This document shows positions 1 to 64,000 of a stretch of 64,000 bases of DNA, piece by piece. Location: contig JAUIGE010000014.1 of assembly GCA_030430205.1 (NCBI GenBank), positions 1 through 64,000 of the forward strand. The letters run 5' to 3'. The translations under genes were made by a program, and so were the position numbers. This DNA comes from Bacteroidia bacterium (GTDB lineage: Bacteria > Bacteroidota > Bacteroidia > J057). Under the pieces are notes generated by a model that did not search any database, had not been told where the DNA came from, and saw only the letters and a program-made list of their open reading frames with translations. The number at the start of each line of letters is the position of its first letter. Position 1 is the stretch's first letter.

Positions 1-184
1 CCCGAAAAAATTTACCATGGCAATACACAGCGCATCTCAGTTTCTCGCTGCCATCAGCCGACACAGCGCATCACACCACCCAAAATACCTCGGGCTTGGA
101 TGCTATCCGACAGGCTGCTAGCCGATATAAGGGCGGGGCAGTGATGTGGTAATTTGCTAGTTTGCACCTCTTTTTCGCATCAAT
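1..184. other. Left edge, no gene assigned
   Basis: Frame 1 happens to stay open to a TGA near 145, but the translation shows no domain, signal or compositional hallmark, so I do not call it. The segment probably holds the promoter of the antiporter that starts at 185. Confidence 0.4.
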
Positions 185-1510
185 ATGGATACATACGTCT
201 TGATTCTCGGCGCAAGCCTGATCGTTATCGCATCCTATTTCTTCAATTTTTTGTCGAAAAAAACCAATATCCCCTCAGTACTCATGCTGATGGTATTGGG
301 CTATCTGATCAGTGTGGGACTGGAATCTTTTGTCGGGTACCGTCTAAGCAGCACGGACCTTGTCAAGCCCCTCTCTGTTTTGGGTACTATCGGGGTGATC
401 CTGATCGTGCTGGAAGCCGCTCTGGACCTGAAGCTCGAAAAGAAAAAAGGCCCTTTGCTCTGGCGGGCACTTGTGCTTTCCTTCTTGTTGCTGGTAGGCA
501 CAGCTTTGCTTATCGCGGGCTCCTTTGTGCTTTTTCTCTCGATGACATTTTTGCAAGCCATGCTTTACGCCATCCCCCTGGCAGTCATGAGCAGTGCCAT
601 CATCATCCCTTCTGTCCAGGGCCTGATAGAAGCCAAAAAGGAATTTTTGATTTTTGAATCTGCCTTTTCGGATATACTCGGCATCATTGTGTTTTATGCT
701 TTGGCAGATTTTGCCCTTACTACAGCTTCCCCGGAAGCGGAAAGCATCTCTGCGGGTTCATTTTTCCTTCAACAATGTGGCTCTCTCCTGCTTACGCTGG
801 TCATCGCGCTTATAGCGAGTTATGTGCTGATCATGCTTTTTCAAAGCTTGAAAGGACACAACAAACTGTTTTTGCTGATCGCTTTGCTCGTAGGCTTGTA
901 TGCCCTGGGCAAACTGAATCACCTCTCCCCTTTGCTGCTGATCCTCATCTTTGGGCTGATGATCAATAATACCCATGTCTTTTTCCCGGGAAAATACAGC
1001 CGCCTGATAGAGGAAGAAAAACTGGATGAAAGCCTGGGTGAATTCAAGACATTTACGCTGGAAATGGCCTTTGTCGTCCGCACTTTCTTCTTTGTGGTGT
1101 TTGGCATGTCCATCCAGCTCAGCGGCCTGCTCAACTGGACAGTCTGGGGGATTTCTATCCTTGCATTAGCCGCGATTTATGGCCTTCGCTATCTGGGTTT
1201 GCGTGCGGTGTTCAAGAAGAACATTTTTCCAGAGCTCTGGGTAGCTCCCCGGGGGCTGATCACGGTTTTGCTTTTTTATGCCATTCCTTTGAGCATCCAT
1301 TCCGAAAAATTTGAACCGGGCATCCTCCTGCTGACGATTCTGGTAAGCAGTTTGGTGATGACATTTGGACTTGTAAAGGAAGGACAAAAGCCCAAAATAG
1401 AGATCATTATGGATGAGGAGGGTAAAGACAAGCCTTCCGAAAAAATTCCTCTGCAAAAGCCTGAAAATGAAGCAGTCGAAAAAAATAATCTCGGAAATGA
1501 TGCTCCGTAA
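185..1510 (+). CDS. Sodium/proton antiporter, CPA1 family
   Basis: Predicted inner-membrane monovalent cation:proton antiporter. The 441-residue product is almost entirely hydrophobic helices (about 12) separated by short loops, opening with a membrane segment near residues 4-21 and the family-like stretch SKKTNIPSVLMLMVLGYL. The C-terminal ~45 residues after the last helix are charged and cytosolic (rich in Glu and Lys). An APRGLITVLLFYAIP stretch near residue 355 fits the conserved late helix of Na+/H+ exchangers. The ATG at 185 places the first helix correctly. It lies 87 bp before pfkA on the same strand. The family call is from overall architecture; substrate (Na+, K+ or Li+) cannot be read from the sequence. 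Confidence 0.85.
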   Translation: MDTYVLILGASLIVIASYFFNFLSKKTNIPSVLMLMVLGYLISVGLESFVGYRLSSTDLVKPLSVLGTIGVILIVLEAALDLKLEKKKGPLLWRALVLSFLLLVGTALLIAGSFVLFLSMTFLQAMLYAIPLAVMSSAIIIPSVQGLIEAKKEFLIFESAFSDILGIIVFYALADFALTTASPEAESISAGSFFLQQCGSLLLTLVIALIASYVLIMLFQSLKGHNKLFLLIALLVGLYALGKLNHLSPLLLILIFGLMINNTHVFFPGKYSRLIEEEKLDESLGEFKTFTLEMAFVVRTFFFVVFGMSIQLSGLLNWTVWGISILALAAIYGLRYLGLRAVFKKNIFPELWVAPRGLITVLLFYAIPLSIHSEKFEPGILLLTILVSSLVMTFGLVKEGQKPKIEIIMDEEGKDKPSEKIPLQKPENEAVEKNNLGNDAP

Positions 1511-1597
1511 TCCTTTTCGCTATCACTTTGTTAGCAGGAATTACAATATGTTTACAAATCTTTAGTGATATTTGCCCCCGCAAACAAAATCATTGTT

Positions 1598-2569
1598 ATG
1601 AAAAGAATCGGAGTACTTACATCTGGTGGCGACGCTCCTGGCATGAATGCCTGCCTTCGGGCGGTGGTGCGCACAGCCATTTACCACAACCTGGAAGTTG
1701 TGGGCATATATAGAGGCTATGAGGGGATGATTGATGGGGACTTTTTGAAAATGGACCGCCACTCCGTAAGCAATATCATCCAAAGAGGAGGCACGATCCT
1801 CAAAACTTCCCGCAGCCCTCGCTTTCGCACAGAAGAAGGGAGGCAAACGGCTTATAATCGCCTGAAAGAAGCAGGCGTAGAGGGCCTGGTAGTCATCGGA
1901 GGCGATGGTTCCTATGCAGGTGCACAGGCCTTTTACCATCAAACCAAAATGCCTATAGTCGGGGTTCCGGGTACGATTGATAACGACCTCTATGGTACAG
2001 ATTATACCATTGGCTATGATACTGCCCTCAATACGGCAGTAGATGCGATAGACAAAATCCGCAATACGGCGGATTCACATAACCGACTCTTCATCGTCGA
2101 GGTCATGGGCCGCGATGCGGGTTTCATCGCCCTGAATACCGGCATAGCCGGTGGAGCTGAAGCCGTGCTGATCCCTGAAACACCCACCTATATTGATCAA
2201 ATCATCACCAAGCTGGAGACGGGTTGGCGTCACCACAAAACCTCCAGCATCATCATCGTTGCTGAAGGTGATGACTCAGGTGGAGCCATGGAGGTGAAGG
2301 ACAAGATCAACGAAAAATTCACTGAGTACGACACCCGCGTCGTAATCCTGGGCCACGTACAACGTGGCGGTATCCCTTCCTGCAAGGACCGCGTGATGGC
2401 TTCCCGCCTGGGCCACGCTGCTGTGGAGACCCTGATGGAAGGCCTGACCAACCTTGCTGTAGGCCTAAAAAACAACAAGATCGTGCATACCTCTTTCACC
2501 AAAGCTACCAAGCTTCATCAGGAGATGGACCTTACTATGTTTGAGCTGGTGGAAATCCTTTCGGGCTGA
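1598..2569 (+). CDS. pfkA: ATP-dependent 6-phosphofructokinase
   Basis: Catalyses fructose 6-phosphate + ATP to fructose 1,6-bisphosphate, the committed step of glycolysis, in the cytosol. The 323-residue length is typical of bacterial group I enzymes. Visible motifs: GVLTSGGDAPGMNA at the N-terminus (nucleotide loop), GGDGSYAGA, the catalytic GTIDNDLYGTDYTIGYDTA, MGRDAGFIA and GHVQRGG. An in-frame ATG lies upstream at 1565, but homology begins at MKRIGVLTSGG, so the ATG at 1598 is preferred. The Gly-Gly-Asp loop indicates ATP rather than pyrophosphate use. It converges with the HMA-domain gene 12 bp downstream. Confidence 0.97.
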   Translation: MKRIGVLTSGGDAPGMNACLRAVVRTAIYHNLEVVGIYRGYEGMIDGDFLKMDRHSVSNIIQRGGTILKTSRSPRFRTEEGRQTAYNRLKEAGVEGLVVIGGDGSYAGAQAFYHQTKMPIVGVPGTIDNDLYGTDYTIGYDTALNTAVDAIDKIRNTADSHNRLFIVEVMGRDAGFIALNTGIAGGAEAVLIPETPTYIDQIITKLETGWRHHKTSSIIIVAEGDDSGGAMEVKDKINEKFTEYDTRVVILGHVQRGGIPSCKDRVMASRLGHAAVETLMEGLTNLAVGLKNNKIVHTSFTKATKLHQEMDLTMFELVEILSG

Positions 2570-2581
2570 TCAGTCTCTCAA

Positions 2582-2809
2582 CTAAAATAATCCAAACTTT
2601 TTCTTCTTCTCCCTGGCTTCAAAACCAGCGGCATGGACGATTTCTATGATTTCTCCTTTGGATAACTCATCGGATGCGACCGTCAAAATCTTGTCTGGAT
2701 TTTCGGTATCTACTTCCCAGCTGCTGATTTTGGCTTCGGCGTCCAAAAAGGGGGTCACCTTGGCGATGCAGCCCCCACAGTTTATGTTTGTTTTAAATTG
2801 AAAGGTCAT
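2582..2809 (-). CDS. Heavy-metal-associated (HMA) domain protein
   Basis: A 75-residue stand-alone HMA fold, probably a cytosolic copper or other soft-metal chaperone of the CopZ type. The metal site is the CxxC of NINCGGCIAKV near residues 8-18. The rest fits the beta-alpha-beta-beta-alpha-beta pattern, ending EIVHAAGFEA followed by a lysine-rich tail. No metal-transporting ATPase is adjacent, so the partner is unknown. The start codon abuts a heptamer repeat array that fills the space back to rpoN, so the gene may be co-transcribed with rpoN, which lies upstream on the same strand. Confidence 0.85.
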   Translation of the reverse strand: MTFQFKTNINCGGCIAKVTPFLDAEAKISSWEVDTENPDKILTVASDELSKGEIIEIVHAAGFEAREKKKKFGLF

Positions 2810-2810
2810 T

Positions 2811-2892
2811 TTTGGGTTTCGAGTTTCGGGTTTCGGGTTTTGGGTTTTGGGTTTCGGGTTTCGGGTTTTGGGTTTCGAGTTTTGGGTTTTAG
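2811..2892. repeat. Degenerate heptamer repeat, GGGTTTC family
   Basis: About eleven 7-nt units of the form GGGTTTC/GAGTTTC/GGGTTTT run without a break between the HMA gene and the 3' end of rpoN. The last units overlap the rpoN stop codon. The same unit family recurs near 9.55, 18.65, 24.66, 26.52, 27.41 and 54.52 kb. Confidence 0.9.
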
Positions 2893-4358
2893 ACTTCTTT
2901 GCGAAGGCGTGCTACGGGTATGCCGAGCTGCTCGCGGTATTTGGCGACGGTACGTCTTGCGATGTTGTAGCCTTTATCCTTAAGCATAGCTGCAATTTTA
3001 TCATCTGAAAGCGGTTTTCTCTTGCTTTCAGCATTGATGATCTCTTCGAGAGATTTTTTGACCTCACGGTTGGAGACCATGCCGTCTTCTGTTTCTATCC
3101 CTTCTGTAAAGAAAAACTTCAGGGGATAAATACCGAAATCGGTTTGTACATATTTGCTATTGGCTACCCTACTTACAGTGGATATATCCATTCCGATTTC
3201 TTCAGCAATATCCTTGAGGATCATGGGCCTCAGCTTCTTCTCATCTCCGCCGGAGATAAAAAAGGCTTCCTGCTTTTCAGAAATGGCTTCCATGGTATTG
3301 AGCAGGGTAAACTGCCGCTGTCGGATCGCATCAATAAACCACTGAGCAGCTTCAATCCGCTGCTTCACAAAGTCAAAGGTTTCTTTGATTTTTACGTTTT
3401 TCTTGCCGTTGTCCTTATGCAGTTTTTTATACTCTGTATACATATTGGCATAGTTGCGGCTCACCTTGAGGTCAGGCGCATTTCGGCTGTTTAGGCGGAT
3501 TTTTATTTTTCCATTACTCACCGAAAGGATAAAATCCGGGATAATATATTCATGCTTAATGATAGACTGAGATTCGCCGGGTTTGGGATTCAGCTTGATG
3601 ATTTGCTCATATACATCCTTGAGGGTGTCCTCAGAGATGCCCAGGCGGGAGCGCAATTTGGAGAAGTGTTTTTTGGTAAATTCATCGAAATACTTCTCCA
3701 TGATGAGCTTGGCATACTGCACCTCAGGGGTAGGTTTTTTGCGATCCAACTGGAGCAAAAGGCACTCGCGCAAATCCCGGGCACCGATGCCCGGAGGATC
3801 AAATCGCTGAACATGCTTCAGCATCGCTTCTACCTCTTCGACCTTTACAGAAAGGTTGTGACGAAAGGCCATGTCATGAACCATGGCTTTCACTGGACGG
3901 CGCAGATAGCCGTCTTCATCTATGCTACCGATGATATGCTCACAGATTGACTGTTCTTTTTCAGAAAAAGACATCATCGAAAGCTGGTCTACCAGCTGAT
4001 CATAAAGGGATTTCATCTGGATGATAGGCGCCTCAAACTCATCCTCCTCATCGCGTTGGTTGGAAGGCAGGCTGGTCCTGTAATCATAGCCATCATTTAC
4101 CAGGTAATCATCTATAGCTGCCTCCTGGTTCGAGGCTTCCTTTTCTTCCTTCCCATCATCTTTGCGATCCAGGTCTGAATATTCGTCCTCATCGTCCTGG
4201 TAGCCCATATTGTCATCTTCCAGGGCGGGATTTTTTTCTATTTCCTCTTTGATCCGCTGCTCCATCGTAGAAGTGGGAATCTGTAGCAGTTTGATAAACT
4301 GAATCTGCTGAGGGGATATCTTTTGAAGAAGTTTTAACCGCTGACTCTGTTTTAACAT
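2889..4358 (-). CDS. rpoN: RNA polymerase sigma-54 factor
   Basis: Alternative sigma factor that directs RNA polymerase to -24/-12 promoters and needs an AAA+ activator. The 489-residue protein has the expected order: a Gln/Leu-rich activator-interaction region (SQRLKLLQKISPQQIQFIKL), a very acidic region II (roughly residues 40-90), the core-binding domain, the DNA-binding helix-turn-helix (AEEIGMDISTVSRVANSKYV) and the diagnostic RpoN box ARRTVAKYRE at about residues 467-476. No enhancer-binding protein is encoded in the window. A 390-bp AT-rich divergent spacer separates it from the M4 protease. Confidence 0.97.
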   Translation of the reverse strand: MLKQSQRLKLLQKISPQQIQFIKLLQIPTSTMEQRIKEEIEKNPALEDDNMGYQDDEDEYSDLDRKDDGKEEKEASNQEAAIDDYLVNDGYDYRTSLPSNQRDEEDEFEAPIIQMKSLYDQLVDQLSMMSFSEKEQSICEHIIGSIDEDGYLRRPVKAMVHDMAFRHNLSVKVEEVEAMLKHVQRFDPPGIGARDLRECLLLQLDRKKPTPEVQYAKLIMEKYFDEFTKKHFSKLRSRLGISEDTLKDVYEQIIKLNPKPGESQSIIKHEYIIPDFILSVSNGKIKIRLNSRNAPDLKVSRNYANMYTEYKKLHKDNGKKNVKIKETFDFVKQRIEAAQWFIDAIRQRQFTLLNTMEAISEKQEAFFISGGDEKKLRPMILKDIAEEIGMDISTVSRVANSKYVQTDFGIYPLKFFFTEGIETEDGMVSNREVKKSLEEIINAESKRKPLSDDKIAAMLKDKGYNIARRTVAKYREQLGIPVARLRKEV

Positions 4359-4750
4359 GGGTAATAGTTCTTTTCTACACGCTTGTGTGTTTGGTTTGGC
4401 TGAAGTGAATGTTGGAAATACGCGTCGAATAAGCTGGAAATATCTTCTCTAACTCCTTTTACCCTAATTTACAGCCTTTCCAAACAATCTCTATGCCTTT
4501 GACTCAAATTGTGGATAAATAATTAAGTTGAGGTAAATATAAACGGCTTAAAAGCAAAAAACAAGCATTTTGTATTTTTTTTACTACATAAAAACGTATT
4601 CTTAAATATACACATCTTTTCCGTAAGTGTATACTAAAGTACATAATCTTTATTATTCCCTAAAAGTCTTTCTTCAGATAGCAAACCTATCAGACTTAAT
4701 TGTAGTTTTCAGGGTTAACTTTGATATCTTTTAACAAAAAAACACCCACG
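4359..4750. other. AT-rich divergent intergenic spacer
   Basis: Roughly 390 bp between rpoN and the secreted protease, strongly AT-rich, expected to carry both promoters. It holds one perfect DnaA-box sequence (TTGTGGATAA, 4509-4518, minus orientation of TTATCCACAA) but no box cluster, and a TAACTTTG element at 4716-4723 just upstream of the protease. Confidence 0.5.
4716..4723 (+). promoter_or_regulatory. Candidate Bacteroidota -7 element
   Basis: TAACTTTG matches the Bacteroidota sigma-A -7 consensus TAnnTTTG and lies 27 bp before the preferred ATG of the M4 protease. I do not see a convincing TTTG -33 element at the usual spacing, so the assignment is tentative. Confidence 0.35.
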
Positions 4751-7700
4751 ATGAAAAGCATTTCAATAATTTTCCTCCTGTTTCTTGTCTGCCTGGCTCC
4801 CCTTCCATCCCAGGTACTGGAATACGCTGAAGCATCCCGGCTTGTCCCCGGGGCGGAAAAAATCCGCCTGAAGGAGCAGCTCCTCCTCCCCAATTATATC
4901 CGCTTTCAGCCAGGAGCTGAAATTCCTGCCGGCCTCTTTGAGGCCTATCTCAGGGAGCAATTTTTACAACAACAGCCTCAGTACTCCTTATCATTCATCA
5001 ATGAAAACCAGGACCTGCTGGGACATATCCATAAACGCTACCAACAGCTCTATGATGGAAAAGCCGTAGAAGGCTCCATGCTGATTTCTCATGCCTATCA
5101 AGGCAGGATTTACGCCATCAATGGCGATTTTTTCAGCCTCCGTCAAGTGCTGAAAAAGCCTGTCCTGACAGAGGCTCAGGGCCTCCAGGCCGCTCTGGAC
5201 CATGTGGGTGCCGAGCAGTATATGTGGGAAATGGAAAAAAAGAAGACAGTCAGCTTTGGTCAGGGGATATGGGAAGCCATGGCCGCTCAAAACCTTCCCA
5301 AAGGCGAGCTGGTATATGTGCCGGAAAATGCCAACTACAGCGAGGCAAATTTTCGCCTGGCCTGGAAATTTGATATCGCTGCCCGCAAACCTTTCGGCCA
5401 GACCTGGACCTTTGTAGATGCTGAAAATGGCCACATCCTCTGCCAGTTTGACCAGATCCACACGGCTGATAGCACGGGGGTTGCGGTGACACGCTATAGC
5501 GGCAACCGGCCGATCACGGCTGACTTTGTGTCACCCGGGAAGTTTCGCCTGCGGGAAGCAGGCCGGGGAAATGGCATCCTGACCCTCAATGATCAAAACG
5601 GCAACGGAACCGTTGATTTTGAGGACAGTGATAATATCTGGAACAATTCCAACGGAAATCTCGACGAAGTCGCGGGTGATGTACACTGGGCATCAGAGAT
5701 GACTTATGATTATTATTTGCAAAAATATGGGCGTAATGGACTTGACAACAATGGCTACCGCATCACCAGTTATGTGCATAGTGGGAGCCGGGGATTTTTC
5801 AATGCTTATTGGAATGGAACGGCCAACTATGGCGACGGCGGCGGCAATCCGCTGACCTCTTTAGATATCTGTGCCCATGAGATGACGCATGGCCTAACCA
5901 GATTTTCGGCAGACCTGATTTATCAGAATGAGCCGGGGGCCTTAAATGAGTCTTTCAGCGATATCTTTGGACAGGCTATTGAAGCATTTGCCAAACCCAA
6001 TGCTTTTGACTGGCGGATTGGAAATGAAATCGGGCAGTCTCTGCGCAACATGGCCAACCCTATTCCTTTTCAGAATCCCCGCAATTATCTCGGAAACCAA
6101 TGGTACACAGGCTCTGGCGACAATGGCGGCGTACACATCAATAGCGGCGTGCAAAACTATTGGTTTTACCTGTTGGTAGATGGAGCGAGCGGCACCAATG
6201 ACTTTGGAAAGACCTACAATATCTCCTCTATCGGCATAGATACCGCCGCCGCAGTGGCCTTTCGCAACCTGACTGTTTACCTGACTCCTACTTCCAAATA
6301 TATAGATGCCCGTTTCTACAGCATCCAATCTGCCATAGATCTCTATGGCAATTGCGGCAGGATACACCAGCAGGTAACCAACGCATGGTATGCCGTCGGC
6401 ATCGGACAGGCTTATTCTCCCAATCCCATCCCTGACTTCTTCTCCTCTACCACAGAAACCTGCAATTTTCCCTATGTCATCGACTTCCTGGATCAAAGCA
6501 GCGGTGCCTCTTCCTACCACTGGGATTTTGGCGATGGCAATACAAGCACCATGGCAAATCCCAGCCATACCTATGCTGCGCCCGGCAGTTATACCATTAG
6601 CCTAAAGATCGGCGGAGTCTGCGGAGGGCAGGATTCTCTCTTAAAAAGCAATTATATACAAGTGGTTCAGGCTCCGGCTTCGCCTTTGGTCACCACCCCT
6701 CCGGTGCTCAGCTGTCAGACCAGCGCCATGCTTACAGCAGACCCACAAGGGAGCGATCAGATTCGCTGGTTTGACCAAAATGGCAATTTGCTTGCTATAG
6801 GAGACACCTTTATGACCCTGCCTCAAGGGCAGGCCCATACCTTTTATGCCCGTGCTATAGATTTAAAAACAAGGCAAAAAGTAGGCCTGACGGACAATAC
6901 CGGAGGCACAGGGGGCTATCTGAGCACCGATACCCGCTCCGTGGTTTTTGATGTAAACAGACAAATCACCCTCCAATCGGTGAAAGTATATGCCCAAAGC
7001 GCCGGGCAGCGAATCATCGAATACCGCAACGCCAATGGCGTCGTCTTCGATGCCAAATCCGTCTTTATCCCGCAGGGAGAAAGCAGGGTGGAACTCAATT
7101 TCTTCCTCCAGCCAGGTGCCGATCAGCAACTGGGAGTCGTAGGGACCGTTGATTTGTATGCGACAAACAGCAACCTGAACTATCCTTATGAGATTCCCAA
7201 TATCCTTTCGATCAAAGGAACAACGGGCAACAATCCGCAAAACCTCTTTATCCTCTTTTATGATTGGGAGGTACATGAAGCGGATTGCAGCAGCGAGCCT
7301 GTAGCCGTAACCCTGACTGTGGATACCATCCCCTCAGCTGTGGTTATGTCAGCTGAGCGCTGTGGCCCTGGCCAACTGAGTTTTGCTGCAGCTACATTTG
7401 ACAGTTCACTGAACTGGTATGATGCGAATGGTCAGTTTCTGACTTCCGGCACCACCTTTATGACCCCCTATCTGACGACCACTACTGATTTTCAGGTAGA
7501 AAATGTGCGCTATCCCAGCCCGCAAAGCTTTGGCCCAAAGAATGCCAGCATTGGCAGGAGTGGCTACCTGAGTGACCCTTTTGACACCCATCTGGCCTTC
7601 CGGGTGCTTCAGGAGATGCGCCTGAAATCCGTATGGGTAGATGCGCAGACGGCAGGGCTGCGGGAGATCATCCTGACCGACGGTCAGGGCGTGGGACTGG

Positions 7701-8470
7701 ATACTTTCAGCGTGACGCTGGCTGTGGGCGCGCAGCGCGTAGAATTGGGGGTGGAGCTACAAGCAGGCAATTATCGCCTGGGAGGCCTCAATATGGACCT
7801 AATGAGCAACAGTGCAGGCGTCGCCTATCCTTACAGCATCAATGGCCTCATTGAGATTTATAATTCCTCCGGAGGCTTGAGTGACTATTACTACTTCTAT
7901 GACTGGGAAGTGCAAAATACGGCTTGCGTAAGCAGCCTGAAAACGGTTACCGCCACCATCAATCCTGGCCCAAGCGCCAGCTTCACCTACCAGCAAAGCA
8001 AAAGCACTTTCCAATTTACGGACGATGCGGCCGGTACGAGCCCCACATCATGGATGTGGGATTTTGGCGATGGCAATAGCTCCTCCCTGCAAAACCCTAC
8101 ACATACCTTCCTCGCTATAGGAACTTATACCGTCAGACTGACAAGCATGGATGGCAACTGTACCAATAGCTGGAGCGAAACAGTCCGGGTAGACCAGGTT
8201 ACGGATGTGCAAGAGGAAATGGCAAAAGAGCTGATACAGCTTTTTCCCAATCCTGGGGATGGCACTTTTTGGGTGAGTCGGGAAGATGCTTCTGCATCTC
8301 TTGAAATCAGCGTTTGGGATATGTATGGCAAAGCCATTCAAACTCAGAAAATGCCCGCAGGCATCTTTCGCCAGCAAATCAAAATGGGAGATCATGCGTC
8401 AGGTACCTACCTGATCAGGATACAAAGTCCGGATGCGATACAGATAAAAAAGTATCTGCTCAATCGCTAA
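4751..8470 (+). CDS. Secreted M4 (thermolysin-like) metalloprotease, T9SS cargo
   Basis: A 1239-residue exported zinc endopeptidase. Order: signal peptide (MKSISIIFLLFLVCLAPLPSQ), FTP-type propeptide (about 30-220), M4 catalytic domain with zinc motif HEMTH at 376-380 and third ligand Glu400 in GALNESFSDIFG, PKD domain 1 (about 558-634, WDFGDGNTST), two similar beta-rich modules that each end in YDWEV, PKD domain 2 (about 1076-1147, WDFGDGNSSS), and a C-terminal type IX secretion sorting domain (LFPNPGDGTFWV to KKYLLNR). The ATG at 4721 is in frame, but the one at 4751 directly precedes the signal peptide. The protein should be cleaved and anchored or released at the cell surface. It abuts the convergent Lrp gene with no gap. 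Confidence 0.95.
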   Translation: MKSISIIFLLFLVCLAPLPSQVLEYAEASRLVPGAEKIRLKEQLLLPNYIRFQPGAEIPAGLFEAYLREQFLQQQPQYSLSFINENQDLLGHIHKRYQQLYDGKAVEGSMLISHAYQGRIYAINGDFFSLRQVLKKPVLTEAQGLQAALDHVGAEQYMWEMEKKKTVSFGQGIWEAMAAQNLPKGELVYVPENANYSEANFRLAWKFDIAARKPFGQTWTFVDAENGHILCQFDQIHTADSTGVAVTRYSGNRPITADFVSPGKFRLREAGRGNGILTLNDQNGNGTVDFEDSDNIWNNSNGNLDEVAGDVHWASEMTYDYYLQKYGRNGLDNNGYRITSYVHSGSRGFFNAYWNGTANYGDGGGNPLTSLDICAHEMTHGLTRFSADLIYQNEPGALNESFSDIFGQAIEAFAKPNAFDWRIGNEIGQSLRNMANPIPFQNPRNYLGNQWYTGSGDNGGVHINSGVQNYWFYLLVDGASGTNDFGKTYNISSIGIDTAAAVAFRNLTVYLTPTSKYIDARFYSIQSAIDLYGNCGRIHQQVTNAWYAVGIGQAYSPNPIPDFFSSTTETCNFPYVIDFLDQSSGASSYHWDFGDGNTSTMANPSHTYAAPGSYTISLKIGGVCGGQDSLLKSNYIQVVQAPASPLVTTPPVLSCQTSAMLTADPQGSDQIRWFDQNGNLLAIGDTFMTLPQGQAHTFYARAIDLKTRQKVGLTDNTGGTGGYLSTDTRSVVFDVNRQITLQSVKVYAQSAGQRIIEYRNANGVVFDAKSVFIPQGESRVELNFFLQPGADQQLGVVGTVDLYATNSNLNYPYEIPNILSIKGTTGNNPQNLFILFYDWEVHEADCSSEPVAVTLTVDTIPSAVVMSAERCGPGQLSFAAATFDSSLNWYDANGQFLTSGTTFMTPYLTTTTDFQVENVRYPSPQSFGPKNASIGRSGYLSDPFDTHLAFRVLQEMRLKSVWVDAQTAGLREIILTDGQGVGLDTFSVTLAVGAQRVELGVELQAGNYRLGGLNMDLMSNSAGVAYPYSINGLIEIYNSSGGLSDYYYFYDWEVQNTACVSSLKTVTATINPGPSASFTYQQSKSTFQFTDDAAGTSPTSWMWDFGDGNSSSLQNPTHTFLAIGTYTVRLTSMDGNCTNSWSETVRVDQVTDVQEEMAKELIQLFPNPGDGTFWVSREDASASLEISVWDMYGKAIQTQKMPAGIFRQQIKMGDHASGTYLIRIQSPDAIQIKKYLLNR

Positions 8471-8941
8471 TCACTCTTCGAGGACCTTAATCGGTCTGAC
8501 AATACTCTCCTCCAGAGAGATAAAAGTCTCTGTGCGTTGGATATTGGAAATGGGCTGCACCTTATCATTCAGGATATGGCGCAGCTCTTTTGTATTGCGG
8601 CAGATGATTTTGAGGAAAACGCTGTAACGTCCCGTGGTATAGTGAATCTCCGTGATTTCGGGGATAGCGACCAGTTCGTCCACGATCTCCTTATAAAAAG
8701 AGCCTTTTTCTAAAAATACCCCTACAAAGGCGCAGATATCATATCCCAATTCAGAAGGGTCTATCTCCAAATGAGATCCCTTCACGACCCCCATGTCCTT
8801 GAGTTTCTTCATGCGAACATGCACGGTACCGCCGGAAACGATGAGTTTTTTGGCGATTTCAGTGAATGGCTGCTGCGCATCCTGCATCAGCATGGAAAGT
8901 ATCTGCAAATCCAGTTTGTCAATATTCGAATCTGAAGCCAT
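8471..8941 (-). CDS. Lrp/AsnC family transcriptional regulator
   Basis: DNA-binding regulator of the leucine-responsive family: an N-terminal winged helix-turn-helix (LDLQILSMLMQDAQQPFTEI then GTVHVRMKKLKDMGVV) and a C-terminal RAM/AsnC effector domain (GYDICAFVGVF, TGRYSVFLKI). Such proteins usually sense amino acids. The frame is open to an ATG at 8974, but the family-typical start is MASDSNIDKLDLQIL at 8941, giving 156 residues. The upstream 250 bp are very AT-rich and probably carry its autoregulated promoter. The effector and targets cannot be read from the sequence. Confidence 0.9.
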   Translation of the reverse strand: MASDSNIDKLDLQILSMLMQDAQQPFTEIAKKLIVSGGTVHVRMKKLKDMGVVKGSHLEIDPSELGYDICAFVGVFLEKGSFYKEIVDELVAIPEITEIHYTTGRYSVFLKIICRNTKELRHILNDKVQPISNIQRTETFISLEESIVRPIKVLEE

Positions 8942-9126
8942 TTTATAAATAGGTTTTTTCAATATTTTCAACAAAGATGTGTCTTTTTTTCAATAATTAT
9001 AAAAATAAAAAAAATCATTGAATTATTTTGAAAATAAGTATACATCCTTTTTATTTGTAATAACAAAAGCGGGAAAAACTTACAAAATTTCTAATCTTTT
9101 GAGCGTTCTTTTACAAATTTGATTAA
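8942..9126. other. AT-rich spacer upstream of Lrp gene
   Basis: Very AT-rich, with runs of A and T; expected promoter region of the minus-strand Lrp gene. I see no gene in it. Confidence 0.4.
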
Positions 9127-9205
9127 ATCAGAGGCGAGAGCCGAGATAGGAGAAACGAGACAAAATTGATCTCGCCTCCCGCTTCTCGAATCTCGAATCT
9201 CAACA

Positions 9206-9319
9206 CTGTAGGATGATGAAACAGGCAGCCATGCCCTCCGGTCTCGGGGGTGAGGGTTTGGGACAAAGTCGCCTCGGCGATCTAACCACCTCGTGAAGGT
9301 TCGAATCCTTCTCCTACAG
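9206..9319 (+). ncRNA. tRNA-like RNA, copy 1
   Basis: An 8-bp outer stem (CTGTAGGA, 9206-9213, with TCCTACAG, 9312-9319) encloses a perfect T-arm (GAAGG-TTCGAAT-CCTTC, 9295-9311), a D-arm-like segment and a long variable region with stem TCGC-CTCG-GCGA (9269-9280). At about 114 nt it is longer than normal class II tRNAs. The anticodon-like loop lacks the invariant U33, and no CCA is encoded (CGA follows). It is therefore tRNA-like rather than an assignable tRNA. It could also be a decayed tRNA gene or a Y-RNA-like molecule. Confidence 0.6.
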
Positions 9320-9402
9320 CGAAATCAGAGGCGAGAGCCGAGAGCCGAGAAACGAGACCAGATGGATCTCGCTTCCCGCCTCCCGCTTCCCGCTTCTCAA
9401 TA

Positions 9403-9517
9403 CTGTAGGATGATGAAACTGGCAGCCATGCCCTCTGGTCTCGGGGGTGAGGAATTTGGGATAAAGCCGCTCAGGCGGTCTAACCACTTCGTGAAGGTTC
9501 GAATCCTTCTCCTACAG
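9403..9517 (+). ncRNA. tRNA-like RNA, copy 2
   Basis: Second copy, 197 bp downstream. The outer stem and T-arm (9493-9509) are identical to copy 1. The variable-arm stem has changed from TCGC/GCGA to CCGC/GCGG (9467-9478), a T-A to C-G swap that keeps pairing and argues that the structure is maintained. The central stem CCCTC/GGGGG with a 7-nt loop sits where an anticodon arm would be, but position 33 is G and no standard anticodon can be named. Confidence 0.6.
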
Positions 9518-9685
9518 CGAAATCAGAGGCGAGAGCCGAGATACGAGACAAGATGAAACCCGAAACTCGAAACCCGAAACTCGAAACCCGAAACCCTCCC
9601 CCCTCCCGATCGAACAAGAAAGCATCAAAACGTGAAAATGTGAATTGCAGGAATGAGTGAAAACTGGTTCCTGTATTTTTTTTAT

Positions 9686-9718
9686 ACAAAAAACTGGTAA
9701 CTACCTAAAGTTACCAGT
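9686..9718 (-). terminator. Rho-independent terminator, minus strand
   Basis: Read on the minus strand, ACTGGTAACT and AGTTACCAGT (9693-9718) form a 10-bp hairpin with a 6-nt loop, followed at once by a T-run. It sits about 260 bp past the RND pump stop codon and is the likely end of the efflux operon. Confidence 0.7.
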
Positions 9719-9978
9719 CACAAGCACATGTGAAATATCGCTAAATACTCACCCGCTTTGGTTCGAGGGATATTTCAGAAAGTTAAATACCTTGATTTTG
9801 CTTCCTTTCGCCATTTGCTTCAAGGTCCATTGCATAATCTGTTTTTCATACTCCATGAGAAACCACTTATTGGAACGTTTTTGAAAAAGGGTACCCTGAA
9901 AAACAGAGTACCTCAAAAATGACGATGAAAAGAACTTGACAATCTCAAACAATCGTACCTACCAATCATCTTTTTTAT
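9719..9978. other. Spacer between efflux operon and terminator
   Basis: About 260 bp. A minus-strand frame of 67 codons (9749-9952) starts 26 bp after the pump gene and ends before the terminator. It has no recognisable domain and its composition is unremarkable, so it may be a small gene or untranslated 3' RNA. Confidence 0.3.
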
Positions 9979-12900
9979 CTACAATGTTTCTGTTATCAAT
10001 TTTTCAGGGTTTGAGCGTTTAAATTTGCGGCCAAACCAATCCTGCATGATATCTGAAATGCGATAGGCCACAGGAACAATGATCATGGTTAGGATCATCG
10101 AACTGGTCAGCCCGCCGATGAGTACCCATGCAAGGCCATTTTTCCACTCGGAGCCAGCTCCGGCTGCGATCGCGATGGGAACCATCGCTATGACCATGGC
10201 AATGGTTGTCATGAGGATCGGGCGAAAACGCTGAAGCGTACCTTCAATCACGGCCTCATAGGCATCCATGCCTTCTCTTTTGAGTTGGTTGACGAAGTCA
10301 ACGATCAGGATCGCATTTTTGACCACCAGACCTACCAACATAATCAATCCCAGCATACCAAAAATACTCATGGACTCCATGGCAAGCGCCAGGGCAAGCA
10401 AGGCTCCAATCAGGGCCACAGGGACAGAAAACAATACCACAAAAGGGTGAATGTAGTTGTCATATAGCGCCACCATGATGAGGTAAACAAGCAAAATGGA
10501 AGTCAACAGCGCGAATAACAAGCTCCCAAAGGCTTCCGTTTGGTTTTCCAAATCGCCTCCCATATTGACATCTACCCCAGCGGGTATTTCAATTTGGCTG
10601 ACCATAGCCTCGACTTCCTGCCCTACGGTGCCTACAGGTCTGCCCACTACCTGGGCCTCAACGGTAAGCGAACTGATTTTGTCCTTGCGGTCGAGGCGAC
10701 TGGGGCCGGAGGCTGCTTCGATGGAAGCAAACTGGCTAAGCCTGACAAGCTGCCCTTTATTGTTCAAAAAGGTCAATTGCCTGATATCTTCCATGTTACG
10801 GCGGTCGAAAGCATCCAATTGCACCCGAATATCATATTCGTAGTTTCCATCTTTGAATCGGGTATCGGTATTCCCTGTAAATGCATTTTGCATGGTGATA
10901 CCGACCATATCCAGGGTCAAACCCAGGTCCGCCATTTTGTTACGGTCGATATCGACCTTGATCTCAGGATTACCTCCTTCGACGGTGGACTTTACCTCAG
11001 AAGTGCCCGGCACTTTTTTTACCGCTTCCTGTATCAGCTCGCTGATGGCGAGCATCTCCTCCAGATCAGAACCCTGCACGATCACCTGTACAGGAGCCGC
11101 TCCTCCCCCACCGACCATGCTGACAGGCGATGCGGTAAACTTTACCCCGGGAATCTCTTGCTGAAGCCTTGTTTTGACGGTACGTGCGTATTCGGCAGAG
11201 GTAAAGTCTCTCTCTTCGGCTGGCACCAGTTTTACATTAAGTTCAGACAGATAGGAACTGGTATTTCCTGCCATTCCGCCACCGCCCTGGCCTACAGTGG
11301 TAAAAATATTTATTACATGCGGATCATTGAGCAGCAGATTCTCCACTTGCTGGCTGACCGTATTGGTCTGCTCCAGGGGTGTTTCTTTGGGAAGCTCCAT
11401 TTTGACAATAAACTCTCCATTATCCCCCGCTGCTACAAATTCCATCCCGATAAATCCGTTGGAAACAAGCGTAAAGGAGGCGAAAACCAGCCCGAAAATG
11501 GCTCCCATGGTGATGCGCTTGTGGTTCAGAGACCACTTCAATATTTTCCTATATCCTTCCTGTATGGAATGGATGAAGCTTTCAAACAGGAGCAATACCC
11601 ACTGAAAAGGGTTCTTTTTGTTGAGGTGGGTAAGTTTGGTAAAGCGGGAAGCCAGAAGGGGCGTCAGGGTAAAAGATACCAGCAAGCTGATCGCAGTAGA
11701 GGCCACGACCACCAATGAAAACTGGCGCAGCAAGTCTGCAACGATACCGGATACCAGACCGATCGGCAAGAATACCACAATGATCACCAGGGTAATAGAG
11801 GTGACGGAGAGGCCAATCTCCTTCCAGGTTTCTATGGCCGCCTGTCGGGCGCTGCTTCCCTTCTCCATGCGTGCATGGATATTCTCCAGCACCACGATGC
11901 TGTCATCCACCAATATACCGACCACCAGAGAGAGGGCAAGCAGGGTCATGAGGTTGAGGGTAAAGCCTGCAAGGCTCATGAAGGCAAAAGTCGTGATGAT
12001 GGATACAGGTATGGCTACCATCACTATGATGGCATTTCGCACATTATGCAAAAAGAAGAGCATAATGACCGCCACCAGCAAAACCGCGAGGAGCAGGTCA
12101 AAAATAACCGAATTGGCTGCTTCCAGGGTAAAGACAGAGCTATCCTGAGCTATCTCAAACTGTAAGTTTTCCGCTGAATAGTCTATTTCCAAAGCAGCCA
12201 TTTTTTCCTGTACCTGCTTGCTTACTTCCACGGTATTGCCGTCAGATTGCTTGGTGATCAGGATCCCCAGGGAGTTTTTGCCATTGATACGGGAAATGGT
12301 CTGTGTTTCTTTTTGGGTGTCGTAGACCTCTGCTACATCATGCAGGTAAACCTGAGAGCCATCCGGGAGGGTCGTGATAACCAGGTCTCTTAATTCACTT
12401 AAGCCTTTTATTTTACCTGAAAGACGGACCAGGATATCCTGCTCATCGTCTTTTACACTACCTGTAGGGAACTCCAGGTTGCCCTGGGCGATGGCCTGTG
12501 ATACCTGAAGCAGGGAAATATTATAATAGTTGAGTTTGTCGCCATCGACATTCACTTTGATCTCCCTCTCTACGGCACCGATAACGGATACCTGGGCGAC
12601 GCCTTCGATACGGGCCATTTCTGGCTGTATTTTGTTTTCAAATAATTCGGTGAATTCGACCTCATCCATATTGGAGGTAGCTCCAATCCGCATGATAGGC
12701 ATTTCAGTGAAAGAAAACTTATTGATACTTGGATCGAGTATCTCTTCCGGCAAAGAAGACATGATGGCGTCTATTTTGCGCTGGGCGCTTTGCACCGCCT
12801 GGTCGATATCCGAGCCATATTTCAGGTTGACGATGACAGTGGAAAAGCTTTCCATGGAGATCGCCTGCGTTCCTTCCAGGTTTTCAAGCGTGGAGATCGC

Positions 12901-13107
12901 ATCTTCGATCTTTTGGGTGACTGAGCTTTCTACTTCATTGGGTGAAGCTCCGGGATAGGGAGTTGAAATGGTCAGCACCGGGGCATTGATGTCCGGGAGG
13001 AGCTCATAGGTAAGGCTTTGGTAGCCGTATAAGCCGAAGAAAACCAGGACAGTGAATATTACTACGACCAGTGAAGGGCGTTTTACAGATAATTCTGTTA
13101 TTGACAT
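9979..13107 (-). CDS. RND multidrug efflux pump, AcrB/HAE1-like permease
   Basis: Inner-membrane proton-driven resistance-nodulation-division transporter, 1042 residues, the normal size for hydrophobe/amphiphile exporters. It has an N-terminal anchor helix (PSLVVVIFTVLVFFGLYGY), two large periplasmic porter loops, and two six-helix bundles. Visible conserved stretches are GILVDDSIVVLENIHARME, which carries the acidic pair in TM4, and GLVVKNAILIVDFVNQ with TLQRFRPILMTTIAMV in the second half. It works as a trimer with the adaptor and TolC protein encoded just upstream on the same strand (43 bp and then 33 bp gaps), a complete tripartite pump. Substrates are unknown. Confidence 0.95.
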   Translation of the reverse strand: MSITELSVKRPSLVVVIFTVLVFFGLYGYQSLTYELLPDINAPVLTISTPYPGASPNEVESSVTQKIEDAISTLENLEGTQAISMESFSTVIVNLKYGSDIDQAVQSAQRKIDAIMSSLPEEILDPSINKFSFTEMPIMRIGATSNMDEVEFTELFENKIQPEMARIEGVAQVSVIGAVEREIKVNVDGDKLNYYNISLLQVSQAIAQGNLEFPTGSVKDDEQDILVRLSGKIKGLSELRDLVITTLPDGSQVYLHDVAEVYDTQKETQTISRINGKNSLGILITKQSDGNTVEVSKQVQEKMAALEIDYSAENLQFEIAQDSSVFTLEAANSVIFDLLLAVLLVAVIMLFFLHNVRNAIIVMVAIPVSIITTFAFMSLAGFTLNLMTLLALSLVVGILVDDSIVVLENIHARMEKGSSARQAAIETWKEIGLSVTSITLVIIVVFLPIGLVSGIVADLLRQFSLVVVASTAISLLVSFTLTPLLASRFTKLTHLNKKNPFQWVLLLFESFIHSIQEGYRKILKWSLNHKRITMGAIFGLVFASFTLVSNGFIGMEFVAAGDNGEFIVKMELPKETPLEQTNTVSQQVENLLLNDPHVINIFTTVGQGGGGMAGNTSSYLSELNVKLVPAEERDFTSAEYARTVKTRLQQEIPGVKFTASPVSMVGGGGAAPVQVIVQGSDLEEMLAISELIQEAVKKVPGTSEVKSTVEGGNPEIKVDIDRNKMADLGLTLDMVGITMQNAFTGNTDTRFKDGNYEYDIRVQLDAFDRRNMEDIRQLTFLNNKGQLVRLSQFASIEAASGPSRLDRKDKISSLTVEAQVVGRPVGTVGQEVEAMVSQIEIPAGVDVNMGGDLENQTEAFGSLLFALLTSILLVYLIMVALYDNYIHPFVVLFSVPVALIGALLALALAMESMSIFGMLGLIMLVGLVVKNAILIVDFVNQLKREGMDAYEAVIEGTLQRFRPILMTTIAMVIAMVPIAIAAGAGSEWKNGLAWVLIGGLTSSMILTMIIVPVAYRISDIMQDWFGRKFKRSNPEKLITETL

Positions 13108-13150
13108 GACTAAATATTTTGTGCTATTTTTTTATGCTGATTGGAAGCAA

Positions 13151-14251
13151 TTACTTCATGATTTCATTCGGCTTGTCCTCATTGAGAATGCGGACTTTCT
13201 TGCCACTTTCGAGATTGATCTGGCCTGAGGTGACCACCTTTTCACCCACTTCCAATCCTGAAAGTACCCATACCTGATCTTCATGAATCTCTCCCAACTG
13301 CACTTCTTTTTCAGAGACAATCATATCTTGCTGAACCACAAATACTTTGGGATTTTTGACGCTGCCCAGGATGCTTTTTCGTGGGACGAAAAGGCCATAA
13401 GCCGCTTCTCCTTTGCCCAGATCAATAGAAACTGTGCCATACATACCTGGCTTCAGGGGATTTTCTTTGCTGTTATTGATCTCTATTTCGACCTCATATT
13501 TACGTGCTTGATCGGATTGTATGCTGATCAGATTCACACGTCCGTTAAACTCAAGGTCAGGATATACTTCTGTAAATATTTTTACTTTTTGTCCTTTTTG
13601 AATTTTGACAATGTCAGTCTCCGGGACTTTGACCACCAACTTCAGTTGGTTTATGTCTACCACGGTTGCCAACTCCATTCCCGGCGCGGCAAAACTGCCT
13701 TCTTCTACCCTTATCTCCTTGATAAAGCCCGTCATGGGAGAACTCACAGTTGTATAATTCAATTGCTGCTTGATGGCCGCAAGATTGGCTTCGGCATTGG
13801 CCAGACCCAACTTGACATCTTCAAATTGCTGCTGGCTGATCGCTCCTGCTGTTAGGAGTCTTTCATACCTTTCGACATCCTTACGGGACTTGGCGAGAGA
13901 TGCGTCAGCTGTTTTCAATTGTGCCTGGATGGTGGTATTGTCAATCTTGGCTATTCGCTGGCCTTTGGATACTTTTTGGCCTTCTTCGATTGCCAGAAGC
14001 GTAATGCGGCCCTGGCCTTCAGCATTGATTTTCAACTCTTTGCGTGCCGCAAAGGTGCCTGTAAGAGATAGGCTATTGTCCACCTCCATTTTTTTGACCT
14101 CTGCTATACGCACGGGAACTTCACCGATAATGGTCTCCGTAATTTCTGCGTTGGCATCAATTTCTTTCTTATTGGAAGCCAGCGTCATCCCTATCCAAAA
14201 GATAAGCGCCAGGCCTAATCCTATTACCAATATTCTTTTAATTGTCTTCAT
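13151..14251 (-). CDS. RND efflux periplasmic adaptor (HlyD/MFP family)
   Basis: Membrane fusion protein joining the RND pump to the outer-membrane channel. It has 366 residues, an N-terminal signal/anchor (IKRILVIGLGLALIFWIGM), then the barrel-sandwich and hairpin: a lipoyl-like half (KINAEGQGRITLLAIEEGQK), a coiled-coil hairpin (about 115-175), the second lipoyl half (TVSSPMTGFIKEIRVEEGS), a beta-barrel domain and a membrane-proximal domain ending LESGKKVRILNED. No lipobox cysteine is visible, so it is probably membrane-anchored by the helix. It is the middle gene of the efflux operon. Confidence 0.94.
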   Translation of the reverse strand: MKTIKRILVIGLGLALIFWIGMTLASNKKEIDANAEITETIIGEVPVRIAEVKKMEVDNSLSLTGTFAARKELKINAEGQGRITLLAIEEGQKVSKGQRIAKIDNTTIQAQLKTADASLAKSRKDVERYERLLTAGAISQQQFEDVKLGLANAEANLAAIKQQLNYTTVSSPMTGFIKEIRVEEGSFAAPGMELATVVDINQLKLVVKVPETDIVKIQKGQKVKIFTEVYPDLEFNGRVNLISIQSDQARKYEVEIEINNSKENPLKPGMYGTVSIDLGKGEAAYGLFVPRKSILGSVKNPKVFVVQQDMIVSEKEVQLGEIHEDQVWVLSGLEVGEKVVTSGQINLESGKKVRILNEDKPNEIMK

Positions 14252-14284
14252 TTTATTGTGATGTACTATTTGATGGGTATTGTC

Positions 14285-15673
14285 TTAATTGTCTTGTGTT
14301 TGCTTGATGATGTTTGCCAGCTCACCGCTGGTTTTCAGGTGATCCAATTCGGATAACTTAAGCTGAAAAAGAGCTGTCAAATATTGCGTTTGTGCCTGTT
14401 TTAAGCTGGTTTCAGCATTTAGTAGCTCCGTAAGAGGTGCCACCCCTTCTTTATAGGAAAGCTGTGTCACATCATAAAGTGCCTCTGCCAAATCCATATT
14501 TTCATTTTGGGCTTCGAGCACCCTGCGGTTTTGAATTAAGCCTTCATTTGCATTGGCAAATTCCATTTTGGTGACCTGTGTGAGGTACATTTTATCCTGT
14601 AGCAACTGCTCTCTTTTCACCTTGATCTGTTGGGTTTTCGCTTGCTTTTGTCCCCCATCAAAAATCGGAATGCTCAAACTGAGGCCCCAACTACCTGAAG
14701 TGAAGTCACTTAAGGGCACCTCTTTGTTAAACAAAGCATCGGTCTGTCCCTGCCATCCATATTGAGCGAAGGCGGCCAGGCCAGGCGCATAGCCTGCCAG
14801 CGTATTTTTCCGTTCGAGCTCGTTGAGCTTAAATTGCTCTTCGAGCAGACGCAAATTGGTATTTGCACTTAAGATCAATCGGGGAGCGAGCTCATATTTG
14901 ATTTCATTTTCCTCCAGGCCCGTGAGCAGCAATTCTTCCTCCTGGGGAAAATTCATGTACAACTTCAACAGGCGGTTAAGTTGAGACATGCTGAGCTCCA
15001 GGTTGGTCTGCTCGGTGAGCAGGTTGGTTCGGTTTACCCGTAATTGATCTACATCAATTTTTTTGATCAGGCCTTCTTCGTACTGAATTTCAGCAATTTC
15101 AAACAGGCGATTCATCCTGTTCAGGTTGGCATCTAATATGGTTCCTTGCTGCTCAAGTTGTTGTATCTGCAAAAAGACCTGCGCTACATTGTAGACCAAA
15201 TCTTCAATTGTCTTGAAGGTGCTCAGTTGCATCAAAGATTGCGAAGCTTTCGCTGCTTTCAAGCCTACAAAGTAGGATTGGTTGTACAGCAGCTGGTTGA
15301 GCTGGGCTGTGCCGCTGAAATTGTAGCGAACGCCAAACTTGACCGGAATGGTCGTACCCGGCTGCCCAAATACTTCGCCCGGCAGCAATTGCTGCGGCAA
15401 AGAGAAGTTGTCCAGCGCTTGCGCCTGACCCGAAAGCTGGGGAAGCCCTGATGCTTTGATTTCTTTTATCTGGTAAGCGGTCGCTACTTCATCCAATTGA
15501 GCTTTAAGGACATTGGGGTTATTTTGCACAGCAAAATTGATACAGGATCTTAGATCCATGGGGGATTTTGTTTCCAGCGAGGCCTCCTGTGCCTGCGCAA
15601 GCCCACCCATTCCCAGAAGGAGGCAAAACAGCCCCAGGCTATGTAAAATTTTGATGAAAGAGGAGTTATACAT
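14285..15673 (-). CDS. TolC-family outer membrane efflux protein
   Basis: Outer-membrane channel of the tripartite pump. 462 residues, with a signal peptide ending near LAQAQE (about residue 28), then the two repeated OEP halves: long amphipathic helices (for example LDEVATAYQIKEIKASGLPQ and YEEGLIKKIDVDQLRVNRTN) around short beta segments (RYNFSGTAQLNQLLYNQSYF; SLSIPIFDGGQKQAK). The C-terminal KEGVAPLTELLNAETSLKQA is typical of the family. It is the first gene of the operon, so transcription should start in the 162-bp spacer before it, next to the regulator gene. Confidence 0.93.
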   Translation of the reverse strand: MYNSSFIKILHSLGLFCLLLGMGGLAQAQEASLETKSPMDLRSCINFAVQNNPNVLKAQLDEVATAYQIKEIKASGLPQLSGQAQALDNFSLPQQLLPGEVFGQPGTTIPVKFGVRYNFSGTAQLNQLLYNQSYFVGLKAAKASQSLMQLSTFKTIEDLVYNVAQVFLQIQQLEQQGTILDANLNRMNRLFEIAEIQYEEGLIKKIDVDQLRVNRTNLLTEQTNLELSMSQLNRLLKLYMNFPQEEELLLTGLEENEIKYELAPRLILSANTNLRLLEEQFKLNELERKNTLAGYAPGLAAFAQYGWQGQTDALFNKEVPLSDFTSGSWGLSLSIPIFDGGQKQAKTQQIKVKREQLLQDKMYLTQVTKMEFANANEGLIQNRRVLEAQNENMDLAEALYDVTQLSYKEGVAPLTELLNAETSLKQAQTQYLTALFQLKLSELDHLKTSGELANIIKQTQDN

Positions 15674-15741
15674 GAATTTTTGGATAAAAATATTTTGGTT
15701 TTTCTAGTTCTGTATTTACAGAACCATCTGCTTAAAAAAAT

Positions 15742-15760
15742 TACCGAAATGACTTCGGTA
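15742..15760. promoter_or_regulatory. Palindromic candidate operator 1
   Basis: Perfect inverted repeat TACCGAA-ATGAC-TTCGGTA in the spacer between the tolC-like gene and the upstream regulator gene. It shares the half-site TTCGG with the second palindrome 41 bp further on. Its location points to binding of the GbsR/MarR-type regulator. Confidence 0.55.
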
Positions 15761-15800
15761 TGTGACAGATAAGGAACAATACTGCAAAACTACATAAATG

Positions 15801-15818
15801 GTTCGGTTAATTCCGAAC
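15801..15818. promoter_or_regulatory. Palindromic candidate operator 2
   Basis: Inverted repeat GTTCGG-TTAATT-CCGAAC, 18 bp before the stop codon of the regulator gene. The inner bases again read TTCGG...CCGAA, as in operator 1. A looser palindrome, TTTGGTT/AACCAAA (16354-16379), lies just upstream of the regulator start and may serve autoregulation. Confidence 0.5.
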
Positions 15819-15835
15819 TAAATGAAATATTTTTT

Positions 15836-16342
15836 TCATTTAGTTGATTTTTGCTCGGATTTCCACTTTTCCAGGAGGTCCTGCATGCCCAGGGTGATGT
15901 ATTCATAAAACTCTACGACCTTTTCTACGCCTTCATTAAAATCCTGGTGCTTGCTGTCTTTTCTGAATTCCAGTATATCCTGGGCGAGGCCCAAAGCAAT
16001 GGTGGCTTGCTGAAGGCGCATCTGCTCAACCTCCAGCCATTTCTTTGTATTTACCCTAAAATAACGCTTTCTATCTCCGCTAAAGGTAAAGTAATCAACG
16101 AGTCCGGATTGCTCCAGGGCTTTTAAAGCGGTACTGATAGAGCTTTTGCTGGCTTGCAAAAACTCAGTTATGTCATAGAAATTTTGGTAGGGAGGATCTG
16201 AAAGAATCAAAAAGGCGAACAGCCTTCCTGCCAGTGGGGTAATAGCAGAAGCCTTGGCTTGTTGCTCTAAAAAAACACCTATTTTTTCCACTTGCTCCCG
16301 GATAAGGGCTTCCTTTTCAGTGGCATTATTTACTTTTTCCAT
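15836..16342 (-). CDS. GbsR/MarR-family transcriptional regulator
   Basis: 168-residue winged-helix regulator. The HTH region covers about residues 38-95 (AGRLFAFLILSDPPYQNF, DITEFLQASKSSISTALKAL, GDRKRYFRVN wing), followed by helical dimerisation segments. The layout resembles GbsR-type proteins rather than classical MarR. It lies directly upstream of, and in the same direction as, the efflux operon. Together with two palindromes in the spacer this suggests that it represses the pump until an inducer binds. It may share a transcript with the operon. Confidence 0.85.
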   Translation of the reverse strand: MEKVNNATEKEALIREQVEKIGVFLEQQAKASAITPLAGRLFAFLILSDPPYQNFYDITEFLQASKSSISTALKALEQSGLVDYFTFSGDRKRYFRVNTKKWLEVEQMRLQQATIALGLAQDILEFRKDSKHQDFNEGVEKVVEFYEYITLGMQDLLEKWKSEQKSTK

Positions 16343-16353
16343 AAATCATTTCT

Positions 16354-16379
16354 TTTGGTTTTGCTATTAACGAACCAAA
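16354..16379. promoter_or_regulatory. Weak palindrome upstream of regulator
   Basis: TTTGGTT and AACCAAA separated by 12 bp, 12 bp upstream of the GbsR-like ATG. It could be an autoregulatory site, but its half-sites differ from the two stronger palindromes. Confidence 0.25.
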
Positions 16380-16491
16380 CTTATGAAAAGTTTGCTTTAA
16401 TCCCTATTGTGAGATGCGTGTTGATTTTTTGTTTATTCACTTTTATAGGTAGAATAGGTAACTTGGTCTATCGCACTTCAAGCCTCATCCC

Positions 16492-17598
16492 ATGAAAAAA
16501 CAACTTGCCTTCATTACCTCATTGCTACTCTTCTTTCACTTTTTAGCAGCCCAAAAAAGCGCAAAGGAATTACTATTGGAAAGTTTTTGGCTGATCCAAC
16601 AGGACAAGCTGGTTTCAGCTCAAAAGCTGCTTGCGCAGATAGATATTGTAGCTGCTGACAGCCTTTATATAGAAGTGGCTAAGTCAATAGCGAATAGCTC
16701 GTCGGGGGATTATTCAGACAATCCTTTTTGGCTAAAAATAGATGAACATATCTTTCTGATGGCAGGTGAGGCATCCCAAAATGGGAAGTATGACTGGGCA
16801 AATCAATTGCTTCTTTTTTTGAAAAATGAGGTCCCTGATTCGTTAAAATCAGGCTTTTACGCTCCACCCTACAATTGGGTGACGCTTGTGATTGCCCGAA
16901 ACCTGAGCAAAGGAAAGCAAACTCAAAATGCAAAATCTTTATTCTTGCAATTGACTGCTGATACCTTAAAAAATGAGGAAGGATTTTTCAATAGCCCTTA
17001 CTGGCCAAGTGTTCATCTGAGCAATATATACCTCGATGAAGCGAAATATGATAGCGCTTTCATTTACCAGCAAATTGCTGAAAGGTATTTCTGGACTGGA
17101 TGTTCCTGGGACAATTCTCGATTTTGGAATCAATCCGTGATTCGGAAAGCAAGAATCTATGCGGGCCTGGGTCAAAAAGGCAGGGCCTTCCGCATGTTAC
17201 TGCCCTTTGCTTTTTCACCAGATGAAATGATGGATGAGGGTTTTATATTTGAAGAGGAATTTCCTTTGTCAAGCTTAAATCAGCTGCTGATTTCTTGCCT
17301 TGCTGATAGTGTGGGCAGCGATAGCCTGAAATTATGGGTTAAAACAAAAAACTATCATTTACTGGCAAAAGACAGCTTAGAAAAAGTCTTTAGGGACGCC
17401 CCCTTTGAAGAACATTGCTCTCAATGTAGCCTTAGCCTGGGCAACTTTTCGATATCTCTTTGGGACAAGAAGTACTATGTGGATTTACGGAATAAAAGTG
17501 TTGATTTTCACTTATTGTATTCCCAGGCACATTGTGAAGAAGCTGTTTTTCAATCTGTTTTTTGGCAGGAATTGCTTAAATGGGTGGAGAACAAATGA
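16492..17598 (+). CDS. Exported protein of unknown function
   Basis: 368 residues with an N-terminal signal peptide (MKKQLAFITSLLLFFHFLAA, cleavage near AAQK), so probably periplasmic. The body is rich in aromatic residues and Leu, with helical pairs that resemble degenerate TPR-like repeats (SAQKLLAQIDIVAADSLYI; KYDWANQLLLFLKNEV), but no family is recognised. Two pairs of cysteines occur, including EEHCSQCS near residue 306. It stands alone, with a 190-bp spacer containing an inverted repeat downstream. I assign no function. Confidence 0.7.
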   Translation: MKKQLAFITSLLLFFHFLAAQKSAKELLLESFWLIQQDKLVSAQKLLAQIDIVAADSLYIEVAKSIANSSSGDYSDNPFWLKIDEHIFLMAGEASQNGKYDWANQLLLFLKNEVPDSLKSGFYAPPYNWVTLVIARNLSKGKQTQNAKSLFLQLTADTLKNEEGFFNSPYWPSVHLSNIYLDEAKYDSAFIYQQIAERYFWTGCSWDNSRFWNQSVIRKARIYAGLGQKGRAFRMLLPFAFSPDEMMDEGFIFEEEFPLSSLNQLLISCLADSVGSDSLKLWVKTKNYHLLAKDSLEKVFRDAPFEEHCSQCSLSLGNFSISLWDKKYYVDLRNKSVDFHLLYSQAHCEEAVFQSVFWQELLKWVENK

Positions 17599-17662
17599 CC
17601 CTACTGATAAGCTATACTTAGGACCTGGTAGATTGTCTGTTTAAGTTTCTGCTCATGCAATA

Positions 17663-17760
17663 CCTGTTTTGAAACCATATAGGCCATTTAAGGGCATATA
17701 AGGCGAAAATGCGGTCATACTTATATGTTCTATATGCCCTTATATGGTTGTGCAAACAGG
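17663..17760. repeat. Imperfect inverted-repeat element
   Basis: CCTGTTTTGAAACCATATA at the left is mirrored by the complement of TATATGGTTGTGCAAACAGG at the right, with repeated GGGCATATAAGG-like blocks inside. The core TTATATGGTT also occurs at 63440-63449. It looks like a dispersed palindromic intergenic element, or a bidirectional terminator between the two converging genes. Confidence 0.6.
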
Positions 17761-17791
17761 ACTTTCTATGCGGTTCAAAGTATAATGCTTA

Positions 17792-18619
17792 CTATTCCTC
17801 TTTAGAGCCCTTTAGCCGTTTCACCTCTTTCAATGCCTTCTTATCCTCCCGGCTTGTACGTCTTTCCACTTTCTTAATATCCTCTTCCGGTGGCAAATTC
17901 TCGGGTTTCACATTGTTTTTCAGCAATAAGGAACGCACATCTTTATTGTTATCAATATGAATATCTGTGATGGCAGATTCGCCTTGAATTTCAGGATCAT
18001 CGCTTACATTATAAGTAGTCAAATCAGCAGCCAGGGCTTTGGCATTGAGTACAATCAAGGGGGCAAAATCCGCAAGTGGCTTATGTGCGGGCACATCCCA
18101 CTTTTTTTTCATATCACGGGTATCATTTCCGCCAAATAGGGCGGCATCCCCCTTGCTTCGAATTCTACCAAATCCTTTTTCATCAACGCCTCTTTGATAA
18201 ATAACTTTTGAAAGTTCCGTCTCACTTTTCCGCAGACGCACCCGGGAATTCATCCGCTTGTTTAGCTCCAGGCGCTCTTCGAGCAATTCCTGCTTGCGGG
18301 TCTGCAAGGCAAAATAGGATTGGGCGAAGGCGACCACCTCTTTCCTGGGATCGCTGTTTTGGGCGATGAGGTAACAGGCGTAGCGGGTGAGGGCATAATC
18401 TTTAATTTCTCGTTGCCCTCCTTTACCGACATCGATCATTTTGCCAACGCCGGCAAAATGATCTACAGGCTCCTCAGCGCTGTTTTTACAGGCTTCCATT
18501 GCTTTTTTGATTACCGACTCAAAGCGTCGCCACTGGTCATATCCCAGCAAAAGCTGTAAATCCCTCGCAAACCAGCATTCAATTCCTTCAATTTCACTTA
18601 CGGCAGCCTCAAAAGTCTC
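17792..18619 (-). CDS. dinD: DinD-like DNA-damage-inducible protein, 5' end probably lost
   Basis: Resembles DinD, an SOS-induced protein reported in E. coli to affect RecA filaments. Conserved stretches: CWFARDLQLLLGYDQWRRFE, DYALTRYACYLIAQNSDPRK and AFAQSYFALQTRKQE, then a basic C-terminus. The frame is open from 18619, just after a TGA, and reads straight into the conserved N-terminal region, but no ATG lies before it. The first possible starts are TTG codons inside the conserved block (for example at 18550). A heptamer repeat array begins about 20 bp upstream, so the original 5' end may have been replaced. It may be a truncated gene or may use a non-AUG start. Confidence 0.7.
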   Translation of the reverse strand, partial: ETFEAAVSEIEGIECWFARDLQLLLGYDQWRRFESVIKKAMEACKNSAEEPVDHFAGVGKMIDVGKGGQREIKDYALTRYACYLIAQNSDPRKEVVAFAQSYFALQTRKQELLEERLELNKRMNSRVRLRKSETELSKVIYQRGVDEKGFGRIRSKGDAALFGGNDTRDMKKKWDVPAHKPLADFAPLIVLNAKALAADLTTYNVSDDPEIQGESAITDIHIDNNKDVRSLLLKNNVKPENLPPEEDIKKVERRTSREDKKALKEVKRLKGSKEE

Positions 18620-18640
18620 TCAATAGGTACTAAATTGTTC

Positions 18641-21852
<3,212 letters not shown>

Positions 21853-21919
21853 CGGATGAGAGGATTTGCAGATGGGGAAACGCTGGTCTTGATGATTTTT
21901 TATGTTTTTTTTTTGTAAT

Positions 21920-22954
21920 ATGAATTTCCCCATACATGCTTATCAAATAAGGCTTCTCTCCTGTATCATTGCAGGCTTTTTGCTCAGTTGCACACAGGAA
22001 ACGCCCCCTGCTCCGCAGGGCATGATCTACATCCCTGCGGGATCTTATACCATGGGCGGCAGAAGTGCCCAGGCTTATCAGGACGAGTTTCCCCGTCATG
22101 AGGTGGAAGTCTCGGCCTTCTTTATGGATGAAACGGAAGTGAGCAATGCCGCTTTCGCTGCCTTTGTGGAAGCCAGCGGCTACAAGACCGTGGCGGAGCG
22201 CCCCATAGACTGGGAAGAAATGAAGCAGGAGCTTCCGCCCGGAACGCCTCGCCCCCCCGACTCCATCCTGCAGCCGGGTTCTTTGACCTTTCACCCTACC
22301 CAGGGAAAAGTGGACCTCAACCGCTACGATCTGTGGTGGGAGTGGACCATCGGCGCCGACTGGCGCCATCCCGAAGGGCCCGGCAGCGACATCGCTGAGC
22401 GCATGGACCACCCGGTGGTGCATATCGCCTGGGAAGATGCCCAGGCCTACGCCCAATGGGCAGGCAAACGCCTGCCGACCGAGGCTGAGTGGGAGTGGGC
22501 CGCCATCGGCGGCAATAACGACAACAAATACCCCTGGGGGAATGGCAGCATCGAAGATGCACACGATAAAGCCAATTTCTGGCAAGGCAATTTTCCCTAC
22601 CAAAATACTGCAGCAGATGGCTATATCGCCACCTCCCCCGTCAAAAGCTATCCGCCCAATGCCTATGGCCTCTACGATATGGCCGGCAACGTCTGGGAGT
22701 GGTGCTCCGACAAATACAACATCAGGACCTATGCAGAAGCAGAGGAAAAGGGAAAATCTCTTAACCCCCAGGGCCCTTCCGAATCCTTTGACCCCAATGA
22801 GCCTTATGTGAAAAATAAATACGCGATTCGGGGCGGCTCATTCCTCTGCAATGACAGCTATTGCAGCGGCTATCGGACAGCGAGGAGGATGCCTTCGGAG
22901 GGGGAGTCAGGGGCGAACCATAAGGGCTTTCGTTGTGTGAGGGGGGTGGAGTGA
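21920..22954 (+). CDS. Formylglycine-generating enzyme (SUMF1 family), lipoprotein
   Basis: Predicted FGE-sulfatase domain protein. The family oxidises a cysteine of type I sulfatases to C-alpha-formylglycine. 344 residues with a type II signal (SCIIAGFLLSCTQE), so a lipoprotein. Fold landmarks: GMIYIPAGSYTMGG, DETEVSNAAFAAFV, LPTEAEWEWAAIGG, NAYGLYDMAGNVWEW and a C-terminal GFRCVRG. Cys310 and Cys315 in GGSFLCNDSYCSGYR have the same C-x4-C spacing as the catalytic pair of true FGEs, whereas most SUMF1-like proteins lack them. No sulfatase is encoded in the window. An in-frame ATG six codons upstream is less suited to the signal peptide. Confidence 0.88.
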   Translation: MNFPIHAYQIRLLSCIIAGFLLSCTQETPPAPQGMIYIPAGSYTMGGRSAQAYQDEFPRHEVEVSAFFMDETEVSNAAFAAFVEASGYKTVAERPIDWEEMKQELPPGTPRPPDSILQPGSLTFHPTQGKVDLNRYDLWWEWTIGADWRHPEGPGSDIAERMDHPVVHIAWEDAQAYAQWAGKRLPTEAEWEWAAIGGNNDNKYPWGNGSIEDAHDKANFWQGNFPYQNTAADGYIATSPVKSYPPNAYGLYDMAGNVWEWCSDKYNIRTYAEAEEKGKSLNPQGPSESFDPNEPYVKNKYAIRGGSFLCNDSYCSGYRTARRMPSEGESGANHKGFRCVRGVE

Positions 22955-23352
22955 TAAAAATTATGTTTTTTCTCAATTTAAATGGTTTTAAAGGCGCTTT
23001 CGAATACCGAATTGCTGACAGGCGAAACGCCTGAGAAGATCGGTCGGCACTTGCTTTTCAGCAGCCCTCCAAGCCCTGAAGGGGCGACAGACGGCAACAC
23101 AGGGCAAGGCCCTGTGACAGACATGCCTCGTAAAGTAGAAGCCCTGCAAGGGCGATATACCTGATACTTCGCCCTTGCAGGGCTCTATAGGTTTTAGGCG
23201 GATGCCTAATCATAGGGCTTTGCCCTATGTGGGTGTACTTCGCCCCTTTGGGGCTCGGTACCATTGGGAAGGGAAAAACTCAAAAAAATACGCTGCATGC
23301 ATAACATTTTCCAAACCTTCCCTATATTTGAGTGATAACTGCAATTCGCTCG
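22955..23352. repeat. REP-like hairpin cluster
   Basis: No gene. The spacer holds a series of GC-rich palindromes built on GGGC/GCCC: CAGGGC-AAG-GCCCTG near 23099-23113, a 16-bp perfect inverted repeat AGCCCTGCAAGGGCGA/TCGCCCTTGCAGGGCT (23140-23184), ATAGGGC-TTT-GCCCTAT (about 23212-23228) and GCCCC-TTT-GGGGC. This is the pattern of REP/BIME-type intergenic elements. Confidence 0.75.
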
Positions 23353-24642
23353 ATGATGACAAAAAGGGTTTGTGTGATCGGTGCCGGGCCTTCCGGCATC
23401 ACGGCTTTAAAAAGCCTGCTGGACCAGGGACTGGATGTGGTCGCTTTTGACCGCAACCAGGAGGTGGGCGGCAACTGGATTTTCTCCGAAAAGCAGACTC
23501 ACTCCAGCGTGTTTGAAACCACCCATATCATCAGCTCCAAAACCCTTTCGCAGTACGAAGACTTTCCCTTTGAGGAATTTGATCCTGGCGTATCCGACTA
23601 CCCCTCACACGACGAACTTCGTCGCTATTTCCAGGCTTACGCCCGCAAATTCGGGCTCTATGAGCACATTGAGTTTGAGACGATGGTCAAACACTGCGCG
23701 TGGGTAAACGAAGGGGAATGGCGGATTACGGTCGGGCAGAAAGGCGAAGAGCGAATCGAAAGATTCACGGACCTGGTCGTTTGCAACGGCCACCACTGGC
23801 AGCCCCGCTGGCCGCAATTTGAAGGCGAATTCACAGGTGAATACCTGCATTCGCATCAGTTCAAGCGCGCAGCGCCTTTCGCCGACAAGCGCATGCTGGT
23901 GATCGGCGGCGGCAACTCCGCCTGCGATGTGGCTGTCGAAACCAGCCGTGTCAGCGCCAAAACCAGCATCAGCTGGCGCAGGGGCTACAAGATCATCCCC
24001 AAATTTCTGCTGGGCAAACCCACCGATATCATCGGTGAAGGCCTGACCTGGATGCCCCTCGGCTTCCGCAACTGGACCGCCAACCTGATCAGCAATTTCT
24101 TTGTCGGCCCCAACAGGCTGTATGGCCTGCAAAAGCCGGACACCAAGTTTGGTGAGACACACCCCACCGTCAATGACGAATTGCTCTACCGCATCCGCCA
24201 TGGCAAGGTACATCCCAGGGTGAATATCGCCCGTTTTGAAGGAAAAACCGTGCATTTTGAAGATGGCTCACAGGAAGAATTTGATGTCGTGATCGCCTGC
24301 ACGGGCTATGTGCTGGCGCACCCTTTTTTCGATAAAGACTTTATCGACTACAGCAGCGGGCCCGTGCCGCTCTGGCTGAAGATGTTTCATCCGGAATACA
24401 AAAATCTCTACTTCGTAGGCATGTTTCAGCCCCTGGGCTGTGTCTGGCCCATGGCAGAGTTGCAGGCGCGCCTCATGGCGAAGGAGCTGGCAGGCCAATG
24501 GCAACGCCCCGCCAACATCCGCTCACTCTGCGAAAAGGAAGTCAAGGCGCCCCATTTCAAACAAATAGATACACCGAGACACACGATCACCGTAGATTAT
24601 CATGTGTTTAAAAGACAGTTGAAGAGGGAATTAGCTAATTAG
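23353..24642 (+). CDS. Flavin-containing monooxygenase (FMO type)
   Basis: FAD- and NADPH-dependent monooxygenase, about 429 residues, probably cytosolic. The FAD Rossmann motif GAGPSG lies near residues 10-15, the FMO fingerprint FTGEYLHSHQFK fits FxGxxxHxxxY/F, and a second dinucleotide motif GGGNSACDVAVE serves NADPH. VVIACTGYVLAHPFF is the usual C-terminal ATG-like motif. The start is one of two adjacent ATGs (23353 or 23356), since MTKRVCVIGAGPSG is the natural N-terminus. It is followed 60 bp later by an acyl-CoA dehydrogenase, an SDR and a dienoyl-CoA-reductase-like enzyme, suggesting oxidative breakdown of a ketone, terpenoid or lipid. N-, S- or Baeyer-Villiger oxygenation are all possible. 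Confidence 0.9.
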   Translation: MMTKRVCVIGAGPSGITALKSLLDQGLDVVAFDRNQEVGGNWIFSEKQTHSSVFETTHIISSKTLSQYEDFPFEEFDPGVSDYPSHDELRRYFQAYARKFGLYEHIEFETMVKHCAWVNEGEWRITVGQKGEERIERFTDLVVCNGHHWQPRWPQFEGEFTGEYLHSHQFKRAAPFADKRMLVIGGGNSACDVAVETSRVSAKTSISWRRGYKIIPKFLLGKPTDIIGEGLTWMPLGFRNWTANLISNFFVGPNRLYGLQKPDTKFGETHPTVNDELLYRIRHGKVHPRVNIARFEGKTVHFEDGSQEEFDVVIACTGYVLAHPFFDKDFIDYSSGPVPLWLKMFHPEYKNLYFVGMFQPLGCVWPMAELQARLMAKELAGQWQRPANIRSLCEKEVKAPHFKQIDTPRHTITVDYHVFKRQLKRELAN

Positions 24643-24655
24643 CTGATGTGCAGAT

Positions 24656-24688
24656 TACCCGAAACTCGAAACTCGAAACTCGAAACTA
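24656..24688. repeat. Short heptamer repeat, CGAAACT family
   Basis: About five CGAAACT units between the FMO and acyl-CoA dehydrogenase genes. An upstream ATG at 24646 would translate through this array, which is why the later ATG at 24703 is preferred for the next gene. Confidence 0.85.
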
Positions 24689-24702
24689 TAAAATATAAAC
24701 TT

Positions 24703-26511
24703 ATGTCAACCTATATCAACATGGACACCCTGCGCTTCATCCTTTTTGATGTGATGGGAGCGGAAAAGATGCTCGAACTTCCTCGTTTTCAGGAGTTTGA
24801 CAAAGAGTCAATTAACTTTTTGCTGGATGCCGTCAAGGATTTTTCGGATAAGGATTTGTATCCGGCTTTTCGGGAGATGGATGAAGATCCCGCTCGTTAT
24901 GAGGATGGCAAGATCATCGTGCATCCGGTGATCGAAAAGCTGATGAAACAAACAGCGGAGCTGGGCCTGATCGGTGGCGGCTTTGACTTTGAGCATGGCG
25001 GCATGCAGATGCCTGCCATGGTGCTGCAGGCAGCCAATTTTATCATGGAAGCTGCCAATAACAATGTGCCGGGCTACCCGGGCCTGACGGCCGGATCGGC
25101 GCATTTGATTGCGACTTTTGGCACAGAGGAGCTGACGCAAACCTACGTTCCCCGCATGATGACCGGCGAGTGGGCAGGCACCATGTGCCTGACGGAGCCG
25201 CAGGCGGGCAGTTCGCTGTCCGATGTGACCACCTCGGCCTCTCCTACGGAGGAGGGGCATTATATGATCAAAGGGCAGAAGATTTTCATCTCTGGCGGCG
25301 ATCATGAATATTCGGAGAACTTCGTTCACCTGGTGCTCGCGCGCATAGACGGCGCGCCCGCCGGCACCAAAGGCATCAGCCTTTTTGTGGTGCCCAAGCA
25401 TCGTCCTACCGCCGATGGCGGACTGGAGTTCAATGACGTAGTCACCGCAGGTGACTTTCAGAAAATGGGGCAGCGGGGCTATTGCACCACCCACCTTATG
25501 TTTGGCAGTGATGACAACAGCCGAGGCTGGCTGGTAGGCGAGCCGCATCGCGGCCTGAAGTATATGTTCCAGATGATGAATGAAGCCCGCATCGCGGTGG
25601 GCCGTGGCGGCGTCTCCGTAGCGACCGCTGCTTATCACGCTTCGCTGCAGTATGCGCATGAGCGCGCCCAGGGCAGAAGAATCAACAATGACGGTTCCAA
25701 AAACGTCTCCGCAGATCAGAACCTCATCATCGAGCATCCCGATGTGCGGCGGATGTTGCTGAAGCAAAAAGCGATTTCAGAAGGCGCATTGAGCCTGATA
25801 TTCCAGGCGTCCCTCTACCATGATCTCACCAGCGGAAATGAAGGAGCGGAAAAGGAAAAAAATCATTTGCTGCTGGAAATGCTTACGCCGGTCGCCAAGA
25901 CCTATCCTTCCGAAAAAGGCAAAGAATCGGTAGATGCAGGCCTGCAGGTACTGGGTGGCTATGGTTTTTGCTCCGAATACATTTTGCAGCAATACTACCG
26001 CGACATCCGCATCATGTCCATCTACGAAGGCACCACGGGCATACAATCCATGGATTTGCTGGGCAGAAAAATCCCCCTCGGCGGTGGAAAAGGGCTGAAA
26101 CTGCTGCAGGCAGATATACAGGCAAGCATCGAAGCAGCCATGGCCTACGATGAACTCAAGCCTTATGCAAAGGTATTGATCGAAAAGCTGGGTATCGTCC
26201 AGAAAGTCCTGGGCTTCCTGATGCCTTTCGCCATGAAAGGCGAGCATGAACGCTACCTCTCAGATGCAACGCTTTTTATGGATCTGTTTGGCACCATCAT
26301 CGTCGCCTGGCAATGGCTCAAAATGGCTACTACCGCCAAACAGGCCCTCGTCAGTGGCGCGACCACCTTTACCGCAGACTTTTACCAAAGTAAAATCCAC
26401 ACCATGCGCTTTTTCTACAAATACGAACTGGGCGAAGTCGATTCCCTTGCCAATACCCTGATGCATCCGGATGTATTGACGATATTGGGGGAGGAGGAAA
26501 TCATTGTTTAG
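24703..26511 (+). CDS. Acyl-CoA dehydrogenase
   Basis: FAD-dependent alpha,beta-dehydrogenation of an acyl-CoA, about 602 residues. The order is typical of the long bacterial ACADs: N-terminal helical domain (FLLDAVKDFSDKDLYPAFRE), FAD/substrate sheet (TMCLTEPQAGSSLSDV, IKGQKIFISGGDHE), C-terminal helices (VLGGYGFCSEYILQQYYRDI; IYEGTTGIQSMDLLGR, the region holding the catalytic Glu), and an extra C-terminal helical extension (about 470-602). The start MSTYINMDTLRF avoids a heptamer repeat that would otherwise be translated. It sits in a same-strand run with FMO, SDR and FadH-like genes, presumably one catabolic unit. Electron acceptor (ETF) genes are not nearby. Confidence 0.93.
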   Translation: MSTYINMDTLRFILFDVMGAEKMLELPRFQEFDKESINFLLDAVKDFSDKDLYPAFREMDEDPARYEDGKIIVHPVIEKLMKQTAELGLIGGGFDFEHGGMQMPAMVLQAANFIMEAANNNVPGYPGLTAGSAHLIATFGTEELTQTYVPRMMTGEWAGTMCLTEPQAGSSLSDVTTSASPTEEGHYMIKGQKIFISGGDHEYSENFVHLVLARIDGAPAGTKGISLFVVPKHRPTADGGLEFNDVVTAGDFQKMGQRGYCTTHLMFGSDDNSRGWLVGEPHRGLKYMFQMMNEARIAVGRGGVSVATAAYHASLQYAHERAQGRRINNDGSKNVSADQNLIIEHPDVRRMLLKQKAISEGALSLIFQASLYHDLTSGNEGAEKEKNHLLLEMLTPVAKTYPSEKGKESVDAGLQVLGGYGFCSEYILQQYYRDIRIMSIYEGTTGIQSMDLLGRKIPLGGGKGLKLLQADIQASIEAAMAYDELKPYAKVLIEKLGIVQKVLGFLMPFAMKGEHERYLSDATLFMDLFGTIIVAWQWLKMATTAKQALVSGATTFTADFYQSKIHTMRFFYKYELGEVDSLANTLMHPDVLTILGEEEIIV

Positions 26512-26517
26512 GAATAC

Positions 26518-26600
26518 GTTTTGGGTTCCGAGTTTCGGGTTCCGGGTTTCGGGTTCCGGGAAGTGGTACTCGAAACCCAAAACTCAAAACTCGAAACGTT
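26518..26600. repeat. Degenerate heptamer repeat, inverted halves
   Basis: GGGTTCC/GAGTTTC-type units followed, after a short centre, by CTCGAAA/CCCAAAA-type units. The array could fold into a long imperfect hairpin between two genes of the same run. Confidence 0.9.
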
Positions 26601-26606
26601 TTAATT

Positions 26607-27377
26607 ATGAGAATAAAACCGCTATTTAATTTAACTGGCAAGGTTGCCATTGTGACGGGCGCGAGTAAGGGCATAGGCGAGTCTATTGCCCGAGGTCTGG
26701 CGGAGTTTGGGGCGAAGGTGGTGATCTGTAGCCGCAAGCAGGAGGCTGTGGATGAAGTGGCGGCGGCCATGCAGGCTGATGGCCTGGAGGTGACGGCTGT
26801 CGCCTGCCATGTGGGCGATAGCGCCCAGCTCGATCAGCTCGTGGCGCAGACCCTCGCGGCCTACGGTCGCATCGACATACTCGTCAACAATGCCGCGACC
26901 AATCCCTATTTCGGGCCGGTCGAAGGCTCCGGCGAAGAGGCCTTCACCAAGGTCATGAACATCAATGTACAAGCGCCACTCGAATTGGCGAAACGCTGCC
27001 TCCCCCATTTCAAAAAAGCCGGTGGCGGCTCTATCATCAACATCAGTTCGGTGGAAGGCATGAAGCCCGCCTTCGGGCTGGGCATCTACAGCACCAGCAA
27101 AGCTGCCTTGACCATGGTCACCAACAACATGGCCAAGGAATGGGGCCCATTCAACATACGCGCCAATACCATCTGCCCGGGTTTGGTCAAAACCAAATTC
27201 AGCCAGGCCCTCTGGTCCAACGATAGCATCGTCAGGCAATACAACAAAGCGACGCCCCTCAAGCGCCCGGCCGAGCCGGATGAATTGGCCGGTGTGGCCG
27301 TATTTCTGGCGTCTGACGCCAGCAGCTATGTGAGCGGCAGTGTGATTGCTGTGGATGGCGGGTATATGCTCGCTTAG
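26607..27377 (+). CDS. SDR-family oxidoreductase (FabG-like)
   Basis: Classical short-chain dehydrogenase/reductase of 256 residues, NAD(P)-dependent and cytosolic. Cofactor motif TGASKGIGES near residues 15-24, NNAATNP for structural stabilisation, catalytic Ser in INISSVEG and YSTSK (Tyr-x3-Lys) near residues 157-161, and the C-terminal YVSGSVIAVDGGYM typical of the family. By its place between an acyl-CoA dehydrogenase and a FadH-like enzyme it may act as a hydroxyacyl- or ketoacyl-CoA oxidoreductase, but the substrate is inference. Confidence 0.93.
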   Translation: MRIKPLFNLTGKVAIVTGASKGIGESIARGLAEFGAKVVICSRKQEAVDEVAAAMQADGLEVTAVACHVGDSAQLDQLVAQTLAAYGRIDILVNNAATNPYFGPVEGSGEEAFTKVMNINVQAPLELAKRCLPHFKKAGGGSIINISSVEGMKPAFGLGIYSTSKAALTMVTNNMAKEWGPFNIRANTICPGLVKTKFSQALWSNDSIVRQYNKATPLKRPAEPDELAGVAVFLASDASSYVSGSVIAVDGGYMLA

Positions 27378-27408
27378 GGAGGCGGGACGAAAGGCGCAGG
27401 ACCGTGAT

Positions 27409-27440
27409 ACCCGAAACCCGAAACCCGAAACCCAAAACTT
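27409..27440. repeat. Short heptamer repeat, ACCCGAA family
   Basis: Four to five ACCCGAA units directly upstream of the FadH-like gene. Confidence 0.85.
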
Positions 27441-27457
27441 TTAAACACTAAACTTAA

Positions 27458-29488
<2,031 letters not shown>

Positions 29489-29498
29489 GGAGGAAGAG

Positions 29499-29587
29499 TA
29501 GACACAGAATTTGACTGATTTGACTGATTTACACAGCCTGGCTTATTTACCGTGAAAATCATTTTAATCTGTGTAAATCTGTGTCTA
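29499..29587. repeat. Inverted repeat with 9-nt units
   Basis: TAGACACAGA and GATTTACACAG on the left are complemented by CTGTGTAAATC and TGTGTCTA on the right. Between them the 9-nt unit TTTGACTGA is repeated. It is an intergenic palindromic element and could act as a terminator after the catabolic run. Confidence 0.7.
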
Positions 29588-29617
29588 TCTTAACCCTTTC
29601 ATTAAAGCAATCCCAAC

Positions 29618-31015
29618 ATGAACGCCTCCAACTCCCCCACCCTCAAGCACCTCCCATGGATCATTGGCTCCCTACTCATCTTGCTGAGTTGTAGCGCAAG
29701 CAAGCAAAAAAGCGCTGAAAACCCCGTCTATACAGACATCCAACAGCTCTATACCGCCAGCTGCTCCGGTTGCCATGGGCAACAATTGCAGCATTTCAAA
29801 ATCCTGAAATCCCACGAAAAACCAGCCGAGGCCCTCGCCCAGACCATCCAAAAGGGCAATACCGACGCAGGCATGCCTGCTTTTGGCGAGACCCTCAGCG
29901 AGCAGCAAATCCGCGAACTCAGCGCGTACATCAAAGGATTTGACTACGAGGAAAACCACATCGTGGAGTCCAGCGGAGACAAAGACTACACCACAGAAAT
30001 CGTGGTAGATGGGCTCGAAATCCCCTGGGGGATGGAGTTTCTCCCCGGCGGGGATATGCTGATCGCGGAGCGCAAAGGCGTGCTTTCCCGTTTTTCCAAA
30101 ACGACTGGCCTGCATCCCATCAGCGGCTTACCGCCTATCCGTGCCAAAGGGCAGGGCGGCCTGATGGACCTGAAACTGCATCCGCAGTATGAAGAAAATG
30201 GCTGGCTGTATATTTCCTTTTCCTATATAGATGAACAAAACAGCCGGGCCGGCAATACCCAAATCATCAGAGCCCAGCTGCAAAATGATGCTTTAACCCA
30301 AATAGAAACCATCTACAAAGGCACACCTGCCACCACCACCAACCACCATTTTGGCAACCGTATGGTCTTTGACCGGGAGGGCTATCTCTACTTTTCCAAT
30401 GGCGAAAGGGGTGAAAGGGATGTTTTTCCGCAAAGCCTCGATAATACCAATGGCAAAATCCATCGCTTACACGATGACGGAAGCATCCCTGAGGACAATC
30501 CCTTTGTAGGGCAGGAGAATGCCGTAGGCTCCATTTACAGCTACGGCCACAGGAATCCGCAGGGATTGGCATTGCACCCTGTCACAGGGCAAATCTGGGA
30601 GCATGAGCACGGCCCGCGCGGCGGGGATGAGATCAACATCATCCAGCCTGGCGTCAACTACGGCTGGCCCGTCATCACCTACGGCATCAACTATATCGGT
30701 ACCATCATCACCGAACTCACCGAAAAGGAGGGCATGGAGCAGCCCATCCATTATTACCTCCCTTCCATAGCGCCCTGCGGCATGGCGTTTCTGGACAGCG
30801 AGATTTATCCGGCATGGAAAAACAACCTCTTTATCGGCTCCCTGCGCTTTCAGTACCTTGAGCGCCTCGTCCTCAAAGACAATAGCGTCATCTACCAGGA
30901 AAAGATGCTCGAAGAGTTTGGCAGCCGCGTGCGCGATGTGCGGGTCGGACCCGATGGCTATCTGTATGTGGCGCTGGAAGGGCCGGGACGGATTTTGAAG
31001 GTTTTGCCGCGCTAG
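29618..31015 (+). CDS. Cytochrome c / PQQ-type sugar dehydrogenase lipoprotein
   Basis: 465 residues in two parts. After a type II signal peptide (GSLLILLSCSAS) comes a c-type cytochrome domain with haem motif CSGCH at residues 49-53 and a distal Met in GMPAFGE. From about residue 120 follows a beta-propeller of the glucose/sorbosone dehydrogenase (GSDH) family (EIPWGMEFLPGGDMLIAER; GLALHPVTGQIWEHEHGPRG; NYGWPVITYG). Such proteins oxidise sugars in the periplasm with PQQ and pass electrons to the haem. Whether PQQ is made by this organism cannot be told from the window. No operon partner is evident. Confidence 0.9.
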   Translation: MNASNSPTLKHLPWIIGSLLILLSCSASKQKSAENPVYTDIQQLYTASCSGCHGQQLQHFKILKSHEKPAEALAQTIQKGNTDAGMPAFGETLSEQQIRELSAYIKGFDYEENHIVESSGDKDYTTEIVVDGLEIPWGMEFLPGGDMLIAERKGVLSRFSKTTGLHPISGLPPIRAKGQGGLMDLKLHPQYEENGWLYISFSYIDEQNSRAGNTQIIRAQLQNDALTQIETIYKGTPATTTNHHFGNRMVFDREGYLYFSNGERGERDVFPQSLDNTNGKIHRLHDDGSIPEDNPFVGQENAVGSIYSYGHRNPQGLALHPVTGQIWEHEHGPRGGDEINIIQPGVNYGWPVITYGINYIGTIITELTEKEGMEQPIHYYLPSIAPCGMAFLDSEIYPAWKNNLFIGSLRFQYLERLVLKDNSVIYQEKMLEEFGSRVRDVRVGPDGYLYVALEGPGRILKVLPR

Positions 31016-31129
31016 GGGGTAGTTGGCGGACTTGTGCGCCTCTTTAAGTTCGCAAGCAACGCATCCTGCTCGATTTTTTCAGAACGAATCTTCACGGATT
31101 AACAGACGAAGAACTATTAATCAGAAAAA

Positions 31130-32302
31130 ATGAAAAAACTACTCATCGTATTCGGCCTACTCCTGGCTCTCGTATGTCAGGGACAACAAATTGACAGGGA
31201 ACTTAAAATCGTAGAATTTTCAGGCAGAGGATATGAACTAGGTCTTCAGCATGGCAAAGAGTTAAAACAAGAAATTGGGGAAATAATAACGGCATGGAAA
31301 AAGAACGCATCAAAATCATTGGGAAAGGATGCCGATTTGGTACTCAACGACTTTTTTGCGTACGCTGATTTTACAGAAGCCATCATGAAATGGACACCTG
31401 AACTCTATGAAGAAGTGAAAGGGATTGCTGATGGATCAGGCCAAAAATTCAATGATGTGATGGTTTTAAATCTCCTGGATGAGTTTTGGGTTTACATAAA
31501 CAACCTGAGGCATCATCATTGCACCAGTGTTGGTGTACCTTCCAGAAATGGCAAGCCCGGATATATTTCTCAAAATATGGACCTTGAAAACTATACGGAT
31601 GGTTTTCAGGTGCTTATGCGCCTGAAAAAAAATAAGGATAGTCCAGAACAACTGATTCTAACCCACCCGGGATTAATCGTTTTGAATGGCCTAAATGAGG
31701 AAGGAATCGGGGTTTGTGTAAATACGCTCATGCAGCTTAAGGCTTCATCAAATGGGCTGCCCGTTGCCTTTGTCATTCGGAAGATTATCAATTCAACGAG
31801 TAAGGAAGGTGTGCTCTCATTTATCCAACATGTAAACCACGCCTCCGGACAGAATTATATTATTGGCATTAAGGGAGAAGTCTATGACTTTGAGGCTTCA
31901 GCCAATAAAGTGGTGCGATATGACCCAAACAATAACAACGGGACCGTTTATCATACGAATCATCCTGTTGTGAATGATGATATCAAACCCTGGTTTAAAA
32001 AATACAATCCCAATTTGAAGGAAAAGTCAAGACCTACCCGATCAAACAGTTATCTTCGATTTAAAGCAGTTGAAAGCAGAATGAAATCCCATTCAGAGGT
32101 GAGTGATGTACTGATAAAAGAGGCCTTGCGTTCCAGAGATAATGAGAAAAATCCGGTTTGCAGAACGAACACGGAAAATGGATACGGATTTACTTTTGCA
32201 TCCATTGTTATGACGCATTCCGGAACACCTTTTATTCAAATTCTCGCCGGTCCACCGGATGAATCTGATTACCAGAGGGTTGATTTCAGCTCAAATAAAT
32301 AA
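31130..32302 (+). CDS. C45-family peptidase/acyltransferase-like protein
   Basis: 390 residues with a signal peptide (MKKLLIVFGLLLALVCQGQ). It resembles the acyl-CoA:6-aminopenicillanic-acid acyltransferase/C45 Ntn-hydrolase family. The candidate nucleophile is Cys131 in HHHCTSVGV, followed by GKPGYISQNMDLENYTDG and LTHPGLIVLNGLNEEGIGV, which match the Ntn fold. Family members usually self-cleave before the cysteine, then hydrolyse amide bonds. The substrate is unknown; a role in peptidoglycan or antibiotic amide turnover is only inference. It is AT-richer than the genes before it and marks the edge of the accessory island. Confidence 0.8.
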   Translation: MKKLLIVFGLLLALVCQGQQIDRELKIVEFSGRGYELGLQHGKELKQEIGEIITAWKKNASKSLGKDADLVLNDFFAYADFTEAIMKWTPELYEEVKGIADGSGQKFNDVMVLNLLDEFWVYINNLRHHHCTSVGVPSRNGKPGYISQNMDLENYTDGFQVLMRLKKNKDSPEQLILTHPGLIVLNGLNEEGIGVCVNTLMQLKASSNGLPVAFVIRKIINSTSKEGVLSFIQHVNHASGQNYIIGIKGEVYDFEASANKVVRYDPNNNNGTVYHTNHPVVNDDIKPWFKKYNPNLKEKSRPTRSNSYLRFKAVESRMKSHSEVSDVLIKEALRSRDNEKNPVCRTNTENGYGFTFASIVMTHSGTPFIQILAGPPDESDYQRVDFSSNK

Positions 32303-32526
32303 TGGTTATTGCCCCTAAAACCGATGGCGTCAACAGCTTTGCTGCTCGCTGGATTTTTTGGATATTTAAATTGAAACTAAAGGCCTAATGAAAAACATCA
32401 TTTCCCTATCAAATTTGTTACAAATAGAGCCGCTATATTATAGCGGGTTAGCGGGGGAATGTGCGTTTTTGAAGCCTGCGGGCTACAAAGAATAAGATTT
32501 ACAAACAATATAGCGTATACACTAAT
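32303..32526. other. Leading edge of the cassette array
   Basis: No gene. It contains a near-perfect 17-bp palindrome CCGCTATATTATAGCGG (32430-32446), and the pieces AAATTTGTTA (32411-32420) and GCGGGTTAGCGG (32443-32454), both of which recur at 44392-44416 on the other side of the island. The last bases before the first cassette, TACACTAAT, resemble the L'-side sequence of later attC-like sites. No attI or integrase promoter can be named. Confidence 0.45.
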
Positions 32527-32545
32527 GTTGGTTGCAATTTGAAAA

Positions 32546-33232
32546 ATGACAGAAATACTATTCGAAAATATAGGCAAGTATAGAATCATCGAACTAAGCG
32601 ATTACTTTTTTAATACGACCGATTTGACTCGAAGAATTTCTGAGAAGCAAATTAAAGATGTCGACATTTTTGACTTGTTGCACTTAATAAGACGTAGAAA
32701 TTTCACTGAAATAGCAACAGATTTAGCGATTAAAGAATTCCAAGAAAAAGGATTCAATGGTTATAGCTTTAACTACGATGAAAAATCAATCGCTGAACAA
32801 GATTTGTTAAAAGAGCTTGTTCTACTTGACGAAGAATTTTGGCAATATAATCAAGACTCTCACAGCCACTTAAAACCGATTATTGAGAAAAACGGTTGTT
32901 ACTTGAATCTTTCAAACAAATTCATTCAACCGTTTCTTGAAGTCTACCCTAAGAAAATAATTTGGTCAAAAGAAGAAATTGAGAGAATCAAATCATTGGT
33001 TGAAATGGACGCTGCAAGTACAGTCCATTCAGCTTGGGAAATGATTAGACGTTTGAAACGAGCAATTGACAAAGAAATTGAAGTCGAGTTTAAATGGAAA
33101 GATAACACATATAATATTGTCACAGTCGAAGATTTGGCTGACAAAATAATCATCCACTTACCTTATCAAAACGACTTCAAAAAAGTACTGAAAAATGAAA
33201 TTAAAATAAAAAAAACTGCAACCAACTTTTAA
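32546..33232 (+). CDS. Cassette 1: unknown 228-residue protein
   Basis: No recognised family. The protein is rich in charged residues and Ile/Phe, has no signal peptide or membrane segment, and reads as a soluble cytosolic protein (start MTEILFENIGKYRIIELSDY, later WEMIRRLKRAIDKEIEVEFK). It begins 10 bp after the cassette start heptamer. The end of the gene overlaps its own attC R'' box: the codons for Ala-Thr-Asn are GCA ACC AAC, the complement of the cassette start, so the C-terminus is partly dictated by the recombination site. No function can be assigned. Confidence 0.75.
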   Translation: MTEILFENIGKYRIIELSDYFFNTTDLTRRISEKQIKDVDIFDLLHLIRRRNFTEIATDLAIKEFQEKGFNGYSFNYDEKSIAEQDLLKELVLLDEEFWQYNQDSHSHLKPIIEKNGCYLNLSNKFIQPFLEVYPKKIIWSKEEIERIKSLVEMDAASTVHSAWEMIRRLKRAIDKEIEVEFKWKDNTYNIVTVEDLADKIIIHLPYQNDFKKVLKNEIKIKKTATNF

Positions 33233-33459
33233 GGTATAACGGCTGGGATCTCAGGGGCGTTCCGGCCATTATTCCGGAGCCTGCCCTGAGTCTTCGAAGG
33301 CTTGTCCGATGCGCTTCGGGCTTCTGGGTGGGCCTTTCCACAAAGCGGGATGGGGATTGAAATATTCACTAACTTAGAATGCACGCAGAGGCCGGTGATG
33401 ATCCTTCGGGGAGCTTGAATGCTGGGTGGGGAGGGTTTTTGCACAGGCTCGCGTTATGA
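33218..33459 (+). other. attC-like site 1 (long form)
   Basis: R''-like GCAACCAAC (33218-33226), followed by CTTTTAAGG, a GC-rich centre of about 200 bp, then GCACAGGCTCGC and R' GTTATGA (33453-33459). The centre from about 33295 on is nearly the same as in site 4, including GCCGGTGATGATCC and GGGAGCTTGAATGCTGG. It accounts for the 300 bp without a gene here. Confidence 0.7.
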
Positions 33460-33536
33460 CCAACCCTAAAAAAACAAACCTTTACTCTGAAATAAATAGT
33501 TCCTAAATTTATAGTTGAAGCTCAACAGATTAGAAA

Positions 33537-33761
33537 ATGCAATCAATTCAAATAATAGATCATATTAAAGCGCTCTCTTTAATGGAAAAATTGAACCTTA
33601 TAGAATTAATTTTTCAGGAAATCCGAGCAGAAACGCTGACAGGTAACATTGAAGAGAAACAAAGGGAAAAGGCTGTAGAGTCCCTTATGGATGATTACCG
33701 ATCTGACAAAGAATTGACAGCCTTCACATCATTAGATAACGAAGCCTTTTATGAAGCGTAG
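33537..33761 (+). CDS. Cassette 2: antitoxin of MazF/PemK-type module
   Basis: 74-residue acidic protein directly before, and overlapping by 11 bp, a MazF/PemK-type toxin, the usual order and coupling of a type II module. An N-terminal helix pair (IDHIKALSLMEKLNLIELIF) is followed by an acidic, Glu-rich C-terminus (DKELTAFTSLDNEAFYEA) that probably wraps around the toxin. No DNA-binding motif of a named family (MazE, RHH, Phd) is clear; the identity rests on position and size. Confidence 0.7.
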   Translation: MQSIQIIDHIKALSLMEKLNLIELIFQEIRAETLTGNIEEKQREKAVESLMDDYRSDKELTAFTSLDNEAFYEA

Positions 33762-34104
33762 TGAAATTTGGTTAATCAACTTGGATCCTACTATCGGTGC
33801 AGAAATTAAGAAAACCCGGCCTGCAATAATTGTAAATGACGATACGCTAGGCAAATTGCCGCTTAAAGTTATTGTCCCATTAACTGACTGGAAGGAAAAA
33901 TTTTCCATTGCAGATTGGATGGTAAAAATAGTTTCCGATGAAAAAAATGGCCTTAAAAAAACGTCTTCTGCTGATTGTTTTCAAGTTAGATCTCTTTCTG
34001 AAGAAAGGTTTGTAAGAAAAGTAGGCAAAGTATCTAGCGAGGATATGAGTAAAATCGAATTGGCCTTAGCGAAGGTGTTAAAAATTAAAAAGGGCTGGTC
34101 ATAA
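33751..34104 (+). CDS. Cassette 2: MazF/PemK-family endoribonuclease toxin
   Basis: 117-residue toxin cleaving single-stranded RNA. The N-terminus MKRSEIWLINLDPTIGAEIK followed by KTRPAIIVNDD is diagnostic for the MazF/PemK beta-barrel, and KVIVPLTDWKE continues the fold. The stop codon lies inside the attC R'' box (GGTCATAAC, 34097-34105), as is common in tightly packed cassettes. Toxin-antitoxin cassettes are well known to stabilise large integron arrays; here the pair carries its own start sites and probably its own promoter in 33460-33536. Confidence 0.9.
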   Translation: MKRSEIWLINLDPTIGAEIKKTRPAIIVNDDTLGKLPLKVIVPLTDWKEKFSIADWMVKIVSDEKNGLKKTSSADCFQVRSLSEERFVRKVGKVSSEDMSKIELALAKVLKIKKGWS

Positions 34105-34173
34105 CATTGGGCGATGCGGACAACAGACAAGCAGGACATGTTAGAAATGCCGTCGTATAGCCAGGCGTTATGG
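34097..34173 (+). other. attC-like site 2 (short form)
   Basis: 77 bp from R'' GGTCATAAC to R' GTTATGG. It contains GGGCGATGCGGAC and CGTATAGCCAGGC arms that recur in the decayed site near 37982-38070. This is the classic attC size. Confidence 0.75.
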
Positions 34174-34193
34174 TGCATTAAGAAATGAAGTAG

Positions 34194-34919
34194 ATGAAAC
34201 TATTTGAAAAGTTGAGAAATAAGAAAAAGGTAGTGGATGATTCTCCTGAATTAAAGAGAGGTGAATTCAAAAAAATCCTATTACCTCTTATTGCGAAACA
34301 TTTTCCTGATTTTCAATTTACTTACTATAAAAATCAGTATTACTCGTTTCAACGAACTAGACAGATTGACGACTTGAAAATACTCGAGAGTTTTGACATA
34401 AGGTTTAGTTTAAAAGATAAATCCTGTACTTGTTCTGTAGCTTCAAGACTTAACCCATTCTTTGTCAGTGGAAGTGGATACAACACTGGTTGGATTAATC
34501 CTCACTGCGATTTGATTACTTTAAAACGAGGAACTGGAATTACGCCACTTGAGGATGCATATTATTATCATAACGGTAGAGTTGAAACAACACCAAAAAT
34601 AATTCGCCAAATTATCTCAGATATAGAAAATTACGGAGTGCTGTTCCTGGATAATCAGATTAATAATTTAAGCACAAATCCCTTAATCATTGAGGGTTTA
34701 AGGTTGTTAAACTCAATTGACTATGATCCTGCAAAGTTGAAAACAGAAATTGAAACTGAACAAAATAGGAATGGACATGTAATCACAAGACTCAAGCACC
34801 CTGTATATCTGGAATTAAAGGAATCCCTGCAGAAAATGGAAGGAATACCTAGAGAAAACAGACAAGAGATTCCGAGACTTGCTTATGAACTAATTGAAAT
34901 AATAATTCTGAATAAATAA
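34194..34919 (+). CDS. Cassette 3: unknown 241-residue protein
   Basis: Soluble, no signal peptide and no recognised family. It has an N-terminal lysine-rich segment, a mixed alpha/beta body (FSLKDKSCTCSVASRLNPFF, GYNTGWINPHCDLITLKRG) and a helical C-terminal half. A Cys-Thr-Cys and a His-Cys pair are present but do not form an obvious metal motif. Its cassette start GTTATGGTG (34167) and end CACCACAAC (34925) pair with one mismatch. No function is proposed. Confidence 0.75.
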   Translation: MKLFEKLRNKKKVVDDSPELKRGEFKKILLPLIAKHFPDFQFTYYKNQYYSFQRTRQIDDLKILESFDIRFSLKDKSCTCSVASRLNPFFVSGSGYNTGWINPHCDLITLKRGTGITPLEDAYYYHNGRVETTPKIIRQIISDIENYGVLFLDNQINNLSTNPLIIEGLRLLNSIDYDPAKLKTEIETEQNRNGHVITRLKHPVYLELKESLQKMEGIPRENRQEIPRLAYELIEIIILNK

Positions 34920-34924
34920 AACGA

Positions 34925-34979
34925 CACCACAACACTATGTAAAAATGCATTAAAACGCATTTTACACTAACCGTTAGAG
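34925..34979 (+). other. attC-like site 3 (compact hairpin)
   Basis: 55 bp: R'' CACCACAAC, then ACTATGTAAAAATGC, TTAAAAC, GCATTTTACACTAACC and R' GTTAGAG. The arms TGTAAAAATGC/GCATTTTACA form a nearly perfect stem, making this the clearest attC fold in the array. Confidence 0.8.
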
Positions 34980-34986
34980 GGAATAA

Positions 34987-35265
34987 ATGGAAAAAATAGC
35001 AGAATTTAAGAGATATCACCAGGAATTAATTGACTTCCTTGAGACCCCAAAGGTTATAGGTGATTTAGGCTTTATTGAAAAAATGAAAGCTGCTGTTGAA
35101 TTGGCAATTGAATTAATTCTAAACGGAGAATTAATTGAAGAGCAAGACAAACATTATTTTGAAGGTGGGCCATTTTTGGTTAGAGCTATGGATGGATGGG
35201 GCGATGAACTGTTAGATGGTTATTTTATGACGGTCAGTTATATTAAGAAAAACAATTGGAGATAA
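34987..35265 (+). CDS. Cassette 4: unknown 92-residue protein (first gene)
   Basis: Small soluble acidic protein, helical at its N-terminus (MEKIAEFKRYHQELIDFLET; AAVELAIELILNGELIEE), with an aromatic C-terminus (GWGDELLDGYFMTVSYIKKN). The ATG lies 11 bp into the cassette, right after the start heptamer GTTAGAGGG. The stop is one base before the next ATG, so the two genes are translationally coupled. The size and coupling resemble a toxin-antitoxin or immunity pair, but no family is recognised. Confidence 0.7.
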   Translation: MEKIAEFKRYHQELIDFLETPKVIGDLGFIEKMKAAVELAIELILNGELIEEQDKHYFEGGPFLVRAMDGWGDELLDGYFMTVSYIKKNNWR

Positions 35266-35266
35266 A

Positions 35267-35557
35267 ATGATTGATTATGACCAAAATACAGATTTGATAA
35301 GAGATTCAATTCTTGCTAAAAACCCGCATTTCGCATTTGAGAAATTGATTCTATCTCTTTCTAAAAATGGCAATAGTAAAACTGAAATTTATTATTCCCT
35401 TGAGGATTTCCACTTAAAAGAAAGGGATAAAGAAGAGTACAAAGAAGTCGAAAAAAAATATAATGACCATCCCATTGAAATTGCAATGGATAGGTTATGT
35501 GACTGGTGTCATAAGGACGCAAGGTTACTGACAAATGAAATAATTGAGAAAAAATAA
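35267..35557 (+). CDS. Cassette 4: unknown 96-residue protein (second gene)
   Basis: Soluble, highly charged 96-residue protein (KLILSLSKNGNSKTEIYYSL; ERDKEEYKEVEKKYNDHPIE), ending with a CDWCH motif-like pair of cysteines near residue 80 (MDRLCDWCHKDARLL). It starts 1 bp after the preceding gene and ends 4 bp before the attC R'' TCCCTCTAAC, so both belong to one cassette. Function unknown; joint action with the 92-residue protein is inferred from coupling only. Confidence 0.7.
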   Translation: MIDYDQNTDLIRDSILAKNPHFAFEKLILSLSKNGNSKTEIYYSLEDFHLKERDKEEYKEVEKKYNDHPIEIAMDRLCDWCHKDARLLTNEIIEKK

Positions 35558-35561
35558 AAAT

Positions 35562-35737
35562 CCCTCTAACACTTAAGGCTTGTGCAATGCCCTTCGGGCT
35601 TCAGGGCGGGCCTTCCCGCAAAGCGGGATGGGGATTGAAATATTCACTAACTTAGAATACACGCAGAGGCCGGTGATGATCCTACGGGGAGCTTGAATGC
35701 TGGGAGGGGAGGGTTTTTGCACAGACTCGTGTTATGT
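35562..35737 (+). other. attC-like site 4 (long form)
   Basis: R'' CCCTCTAAC, exactly complementary to the start GTTAGAGGG of the same cassette (34973). Then ACTTAAGGC-TTGTGC, a centre almost identical to site 1, GCACAGACTCGT and R' GTTATGT. TTGTGC and GCACA near the ends can pair as L''/L' arms. Confidence 0.8.
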
Positions 35738-35767
35738 GCAAGCTAAAAAAACAACATAGAATAAATT

Positions 35768-36328
35768 ATGGCAAAATTGACATCATTCACATTTATTTCT
35801 TTAAATGGATTTTATAAAGGAATTAACGAGGATATAAATTGGCACCAACACGGAGGAGAAGAAGCGGAATATTCAGTTGAGAGCTTAAAATCAAACGACA
35901 TTCTTTTATTCGGCAGAGTGACTTATGAAATGATGAAAAGCTTTTGGCCAACTCAAATGGCTTATGACTCTTTTCCCGAAGTTGCAGATGGAATGAATAA
36001 TTCTGAAAAAATTGTCGTATCTAAAACCTTACAATCAACTGATTGGAAAAATACTCAAATCATCAATGAAAACCTCATAGAAAGAATCACGGAATTAAAA
36101 AAAACGAGTAAAAAGAACATTACACTTTTAGGGAGCGGAAAGATTTTAAAACAACTTACGAATGCGAATTTAGTGGATGAATATCAAATAATGGTTGACC
36201 CAATATTCATTGAAAATGGCGAACCTATTTTGGGTAATCTGAACGGAAATATTAGTCTCGAACTGACCAAAAGCAAAGTTTTTGAAAGTGGAACAATCTT
36301 ACTTTATTATAAACCAAAACAGAATTAG
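35768..36328 (+). CDS. Cassette 5: dihydrofolate reductase-fold (RibD C-terminal) protein
   Basis: 186 residues of the RibD C-terminal/DHFR-like superfamily, NADPH-binding reductases often found as stand-alone proteins. Landmarks: N-terminal TSFTFISLNGFYKGINEDI, then LLFGRVTYEMMKSFWP, EKIVVSKTLQSTDW, ITLLGSGKILKQLTNANLVD and DEYQIMVDPIFIENGEPILG. It is not a trimethoprim-resistance DfrA/DfrB by its motifs. It is complete, monocistronic and in its own cassette. The substrate is unknown. A distant relative is encoded at 42883, outside the recognisable array. Confidence 0.88.
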   Translation: MAKLTSFTFISLNGFYKGINEDINWHQHGGEEAEYSVESLKSNDILLFGRVTYEMMKSFWPTQMAYDSFPEVADGMNNSEKIVVSKTLQSTDWKNTQIINENLIERITELKKTSKKNITLLGSGKILKQLTNANLVDEYQIMVDPIFIENGEPILGNLNGNISLELTKSKVFESGTILLYYKPKQN

Positions 36329-36341
36329 AAAAGAAAAGCCA

Positions 36342-36474
36342 GCACATAAAAATGTATATAAAAAATAGGCGAAATAGTAATAAATTCAACGGTTTTTACT
36401 CATATCAAATTTGGTGCTTAACCGAAAGTTTCATCCTTCGATACCGCCTACTTTTCATTTACTAACCGTTATGG
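36342..36474 (+). other. attC-like site 5
   Basis: R'' GCACATAAA (expected GCACATAAC from the cassette start, one mismatch). The arms AAAATAGGCG and CGCCTACTTTT can pair, and TTTACTAACC-GTTATGG forms the right end, as in site 3. Confidence 0.65.
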
Positions 36475-36501
36475 GGCATCAAAAAAAGGAGGAAAACCAA
36501 C

Positions 36502-37161
36502 GTGAGAAAAATGAGTAAATCGAAAAATTTTTGGGATAACGCTTCAAAAAATTACGACAAAACGGAAGAGCGTTTTGAATACATCCACCAAAAGTCAAGG
36601 GAAAACACTAAAAAGCATCTCGAAAGCTCTAATGTTGTTTTAGATTACGGGTGTGGAACAGGTACAACAGCTTGTGAGATTGCCAATGATGTTAAAGAGA
36701 TTTACGCTATCGATATATCCTCGAAAATGATTGAAATTTCCAAGGGAAAGGCAGCCGAAAAAAATATCGAAAATGTAACATTCGCTGAAGGAGATATTTA
36801 TGATAAAAAGCTAAAAAAAGAATCTTTTGATAGGATTCTGGCTTTTAATATGTTGCATACTATTCCTAATCCCGAGGATGCTCTGCACAGAATAAATGAA
36901 TTATTAAAACCCAATGGGTTGTTTATATCTATTACTCCCTGCTTAGGAGATAGAATGGCTTTTCTAGTTGGCTTGCAAATTCGACTAGTTCAGATAATGT
37001 GCAAAATTGGAATAATCCCAGTTCCTATTAGAAGGATTAAAAGTTCAGATTTAGATGAATTAATTACAAACGGGAATTTTCAGAATATTGATACTGAAAA
37101 GATATATAAAGAGGCATCTAGCTATTTTATGGTAGCAAAAAAGAAGATTTCGCTCCTGTAA
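36502..37161 (+). CDS. Cassette 6: class I SAM-dependent methyltransferase
   Basis: About 219 residues with the seven-strand methyltransferase core: motif I VVLDYGCGTGTTACEIA near residues 45-61, the acidic loop IYAIDISSKMIEIS, motif II region ENVTFAEGDIYD, and post-motif SFDRILAFNMLHTIPNPEDA. A perfect AGGAGG (36487-36492) lies 9 nt before a GTG at 36502 and 18 nt before an ATG at 36511. If the ribosome uses that Shine-Dalgarno the GTG is the start, unusual for Bacteroidota and a hint of foreign origin. The methyl acceptor is unknown; the general fold suits small-molecule or menaquinone-like substrates. Confidence 0.85.
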   Translation: MRKMSKSKNFWDNASKNYDKTEERFEYIHQKSRENTKKHLESSNVVLDYGCGTGTTACEIANDVKEIYAIDISSKMIEISKGKAAEKNIENVTFAEGDIYDKKLKKESFDRILAFNMLHTIPNPEDALHRINELLKPNGLFISITPCLGDRMAFLVGLQIRLVQIMCKIGIIPVPIRRIKSSDLDELITNGNFQNIDTEKIYKEASSYFMVAKKKISLL

Positions 37162-37199
37162 AAATGAGACTTAAAGAATACTGGTTAAAAAAACAAAAA

Positions 37200-37336
37200 G
37201 CCCCACAACACTTAAGCATTACAGGCTGGGACCGCAGGCCGCGTTCCGGCCTTTCATGCGGCGCCTGCCCTGAGTCCTCGAAGGCTTGTGCGATGCCCTT
37301 CGGGTTTCTGGGCGGGCCTTCCCGCAAAGCGGGATG
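37200..37336 (+). other. attC-like site 6, right half missing
   Basis: R'' GCCCCACAAC pairs with the start of cassette 6 (GTTATGGGGC). Then come ACTTAAGC, a GC-rich hairpin region and GGCTTGTGCGATGCCC, as in sites 1 and 4, but the usual right end (GCACAG-ACTCGC-GTT) is replaced at about 37336 by unrelated sequence that is duplicated near 39.7 kb. Confidence 0.55.
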
Positions 37337-37642
37337 TAGTATAGAAAAAAAGGAGGGGGTATTTGATGGGCTTGTGCGCCTGGGCAGCAGGTAAAAATCG
37401 GGCGGGATCAGCAGTTTGGTAACAGCGAAAAACTTCATTTCGGGTTCATTTTCAGCAAATAAAAAAGCAAGTCATCATTCACAAATCAGCCCATTATCCG
37501 TATATATTGCCCAGACCCTCATTAAAAAGCTTTATAGATGATTGTTAAGGAACAGCGACGAAATGTTAGTGCAACCCCTAATTTTCAGGGTGAAGCAAAA
37601 ACGTTGATCGAAAAATTTAGATCTCTAAAAGGTGAATTAGCT
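37205..37642. repeat. ~438-bp duplicated block, copy A
   Basis: Near-identical to 39538-39974. It spans the attC-like left half, an AGGAGGGGG tract, a 150-bp spacer, and the first 35 codons of a RelE-like toxin gene. The part from about 37345 on differs by only a few bases from copy B. It accounts for the 375 bp without an intact gene here. Confidence 0.85.
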
Positions 37643-37969
37643 GACCTAATATCGGAACTAGAGCAAGAACCCAAAACGGGTACGCTCATCACAGAAAATG
37701 TTTACAAAATCAGGCTTGCTGTAAAAAGTAAGGGAAAAGGTAAAAGTGGTGGAATGAGAATCATCACATAAGTAGAAGCGGAACTTGTTCAGACAGAGGA
37801 TACCACTGATGTCTATCTTTTGTCAATCTATGACAAGTCAAATTATGAAAGTATTTCTGAGGCTTTTCTAAAAAGCTTAGTTGAGGACATTCAAGAAGAA
37901 TTACTTGAAGAGAAAGAGGAAGAAGAAAAAGAGGATAATGCTGATGATACAAAAAATGAAGCTGAATAA
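37538..37969 (+). pseudogene. RelE/ParE-like toxin gene with in-frame stop
   Basis: One frame runs 143 codons but is broken by TAA at codon 78 (37769-37771). Upstream it reads EKFRSLKGELADLISELEQE, YKIRLAVKSKGKGKSGGMRI; downstream it continues VYLLSIYDKSNYESI and an acidic tail. SKGKGKSGG-x-RVI and YLL-x-IYDKSE are hallmarks of RelE/ParE-family toxins, so the two parts are one gene and the stop replaces a residue (probably Tyr) at the ITYV position. Read-through is possible but inactivation is more likely. No antitoxin gene is visible beside it. Confidence 0.8.
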
Positions 37970-37981
37970 AATATAAAAGCT

Positions 37982-38158
37982 GAGAACAATCGGCGATGCA
38001 GACAGGAAATAAGCAGAACCTGTTAGAAAAGGCCAGCGTATAGCCAGGCGTCAGGCCGTGCAAAAAACCTCTTTCCCCCACTAGAAACAGGCCTTTTTAA
38101 GCGAAATTAGGCGATTTTTTATTTTAAATTCAGGTTTTTGCACAGACTCGCGTTAGCG
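37982..38158 (+). other. attC-like site 7, degenerate
   Basis: GAGAAC, then CGGCGATGCAGACAGG and CGTATAGCCAGGCGTC, which match site 2 with mutations, then a 90-bp block ending GCACAGACTCGCGTTAGCG that is repeated in site 8. The left end no longer pairs with a cassette start. Confidence 0.55.
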
Positions 38159-38168
38159 GAAACAAAAA

Positions 38169-38738
38169 ATGACAAGGAAGACTGTAAGATTAAAAAATGG
38201 TAAGCCTATAGCAGGAGAGTTGTTTTCAATAATTCTTAATAACTCCGGTTACTTTTTAATTGACCTGGCTGTTTATGCTGATGGATATATTAATTGCTTG
38301 GGTGAAATTAGTATTGATCAGTTGCGCAGTTATCTAGCGTCAGGAAAACTAGTTAGGACATTACCTCAAGGGAACAATAAAATCTTTGTTCCTCATGTAG
38401 GTTTCATACATGCCAAAACTTCTTCTCCAACAGGATATGATGATGAACATTTCATTAAAATCATTGAAAGGGCAATCCAAAGACTTAATGAAGATGACTC
38501 TAAAGTCAGATGTGTAGAACTATTTAGGCAGTACTTAATTTCAAATACTGATCAGAATTTTGAAAAACTAAAAGATTGTTATCTGACAATTCCAAAGGGA
38601 GAAATGGGCCTTTTTGAGATTGGATATAAAGACCCATTAGAGGAATTAATGAAAAAAGGCCATCCATTAGAAAAATTGAAACGAGAGTACTTACTTAACG
38701 ATTATTTTGATGGAGAATGGATTGAAATAAAGAAATAA
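38169..38738 (+). CDS. Cassette 8: unknown 189-residue protein
   Basis: Soluble, no signal, no recognised family. It opens with a beta-rich segment (MTRKTVRLKNGKPIAGELFS, YFLIDLAVYADGYINCLGEI) followed by LRSYLASGKLVRTLPQGNNK and a helical C-terminal half (HFIKIIERAIQRLNEDDSKV). It begins 10 bp after GTTAGCGG and ends 3 bp before CCTCTAAC, so start and end pair with one mismatch. The pattern of a small regulatory or immunity protein is possible, but no function is proposed. Confidence 0.72.
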   Translation: MTRKTVRLKNGKPIAGELFSIILNNSGYFLIDLAVYADGYINCLGEISIDQLRSYLASGKLVRTLPQGNNKIFVPHVGFIHAKTSSPTGYDDEHFIKIIERAIQRLNEDDSKVRCVELFRQYLISNTDQNFEKLKDCYLTIPKGEMGLFEIGYKDPLEELMKKGHPLEKLKREYLLNDYFDGEWIEIKK

Positions 38739-38741
38739 AAT

Positions 38742-38918
38742 CCTCTAACACTTGCCGACCCGCCCAGCCGCCAAGCAGAACCTGTTAGAAAAGGCCAGCG
38801 TATAGCCAGACCTCAGACCGTGCAAAAAACCTCTTTCACCCACTAGAAATAGGCCTTTTTAAGCGATATTAGGCGATTTTTTTTAAAATTCAGGTTTTTG
38901 CACAGACTCGCGTTGTAG
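38742..38918 (+). other. attC-like site 8
   Basis: R'' CCTCTAAC, ACTTGCC, then CGTATAGCCAG and the same 90-bp block as in site 7, ending GCACAGACTCGC and R' GTTGTAG. Confidence 0.65.
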
Positions 38919-38927
38919 CACATATAA

Positions 38928-39509
38928 ATGAAAATACTACGTGTCATAATAGTTTCGATTCTTTTAGGAACAGCATTTGGATGCTCAAGATATAAATGCA
39001 ATTGTTCAGTTCGCGAAGATTTTGTTACATGGAATGATAGTTTTATTTCGAGTTTAGAATCGCAAGACAATTGGTGGTACTTTGAAGATTCAGACTTAAA
39101 GAAGCAAGAATTCGAAACATACAGGTTGATGATAGGAGCACGGTGGTTCGATGAAGAAACGGAACAGTATATTTTAAGGAAAACTGCAAGTTCAATAACA
39201 CTTAATTATTCAAGCTTTTGGTTTGATGAAAGTGATAGAACATACAAGGCAAGTCGTTCTGATTCAATTAACCTGCCTCTAAACAAGTGGAATGAATTTG
39301 ATCAGCTAATTTCACAAAAATGTTTCTGGACTATGCGTTCTGATTCTGAGCCGGTATTAGATGGAAAGGTTAGGGTCCTTGAAGGGTTTAAACATTCCGC
39401 AAATAAATGCACAAATAGGAATTACCACATTGCATCAACCAAGACAGGAAATGAGGAAAGTTTAATGTTCCTCATTGACCATTTGGTTGCATTGATGAAT
39501 CAGAATTAA
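38928..39509 (+). CDS. Cassette 9: putative lipoprotein, unknown
   Basis: 193 residues with a type II signal peptide (MKILRVIIVSILLGTAFGC, lipobox TAFGC), then SRYKCNCSVRED. It is predicted to be a membrane-anchored lipoprotein. The mature part is polar, Ser- and Trp-rich, with no known domain. The cassette start GTTGTAGC and end GCTACAAC (39535-39542) pair perfectly, so it is the best-defined cassette of the right half. Exported proteins are uncommon but known in environmental cassettes. Confidence 0.72.
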   Translation: MKILRVIIVSILLGTAFGCSRYKCNCSVREDFVTWNDSFISSLESQDNWWYFEDSDLKKQEFETYRLMIGARWFDEETEQYILRKTASSITLNYSSFWFDESDRTYKASRSDSINLPLNKWNEFDQLISQKCFWTMRSDSEPVLDGKVRVLEGFKHSANKCTNRNYHIASTKTGNEESLMFLIDHLVALMNQN

Positions 39510-39534
39510 ATTGTGTATAAATAAAAAATAACGA

Positions 39535-39680
39535 GCTACAACACTTAAGCATTAAAAACTGGGACCACAGGCCGCGTTCCGGCCTTTCATGCGGCACCTG
39601 CCCTGAGTCCTCGAAGGCTTGTGCGATGCCCTTGGGGCTTCTGGGTGGGCCTTACCACAAAGCGGGATGGGGATTGAAAA
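39535..39680 (+). other. attC-like site 9, right half missing
   Basis: R'' GCTACAAC exactly complements the start of its cassette. The following sequence resembles site 6, including the loss of the usual right end, because it is part of the duplicated block. Confidence 0.55.
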
Positions 39681-39974
39681 AAAGGAGGGGGTATTTGATG
39701 GGCTTGTGCGCCTGGGCAGCAGGTAAAAATCGGGCGGGATCAGCAGTTTGGTAACAGCGAAAAACTTCATTTTGGGTTCATTTTCAGCAAATAAAAAAGC
39801 AAGTCATCATTCACAAATCAGCCCATTATCCGTATATATTGCCCAGACCCTCATTAAAAAGCTTTATAGATGATTGTTAAGGAACAGCGACGAAATGTTA
39901 GTGCAACCCCTAATTTTCAGGGTGAAGCAAAAACGTTGATCGAAAAATTTAGATCTCTAAAAGGGGAATTAGCT
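39538..39974. repeat. ~438-bp duplicated block, copy B
   Basis: Second copy of 37205-37642. After the shared ...GAATTAGCT it jumps to sequence matching the later part of the RelE-like gene, so an internal deletion followed or accompanied the duplication. Confidence 0.85.
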
Positions 39975-40007
39975 AAAAAAAGTAAAGGGAAGGGAAGGCA
40001 AAAGTGA
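39870..40007 (+). pseudogene. Internally deleted RelE-like toxin remnant
   Basis: 45-codon frame beginning like the gene at 37538 (first 35 codons nearly the same) and then joining, in frame, to KKSKGKGRQK. About 30 codons are missing between two GCT triplets, removing the toxin core. It is a decayed paralogue made by the block duplication. Confidence 0.8.
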
Positions 40008-40168
40008 AATATTGAAAAAACATAAATTTTAAAACTTAACATAATTTAGTCCGCAAGAGCCAATGGGCTGACCACCCAAGTGACAAGAAAAAAGGGAGAC
40101 CAACGACCCTTTCAAAAACGGGGCGACACGGAAAAGCCATCTGTGTAGGGCATTAAAAATAAATTACA
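40008..40168. other. Spacer after the array, nothing assigned
   Basis: About 160 bp, AT-rich at first, then a purine-rich stretch (GGGAGACCAACGACC...). No attC arm or gene is recognised. It should carry the promoter of the following lipoprotein gene. Confidence 0.35.
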
Positions 40169-41869
40169 ATGAAAAAAATAAGATTTTTATTGTTGGTCAT
40201 ATTGGGTTCGATAACAATTAACTCTTGCGAAACAGACGAGATACCTGAACCTGTTTCAAACAAAGGTATCACCGCCGAAAAAACGGATGTAAAAACTTAT
40301 GAAATCATAAACCTTATTACACACACGAGTTTAGCTGATAAGTATAATGCAACTTTTGGATCGGCTCCAATAGAGCTTCTAAAGACTTCTGACAGCACGC
40401 TTACTTTTTATGTTCCAGATATTGCAGAGGGTGAAACTTCATTAATATTTGACTTAGCAACAATCAAATTTAACGTAACTAAGACAGCAGAAGTCAATGC
40501 AAACCAACTGATCGCGAATTGGACTCAAAAATTTGACGATCAAGTTCGTACCCTAAATCCTTCCAACCCTGACCAAATAGCTGAGATTAATAGCTTGAAC
40601 CAGTATAAGCAAGAGGTTATCTCGCTTTTCAATTCTTTAACAAACGATGAAAGGAGGCAAACTGTATTATTTTACGAGGCTAATAAGGATATATTCAATT
40701 CGTTCGCTAATAGCACATTTACAAATTTGGATGCTGCTACTACAATGAGACTGCAATCCGAATGTCCAAGAACAGATTTTAAATCATTTTATGGATGCAC
40801 AGCAGAGAATTTAGGAGATGCTGCCATTGGTTTGAAAAATGCCTCCAAAGAGTTTCTGATAATGCTTGCTTTGGCAGGTGTATCGGCATACTTAGCTCCT
40901 GCATCGTTCGGATTATCGGCATTTGGGACAACATTAGCTTTGGGAACTGCGGCGTATTTATTCATAACAGAAGTCAGACCTGCAGCATTACATTTTAAAT
41001 ATTCTTTATTTTCTTTTTTAAATGCCAACTGGATATTTAGTAAGGCATTGTTCCAGGCAACAACCGAAGTTTTTCAAGACCAAATAAGCACAAGCCTTAA
41101 TCTAAAACCAAAATTCCGTACCATAACTTCAAATGATAGAAACGTAAATTCAGGTGGCGGGTATTTTATCAGTGCAATGACATCTTTAAGCGTGTATTGG
41201 TACAAGCTGACCGCAATATTTGGCAATTTTCCAGCTTACAAGAATACCGAAGAACCTACTACTTTAGCCACGAATGAGGTTTCAATATCAAATATTTCAA
41301 ATTCCAATGTTCAATATCTTGGAAATACAGGACAGTCAGTGAATTTTAAATCTCTTTCAGGAAATGAGGAAAATTTTAGCTACAACATCAGAGTATCCAA
41401 AGAAGGATTTGTTGAAGAAAAAACGTTGAACGCTATAGTTACAACCAACCTGCCTATAAAACTTATAGCAAATAGTATTTCTAATGCTGGGGTACATATT
41501 ACTGAAAAGAGCTGTTATGGCGGTCCCTTTAATATCTATTATTTGAATTTTAACTATTTTGATAATTATAATTTGATTGATGAGAACCTCAGTAATTTTG
41601 TAGTAAAATTTGATTATGAAACAAATGGGTGTGCTACTACTTATTGGAATACATTTACATTTCCGCCAGGAGGAGTATCTAACCCAAATTTTTGGAATAA
41701 CTACCCAATGACTTATACCAGTACGACTATAAATGTACCTGCTGGATTAAGCCTTGGCGATGATAATTCTGATTGGTGTTTCATTAATGTATATTTTACC
41801 AATACCAACAATGAGAGAATTTCTAATATTATAACTTTTGAAGTTCGTAGAAATGTAAATTACCCATAA
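40169..41869 (+). CDS. Large lipoprotein of unknown function
   Basis: 566 residues with a type II signal (MKKIRFLLLVILGSITINSC, lipobox then ETDEIPEP). Residues about 30-110 look like an Ig/IPT-type beta domain (EIINLITHTSLADKYNATFG). A central hydrophobic stretch of about 40 residues near 220-265 (FLIMLALAGVSAYLAPASFG) could insert in a membrane or form a hydrophobic hairpin. The C-terminal half is beta-rich and Asn/Thr-rich. No family is recognised. The gene is AT-rich like the cassettes but is not framed by recognisable recombination ends. Confidence 0.72.
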   Translation: MKKIRFLLLVILGSITINSCETDEIPEPVSNKGITAEKTDVKTYEIINLITHTSLADKYNATFGSAPIELLKTSDSTLTFYVPDIAEGETSLIFDLATIKFNVTKTAEVNANQLIANWTQKFDDQVRTLNPSNPDQIAEINSLNQYKQEVISLFNSLTNDERRQTVLFYEANKDIFNSFANSTFTNLDAATTMRLQSECPRTDFKSFYGCTAENLGDAAIGLKNASKEFLIMLALAGVSAYLAPASFGLSAFGTTLALGTAAYLFITEVRPAALHFKYSLFSFLNANWIFSKALFQATTEVFQDQISTSLNLKPKFRTITSNDRNVNSGGGYFISAMTSLSVYWYKLTAIFGNFPAYKNTEEPTTLATNEVSISNISNSNVQYLGNTGQSVNFKSLSGNEENFSYNIRVSKEGFVEEKTLNAIVTTNLPIKLIANSISNAGVHITEKSCYGGPFNIYYLNFNYFDNYNLIDENLSNFVVKFDYETNGCATTYWNTFTFPPGGVSNPNFWNNYPMTYTSTTINVPAGLSLGDDNSDWCFINVYFTNTNNERISNIITFEVRRNVNYP

Positions 41870-41879
41870 ACTACTTATA

Positions 41880-42000
41880 ATGCGAATCAAGAGTTGAATA
41901 CATGGAGCGGATTACGCGCAAAACCAGCCGCAAGGCCTGAAATCCGCTCCAGCTATTTGTTTTCAAGCTACTTTAGTAGCTTTTATCCCTTGATTCGCAT
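41880..42000. repeat. Palindromic element with 12-bp terminal repeats
   Basis: ATGCGAATCAAG (41880-41891) and CTTGATTCGCAT (41989-42000) are perfect inverted termini. Inside are a second pair, GGAGCGGAT/ATCCGCTCC (41904-41912 and 41942-41950), and a small hairpin AAGCTAC-TTTA-GTAGCTT. It could be a MITE-like or REP-like element, or a strong bidirectional terminator. Confidence 0.7.
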
Positions 42001-42032
42001 AACCAATAAAAACAGTATAAAACCATTTTAGA

Positions 42033-42524
42033 ATGAAAAGGGCTTTACCCATATTATTATTGTTGAGTTTGATAGCAATAAGTTGCACGGACTCAAAAAA
42101 TACGATAGATCAAAAGGAGGCTACTATGAACCACAAAATCATCACATTCCTGACCTTTCAAAAAGAAGATGCAGAACAGGCAATGAACTTTTATGTAGGG
42201 CTGTTTGACAATTCCAAAATTGTCACCCTAAAACGTTGGGGAAAAGAAGGACCAGGAAAAGAGGGAACAATAATGCAAGCCACATTCCATTTGAATGGGA
42301 AACTGTTCATGTGCAGCGACAGCCCACCCATACATAATTGGGACTTTACGCCAGCAGTTTCAAATTATGTAGAATGCGAGGACGAAAACGAACTTAAAAG
42401 CTTATTCACAAAGCTATCTGAAAATGGAGAGGTTGCCATGCCATTGGGCAACTATGGTTTCAGCCAACAGTTTGGTTGGGTGATTGACCGATTTGGGATT
42501 TCGTGGCAATTGAACTTACAATAA
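42033..42524 (+). CDS. VOC (PhnB-like) protein behind a lipoprotein signal
   Basis: 163 residues. Residues about 32-163 form a PhnB/3-demethylubiquinone-methyltransferase-like VOC domain (KIITFLTFQKEDAEQAMNFY, WGKEGPGKEGTIMQATFHLN, CEDENELKSLFTKLSENGEV, QQFGWVIDRFGISWQL). The frame opens with a plausible type II signal peptide (ALPILLLLSLIAISC). A second possible start, ATG at 42126, is preceded by AGGAGG (42115-42120) and would give the usual cytosolic form. Whether a true export signal is fused or two forms are made cannot be decided by reading. Function of the VOC domain is unknown. Confidence 0.8.
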   Translation: MKRALPILLLLSLIAISCTDSKNTIDQKEATMNHKIITFLTFQKEDAEQAMNFYVGLFDNSKIVTLKRWGKEGPGKEGTIMQATFHLNGKLFMCSDSPPIHNWDFTPAVSNYVECEDENELKSLFTKLSENGEVAMPLGNYGFSQQFGWVIDRFGISWQLNLQ

Positions 42525-42702
42525 GAGCAAAAACGAACAGTCATCAATCAATAATAGTGGCTGGCTCCCTAAGCTTAGCAACGACATTCTATACAAACCG
42601 TTCGACGGAAGCCAGAAAAAGAAAATCATCCACTTCAAGAATTGAGATTAAACTAAGGAACGGTGACGAAATAAACTATCAGTTTCATTTTTCGCCAGGA
42701 GG
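42525..42702. other. Spacer with weak open frame
   Basis: A frame from a GTG at 42503 stays open to 42739 and reads RIEIKLRNGDEINYQFHF, which has protein-like character, but it overlaps the VOC gene and ends inside a palindromic repeat. It may be a remnant of a gene. No firm feature. Confidence 0.25.
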
Positions 42703-42810
42703 TGTCATTTCGACGAGTCTTCGAGGAGAAATCTCCTGAGTTATTGATAATCAAGCTTTTAATACATGGGGTCAGGAGATTTCTCCTCGCAAAGCCTCGT
42801 CGAAATGACA
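42703..42810. repeat. Long inverted repeat, GTCATTTCGACGAG type
   Basis: TGTCATTTCGACGAG...AGGAGAAATCTCCTGA (42703-42739) is mirrored by TCAGGAGATTTCTCCT...CTCGTCGAAATGACA (42772-42810) around a 32-bp loop. Elements with the GTCATTTCGACGAG motif are common intergenic repeats in Bacteroidota genomes. Confidence 0.85.
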
Positions 42811-42882
42811 AACTCCTTGAAACAAACTGATGATTTATTTTATCGCTATTCCTAAGCTCGAATTATGAATTAAATTCAGCAA

Positions 42883-43473
42883 ATGACTGAAAAAGACTCG
42901 AAGGTAACGATACACATGGTTTCAAGCCTTGACGGTTTCATCAGTAAATCGGATGGAGACATCTCATGGATGCAATCCGGTGATAATTATGAAAATGGGA
43001 TCGAATTAACGAAAGAAGAAATAACAGATTTTCTCAAAAAAATAGATTGCTATGTTATGGGTGCCAAGACCTATGAACATGCATTAGAATTGGGATGGCC
43101 TTATGGTGAAATTCCAGTTAAGGTATTGACCAACAGGAAGCTAAAGCCGATTAAAGAAACTGTTGAATTCTATTCAGGGAACCTAAATCATCTTGTCAAT
43201 CAAGAATTAAAACCAAATTACAGAAACATTTGGATGGTGGGAGGGGCAGAGATTACCAAAGAATTTATACGATTAGAACTGGCTGATGAGATTGTCATTT
43301 CAATCATGCCAGTCATTTTAGGAGACGGGATACTATTCTTTGACTATGTAGGGACTGAACATTTATTGCATCTTAAAGATGTGAAAGCTTATAAAGAAGG
43401 GATGGTAGAATTGGTATATGAAATAAAAAAGATGGTTGCTGAGAGATCGCCCCGCCACCTACCCAAACCTTAG
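42883..43473 (+). CDS. Dihydrofolate reductase-fold (RibD C-terminal) protein
   Basis: 196 residues of the same superfamily as the cassette-5 protein: VTIHMVSSLDGFISKSDGDI, FLKKIDCYVMGAKTYEHALE, IPVKVLTNRKLKPI, NIWMVGGAEITKEFIRLELA and ADEIVISIMPVILGDGILFF. It is predicted to be a cytosolic NAD(P)H-dependent reductase of unknown substrate. The two proteins share the fold but differ clearly in sequence, so they are not a recent duplication. It begins 72 bp after a long palindromic repeat and lies 17 bp before the broken DUF4349 gene. Confidence 0.87.
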   Translation: MTEKDSKVTIHMVSSLDGFISKSDGDISWMQSGDNYENGIELTKEEITDFLKKIDCYVMGAKTYEHALELGWPYGEIPVKVLTNRKLKPIKETVEFYSGNLNHLVNQELKPNYRNIWMVGGAEITKEFIRLELADEIVISIMPVILGDGILFFDYVGTEHLLHLKDVKAYKEGMVELVYEIKKMVAERSPRHLPKP

Positions 43474-43490
43474 CCAAACACCACAAAAAA

Positions 43491-44340
43491 ATGAAAACCA
43501 AATTCAAAACTCGTTTCAAAAAGCTAATAGGGATACTCCTATTGGGATTTCTCCTATTGTTTGCCTTTCGACTGATTTATGGATACACAAAAACGGTGGA
43601 TGATACGGCAAGTCAATCCCCATTCCTTGAGAACATCTCATCTGCTAAGAGAAATTATGCTTCCAAAAAATATGAAGTCAAATCTTCGAATACTGCGAAT
43701 GCGACCTTACAGCTTGACCAGAAATATGAAAAAATCATCCTACTAGACATTTTGCCTAGTTAGCCAAGCTGAAGAGAAGATTTAGACATGATAAACATGA
43801 TTCTCAGGATTTACAAGAAAAACTAATGGCATCCTGTTAATCCTGAAAATCCTGTAATCCTGTCAAAAAAGGAGGTATGACAATTTTGTCTAGTAGTATA
43901 TGAAAAAATAGCAAAAATCAGCACCAAGTCTGCAGAATTTGATAAGGAGGAAAAACAGGCAAGGGAAAAGGTTGCCGCATACAAAGCCTTGATTCAATTC
44001 GAGCAAAAAGCGGAAATAATGGCAACCGAAAGCTGAGTTTGTTGATCGGCGTGCCTCCTGAAAATTTTGACAGCTTATATCATGATTTAATCCATATTGG
44101 GGAAGTTCAGGCAAAGCAAATAACCAAAAAGGACAAAACCAATGAGTACCGGGAGCTCCATGCTAAAAAAGCTTCTTTGGAAAAAATCAGAAATTCATTG
44201 ATCGAATTGAAGACAAAAGGCGGAAAGATTGATGAGTATATGCAATTGGAAAATAGAATTATTCTTTTTGACACTTTTCTCCCACCTTATATTGATATTG
44301 TTATCGGCGGAAAAGTTGAATATACCCGAACGAATCATTA
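43491..44340 (+). pseudogene. DUF4349-type membrane protein, disrupted
   Basis: Three pieces of one gene: MKTKF...YEKI with a membrane helix (LIGILLLGFLLLFAFRLIYG), then AKISTKSAEFDKEEKQAREK...LIQFEQK, then RKLSLLIGVPPENFDSLYHD...LHAKKASLEKIRNSLIELKT. Together these match DUF4349 proteins (a TM anchor plus a coiled-coil beta region). Lesions: a 162-bp insertion with a 12-bp repeat at 43736-43897; loss of one A in the run before GCGGAAATAATGG (about 44005), shifting the frame; and a diverged end (IILFDTFLPPYIDIVIGGK) without the second half of the domain. Removing the insertion restores DQKYEKIAKIS exactly. Confidence 0.85.
43736..43897. mobile_element. MITE-like insertion with target duplication
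   Basis: 162 bp flanked by ATATGAAAAAAT direct repeats (43724-43735 and 43898-43909). Near its ends are inverted repeats CTACTAGACA and TGTCTAGTAG, and next to them TTTTG/CAATTTTG. It codes for no protein. The middle contains the 9-nt-period motif TAATCCTGT. Its size and structure suit a miniature inverted-repeat element moved by a transposase encoded elsewhere. Confidence 0.75.
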
Positions 44341-44530
44341 ATAGAAAAGAATAAAGCGGGGGCCTGCTTTATAAATTGGGATCTATTTCGGAAATTTGTT
44401 AATCGCGGGTTAGCGGATGAAGCATTGTTTTTGAGCTTGGAGGATAAGGGCTGATGGAAAATATGGGAGATGCATTCATGCCCATTGCCCCAAAAATAAA
44501 AAAAGCCGTATCTTATATAAAAACCGGAAA
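44341..44530. other. Spacer at right edge of the island
   Basis: It carries AAATTTGTTA (44392-44401) and GCGGGTTAGCGG (44405-44416), shared with the left edge of the island at 32411-32454, followed by partly similar sequence (GTTTTTGAGCTTG). The last 50 bp should hold the promoter of the Doc module. Confidence 0.4.
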
Positions 44531-44719
44531 ATGAGTAGAGAACAAGTCAAAACTGAGATAAACGAAATTCTTCAAAATCTACCAGATGAGAATCTGGAAG
44601 GGGTTTTGGAATATTTAAAGGCTGCCCAAAAACTAAGCACTCAAAAATTATCTTTAGTCCATAATTTCCAACAAATTTTAGAAGACGATAAAACACTTCT
44701 CAGCAAACTAGCTCAATGA
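44531..44719 (+). CDS. Antitoxin partner of Doc toxin
   Basis: 62-residue helical protein (MSREQVKTEINEILQNLPDE, then LEGVLEYLKAAQKLSTQKLS) overlapping the Doc toxin start by 4 bp (ATGA). The position and size are typical of an antitoxin. The sequence is not Phd-like; it resembles short DUF2281-type proteins (VLEYLK core), but that is a weak call. The acidic C-terminus (QILEDDKTLLSKLAQ) may contact the toxin. Confidence 0.7.
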   Translation: MSREQVKTEINEILQNLPDENLEGVLEYLKAAQKLSTQKLSLVHNFQQILEDDKTLLSKLAQ

Positions 44720-45093
44720 TATCCATTGAAGACGTACTTGCTTTTCATGAAAAACTAATATCTAAATTTGGCGGTGCTTCAGGGATCAGAAGTTTTGAGC
44801 TATTGGAATCAGCCCTAATACGCCCTTACCAAACGTTTGATGGCAAAAGCCTATACCCCACATCCATTGATAAAGCTGCCGCAATCATAGAAAGCGTAGT
44901 TAAAAATCATCCTTTTATTGATGGCAATAAAAGAACAGGCTATGTGCTGATGCGGCTTTTGCTTATGCAAGAAGGACTTGATATAAAAGCAAAAATGGAA
45001 GAAAAATATGCCTTTGTTATCCAGATCGCATCAGGAGAAATAGACCTGGACGCAATAAAAATTTGGATAGGGCAAAATATTGGCGACAAGTAA
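44716..45093 (+). CDS. doc: Death-on-curing (Doc) family Fic-fold toxin
   Basis: 125-residue Fic-fold toxin. The active-site loop HPFIDGNKRTGYVLM near residues 66-80 matches the Doc HxFx(D/N)(A/G)NKR motif, with the catalytic His, and FHEKLISKFGGASGIRSFEL is the usual N-terminus. Family members phosphorylate EF-Tu and stop translation. It is the second member of a coupled pair with the 62-residue protein. It lies just outside the right repeat of the accessory island. An imperfect hairpin GCCTATC/GATAGGC (45098-45142) follows and may terminate transcription. Confidence 0.92.
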   Translation: MISIEDVLAFHEKLISKFGGASGIRSFELLESALIRPYQTFDGKSLYPTSIDKAAAIIESVVKNHPFIDGNKRTGYVLMRLLLMQEGLDIKAKMEEKYAFVIQIASGEIDLDAIKIWIGQNIGDK

Positions 45094-45231
45094 CAAGGCC
45101 TATCCGCACCGCCTGCAATTCGCTGTGGCCGATCAGATAGGCTAAGGCTATGCTCAATTAAGAAAAAACAGGGATACAATTTTGATGATTCAACTGTCCT
45201 GGCAAATAATTGAGTACAAAAAATAAATTAA

Positions 45232-45618
45232 ATGGAATTTACCCTAAAAACGAAAATCGCTGCGCCAGCCAAACAAATCTACAGCGCATGGCTTAGCAAT
45301 GAAGGGCATACGGATATGACTGGCGGAACTGCCATCATTTCCGACAAAATCGGAGACAGCTTTACAGCCTGGGATGGCTATATTGAAGGGAAAAACATCG
45401 AATTGGAACCCTATAAAAGAATCCTGCAATCATGGAGAACTTCACAATTTGAAGCGCATGAAGAAGATTCCCAAATAGAAATTCTGCTTAATGAAGCTGA
45501 TGGACTAACGGAATTAACCTTAATTCACACAGATGTCCCTGAAAGCGGGGAACATTACATCAAAGGCTGGGAAAATCACTATTTCCAACCGATGAAGGAG
45601 TATTTTTCGAAAAAATAA
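45232..45618 (+). CDS. SRPBCC / AHSA1-like domain protein
   Basis: 128-residue START-like protein of the activator-of-Hsp90-ATPase type (AHA1 superfamily): FTLKTKIAAPAKQIYSAWLS, GDSFTAWDGYIEGKNIELEP, RILQSWRTSQFEAHEEDSQI and YIKGWENHYFQPMKEYF. These small proteins bind hydrophobic ligands in a deep cavity; the ligand is unknown. It stands alone after the Doc module. The 120 bp after it carry a minus-strand membrane-protein-like fragment too short to call. Confidence 0.87.
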   Translation: MEFTLKTKIAAPAKQIYSAWLSNEGHTDMTGGTAIISDKIGDSFTAWDGYIEGKNIELEPYKRILQSWRTSQFEAHEEDSQIEILLNEADGLTELTLIHTDVPESGEHYIKGWENHYFQPMKEYFSKK

Positions 45619-45737
45619 TTTACTCCCCAACCATCAGGATGCATTGGCAGTTTCCTTTTCCAGGAGAAAATAGGCAAACCCCATAGCTTGCAGGGATTCG
45701 AAGATCACCGCAAACATTAATACCAAAAGAATAAATC

Positions 45738-46715
45738 ATGACAAATAAAATTCAAACACAGCACCTGGCAGACGTGATCAGAAATCACGGAAGAGATATG
45801 AGCGGCAAAGTCGTAGCCATCACGGGCACTACCAGTGGTACAGGCTATGTCTGCGCCCGTGAGCTCGCCAAAAAGGGAGCCAGGGTGATTTTGCTGAACC
45901 GCAAAAGTGAAAGATCTCAAAACAGCCTCCAGCAGTTGCAGGCTTCCGTTCCCAACGGAAAATTTGAAGCGATAGATTGTGACTTGCAAAGCTTCGCAAG
46001 TGTCAAAAAGGCCATGGAGGCCGTTAAATCAAAGCATGAGCTAATGGATGTGCTGGTCAATAACGCGGGCGTCATGGCCCTCAGGGACGCCGCAACGGCA
46101 GATGGCTATGATGTTCAGATGCAGACCAATGTCCTTTCTCATTTCCTGATTACAAAAGAATTATTTCCCCTTTTACGAAAAAGCAAGGAGGCCCGCATCG
46201 TGAATCATTCGTCCATGGCGCGACTGGGCGGCCCTCTGATATCGGATTACTTTGAGCCAAAAGGTGGCAATCTGGGCGGTGATGGCACAGAAGAAGAAAA
46301 CCTGCGTTTTCGGGGACCGCGATGGGAACGCTACCACCAAACCAAATTGGCCAATGCAGTATTTACCTACGGCCTCCAACAGAAATTGGAAGAAGCCAAC
46401 ATTACACATGTAATTCCCCTCCTGGCGCATCCCGGGCTTGCAGCGACCAACCTCCAGCTTACGACTGCTTCCGATGGAGGCATGGAGAAAAATGCAGACC
46501 TCATGCAGCGGGCACAATCCCCTGAAGACGGAGCCGCAGGCATCATCCGATGCACCATGGACCCAACTGCCCAAGCAGGCCATTTCTATGGCCCGACAGC
46601 GGGATGGAGCGGATATCCAGATCTGTTGACGCCGGAAGATTTCCTTTCGGATGACGCCAATATCAATATCTTTTGGGATGGCTGTGAAAAGGCTGTAGGG
46701 GCTTTTTTGATGTAG
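45738..46715 (+). CDS. SDR-family oxidoreductase, retinol-dehydrogenase-like
   Basis: 325 residues, longer than classical SDRs and like the retinol dehydrogenase/WWOX branch. Cofactor motif ITGTTSGTGYVCARELAKKG near residues 29-48, VLVNNAGVMAL, NHSSMARLGG (catalytic Ser) and YHQTKLANAVF with Tyr-x3-Lys. The C-terminal half shows TAQAGHFYGPTAGWSGYPDL. Predicted cytosolic NAD(P)-dependent reductase; substrate unknown. It precedes an APC permease by 53 bp on the same strand, so co-transcription is possible. Confidence 0.9.
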   Translation: MTNKIQTQHLADVIRNHGRDMSGKVVAITGTTSGTGYVCARELAKKGARVILLNRKSERSQNSLQQLQASVPNGKFEAIDCDLQSFASVKKAMEAVKSKHELMDVLVNNAGVMALRDAATADGYDVQMQTNVLSHFLITKELFPLLRKSKEARIVNHSSMARLGGPLISDYFEPKGGNLGGDGTEEENLRFRGPRWERYHQTKLANAVFTYGLQQKLEEANITHVIPLLAHPGLAATNLQLTTASDGGMEKNADLMQRAQSPEDGAAGIIRCTMDPTAQAGHFYGPTAGWSGYPDLLTPEDFLSDDANINIFWDGCEKAVGAFLM

Positions 46716-46768
46716 GATGTGCAATCATCGGTTAATTTCAATTATCTCTCACACAAAAAAATTTTATT

Positions 46769-48214
46769 ATGAAGCCTCAATCCGAATTCCAAAGACCTCA
46801 ATTACAAAAAGGAATTGGTAAAGCAGGCCTGTTCAGTTTGGCATTTGGTGCCATGATTGGCGTGGGCTGGGTCACAGCCATGGGCACCTGGCTGACCAAT
46901 GCGGGCCCTCTGGGCGCTGTGATTGCCTTTCTTTTAGGCGGGCTGCTCATGCTGGCCATTGGATTATGCTATGCTGAAGTAACTTCCACATTGCCGCTCT
47001 CGGGCGGAGAAGTGGCCTACGCATACAAAGCCTATGGCACGTCCAGGGCATTTATCGTGGGCTGGTTTTTGGTCTTTGGCTACCTGTCGGTTTCTGCATT
47101 TGAAGCCATTTCCATCAGCAAAGTAATCAGCTACTTAATCCCAACCATTGATTATTGGGAATTGTATACGGTGAACGGAAGCCCCATTTACTTTTCCCAT
47201 ATCGCCCTGAGTGCCCTTTTTGTAGTGGTGATTACCGCTATCAACTATACCGGTGTCAAAAACGCCGCACGTTTCCAGGTAGGCCTGACCATCCTTTTTA
47301 TAGGCATGACATGCGTTTTTGTGATAGCAGGATTGATTATGGGCGACTGGAATAACCTGCTTCCCTTATTTTCTGAAAACCATTCAGGCTCTATCATGGC
47401 TGGTGTGGCGATGGTTGCGGTTACTGTCCCCTTCTGGTTTGTCGGTTTTGATACCATCCCTCAGGCTGCCGAAGAAGCCAAGGAGAGTGTTTCTGCCAAA
47501 ACCATTGGGCTGCTCATTCCCCTCTCCATTGTGGTAGCTGTTTGCTTTTACATCCTCCTGATATTCAGTACTTCGATTGCTGCTCCCTGGAATGACATCC
47601 TTACCGACAAACTCCCAACCGCAAAAGCATTTGAAATAGCTACTCAATCTCCCTTTTTGGTCAAAATCATTCTGCTAACTGCATTGGTAGGCCTGCTCAC
47701 CAGTTGGAATGGATTTTTCCTGGCGGGTTCCCGCGTACTTTTCGCCATGGGCAGAGGGAAGATCATCACACCTGCTCTGGGCAAATCGCACCCTAAATAT
47801 CAGACACCCTATAAAGCGGTGATATTCAGCGGTATCGTAACCTTTGTGGCTTCCCTGATGGGGCCTGGTGCTATGGTCGCTTTTGTAAATGTAGGCTCCC
47901 TGTGCATTGTCATCGCCTTTTTGGGCGTTTCGGCCTCCTTTCTAAGCCTGCGAAAAAAGTTTCCAGACTTGCACCGTCCTTATGTAACACCAGGAGGAAA
48001 GCTTTTGGGATTTATCGGAGTCCTGGGCTCCCTGGGTATCCTGGCAGTGATGGTTTTTCCAAAAAGCCCTGCGGCCCTGGCCTGGCCATTTGAATGGGCC
48101 ATATTTCTGACCTTATCCCTCCTCGGCCTCCTCTTCTGGCTGCTCTCTGCCAGGAGCCGGAATAAGGTGCCCAAAAAGGAAAGAGATTACCTTATTTTGG
48201 AAAAATATAGTTAG
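46769..48214 (+). CDS. APC-superfamily amino acid permease
   Basis: 481 residues with about 12 hydrophobic helices. The N-terminal GLFSLAFGAMIGVGWVTAMG fits the unwound TM1 (GxG) of APC transporters, and GGEVAYAYKAYGTSRAFIVG is TM3-like. It is predicted to be an inner-membrane proton-coupled importer of amino acids or amines. No enzyme beside it identifies the substrate. The ATG is 53 bp after the SDR gene and 66 bp before the methyltransferase start. Confidence 0.9.
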   Translation: MKPQSEFQRPQLQKGIGKAGLFSLAFGAMIGVGWVTAMGTWLTNAGPLGAVIAFLLGGLLMLAIGLCYAEVTSTLPLSGGEVAYAYKAYGTSRAFIVGWFLVFGYLSVSAFEAISISKVISYLIPTIDYWELYTVNGSPIYFSHIALSALFVVVITAINYTGVKNAARFQVGLTILFIGMTCVFVIAGLIMGDWNNLLPLFSENHSGSIMAGVAMVAVTVPFWFVGFDTIPQAAEEAKESVSAKTIGLLIPLSIVVAVCFYILLIFSTSIAAPWNDILTDKLPTAKAFEIATQSPFLVKIILLTALVGLLTSWNGFFLAGSRVLFAMGRGKIITPALGKSHPKYQTPYKAVIFSGIVTFVASLMGPGAMVAFVNVGSLCIVIAFLGVSASFLSLRKKFPDLHRPYVTPGGKLLGFIGVLGSLGILAVMVFPKSPAALAWPFEWAIFLTLSLLGLLFWLLSARSRNKVPKKERDYLILEKYS

Positions 48215-48280
48215 GGATAGATGGAAAGGGCAAATGCCTGTCATTTACCATGTAGAAATACGAAAGAATCAGAACAAAAG

Positions 48281-48919
48281 ATGACTGAATTTTGGGAATC
48301 CAGCTTCAGAGATAAACAAAGCATGTGGGGATTTGAAGCTGCCGATGCAGCAATTTCAGCTGCTGACTTCTTTCTGGAAAAAGGCCTGAAGGAAATATTA
48401 ATTCCAGGGTTTGGATACGGCAGAAACGCAAAGGTTTTTGCTGATAAAGGATTTCATGTCACTGGGATTGAAATATCAGCAACTGCCATTGAATTGGCAA
48501 AAAGGCATTATGGTGCAGAAATAAAAGTACATCATGGAAGCGTCAGCGATATGCCATTTGACCCAACGGTATATGATGGCATTTTTTGTTATGCTCTGAT
48601 CCATTTGTTAAATGAAACAGAACGGACCAAGCTGATCCATGATTGTTATAATCAGCTAATACCAGGTGGATACATGGTTTTTGTGGCCATTTCCAAAAAA
48701 GATGCGAGCTATGGAGAAGGTGAAAAAATAAGCAAAGACCTATATAAAACGAAACATGGTGTTAAGCTTTTCTTTTATGATTCAGAATCAATAGAAAATG
48801 AATTTGGCAAATATGGACTGCTGGGAGCCCATGAGATAAATGAACCTGCCGAGAACAAGGGAAACAAAGCCTCCCATAAATTTTGGTACATCAGCTGTAG
48901 AAAAGAACAAAAACCATGA
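48281..48919 (+). CDS. Class I SAM-dependent methyltransferase
   Basis: About 212 residues. Motif I EILIPGFGYGRNAKVFADKG, the acidic-loop motif VTGIEISATAIELAKRHYGA, then GSVSDMPFD and YDGIFCYALIHLLNETERTK define the Rossmann-fold domain. It resembles TehB/thiopurine-type small-molecule methyltransferases. An in-frame ATG at 48221 would add 20 residues without family resemblance, so MTEFWESSFRDKQSMW is preferred. The methyl acceptor is unknown. It is unrelated at sequence level to the cassette-6 methyltransferase apart from the shared fold. Confidence 0.87.
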   Translation: MTEFWESSFRDKQSMWGFEAADAAISAADFFLEKGLKEILIPGFGYGRNAKVFADKGFHVTGIEISATAIELAKRHYGAEIKVHHGSVSDMPFDPTVYDGIFCYALIHLLNETERTKLIHDCYNQLIPGGYMVFVAISKKDASYGEGEKISKDLYKTKHGVKLFFYDSESIENEFGKYGLLGAHEINEPAENKGNKASHKFWYISCRKEQKP

Positions 48920-49052
48920 GGGTTATGATTGGGGAAGGCGGAGGCAGACCCAAAATACCCTTCCACGCCAAAAGTAGATTTCTCTTTTGATTTTGATGCC
49001 AATAAATTATATACTGCGAAAAAATGGTATAAAATAGGATCAACTATCAACA

Positions 49053-50522
49053 ATGAAAAAAATTTACATAATCTTACTCATCGCCTTTTTTGCTTTGGGC
49101 TGTAAGGAAAGCCAAAAAGAGGTAAGTAGCTCAAGTACAGCTGCTTCCGAACCCACAGGGGTTGAAAATATCGCTTACAAATGGGGACAAATGGCCGTAA
49201 CAGCAACCGCAAATGACACAGAAAAATTCAAGCCCAGACCGACCATAACCTCCAGATATTTGGGGTTGATTTTTGTATCTGTTTTTGACGCCTGGTCAAG
49301 ATATGACGAAAAAGCAGTCCCGGTGTATCTCAATGGCATTGACAGAAGGCCTTCACAGGAGCATTCACTCAAAAACAAAGAAATTGCGATCAGCTACGCT
49401 GCTTTTCGGGCCATGAATGAATATTATTATTCCGATAAGAAGTTGTTTGCCAACTTCATGAAGGAACTCGGACTCGACCCCTCCAACGAATCTTTAGATC
49501 CCAATAGCCCGGAAGGCATAGGCAATCTGGCCGCAAAAGCCGTAATAGAGGCCCGCAAAGGGGATGGAGCCAATCAATATGGAGAGGAAGAAGGTTCAAA
49601 TGGGAAACCCTATTTTGATTATGTGGGATACGAGCCTGTTAATTCCGCGGACAAAAATGTGGACCCCAATCGATGGCAGCCTAAATATTTTGCTGATGGA
49701 AAAGGAGGCAAATTTGCGCCGGGTTGCCTGACGCCTTTTTGGGATAAGGTCAAACCCATTGCGCTGACATCTGGCGACCAATTTCGTCCAGGCCCTCCTC
49801 CCCTGATAGGATCAGAGCAGTTGGAGAAAGAAGTCTGGGAAGTTATTGAGATGCAAGCCAACCTGACAGATTACCAAAAAGCATTGGTTGAATTTATGCG
49901 GGATGGCCCACAATCTGTACAGCAGGCAGGGCATTGGTTAAAATTTGCACAGGACGTCTCTCGTAGAGACAATCACACCCTTGACCAGGATGTCAAAATG
50001 TACTTCTACAACCAGGTCGTGGCAATGGATGCCTTCATTGCTTCATGGGATTCCAAAATGTATTACGACTACGCAAGGCCCTATGCTTTGGTCCATCAAT
50101 ATTATGAAGACCAAAAAATAAAGGCATGGGGAGGAGAAGGAAAAGGCATAGAAGAAATGGACGGCGGACAATGGCGCCCCTACTCTCCGGAAACATTTTT
50201 ATGCCCTCCATTTCCGAGCTACGTTTCAGGACACAGCACCATCAGCGGAGGCTGTGGGGAAGCATTGAAAATGTGGACAGGTAGTGATGAATTTGGCCAA
50301 GAAGTCCAGATAGTTGCAGGGGCCATGACTGAGCCCGACAATCTGGGAGATACAGTAACCCTGCAATTTCCCACATTCACCGAAACGGCAGAAATGGCCG
50401 GAATCTCAAGGGTTTTGGGAGGTTATCACATCCAGGCGGACAATGTAGCAGGATTGGAATTGGGCAGAAATGTAGCTAAAGAAGTCTGGAAATTCTATAA
50501 GAATCATGTAGGGGAAGAATAA
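49053..50522 (+). CDS. Vanadium-haloperoxidase/PAP2-superfamily lipoprotein
   Basis: 489 residues with a type II signal peptide (MKKIYIILLIAFFALGC). The fold is the vanadium-dependent haloperoxidase/acid phosphatase superfamily. The C-terminal anion-binding signature is visible as YDYARPYALVHQYY, PPFPSYVSGHSTISGGCGE and SRVLGGYHIQADNVAGLELG, which supply the Lys/Arg, Ser-Gly-His and Arg...His residues. The protein may be a periplasmic haloperoxidase or a phosphatase; reading cannot separate these. It is monocistronic. An AraC fossil lies downstream on the other strand. Confidence 0.85.
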   Translation: MKKIYIILLIAFFALGCKESQKEVSSSSTAASEPTGVENIAYKWGQMAVTATANDTEKFKPRPTITSRYLGLIFVSVFDAWSRYDEKAVPVYLNGIDRRPSQEHSLKNKEIAISYAAFRAMNEYYYSDKKLFANFMKELGLDPSNESLDPNSPEGIGNLAAKAVIEARKGDGANQYGEEEGSNGKPYFDYVGYEPVNSADKNVDPNRWQPKYFADGKGGKFAPGCLTPFWDKVKPIALTSGDQFRPGPPPLIGSEQLEKEVWEVIEMQANLTDYQKALVEFMRDGPQSVQQAGHWLKFAQDVSRRDNHTLDQDVKMYFYNQVVAMDAFIASWDSKMYYDYARPYALVHQYYEDQKIKAWGGEGKGIEEMDGGQWRPYSPETFLCPPFPSYVSGHSTISGGCGEALKMWTGSDEFGQEVQIVAGAMTEPDNLGDTVTLQFPTFTETAEMAGISRVLGGYHIQADNVAGLELGRNVAKEVWKFYKNHVGEE

Positions 50523-50533
50523 GGGAAAAGACA

Positions 50534-50578
50534 TCACTCCCTCAACTCCCGGGGCGTATAGCCAAACTGTGCTTTAAA
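50534..50578 (-). pseudogene. AraC-family C-terminal remnant
   Basis: Read on the minus strand this encodes FKAQFGYTPRELRE followed by TGA, the exact shape of the end of an AraC/XylS DNA-binding domain (compare FREQFGITPGEVR of the kinase at 60.4 kb). Nothing upstream continues the gene, so only the last ~14 codons survive. Confidence 0.65.
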
Positions 50579-50669
50579 CAATCAAAACTTTTACATTCCA
50601 TTTACATCATTTTACACTTGAAAAAGTCCAAATAAGCAGCCTTCCCCTAGCTTTGAGAAAAAATAACAA

Positions 50670-52706
50670 ATGAAAAAAACGTATGTATTCTCACAAGCCT
50701 GCCTATTTGCTTTCGCTCTGCTAATTGCGACTTTTTGTAGTGGCCAGACAAATTCACCTGCCGAAGGCAAGACCGACCAGACTTCCGACCAGACCAAAGC
50801 CGATAAAATCGATGAACTTGTGCGTACCTACGCAGAATATGGAAAATTTAATGGCGCTGTGCTGGTAGCAGAAAGGGGCAACATTCTGTATAAAAAAGGC
50901 TTTGGCCTGGCTAATATGGAATGGGACATTCCTAATCAGACTGACACAAAATTTCGATTGGCTTCCGTTAGCAAACAGTTTACAGCCATGCTGATCCTGC
51001 AATTGGTAGCTGAAAACAAGCTGGCTCTGGATGTGCCCATCACCACCTACCTGCCCAGCTACCCTGCCGAAAAGGGGGATAAAATCCACCTTCATCACCT
51101 GCTTACGCACAGCTCCGGGATTCCCAATTATACCTCCTTCCCAGGCTATAGGGAACTCATGCGCAATCCCATCAGGCCTGCCGAGATCGTCAAGCTATTT
51201 GCAGACTCTGCGCTTCAATTTTCTCCAGGAGAAAGATTTAATTACAGCAATTCAGGCTATGCTTTGCTGGGCGTCATCATAGAGGAAATCACAGAAAAAC
51301 CCTACGAACAGGTTTTACAGGAAAAAATCCTGAACCCTCTCAACATGAAAAATACCGGCTATGACAGCCATAGAAATATCCTAAAAAACCGGGCAACAGG
51401 CTATGACAAAAATGGGAACACCATTGTAAACACCAGCTACATCGATATGTCTGTCGCCTACACGGCTGGAGGCATGTATTCAACGGTTGAAGATTTATAC
51501 CTCTGGGATCAGGCTTTGTATACGACCACTTTGCTGCCGCAAAAGTATATGGACATGCTTTTTGACAAGCATATACCTGCCTGGAGACAGCACTATGGCT
51601 ATGGCTGGATCATCGGAGAGATGCCCATCGGCAATAGCCAGGACAAGGTTCAGACAATCGAACACGATGGAGTGGTAAATGGCTTTTCTTCATTGATCCT
51701 CCGAATGCCATCAGATCACTCCTCCATTTTGTTTTTAAACAATACAGGAGGCGCTCCATTCTATGAAATGAGTAAGGCCATTTGCGGAATTTTGTATGAC
51801 AAAGCCTACGACTTTCCCAAAAAATCCATCGCCCATGTGCTTTTAGAAAAAATCAAAACAGAAGGCATCACAGCAGGGCTTTCTTTTTACAATGATGTCA
51901 AGGATCAAAGCAACTACACCCTTGACGAAAACGAAATGAACCTGGCTGGCTATGACTTATTGCAAGCGGGTCATGCCGAAGAGGCAGCTGCCGTTTTTCT
52001 GTTAAATATAGAGGCATACCCCCAGTCTTCTAATGCTTATGACAGCTATGGCGAGGCGCTGATGGTTCTTGGAAAGAAAACAGAAGCCATCAAAAATTAC
52101 AGGAAATCCATCAAATTAAACCCCAAAAACGAGAATGGAATACAGATGCTGCACCAGCTAGGGGTGGAAATTGATAAAGCGGACTTATACATGCTGAAAA
52201 CGGAAAGAAGCTGGGCAAAGGAAATTTTCACCTTCCCCTTGAATTTTGCACCCGAATTGTCCTATGAAGGAATAGAAGAAGCACATTTCCCAAAAGGATG
52301 GAGAAAGACAGAAAGTCCTGAATTTTGGTCTTACGCATTCGTGTGGAACATCAACCAGAGCAAAGGGCTCACAGCAGCTACATTGGAAAATGATTTGCAA
52401 CTCTATTTTGACGGATTAACGAATGTGGTAAACAAAGAGAAAGACCGTGTTTTGCCCAAAACTGTAGCCAGGTTTCAACAAAAAGGGAAGGGAAATGACA
52501 TTCCCACATTCACAGGGACGATCAGGATATTCGATACTTTTGTTACCCAAAAAAGCATGACATTAACCGTCCTCGTCGAAAAACACTATTGCGAACAAAA
52601 GAAGGAATCTTTCCTCCTTTGCAAATTTTCTCCCCAGGAGTTTGGGGGTGAAATCTGGCTTGAACTTGACAAGATCAAGCTTCGGGATAATATGTGTGAG
52701 GAATAG
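50670..52706 (+). CDS. Beta-lactamase-family serine hydrolase with TPR segment
   Basis: 678 residues, exported (signal peptide LFAFALLIATFCSG). A class C/DD-peptidase-like domain (about 45-370) has SVSK (Ser99, Lys102), YSN (Tyr192) and the third motif HDG in EHDGVVNGFSS. Next comes a TPR-like pair (about 425-490, LQAGHAEEAAAVFLLNIEAY; GKKTEAIKNYRKSIKLNPKN), then a beta domain of about 180 residues. Such proteins may be esterases, peptidases or beta-lactamases; resistance cannot be inferred. It follows the AraC fossil and precedes a propeller lipoprotein by 24 bp. Confidence 0.88.
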   Translation: MKKTYVFSQACLFAFALLIATFCSGQTNSPAEGKTDQTSDQTKADKIDELVRTYAEYGKFNGAVLVAERGNILYKKGFGLANMEWDIPNQTDTKFRLASVSKQFTAMLILQLVAENKLALDVPITTYLPSYPAEKGDKIHLHHLLTHSSGIPNYTSFPGYRELMRNPIRPAEIVKLFADSALQFSPGERFNYSNSGYALLGVIIEEITEKPYEQVLQEKILNPLNMKNTGYDSHRNILKNRATGYDKNGNTIVNTSYIDMSVAYTAGGMYSTVEDLYLWDQALYTTTLLPQKYMDMLFDKHIPAWRQHYGYGWIIGEMPIGNSQDKVQTIEHDGVVNGFSSLILRMPSDHSSILFLNNTGGAPFYEMSKAICGILYDKAYDFPKKSIAHVLLEKIKTEGITAGLSFYNDVKDQSNYTLDENEMNLAGYDLLQAGHAEEAAAVFLLNIEAYPQSSNAYDSYGEALMVLGKKTEAIKNYRKSIKLNPKNENGIQMLHQLGVEIDKADLYMLKTERSWAKEIFTFPLNFAPELSYEGIEEAHFPKGWRKTESPEFWSYAFVWNINQSKGLTAATLENDLQLYFDGLTNVVNKEKDRVLPKTVARFQQKGKGNDIPTFTGTIRIFDTFVTQKSMTLTVLVEKHYCEQKKESFLLCKFSPQEFGGEIWLELDKIKLRDNMCEE

Positions 52707-52730
52707 CTTTTGGGATAAACCAACGCAAAA

Positions 52731-53807
52731 ATGAAATTTTCAATACAAGTATTCGGGACCATTCTGCTTTTGGCTGGAATGACAGTCTGTACTTCCTGCA
52801 GCAAGGCCGTTTCCATCGGCGACAGCCTTCCCGAAATGGATGCGCACATTATGGTTGTTTTTCAGGATAAACAGGAAAACTACTGGTTTGGGAGCGGCGA
52901 CACAGGCGTATATAAATACGATGGGAAACATTTTGTGCGATTTTCAAAAAAAGATGGATTGTGCAGCAATTCGATTTTAGGGATACAGGAAGACAGCTTT
53001 GGAAATATATACTTTGACACAGATGCAGGCATCAGCAAATATGATGGGCAGCAATTCACAACCCTGGAAGTAATCGAAAGCGATTCCTCAGAGGATGAGT
53101 GGAAGTTGGAAGCAGGTGATCTGTGGTTCAGAATGGGATGGGACAGCAATGGTCCCTATCGATACGATGGCACATCCTTGTACCATCTGACATTTCCCAA
53201 ATCCGATCAGGAGGATAGCTTTTATGCCAAATATCCCCATGTCACTTTTAATCCCTATGGCGTCTACTACATATATACCGACAGCAAAGGCTGCGTCTGG
53301 TTTGGCACCTCATCGCTGGGACTGTGCCGCTACGATGGCAAAACCATCAGTTGGCTATACGAAAATCACCTGACAGAAACACCCGAAGGAGGCGCTTTTG
53401 GCATTCGATCCATCATTGAAGATAAAGACGGCTATTTTTGGTTCTGCAACTCGCGCTATCGCTACGATATCCTGCCAGAAAGCTCCCGCAATGATGGGAT
53501 CAGCAAGCTGAATTACCGCAAGGAAAAGGGGATGGGATATCCCCTCAAGGATGGCGAAACAGATTTCCCCTACTTTATGTCCATAGTAGAAGATAAGCAG
53601 GGTGACTTATGGATGGCCACCTACAGTGAGGGCGTCTACCGATACAATGGCGAAAAGCTCATTCACTATCCCCTCAAAGATGGCGATACCGACGTCTTGC
53701 TATTTTCCATTTACAAAGACAGGCAGGCTAAACTTTGGCTTGTCAGTCATAACGCTGGCATTTATGTTTACAATGGCAGCAGCTTTGAGAAATTCAGGGG
53801 GGAGTAA
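52731..53807 (+). CDS. Two-component-regulator-type propeller lipoprotein
   Basis: 358 residues with a type II signal (ILLLAGMTVCTSCSK) and then about seven repeats of the Reg_prop type, each with D-x-x-G-x-(I/L)-W/Y-F-G-T and Y-x-G-x-x-F (for example ENYWFGSGDTGVYKYDGKHF; GCVWFGTSSLGLCRYDGKTI; GDLWMATYSEGVYRYNGEKL). In hybrid two-component systems this propeller is the periplasmic sensor, but here it ends without a kinase, so it may act as a separate sensor or binding protein. It follows the beta-lactamase-like gene by 24 bp and may share its transcript. Confidence 0.87.
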   Translation: MKFSIQVFGTILLLAGMTVCTSCSKAVSIGDSLPEMDAHIMVVFQDKQENYWFGSGDTGVYKYDGKHFVRFSKKDGLCSNSILGIQEDSFGNIYFDTDAGISKYDGQQFTTLEVIESDSSEDEWKLEAGDLWFRMGWDSNGPYRYDGTSLYHLTFPKSDQEDSFYAKYPHVTFNPYGVYYIYTDSKGCVWFGTSSLGLCRYDGKTISWLYENHLTETPEGGAFGIRSIIEDKDGYFWFCNSRYRYDILPESSRNDGISKLNYRKEKGMGYPLKDGETDFPYFMSIVEDKQGDLWMATYSEGVYRYNGEKLIHYPLKDGDTDVLLFSIYKDRQAKLWLVSHNAGIYVYNGSSFEKFRGE

Positions 53808-53963
53808 AAGATGCCTTATCTGCGTCTATTCTTCATTCCCTTTCGGCCACAAGTAGCGCAAATATTTTTGCTACCTGAACCATGACACATTAAGAAGTAT
53901 TTAGACAAGTCAAATGGAAATATCTTAGGAAAGCCGATAAAATAAATCATCTGTTTGCAAACC
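53808..53963. other. Spacer, nothing assigned
   Basis: About 155 bp between the propeller gene and the palindromic element. No gene or RNA is recognised. Confidence 0.3.
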
Positions 53964-54065
53964 TTTCTCTCCGCCTCCGTACCTCTCCGTTCAATCAGAG
54001 AGTCCCAAAATTGAACGGAGATATGTCCTGAGGCTTTGCGAAGGAGCCGGAGTGGCGGAGAGAAA
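53964..54065. repeat. Composite palindromic element
   Basis: Outer arms TTTCTCTCCGCC and GGCGGAGAGAAA (12 bp, perfect) enclose inner arms CTCCGTTCAAT and ATTGAACGGAG. A dispersed intergenic repeat, similar in style to the element at 42703, or a strong terminator. Confidence 0.75.
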
Positions 54066-54171
54066 AAATGATAAAGTTTATTGATTTATTTCGTCAGCGT
54101 TCCTTAGGAGCATCCTGGGCTCTTGCATATTTTAACATCTTGTTTGTGGAGGCTAATTGACAAAGTAGCCC

Positions 54172-54513
54172 CTACTTCTCCAGTACCTCATCCATAAACT
54201 CGAAAGCCCGCCGCATGTGCGGGATCACAATCGTGCCGCCTACCAGGGAGGCGACCTCAAAAGTCTCGATCAGCTCCGCTTCACTCGCTCCTGCCTCATG
54301 GGCGGAGAGGATATGGTACTTGATGCAGTCATCGCATCGCAGCACCATAGAGGCCACCAGGCCCAGCAGCTCCTTGGTTTTGACATCCAAAGCACCTGCT
54401 TTGTAGGTGTTGGTGTCCAGGTTATACATCCTTTTGATGATTTTGGAATCGCTGCCCAGGATGCGATCGTTCATCCGGCTGCGGTAAGTATTGAAGGCTT
54501 CAATTTGTGACAT
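54172..54513 (-). CDS. Carboxymuconolactone decarboxylase (AhpD-like) family protein
   Basis: 113 residues. The CMD/AhpD core CDDCIKYHILSAHEAGASE (Cys-x2-Cys-x3-His, near residues 56-74) is the peroxidase or redox active site, followed by AELIETFEVASLVGGTIVIP. Stand-alone members often act as alkylhydroperoxidase-like antioxidants. The gene stands alone; a heptamer repeat array begins immediately upstream, between it and pgk. Confidence 0.92.
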   Translation of the reverse strand: MSQIEAFNTYRSRMNDRILGSDSKIIKRMYNLDTNTYKAGALDVKTKELLGLVASMVLRCDDCIKYHILSAHEAGASEAELIETFEVASLVGGTIVIPHMRRAFEFMDEVLEK

Positions 54514-54514
54514 A

Positions 54515-54612
54515 CGAGTTTTGAGTTTCGGGTTTTGAGTTTCGGGTTTTGAGTTTCGGGTTTCGGGTTTTTCTCTGGAACGCGAAACCCAGAACTTGGA
54601 ACCCGAAACTTT
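54515..54612. repeat. Degenerate heptamer repeat, inverted halves
   Basis: GAGTTTC/GGGTTTT-type 7-nt units followed by CGAAACC/CCCGAAA-type units. The array fills the divergent spacer between the AhpD-like gene and pgk and overlaps the likely pgk promoter. Confidence 0.9.
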
Positions 54613-54624
54613 TTCTTAATTTCG
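54596..54624 (+). promoter_or_regulatory. Candidate promoter of pgk
   Basis: TTG (54596-54598), 18 bp, then TAATTTCG (54617-54624), a fair match to the Bacteroidota -33/-7 pair. It ends 22 bp before the pgk ATG. The -33 lies inside the heptamer array. Confidence 0.35.
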
Positions 54625-54646
54625 CCCGAAATATAACACCATTCGC

Positions 54647-55831
54647 ATGAAGCTCATCGATCAAGCAAACATAACCGGAAAACGCGTGCTCGTACGCGTT
54701 GATTTCAACGTACCCCTTTCTGATGGCGAAGTCACCGACGACCGCCGGGTAAGCGAGGCTGTGCCTACGATCCAGTATATTTTGGACCAGGGAGGCAGCG
54801 CCATCCTGATGTCGCACATGGGGCGACCCAAAAACGGGCCGGAGGCCAAATCCAGCTTGCAGCAGGTGATTTCGACGCTGAAAAAATATGTCGATGCCGA
54901 AGTGATTTTTGCAGATGATTGCATAGGCGAAGATGCTTTTGCCAAAAGCGCTGCACTCAAGCCGGGTCAGATTTTATTGCTCGAAAACCTCCGTTTTTAC
55001 AAAGAAGAGGAAAAAGGCGACCAGGCTTTCGCCGAGAAACTCGCCAAACATGGCGATATCTACGTCAACGACGCCTTCGGCACGGCCCACCGCGCACACG
55101 CGAGCACGGCCACCGTCGCGCAATTTTTCACCGAAAAATATGCCGGTTTCCTCCTGCAAAAGGAAATCACCAATGCCGACAAAGTGCTCGACCATGCCGA
55201 GCATCCCTATACCGCCATCATGGGCGGAGCCAAAGTCTCCGACAAGATACAGATCATCGAGCGACTGCTCGACAAGGTGGATTACATCCTGATCGGCGGA
55301 GCCATGGCTTACACCTTCCTGCGTGCCAAAGGCCGCCAGGTAGGCACCTCCATGGTCGAAAAAGACCATATCCACACAGCAGCTTCGCTGCTGAAAAAAG
55401 CTGTCGCCAAAGGCGTCAAGATCCTCACACCCGTCGACTCTGTCGCCAGCGATAAGTTTGGGGAAGACGGCAAAATCGCCGTCGCAAGACATGAAGACTT
55501 TCCAGCGGACATGATGGGCCTGGACATCGGACCAGCTACTTTTGCCTACTATTTCGATACCATCATGCAATCCAAAACCATCCTGTGGAACGGCCCTATG
55601 GGCGTTTTTGAGATGGATACCTTTTCTAAAGGCACGCAGGCCGTGGCTGAGACCATCGCAGAGGCCACCGCCACGAAAGGCGCTTTTTCTCTGATTGGAG
55701 GCGGCGACTCCGCCGCAGCGATCGCCAAATTTGGGCTCGAAGACAAGGTGTCTTATGTGTCCACCGGAGGCGGTGCCTTGCTGGAGTATCTGGAAGGGAA
55801 GGAACTTCCGGGGATTGCGGCTTTGGGTTAA
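54647..55831 (+). CDS. pgk: Phosphoglycerate kinase
   Basis: Converts 1,3-bisphosphoglycerate and ADP to 3-phosphoglycerate and ATP in glycolysis, and the reverse in gluconeogenesis. 394 residues, normal length. N-domain: VLVRVDFNVPLSDGEVTDDR and MSHMGRPK; C-domain: ILLENLRFYKEE, VNDAFGTAHRAHAS, ILIGGAMAYTFLRA and the ATP-site GGGDSAAA near residue 352. It overlaps the convergent VTC-domain gene by 4 bp at the stop codons. Confidence 0.97.
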   Translation: MKLIDQANITGKRVLVRVDFNVPLSDGEVTDDRRVSEAVPTIQYILDQGGSAILMSHMGRPKNGPEAKSSLQQVISTLKKYVDAEVIFADDCIGEDAFAKSAALKPGQILLLENLRFYKEEEKGDQAFAEKLAKHGDIYVNDAFGTAHRAHASTATVAQFFTEKYAGFLLQKEITNADKVLDHAEHPYTAIMGGAKVSDKIQIIERLLDKVDYILIGGAMAYTFLRAKGRQVGTSMVEKDHIHTAASLLKKAVAKGVKILTPVDSVASDKFGEDGKIAVARHEDFPADMMGLDIGPATFAYYFDTIMQSKTILWNGPMGVFEMDTFSKGTQAVAETIAEATATKGAFSLIGGGDSAAAIAKFGLEDKVSYVSTGGGALLEYLEGKELPGIAALG

Positions 55832-56478
55832 TTCGTCAATTCGACGCCCACCACATATTTGGAGTGCTTACTCTGCCTGAAAGGCAGATTTTGGGTGATC
55901 GCGTGGAGCGATTCGTCATCTTCTGCCTCGTATTTCATTTCCAAAATGATCGCGGGATCGCCTAGCGTATAGCGCAAAAAATGCGCCTGCCGCAGCAGTC
56001 CATGATAATGCATGTGATGATCTATCGTCACCCGAAAACGGCCATCCCTGGAGATCAGGTAAGATCGCTTATAGGAATTGAGCAGCACAGGCAGCAGGAG
56101 ATTGCCCCCTTTCGCCAATTGATTGATTTGCTGCGTAAGTGGCTGGAGATGGGTAAGGGAAAAAGAATCTACGGGAAAAATCTGTTTTTCGCCCAGTTCA
56201 TTCTTCTTGATCTTGATTTCAAATTGGGGATTGCTCACCTGCCGGGGATCATCGCCATACCAGCGCACGCGGTACTTTTTGCGGTAGCCCACGCCGGCCG
56301 TATTCAGGCGGTAAGTGAGCAAATCAGGGCTGTCAAAGTAAATATTGTTGATCTGCCGATCAGGGTACAAGGTACTGAATGATGCAACATGAACATGCAA
56401 CAGATGCCTCACTTCAGCCAAACTCAAATTCTCAATTCTATATTTTCGTTCAAATCGCATAGGGATTTCGTTTCTCAT
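55828..56478 (-). CDS. VTC-domain protein
   Basis: 216 residues with the triphosphate-tunnel/VTC fold of polyphosphate polymerases: FERKYRIENLSLAEVRHLLH, NNIYFDSPDLLTYRLNTAGV, KKYRVRWYGDDPRQVSNPQF, KKNELGEKQIFPVD and ILEMKYEAEDDESLH. Yeast Vtc4 relatives make polyphosphate, but bacterial copies with DUF4956 and CotH partners are uncharacterised. An alternative start at MRFERKYRIE (six codons later) would suit family lengths. It is the last gene of the DUF4956-CotH-VTC run on the minus strand; a heptamer array separates it from CotH. Confidence 0.88.
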   Translation of the reverse strand: MRNEIPMRFERKYRIENLSLAEVRHLLHVHVASFSTLYPDRQINNIYFDSPDLLTYRLNTAGVGYRKKYRVRWYGDDPRQVSNPQFEIKIKKNELGEKQIFPVDSFSLTHLQPLTQQINQLAKGGNLLLPVLLNSYKRSYLISRDGRFRVTIDHHMHYHGLLRQAHFLRYTLGDPAIILEMKYEAEDDESLHAITQNLPFRQSKHSKYVVGVELTN

Positions 56479-56479
56479 T

Positions 56480-56572
56480 CTTCGTCCTTCGTCTCGCCTC
56501 CCACCTCTCTGCTCCCGCCTCTCTCCTCTCTCCTCTCTGCTCTCTGCTCTCTCCTCTCTCCTCTCTCCCCCC
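56480..56572. repeat. Heptamer repeat, CTCTCTC family
   Basis: CTCTCTC/CTCTCTG units of exactly 7 nt, with CCCACCT variants on the left, fill the 94 bp between the CotH and VTC-domain genes. A different sequence from the GGGTTTC arrays but the same period. Confidence 0.85.
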
Positions 56573-59551
56573 TCAAATCCCCTCCGCTACGCGACCATCC
56601 AGCATCAACACAGAGCCTTTCTCGATCAAATGCAAGCGCTTGACGCCTTTGGCTTCATAAGCCTTTACTTCGATCCGGGCAGGCCCGTATTCGGGCTTTT
56701 TCTGGTAGGCTGCAAAGCCTGTTTTACAATCTGTCAGGCGGATAAAATCTATGCTCAGGCGGGAGAGATCCTTGGAGGCGACACCCAATTTGGCATCTGT
56801 AATCGTGACGGAAATCACCTGTACGGTGGCTTCTTCGCCTACGCTGATGCCCTTATCACCGGGCGATATGACCTCACAATCTTTGATGAGAATCACACTG
56901 CCGGAAAAGTCCATGCCGTCATTGCCGGTTTTTACAAATTTGCAGCGCCCCACTTTGCCGCGGCAAAAGTCCGCGTCGAAGCCATCGGCGAAGGTATTCG
57001 CGATGAGGCTTTCGTTCAGCTCAAATTCGCAACGAATCAGGTTGAGGGCGTCTTCGCAGACGTTTTCGCGGAAGGCGCATTGGTGGATGTTGACATCACT
57101 TTCGAAGAAAGTGACAGCGCCCGTCAGCTCCCAGCCTTCTTTGAGAAGGGTATTCAGGCCCTCAAAGCTGACATGGCTCATGGATGAACTACCTTCTGCC
57201 TGCAAGACGGTGAAGCCGTGCGCGCTTTTATCTGAGGAAAAAATGTGAATCGGTGCTTCCGCATCTCCATACATCTGCACGGGCGAACGCGAAATAAAAG
57301 CCGCTCCCCGCACCATATCCAGGGAAACGCCTGCTTCAAATTTCACCTGATATCCTGCCGGAATGACAATATCCTCTGCTATCTGGTATTTTCCTGCGGG
57401 AAAAATGACCTGCTTTTCCTCCACCTTATACACATCATTGGACTGTATGTTTAGCTGCGCAAAAAGCCTCTGGGGAGGCGTATCGGCTGTGATTGCAGGA
57501 TTTCGGCTAATCAGGCAATGAAAAAGGCTATCAATACCCGGGACCTCATAAAAAAGGTATTTGCTCTCTTCTGTGTTGGAAAAGGGATGAAAAGCCAGCG
57601 GGCTCTGAGGAGAATGGGGCCTCAGCCAGTTTTCCTTTTTTGGGAAAAAATATTCGGGGAGCTTTTCGCTTTTTCCATGGCCTATCAGGCGTATGGGCAA
57701 TGCATGAGTATTGGCGACTTCCAGCTTGCCGCTGCGGTCCTGCTGCATGCGCAGGACATGGTCCATCGGTAGGATGAGGGCGTGCGTCTCACGCGCGGAG
57801 CGCAGGAAAAATTCAGTGTCCAACTTGTATCCCCTCACTTCCTCCTGAATCAGTTTCTCACGCTGAGCGATCGCTTTTTCCAGGGAAAAGAAGAAGTCTT
57901 CCAGCTCTTTTTCATTCGAATATTTCCACAAATAGCTGATATACCGCTCGACAAAAACCTGATCAAAAAAGAGTTGATTGACGAGGTCCAGCTCCAGGTC
58001 GCCTTCTTTTTCCACCAGCTCAAAGAGCATAAAAGGTCGTCCGACCCAGTTCATCTCGGATTCGAAAACAAAACCGTCAAAGCCGATGGGTTCGAGCTTG
58101 CCGATGACAGGGTTGTAGTAAAAGCGCTGGTTGTGCCAGATGATGCCGTGATAGGCTTTGAAGATGTCGGTGATGGCGTAATAGCGTGCCAGACGATCCA
58201 GGTCAAAAACCTCTGTTACGGGTTTTTCGCCATATTTATAGGCCTTCATCAGGCTTTGTGCCTGGGCAAACTGCTTTGCCAGTTTGGGGTCTTCCAGGGT
58301 TTTGCTTTGGCGAAAAGCCTCTATTTCAGCGGCTTCATATTGATTAAGCGTAAGCTCGGTGCTTTTTTCGGGAAGATCATCGTTGAGGTCGCGGCGGCGC
58401 GCCTGCCACATGCCTTCTTCGGCAAATTTGACGATGGGCCCTTCGCGCCGTGCGCGGAATTCCAGCAACTGCTTTTCGAAGTGCTCTTCATAGGCATAAG
58501 GCCCCAGGTTTTTGCCATTCAAAAAAAGCCGCACAAAGTCGTATCTCGGGCAGAGCACATCTTCTTTTTGCAAAAATTGATGGTATACCCATTCCGCCAG
58601 GAAATTGCGTGTAGCGGGATTTTGCAGGGAAAAAGTCATCAGACGATTCCAGCTCTGAGGCGCTTTGGCGCGCACGCGGAAGGACCATTTGTCACCGGCC
58701 AGGTGATCGAGTAAATCGCCTTTCAGGCGTAATTTTACACTGATTTCGTCATCCTTTCGGCCTATTTTCCCTTTTACCCAATCATCATCCTCTGTCACCA
58801 GCAACCATTTCTGAAAGGCCTCCGCACGTTTTTCCTGCAATTTGTTCATGCCCTTTTCGCTGATCCGCAGGTCAACCACCTGGAAGGCAGTATCTTCTGC
58901 TGCCCTTGCAAAAGCAGTATTTTCATTGGGCAATTTTTCGATCAGCAAATCATCATACCAGACAGGTTCCTCATGGGTATGGTATACATATATGCGCAAG
59001 GGGCCGGACCGATATGCTGCGGGAACTACCAAACGCAGTAAGAGCTTTTCCCAGCCATTTTCCTGCATATTTTGAGGTTTTTCCTGATTGAGGTAAATGC
59101 CCTGATCCAAAAAACTGGCTACCAGGCTACCTCCCTGAGCTACTTTGAGATTTTCAGAACGATAGCGCCAAACGCTGATCTCAAAGCGGTCTCCGACCTC
59201 AAAACCATCTGCTATGTCAAAGGTGAAGCCATAAGGGTAGTCCTCATTTACTTTGCAGGAAAAGCTTCCCGAATGTGCATATTCAGAACTTTGCTGTAAG
59301 CCATTTCCAAAAAGCTGTTCTTTCCCTTGAAAGAAGATGTTTCCCTCTTCATTTACCAGCACTTCTGCATCACAGACATAACTTTCCGGATTTTCTGGAA
59401 GGTTTTCGCTCACGATCGCAGGAGCAACTGCCCATCTCTGCCAGTCAATCTTCCAGGCCAGCAGCAAGCAGATCCCGAGCAGCCCCATGCCGAGAAAGAG
59501 CATGAGCCTGTTTTCATTGATTTGCCGTCCGCTATGGTTTTTGACAAGCAT
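56573..59551 (-). CDS. CotH kinase family protein with beta-helix domain
   Basis: 992 residues. An N-terminal membrane anchor (MLFLGMGLLGICLLLAW, about 16-32) and a carbohydrate-binding-like beta domain (about 45-200) precede a CotH-type domain (about 230-570; VKLRLKGDLLDHLAGDKWSF; LARYYAITDIFKAYHGIIWH; PIGFDGFVFESE). The C-terminal part is a right-handed parallel beta-helix (about 700-950; YQVKFEAGVSLDMVRGAAFI; GRCKFVKTGNDGMDFSGSVI). Spore-coat CotH is an atypical protein kinase; the role in non-sporing Bacteroidota is unclear. It follows the DUF4956 gene by 11 bp and is followed by the VTC gene. It is predicted periplasmic or surface-exposed and tethered to the inner membrane. Confidence 0.88.
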   Translation of the reverse strand: MLVKNHSGRQINENRLMLFLGMGLLGICLLLAWKIDWQRWAVAPAIVSENLPENPESYVCDAEVLVNEEGNIFFQGKEQLFGNGLQQSSEYAHSGSFSCKVNEDYPYGFTFDIADGFEVGDRFEISVWRYRSENLKVAQGGSLVASFLDQGIYLNQEKPQNMQENGWEKLLLRLVVPAAYRSGPLRIYVYHTHEEPVWYDDLLIEKLPNENTAFARAAEDTAFQVVDLRISEKGMNKLQEKRAEAFQKWLLVTEDDDWVKGKIGRKDDEISVKLRLKGDLLDHLAGDKWSFRVRAKAPQSWNRLMTFSLQNPATRNFLAEWVYHQFLQKEDVLCPRYDFVRLFLNGKNLGPYAYEEHFEKQLLEFRARREGPIVKFAEEGMWQARRRDLNDDLPEKSTELTLNQYEAAEIEAFRQSKTLEDPKLAKQFAQAQSLMKAYKYGEKPVTEVFDLDRLARYYAITDIFKAYHGIIWHNQRFYYNPVIGKLEPIGFDGFVFESEMNWVGRPFMLFELVEKEGDLELDLVNQLFFDQVFVERYISYLWKYSNEKELEDFFFSLEKAIAQREKLIQEEVRGYKLDTEFFLRSARETHALILPMDHVLRMQQDRSGKLEVANTHALPIRLIGHGKSEKLPEYFFPKKENWLRPHSPQSPLAFHPFSNTEESKYLFYEVPGIDSLFHCLISRNPAITADTPPQRLFAQLNIQSNDVYKVEEKQVIFPAGKYQIAEDIVIPAGYQVKFEAGVSLDMVRGAAFISRSPVQMYGDAEAPIHIFSSDKSAHGFTVLQAEGSSSMSHVSFEGLNTLLKEGWELTGAVTFFESDVNIHQCAFRENVCEDALNLIRCEFELNESLIANTFADGFDADFCRGKVGRCKFVKTGNDGMDFSGSVILIKDCEVISPGDKGISVGEEATVQVISVTITDAKLGVASKDLSRLSIDFIRLTDCKTGFAAYQKKPEYGPARIEVKAYEAKGVKRLHLIEKGSVLMLDGRVAEGI

Positions 59552-59562
59552 AAGGGAAAAGA

Positions 59563-60240
59563 TTAAATGCCCAGGTTGGGCTGATCGATCAGGGAAATGG
59601 TGCTTTTCGGAGAAATGCCGTTGATGGCTTTGCGCACAGCTTCGATTTGCAAAAGCGAATCCGCTTTGACGATATACGAAAGGTCGAGGCCGTCTTCTGT
59701 CTGATCCAGGCGCTTCAGCTCCACATAGGAAAGGTGCTGAGAAAACACTTCAGTTAAGGCATGCACATCCTGCATATCGGTGCGGACATTGAGGTACATG
59801 CTATCCTGTTGTTTGAATCCCTTTTGGCCACTCAGGCGGTTGTTGATATAGATCATGCTGAGGATCAGGACAAAAGCGATGAGCGAAAGGATAGGCTGAG
59901 CAGCGCCGCATCCGAGGCCGATGGCGATTACGAGAAAGAGGTAAACAAGCTCCTCAGGATCTTTGATCGCCGCGCGAAAGCGCACGATGGAGAGTGCGCC
60001 GACCAGGCCCAGCGAAAGGGCTATCGAAGATTGCACGATGGTGATGATGAGCATGGTCGTCAGACCCAGTGGCAAAAAGTTATTCGCAAATCGGTTCCGA
60101 TTGGAGACAGCTTGTCCATAACGGATATAAAACAGCCGTAAAAATATCAAAAGCGGTGCTGCCACCGCCATACCGATCAGGAAGTCGATCAGGCTTATAC
60201 TTTGGCTAAATTGTTCGAGGTATTGTTCAAATTTTCCCAT
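59563..60240 (-). CDS. DUF4956 membrane protein
   Basis: 225 residues. Hydrophobic helices near 17-37 (LIDFLIGMAVAAPLLIFLRL), 55-75 (GLTTMLIITIVQSSIALSLG) and 98-135 (VYLFLVIAIGLGCGAAQPIL; LIAFVLILSMIYI) are followed by a soluble ferredoxin-like C-terminal domain of about 90 residues. VGALSIVRFRAAIKDPEELV between helices is a conserved DUF4956 signature. First gene of the DUF4956-CotH-VTC set. It may form the membrane part of a polyphosphate- or phosphorylation-linked complex with the VTC and CotH proteins, but that is inference. Confidence 0.9.
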   Translation of the reverse strand: MGKFEQYLEQFSQSISLIDFLIGMAVAAPLLIFLRLFYIRYGQAVSNRNRFANNFLPLGLTTMLIITIVQSSIALSLGLVGALSIVRFRAAIKDPEELVYLFLVIAIGLGCGAAQPILSLIAFVLILSMIYINNRLSGQKGFKQQDSMYLNVRTDMQDVHALTEVFSQHLSYVELKRLDQTEDGLDLSYIVKADSLLQIEAVRKAINGISPKSTISLIDQPNLGI

Positions 60241-60364
60241 GAGAAACGCAAATACGCATTACCTTAAAATTATCCTGGCGTAATAAGCGCGTAAAGGTAA
60301 GGATTGAGAGAAGAAAAGAAAAGGATGATAAATGAAGAAGATTTCCTGCTTTTACTTCAACTAC

Positions 60365-60420
60365 TTCATCATTCGTAACTCCTTGTTCGTCATTCGTCAT
60401 TCGTCATTCGTCATTCCTCA
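60365..60420. repeat. Heptamer repeat, GTCATTC family
   Basis: CGTCATT units of 7 nt. The right end overlaps the 3' end of the hybrid kinase gene, so its last four residues (RNDE) are encoded by repeat units. Confidence 0.88.
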
Positions 60421-63388
60421 CTTCCCCCGGCGTTATCCCAAACTGCTCACGAAAACATTTCGTGAAGTAGGCCGGGCTGCTAAAGCCCACGGTATAGGCC
60501 ACTTCTGCCGCCGTTCCGGCGCCTTGCCTGAGCAGATCCATGGCGCGCTGGAGGCGCATGGAGCGGAGAAAGAGCGAAGATGACCTGCCGGTCATGGCTT
60601 TGAGCTTGCGGTGCAGCTGGCTGCGGCTCATACCGACTTCGCGCCCCAGGTCTTCTATGCTGAAGGCTTCATCGCCCATATAGATTTCGATCACATCCAT
60701 GACACGCTGGAGAAACTTCTCGTCGGCGGAGTTGACCGCTACATCCTGAGGCTTGAGGTAAACCTCTGTGGCAAAATGGGCCTGCAGCTTGCGTCTTTGC
60801 TCCACCAGCGCGCGGCTGCGGATCAACAGCTCTTGGGGGTCAAAGGGCTTGGCGATATAAGCCTCTGCACCCGATGCCAGGCCTTGCAGGCGGTCTTCAT
60901 GCTCTGCTTTGGCGGTCAGCATGATGACCGGGATATGCGAAGTCTCCATCTGAGACTTCAGTTTGCTGAGCATCTCTATGCCGTCCATGAGGGGCATCAT
61001 CACATCTGATATGATCAGATCAGGTACTTTTTCCTTTGCCAGGCGCAGCCCCGCCTGTCCGTTTTCCGCCTCCAGGAGGCGGTAGCTGTCCGCCATCACG
61101 CTGCGGATCAGCTCCCGCAGTTCTGCATTGTCTTCCACGACAAGGAGGAGTGGATGCGCTTCCTGTGCCTGCGGCGCAGGAAGCCTTTCTTCCACCTTTT
61201 CAACTGCTGCAAGCATTTCCATGGGCAGACTCACCCGAAAAGTAGTTCCAAAGCCTTCCACACTCTCTACCCGGATCTCTCCTCCATGCAGCTCGACCAG
61301 CTCCCGGGTCAAGGCCAAACCGATGCCGGTTCCCGACTGGGCATTGCTTTCCACACGATAGAATCGGTCAAAGATATAGGGTAGCTGGTCCTCGGGGATG
61401 CCGATGCCCGTGTCGGAGATAGTTAGCAGGAGGCAGTTTGCAGTGGGCAGTTTGTAGTGGGCAGTGGGCAGTGGAGAATTCTTTAACTGCACACTGCCAA
61501 CTGATAACTGCACACTGCCAACTGATAACTGCACACTAACCTTCCCCTCCTCCTGCGTAAATTTCATCGCATTGGAGATGAGGTTGGAAAGGATTTTCAG
61601 GAGTTTGTCGCGGTCGAAGGCCGCCTGTATTTCCTGCCTGGGAAGGCTGATTTCATATTGTATATGCTTGCTTTCGGCCATGGAGTGGAAGGAATGGGTT
61701 ACGCCCTGGAGGAAGCGTGTCAGGTTTCCGGGCTCTTGTTTGAGCACCATCTTGCCTGATTCCAGGCGGGAGAGATCGAGCAGCTGGTTGACGAGTTCGA
61801 GCAGGCGCTCGCCATTGCGGTGGATGGTGTGGTAGTAGGTGGTGGGATCACCCGTGAAATCGCCCGAGAGAAAGCGCCTGATGGGCGCCAGGATCAGGGT
61901 GAGCGGAGTGCGAAACTCATGTGAGATATTGGCGAAAAAGCGCGATTTGAGCTGGTCGAGTTCGCGCAGGTTCTGCGCCTCTGTCTCTTTGAGTTGAAGC
62001 GCGAGCTGCGCTTCGCGCTCACGGGCGCGCCTGCGCGCCAGAAACAGGAAGAAGCCTGCTGCTACCAGCAGCAGGATAAAGGCGGCTATGCCGCCGATGA
62101 GCAGATTTTTATTCTGCTCTTCCACCACTTTCAGCTCAGAGGCAGCCAAATCCGCCTTTGTCTTTTCCGTTTCATAGCGGGCATCCGCATCTGTTACCTT
62201 TTCCAATATCTCCGAGCTAAACATCTGCTCCCTGTATTCCATGGCTTTTTTGAAGTCTGCAAGCGCCTCAGTCAATTTTCCCATCTTTTCATAGGTCAGG
62301 CCTCTGTTTTCATAAATCGCATTGAGGATGCGGGCATCTTCGTCTTTTTCAGCTATTTCCAGCGCTTGCTGGAAGTATGTCAGGCTTTCTTCAAAAGCTC
62401 CTACTTCCGTCAGAGCGTAGCCAAAATCATGATAAGCCACAGACAGGCCATCCGTCGAGCCCATCTTTTTCATCAAAGCGATGGCCCTTTCGAAGCAATA
62501 ACTTGCGCTGTCTCGCTTCCCCAACTTTTGGTACACATTTGCCAGGTTGCCCCATACGATGGCCTCCGAATTGGCGTCGCCGATTTCTGCAAAAATGCCC
62601 AGGGTCTTCAGGTTGGCGCTTTTTGCCTGCTCCATATTTCCGAGCTGGTAATTGACGAGGGCAGAATTGCCCATGGGAAGGGCCATGGCGCGCTTATTTC
62701 CGCTTTTCGCTGCTTCATCATAAGCCTGCCTGAAGTAGGCAAGGCATTTGTCATACTTGCCCAAAACATATTGGATGTTTCCCAGATTCAGGTAGCAGAT
62801 GGACAGCTGATCCGTGTTTTTCACCTGTTCAAAATAGGCCACAGCAGCGATCAGTTCTTCTATCGCTTTTTCATTGTTCCCTTTTTCCCTGAAAGAAATG
62901 CCTATTCTCAACTTATCCATAGCCTCCTCTTCCTCCAGGCCCAACCTTTGGTGAATATCCAGCGCCTGCTGGTAATACAGTATAGCTGAATCCCTGTTTC
63001 CAGCCATGGAATGGTAGTAACCCCAGGCGTGCAGGGCTTTTGCCAGTTCTTTTTCGCTGCCTTTCTCCCGCGCCATTTTTTCAGCCGATTGGTAAAAAGT
63101 AACAGCCGAGTCCAGATCACCCAAAAATGTATGAGCTGATCCCATCACATATAAGGCATATACCTGATCCTGAACGCTTCCCGCTTTTTGGGAAACTTTC
63201 AGCAAGCGTCGGGCGCTTTCCCTTGCAGCCATGCCGTCCGTTTCTTTGAGGAGATTGTACTCAGCGACAAGGCTGCGAATGCTGTCAAGAGGGGATTGCT
63301 GGGCAGGAGATGCTTGTATCAGCAGAAGGGAACACAACAGGAGGACGAGTCGGAGTGGTTTTGAACCATTTAAGATATAGAAGTTCAT
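60404..63388 (-). CDS. Hybrid sensor histidine kinase/response regulator with TPRs
   Basis: One-protein two-component system, 994 residues. Signal peptide (LVLLLCSLLLIQASPA), TPR sensor domain (about 60-400, YHSMAGNRDSAILYYQQALD), membrane helix (about 432-455), HisKA with phospho-acceptor His490 in NISHEFRTPL, HATPase (NLISNAMKF N-box; DTGIGIPED; GTGIGLALTRELVEL), receiver with phospho-acceptor Asp795 (IISDVMMPLMDG), and C-terminal AraC HTH (about 890-994, AYTVGFSSPAYFTKCFREQF). A 7-residue-period insert at about 617-655, between the N and G1 boxes, is encoded by a heptamer repeat. The architecture suits a sugar or envelope-stress regulator; target genes are unknown. No propeller domain is present; the TPRs replace it. 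Confidence 0.93.
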   Translation of the reverse strand: MNFYILNGSKPLRLVLLLCSLLLIQASPAQQSPLDSIRSLVAEYNLLKETDGMAARESARRLLKVSQKAGSVQDQVYALYVMGSAHTFLGDLDSAVTFYQSAEKMAREKGSEKELAKALHAWGYYHSMAGNRDSAILYYQQALDIHQRLGLEEEEAMDKLRIGISFREKGNNEKAIEELIAAVAYFEQVKNTDQLSICYLNLGNIQYVLGKYDKCLAYFRQAYDEAAKSGNKRAMALPMGNSALVNYQLGNMEQAKSANLKTLGIFAEIGDANSEAIVWGNLANVYQKLGKRDSASYCFERAIALMKKMGSTDGLSVAYHDFGYALTEVGAFEESLTYFQQALEIAEKDEDARILNAIYENRGLTYEKMGKLTEALADFKKAMEYREQMFSSEILEKVTDADARYETEKTKADLAASELKVVEEQNKNLLIGGIAAFILLLVAAGFFLFLARRRAREREAQLALQLKETEAQNLRELDQLKSRFFANISHEFRTPLTLILAPIRRFLSGDFTGDPTTYYHTIHRNGERLLELVNQLLDLSRLESGKMVLKQEPGNLTRFLQGVTHSFHSMAESKHIQYEISLPRQEIQAAFDRDKLLKILSNLISNAMKFTQEEGKVSVQLSVGSVQLSVGSVQLKNSPLPTAHYKLPTANCLLLTISDTGIGIPEDQLPYIFDRFYRVESNAQSGTGIGLALTRELVELHGGEIRVESVEGFGTTFRVSLPMEMLAAVEKVEERLPAPQAQEAHPLLLVVEDNAELRELIRSVMADSYRLLEAENGQAGLRLAKEKVPDLIISDVMMPLMDGIEMLSKLKSQMETSHIPVIMLTAKAEHEDRLQGLASGAEAYIAKPFDPQELLIRSRALVEQRRKLQAHFATEVYLKPQDVAVNSADEKFLQRVMDVIEIYMGDEAFSIEDLGREVGMSRSQLHRKLKAMTGRSSSLFLRSMRLQRAMDLLRQGAGTAAEVAYTVGFSSPAYFTKCFREQFGITPGEVRNDE
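61425..61540. repeat. Heptamer repeat inside the histidine kinase gene
   Basis: GCAGTGG/GCAGTTT units (61433-61474) followed by AACTGCA/CACTGCC/AACTGAT units (61483-61540), the two halves roughly complementary. Because 3 x 7 nt is 21 nt, the frame stays open and the protein shows a 7-residue repeat (VQLSVGS twice, then LPTAHYK, LPTANCL). Confidence 0.92.
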
Positions 63389-63481
63389 AGAAGTGTACCA
63401 TAAAAGAAATTAACCCACAGCTTATATTTCCTCAAATGCCTTATATGGTTTTTATAGAAAAGCCCTGTGAGGAACGATAAC
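63389..63481. other. Spacer upstream of the kinase gene
   Basis: About 90 bp; it holds CCTTATATGGTTTTTATAG, related to the core of the element at 17663-17760, and presumably the kinase promoter. Confidence 0.35.
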
Positions 63482-63937
63482 TTACACATTTTTGAGAAAA
63501 TGCATCATATCGGAAAACCTGTTTTCAGCATGCATTCTACCTGTGAGTTGAAAAAGGGTGTGCCGGGCTTCCGGAAAAAGGGGGAGCGAAAAAAAGGAGA
63601 TGGGCAATTTTGCCAGTTGTGCCAGGGGGAAAAAGGGATTGAGGACGTATGGATCCTTTTTGCCCAAAAAGCCTGTTGGTTTCAGGAAAAAAAGCGGCGT
63701 AAGCATGATATCCGACTCAGGCAAAAGCAAATCTGCCAGCCCCTGGCTGGCACCAGCCTCATACTGAAAGCGCCAGCTTTCGGGGGAGGTGAAAGGCATT
63801 TCCAGCCGTTTGGACGGCAGGCCCTGCTCCAGACACTTTCGATGCAATCGAAAAAGGGTGGCCTGCGCATAGGCATTTGCCTCATATCTGCCCCATTTTT
63901 CGGACCAGCAAAGGCTGAATGTTTCCTTGTCGTGCAT
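63482..63937 (-). CDS. Unknown 151-residue protein
   Basis: No recognised family. It is rich in Phe, Leu and Pro (YVLNPFFPLAQLAKLPISFF; SLPLFPEARHTLFQLTGRMH) without a clear signal peptide or membrane helix; the N-terminus reads MHDKETFSLCWSEKWGRYEA. It lies upstream of the kinase gene on the same strand with a spacer of 93 bp. The ATG is 63 bp from the window end, so a longer upstream start can be excluded only in part. I assign no function. Confidence 0.6.
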   Translation of the reverse strand: MHDKETFSLCWSEKWGRYEANAYAQATLFRLHRKCLEQGLPSKRLEMPFTSPESWRFQYEAGASQGLADLLLPESDIMLTPLFFLKPTGFLGKKDPYVLNPFFPLAQLAKLPISFFSLPLFPEARHTLFQLTGRMHAENRFSDMMHFLKNV

Positions 63938-64000
63938 GCAGACAAAACAAAGACAAATAGCTTTTGCCTGCCTAGCAGACAGGTTGCGCGAACTATAAGT

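Follow-up and report, generated by a model that had tools for sequence, protein, structure and literature searches.

The window, the whole 64,000-nucleotide stretch of Bacteroidia DNA analysed here, contains a tRNA-like RNA in two tandem copies on the plus strand, divergent from a gene for an AsnC-like regulator of the Lrp/AsnC family (8471-8974, minus strand; open reading frame and Pfam). Located by sequence, covariance model (CM) and alignment, positions 1-74 of copy 1 span 9207-9320 (C-1 at 9206, G73 at 9319, C74 at 9320) and those of copy 2 span 9404-9518 (C-1 at 9403, G73 at 9517), which with C-1 gives extents of 9206-9320 and 9403-9518. The outer stem and intact T-arm named in the original prediction are present in both copies, and the reported double change from T-A to C-G in the variable-arm hairpin (TCGC/GCGA versus CCGC/GCGG) does separate them. 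Copy 1 carries the anticodon-type loop CGGTCTC at 9239-9245 (triplet GUC at 9241-9243, C38 at 9245) on a stem at 9234-9238/9246-9250 that is supported by covariation; in copy 2 sequence and covariation place the loop, TGGTCTC, at 9436-9442, with GUC at 9438-9440. As had been noted, U33 is missing from these loops, both of which have G33, and CCA is not encoded, G73 and C74 being followed by GAA. Both variable arms are of a short form, that of copy 1 (44 nt, 9251-9294) consisting of a GAGG/CCTC stem, a GACAAA/CTAA internal loop and a distal hairpin, and that of copy 2 measuring 45 nt (9448-9492; sequence and CM).

The two copies lie in a 197-bp tandem unit (9125-9548, 2.1 copies) that also includes a heptamer array 5′ of copy 1 (9127-9203, plus strand) and another between the copies (9324-9398, plus strand), both probably incidental. 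Short heptamer tracts of the CGAAACC / GAGTTTC and related types also occur elsewhere in the window (2810-2889, 9555-9596, 18674-18706, 24660-24687, 26518-26560, 27409-27438, 54515-54570 and 56492-56568), and a DUF805 RNA motif (Rfam RF03081, 59.9 bits) was found at 40088-40155 on the plus strand. At the two window copies ARAGORN reported no tRNA and Rfam gave no match at gathering thresholds, and their single-sequence folds are not unusually stable (z of -1.62 and -0.86 against shuffles). BLAST against the window's own genome returned just these two full copies, the four other matches being fragments of 17-25 nt.

Comparison with related genomes showed that the window RNA is not a product of chance, since close copies exist in relatives and the covariation lies far above shuffled and slid controls. 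Two alignments were used: A4, whose 93 distinct rows (including one tRNA-Leu) come from loci selected by pattern, and A6, whose 82 distinct rows were found by similarity or by the model. Both were fitted to the model, and such fitting leans towards the model's structure. Standard pairs make up 94.4% of the pair cells in A4 (covariation 0.325, against 0.151 shuffled and 0.09-0.11 slid) and 93.8% in A6 (0.389, against 0.174 shuffled and 0.06-0.14 slid). The fold is a cloverleaf with a 7-bp acceptor, a 5-bp anticodon stem, a 7-nt loop, G18G19, a T-loop of TTCRA and a 5-bp T-stem (all five pairs formed in 100% of A6 cells), the exceptions being one lineage with a T.T mismatch in the anticodon stem and one with a bulged T-stem. 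Changes on both sides of the D-stem and the anticodon stem were seen in several lineages, the D-stem occurring as AUG/CAU, ACG/CGU, GUG/CAC and UUG/CAA. An alternative hairpin proposed by RNAalifold, GGCA-GMCA-TGCC in place of the D-arm, was rejected because it is broken in loci L020 and L085, whereas the D-stem covaries. Seven base pairs of the 8-bp outer stem first described stood up to this comparison; the eighth, -1:73, pairs in 75 of the 82 A6 rows and is A-G in the other seven, so the conserved acceptor is the ordinary 7 bp.

BLAST identified close copies in the own genome and in nine of the 12 other genomes of the same taxonomic family; the three genomes without a copy all belong to one genus, G003 giving no match and G004 and G005 matching through tRNA-Tyr genes. 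A covariance model built from 16 copies (R1) placed the RNA in 66 of 395 genomes of the class (E ≤ 1e-14) and in 39 of 395 genomes of a phylum sample (E ≤ 1e-13), including another class (f116), so that across these two overlapping samples it is widespread but patchy in Bacteroidota, with one to four copies per genome that carries it. A pattern scan of named genomes returned at least 120 stretches, and the 80 listed all have Bacteroidota names, among them Chitinophaga, Dyadobacter, Cyclobacterium, Fulvivirga, Flammeovirga, Emticicia, Thermonema, Neolewinella and Portibacter. The original prediction had suggested a search for further genome copies and would have been weakened by copies in which mutations break the pairing; the copies found keep their pairing across families, so on this sequence side of its test the RNA passes. 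Complete bacterial members score 74-131 bits with R1 and a divergent member in genome G077 scores 54, the best ordinary tRNA of the own genome being tRNA-Leu(GAG) at 63 bits. Across the sampled loci ARAGORN and Rfam RF00005 at curated thresholds do not recognise the RNA, with two ARAGORN exceptions, the L015 copy called as tRNA-Pro and the minimal G077 member called as tRNA-Asp(atc). Raw identity to tRNA isotypes was uninformative, and an RNA copy mis-called tRNA-Pro contaminated the comparison. A plasmid search with one Dyadobacter copy as query gave no match, and a literature search covering open-licence papers found no description of this RNA. The tRNA-shaped RNA family of Bacteroidota and phage contigs is thus real, conserved and undescribed in the literature searched.

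Most of the variation lies in the variable arm, whose length ranges from 38 to 126 nt and which is composed of a base stem, a GAYAAA/CTAA internal loop and a distal helix. Four pairs hold at the base of the arm, a putative fifth being unpaired in 78 of 89 A4 sequences; the distal hairpin is paired in about 82% of cells, in a region where the alignment is poor. A second domain with GGRUUGACCAC or a close variant, set in a junction with optional hairpins, is present in 37/86 (A4) and 24/82 (A6) distinct complete copies and absent from the short form and from the minimal G077 form. Short and long isoforms stand together in tandem at 11 of 155 tabulated loci, representing about nine distinct places. 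The G077 member (L303, 1338-1415, minus strand) has a short variable loop and an AUC triplet, with a terminator-like hairpin immediately after it; in G203 and G377, of the same genus, the triplet is CUC. A second subtype, with the acceptor CTGCAGGA, is found at three loci away from asnC (L020, L084, L085), where the 3′ trailer CGCGAGTAGTAGTAGTC is conserved in the flanks seen. At L095, L097, L104, L142, L160, L161 and others, in Cyclobacterium, Lunatibacter and Belliella, some 45 nt directly 3′ of the RNA (GGTTATTTTGGGTTTATTGTTAATTGACTAAAGCTATG) are nearly invariant, and no asnC homologue was present in the examined stretches of these loci. Dyadobacter and relatives (L102, L101, L124, L092, L277) have a bulged T-stem nucleotide, GGGTGG-TTCGAAT-CCCCC, which might hinder EF-Tu.

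The family also extends to IMG/VR contigs, which are predicted viruses: 36 viral contigs carry a copy, all confirmed by R1 at 68-101 bits, one of them cut off. Fourteen of these 36 loci carry ordinary tRNAs as well, seven of the 14 also with tmRNA, and no asnC homologue was detected at E ≤ 1e-5 in the examined stretches of the 36. Among the 28 distinct phage copies (L305-L340, L341), all 28 have the long arm with GACCAC and the GUC.C loop, and all 27 complete ones keep U1:A72, G2:C71, G73 and C74; because the loop and some of the anticodon stem had been written into the search pattern, independent evidence here comes only from the features of the acceptor and the arm. Against GenBank phages, one of four BLAST queries matched, in one record, an unannotated 636-kb uncultured phage with one copy among tRNAs; this copy has the loop CTGTCTC and the anticodon stem UCUCC/GGAGA instead of CCCUC/GGGGG. 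Two of four ORFs from one phage locus matched PHROGs, the best hits being a 2OG-Fe(II) oxygenase and a dCMP deaminase.

Signals of transcription were sought around the bacterial copies. The consensus of the Bacteroidota -7 box is TAnnTTTG. Upstream regions were taken from those 134 of 168 distinct copies that had 160 nt upstream with no other copy there, and 112 of them contain this box (shuffled mean 21, maximum 30), preceded 17-23 nt earlier by TTG in 75 (shuffled 3, maximum 9). A terminator-like hairpin under a loose rule follows the RNA in 111 of 148 cases (shuffled mean 55). In the window, a candidate Bacteroidota-type promoter, TTG-N19-TTTATTTG, lies at 9028-9057 on the plus strand, its -7 box imperfect and its assignment supported by the family-wide enrichment of TAnnTTTG; no terminator was found on the plus strand of the window. 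The RNA is therefore predicted to be an autonomous gene, most copies having promoter-like and terminator-like signals of their own. C74 is encoded after the discriminator, as in the ordinary tRNAs of the own genome.

The divergent neighbour recurs with the RNA. The best PDB match of the window protein is E. coli AsnC (2cg4, E=3e-38), and among seven NCBIfam families AsnC ranks first at 175 bits, followed by LrpA at 73 and Lrp at 47; the score of 175 falls below the cut-off of 227 for the AsnC equivalog NF008384, and the regulator is accordingly named AsnC-like. A leucine-responsive (Lrp) reading, suggested by the tRNA-Leu-like core together with an Lrp/AsnC neighbour, was rejected since PDB and NCBIfam rank AsnC far above Lrp. 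An asnC-like orthologue lies divergently within 2 kb of the RNA in 54 of 76 RNA-bearing genomes and 16 of 20 families, at a nearest gap of 89-303 (median 155). In the remaining genomes the asnC-like gene is on another contig in 21, sometimes at contig ends, and was not found in one; in families f69 and f9 (12 genomes) the RNA copies and asnC sit on separate contigs. Among the 80 named loci listed, 33 have an asnC homologue within the examined stretch, divergent in 33/33, and the asnC-like gene forms the commonest recurring neighbour cluster (31/80; next clusters at most 11). The AsnRS gene of the own genome shares the RNA's contig (G000:C80:69126-70538), about 5 kb past the end of the window. 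In E. coli, asnC and asnA are divergent genes. AsnC activates asnA, and asparagine reduces this activation, according to a passage of PMC8707732.

The nucleotides conserved in the RNA suggest an aspartate acceptor. All 82 A6 sequences have U1:A72, G2:C71, U35, C36 and C74; C38 and G73 are found in 81 and G34 in 79. The RNA had been described as having no canonical anticodon, but positions 34-36 read GUC in those same 79 distinct model-retrieved sequences; the three exceptions are CUC (twice) and UUC (once), and the divergent G077 member has AUC, so that all triplets seen end in UC and fall in the box shared by the two acidic amino acids. The commonest loops of the family are TTGTCTC (27/82) and CTGTCTC (14/82), that of the own-genome tRNA-Asp being CTGTCAC. 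A passage of PMC9976931 gives the aspartate determinants as G73, G34, U35, C36 and C38, the five counted above, with the second pair minor. Elsewhere the same source treats G1-C72 and G2-C71 alike as crucial, describes a role of G1-C72 in placing the 3′ end within E. coli AspRS, and lists G10 as a further determinant in a table. Of these latter features G1-C72 is absent from all 82, and G10 is present in 22. U1-A72 is the signal for amidation of Asp-tRNA as stated in parts of PMC9976931 and PMC4206432, and the RNA also lacks the U20a that a GatCAB substrate should not have, the A4 D-loop reading C/T/A and then A after GG, under an inferred position numbering. The features of an elongator tRNA, U33 and a purine at 37, are less dependable: U33 occurs in 58/82, and position 37 is U in 68, C in eight and G in six (its only purines) and never A, the window copies having G33 and T37. 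The RNA therefore keeps most of the positions read by AspRS and GatCAB and not the requirements of the ribosome. An ordinary tRNA-Asp(GUC) is present in the genome, as are tRNAs for 18 other amino acids at the loci scanned, tRNA-Ile not being among them.

A relation to GatCAB, scored by gatB alone, was examined in 80 genomes, 45 with the RNA and 35 without, in which gatB exceeded the cut-off in 45 and 15, respectively. The RNA-free labels rest on model search. A permissive re-scan of 37 RNA-free genomes (35 of them in the set) recovered a full copy in G243 and the divergent copy in G077, both genomes having gatB, and these were reclassified; the odd-length matches in these two were inspected closely and ARAGORN was run on five loci, and the other re-scan matches were taken as ordinary tRNAs from length and score. 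After reclassification gatB is present in 47/47 genomes with the RNA and 13/33 without. Among genomes with GlnRS the figures are 30/30 and 1/21 (Fisher's exact test 2.7e-13, a value that treats relatives as independent and is uncorrected for phylogeny), the one exception (G031) having a weaker gatB match of 363 bits and no RNA found; AsnRS is present in all 30. Where decoding tRNAs need no GatCAB, its presence thus follows the RNA. Genomes lacking GlnRS (gatB in 17/17 with the RNA and 12/12 without) are uninformative either way, and these 12 of the 33 RNA-free genomes indicate that GatCAB does not require the RNA. The contrast recurs within families f1, f22, f42 and f47, where RNA-free members also lack gatB; f6 and f9 are uninformative, gatB being present throughout and their RNA-free members lacking GlnRS.

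Asparagine synthetases were surveyed in the same genomes. AsnB-family matches over the cut-off do not differ between genomes with the RNA (42/47) and without it (30/33), and although the family is broad, the RNA cannot be called the only asparagine route. AsnB of the E. coli type, sorted by ORF length and match range, occurs in at least 12 genomes, all RNA-free among the matches listed. In the own genome GlnRS, AsnRS and gatB are all present, and no AsnB-family match exceeds the cut-off. Bacteroidetes appear in a passage of PMC4206432 among genera with AsnRS, GlnRS and GatCAB and without asparagine synthetase, for which synthesis on tRNA-Asn is supposed.

Comparison with known tRNAs places the RNA between several types. 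It resembles the type II tRNA-Leu of its own genome in having a D-stem of 3 bp, a D-loop with GG.AG that is usually 11 nt in length, a long variable arm and two unpaired bases between this arm and the T-stem, and shares CTCGTGAAGGTTCGA with tRNA-Leu(GAG), the best-scoring canonical tRNA; it differs in having G73 rather than A73, the GUC triplet, no A37, U1:A72 and an arm of 38-126 nt. With tRNA-Asp it has G34, U35, C36, C38, G73 and G2:C71 in common, and departs from it in its type II core, U1:A72 instead of G1:C72, mostly absent G10, unreliable U33 and lack of A37. The earlier view that it is neither a normal tRNA nor tRNA-Sec is upheld by the silence of ARAGORN and Rfam and by the loop and D-stem: tRNA-Sec has a UCA anticodon, a 6-bp D-stem and an 8-bp acceptor, and here the loop is GUC, the D-stem 3 bp and -1:73 not reliably paired. 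Allo-tRNAs have an 8/4 or 9/3 branch, with a 4- or 3-bp T-stem and a longer acceptor, which the five T-stem pairs of this RNA do not match. The allo-tRNAs and other non-canonical tRNAs treated in part of PMC7609411 are similar in tRNA fold, large variable arm and odd anticodon loop; the present RNA differs from allo-tRNAs in its 7/5 branch, a loop unsuited to decoding and a second conserved arm domain.

The RNA is probably a non-decoding acceptor in asparagine metabolism. In the specific form that we favour, with confidence only a little above even, it would be a tRNA that receives aspartate, undergoes amidation by GatCAB and, under AsnC-like control, helps to supply or sense asparagine. From the observed fold, conservation, linkage and co-occurrence we infer maturation, charging, amidation, AsnC control and asparagine release. 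The RNA would be matured and CCA-tailed; AspRS would load aspartate onto it through G34, U35, C36, C38, G73 and G2:C71; and GatCAB would convert Asp-RNA to Asn-RNA by means of the retained U1:A72. Position 37, the unreliable U33 and the bulky variable arm would exclude it from the ribosome, so that its Asp or Asn would not enter proteins. It would then supply or report asparagine under an AsnC-like regulator, where E. coli AsnC controls asnA, and release of free asparagine from Asn-RNA needs a deacylation step. Tandem use of AspRS and GatCAB, with the U1:A72 signal, is that of tRNA-dependent asparagine synthesis, and gatB accompanies the RNA in every RNA-bearing genome tested. The known route charges a decoding tRNA-Asn with a non-discriminating AspRS, as set out in part of PMC4206432, whereas here a distinct RNA, its loop of the Asp type, would take the acceptor's role. 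The locus likewise recalls E. coli asnC-asnA (PMC8707732, in part), with an AsnC-type regulator beside an element predicted for asparagine supply, the difference being an RNA gene in place of the asparagine synthetase gene. Against aspartate charging, G1:C72 is absent and G10 mostly so, and AspRS might not accommodate so long a variable arm.

An alternative in which the RNA is never charged and instead serves as a tRNA-derived regulator, its tRNA shape and GGRUUGACCAC domain binding AspRS, GatCAB or a different protein as a scaffold or decoy in asparagine control, with AsnC controlling its transcription, is unlikely but has several observations in its favour, namely the elaborate conserved second domain, the tandem short and long isoforms, the divergent AsnC-like gene and the gatB association. 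A pure decoy would need neither the invariant C74 nor an intact acceptor end with G73, and the short and minimal forms lack the extra domain. The identity and amidation evidence applies equally to a tRNA-like carrier that delivers Asp or Asn to an acceptor outside the ribosome (the cell envelope, a lipid or a peptide) instead of towards free asparagine, and dedicated non-proteogenic tRNAs are known elsewhere; this we regard as rather improbable, the asnC-like gene as commonest neighbour counting against it weakly, given that a partner need not be adjacent. That the RNA decodes, as a type II isoacceptor for the Asp codons GAC/GAU, perhaps redundant or producing stress-specific missense, would fit the GUC triplet, its position among tRNAs on phage contigs and U33, the frequency of which would still allow most members to decode. 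We nevertheless hold this to be distinctly improbable in view of G33 in both window copies, the lack of A37, the ordinary tRNA-Asp(GUC) already in the genome and the T.T mismatch of one lineage and bulged T-stem of others; moreover, with U1:A72 present, GatCAB could produce Asn on a tRNA that bears an Asp anticodon. Lastly, the idea of a tRNA-derived repeat, selfish or decaying, that travelled with the heptamer arrays, as first suggested by the tandem duplication and arrays in the window, is scarcely credible given compensatory changes across families, the low copy number at a mostly conserved address beside the divergent asnC-like gene, and the finding that just 8 of the 80 named loci listed (of at least 120 stretches) have a tract of period 7, 14, 21 or 28 no more than 300 nt from a copy. 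The arrays seem to be a local, incidental feature, even if the duplication in the own genome took in both them and the RNA.

Taken together, these data raise a broader proposal that is quite possible, if short of probable, namely that Bacteroidota and their phages employ a dedicated non-decoding tRNA as an asparagine-forming acceptor, served by ordinary AspRS and GatCAB and placed, like asnA, under AsnC-like control. If this is true, asparagine could be made on an RNA with no need for a non-discriminating AspRS and with no mistranslation, and there would be a reason why many Bacteroidota keep GatCAB despite having GlnRS and AsnRS, a situation discussed in part of PMC4206432. The tRNA-shaped gene family, which is carried on phage contigs together with tRNAs and tmRNA, would then be one kept for its acceptor chemistry and not for decoding.
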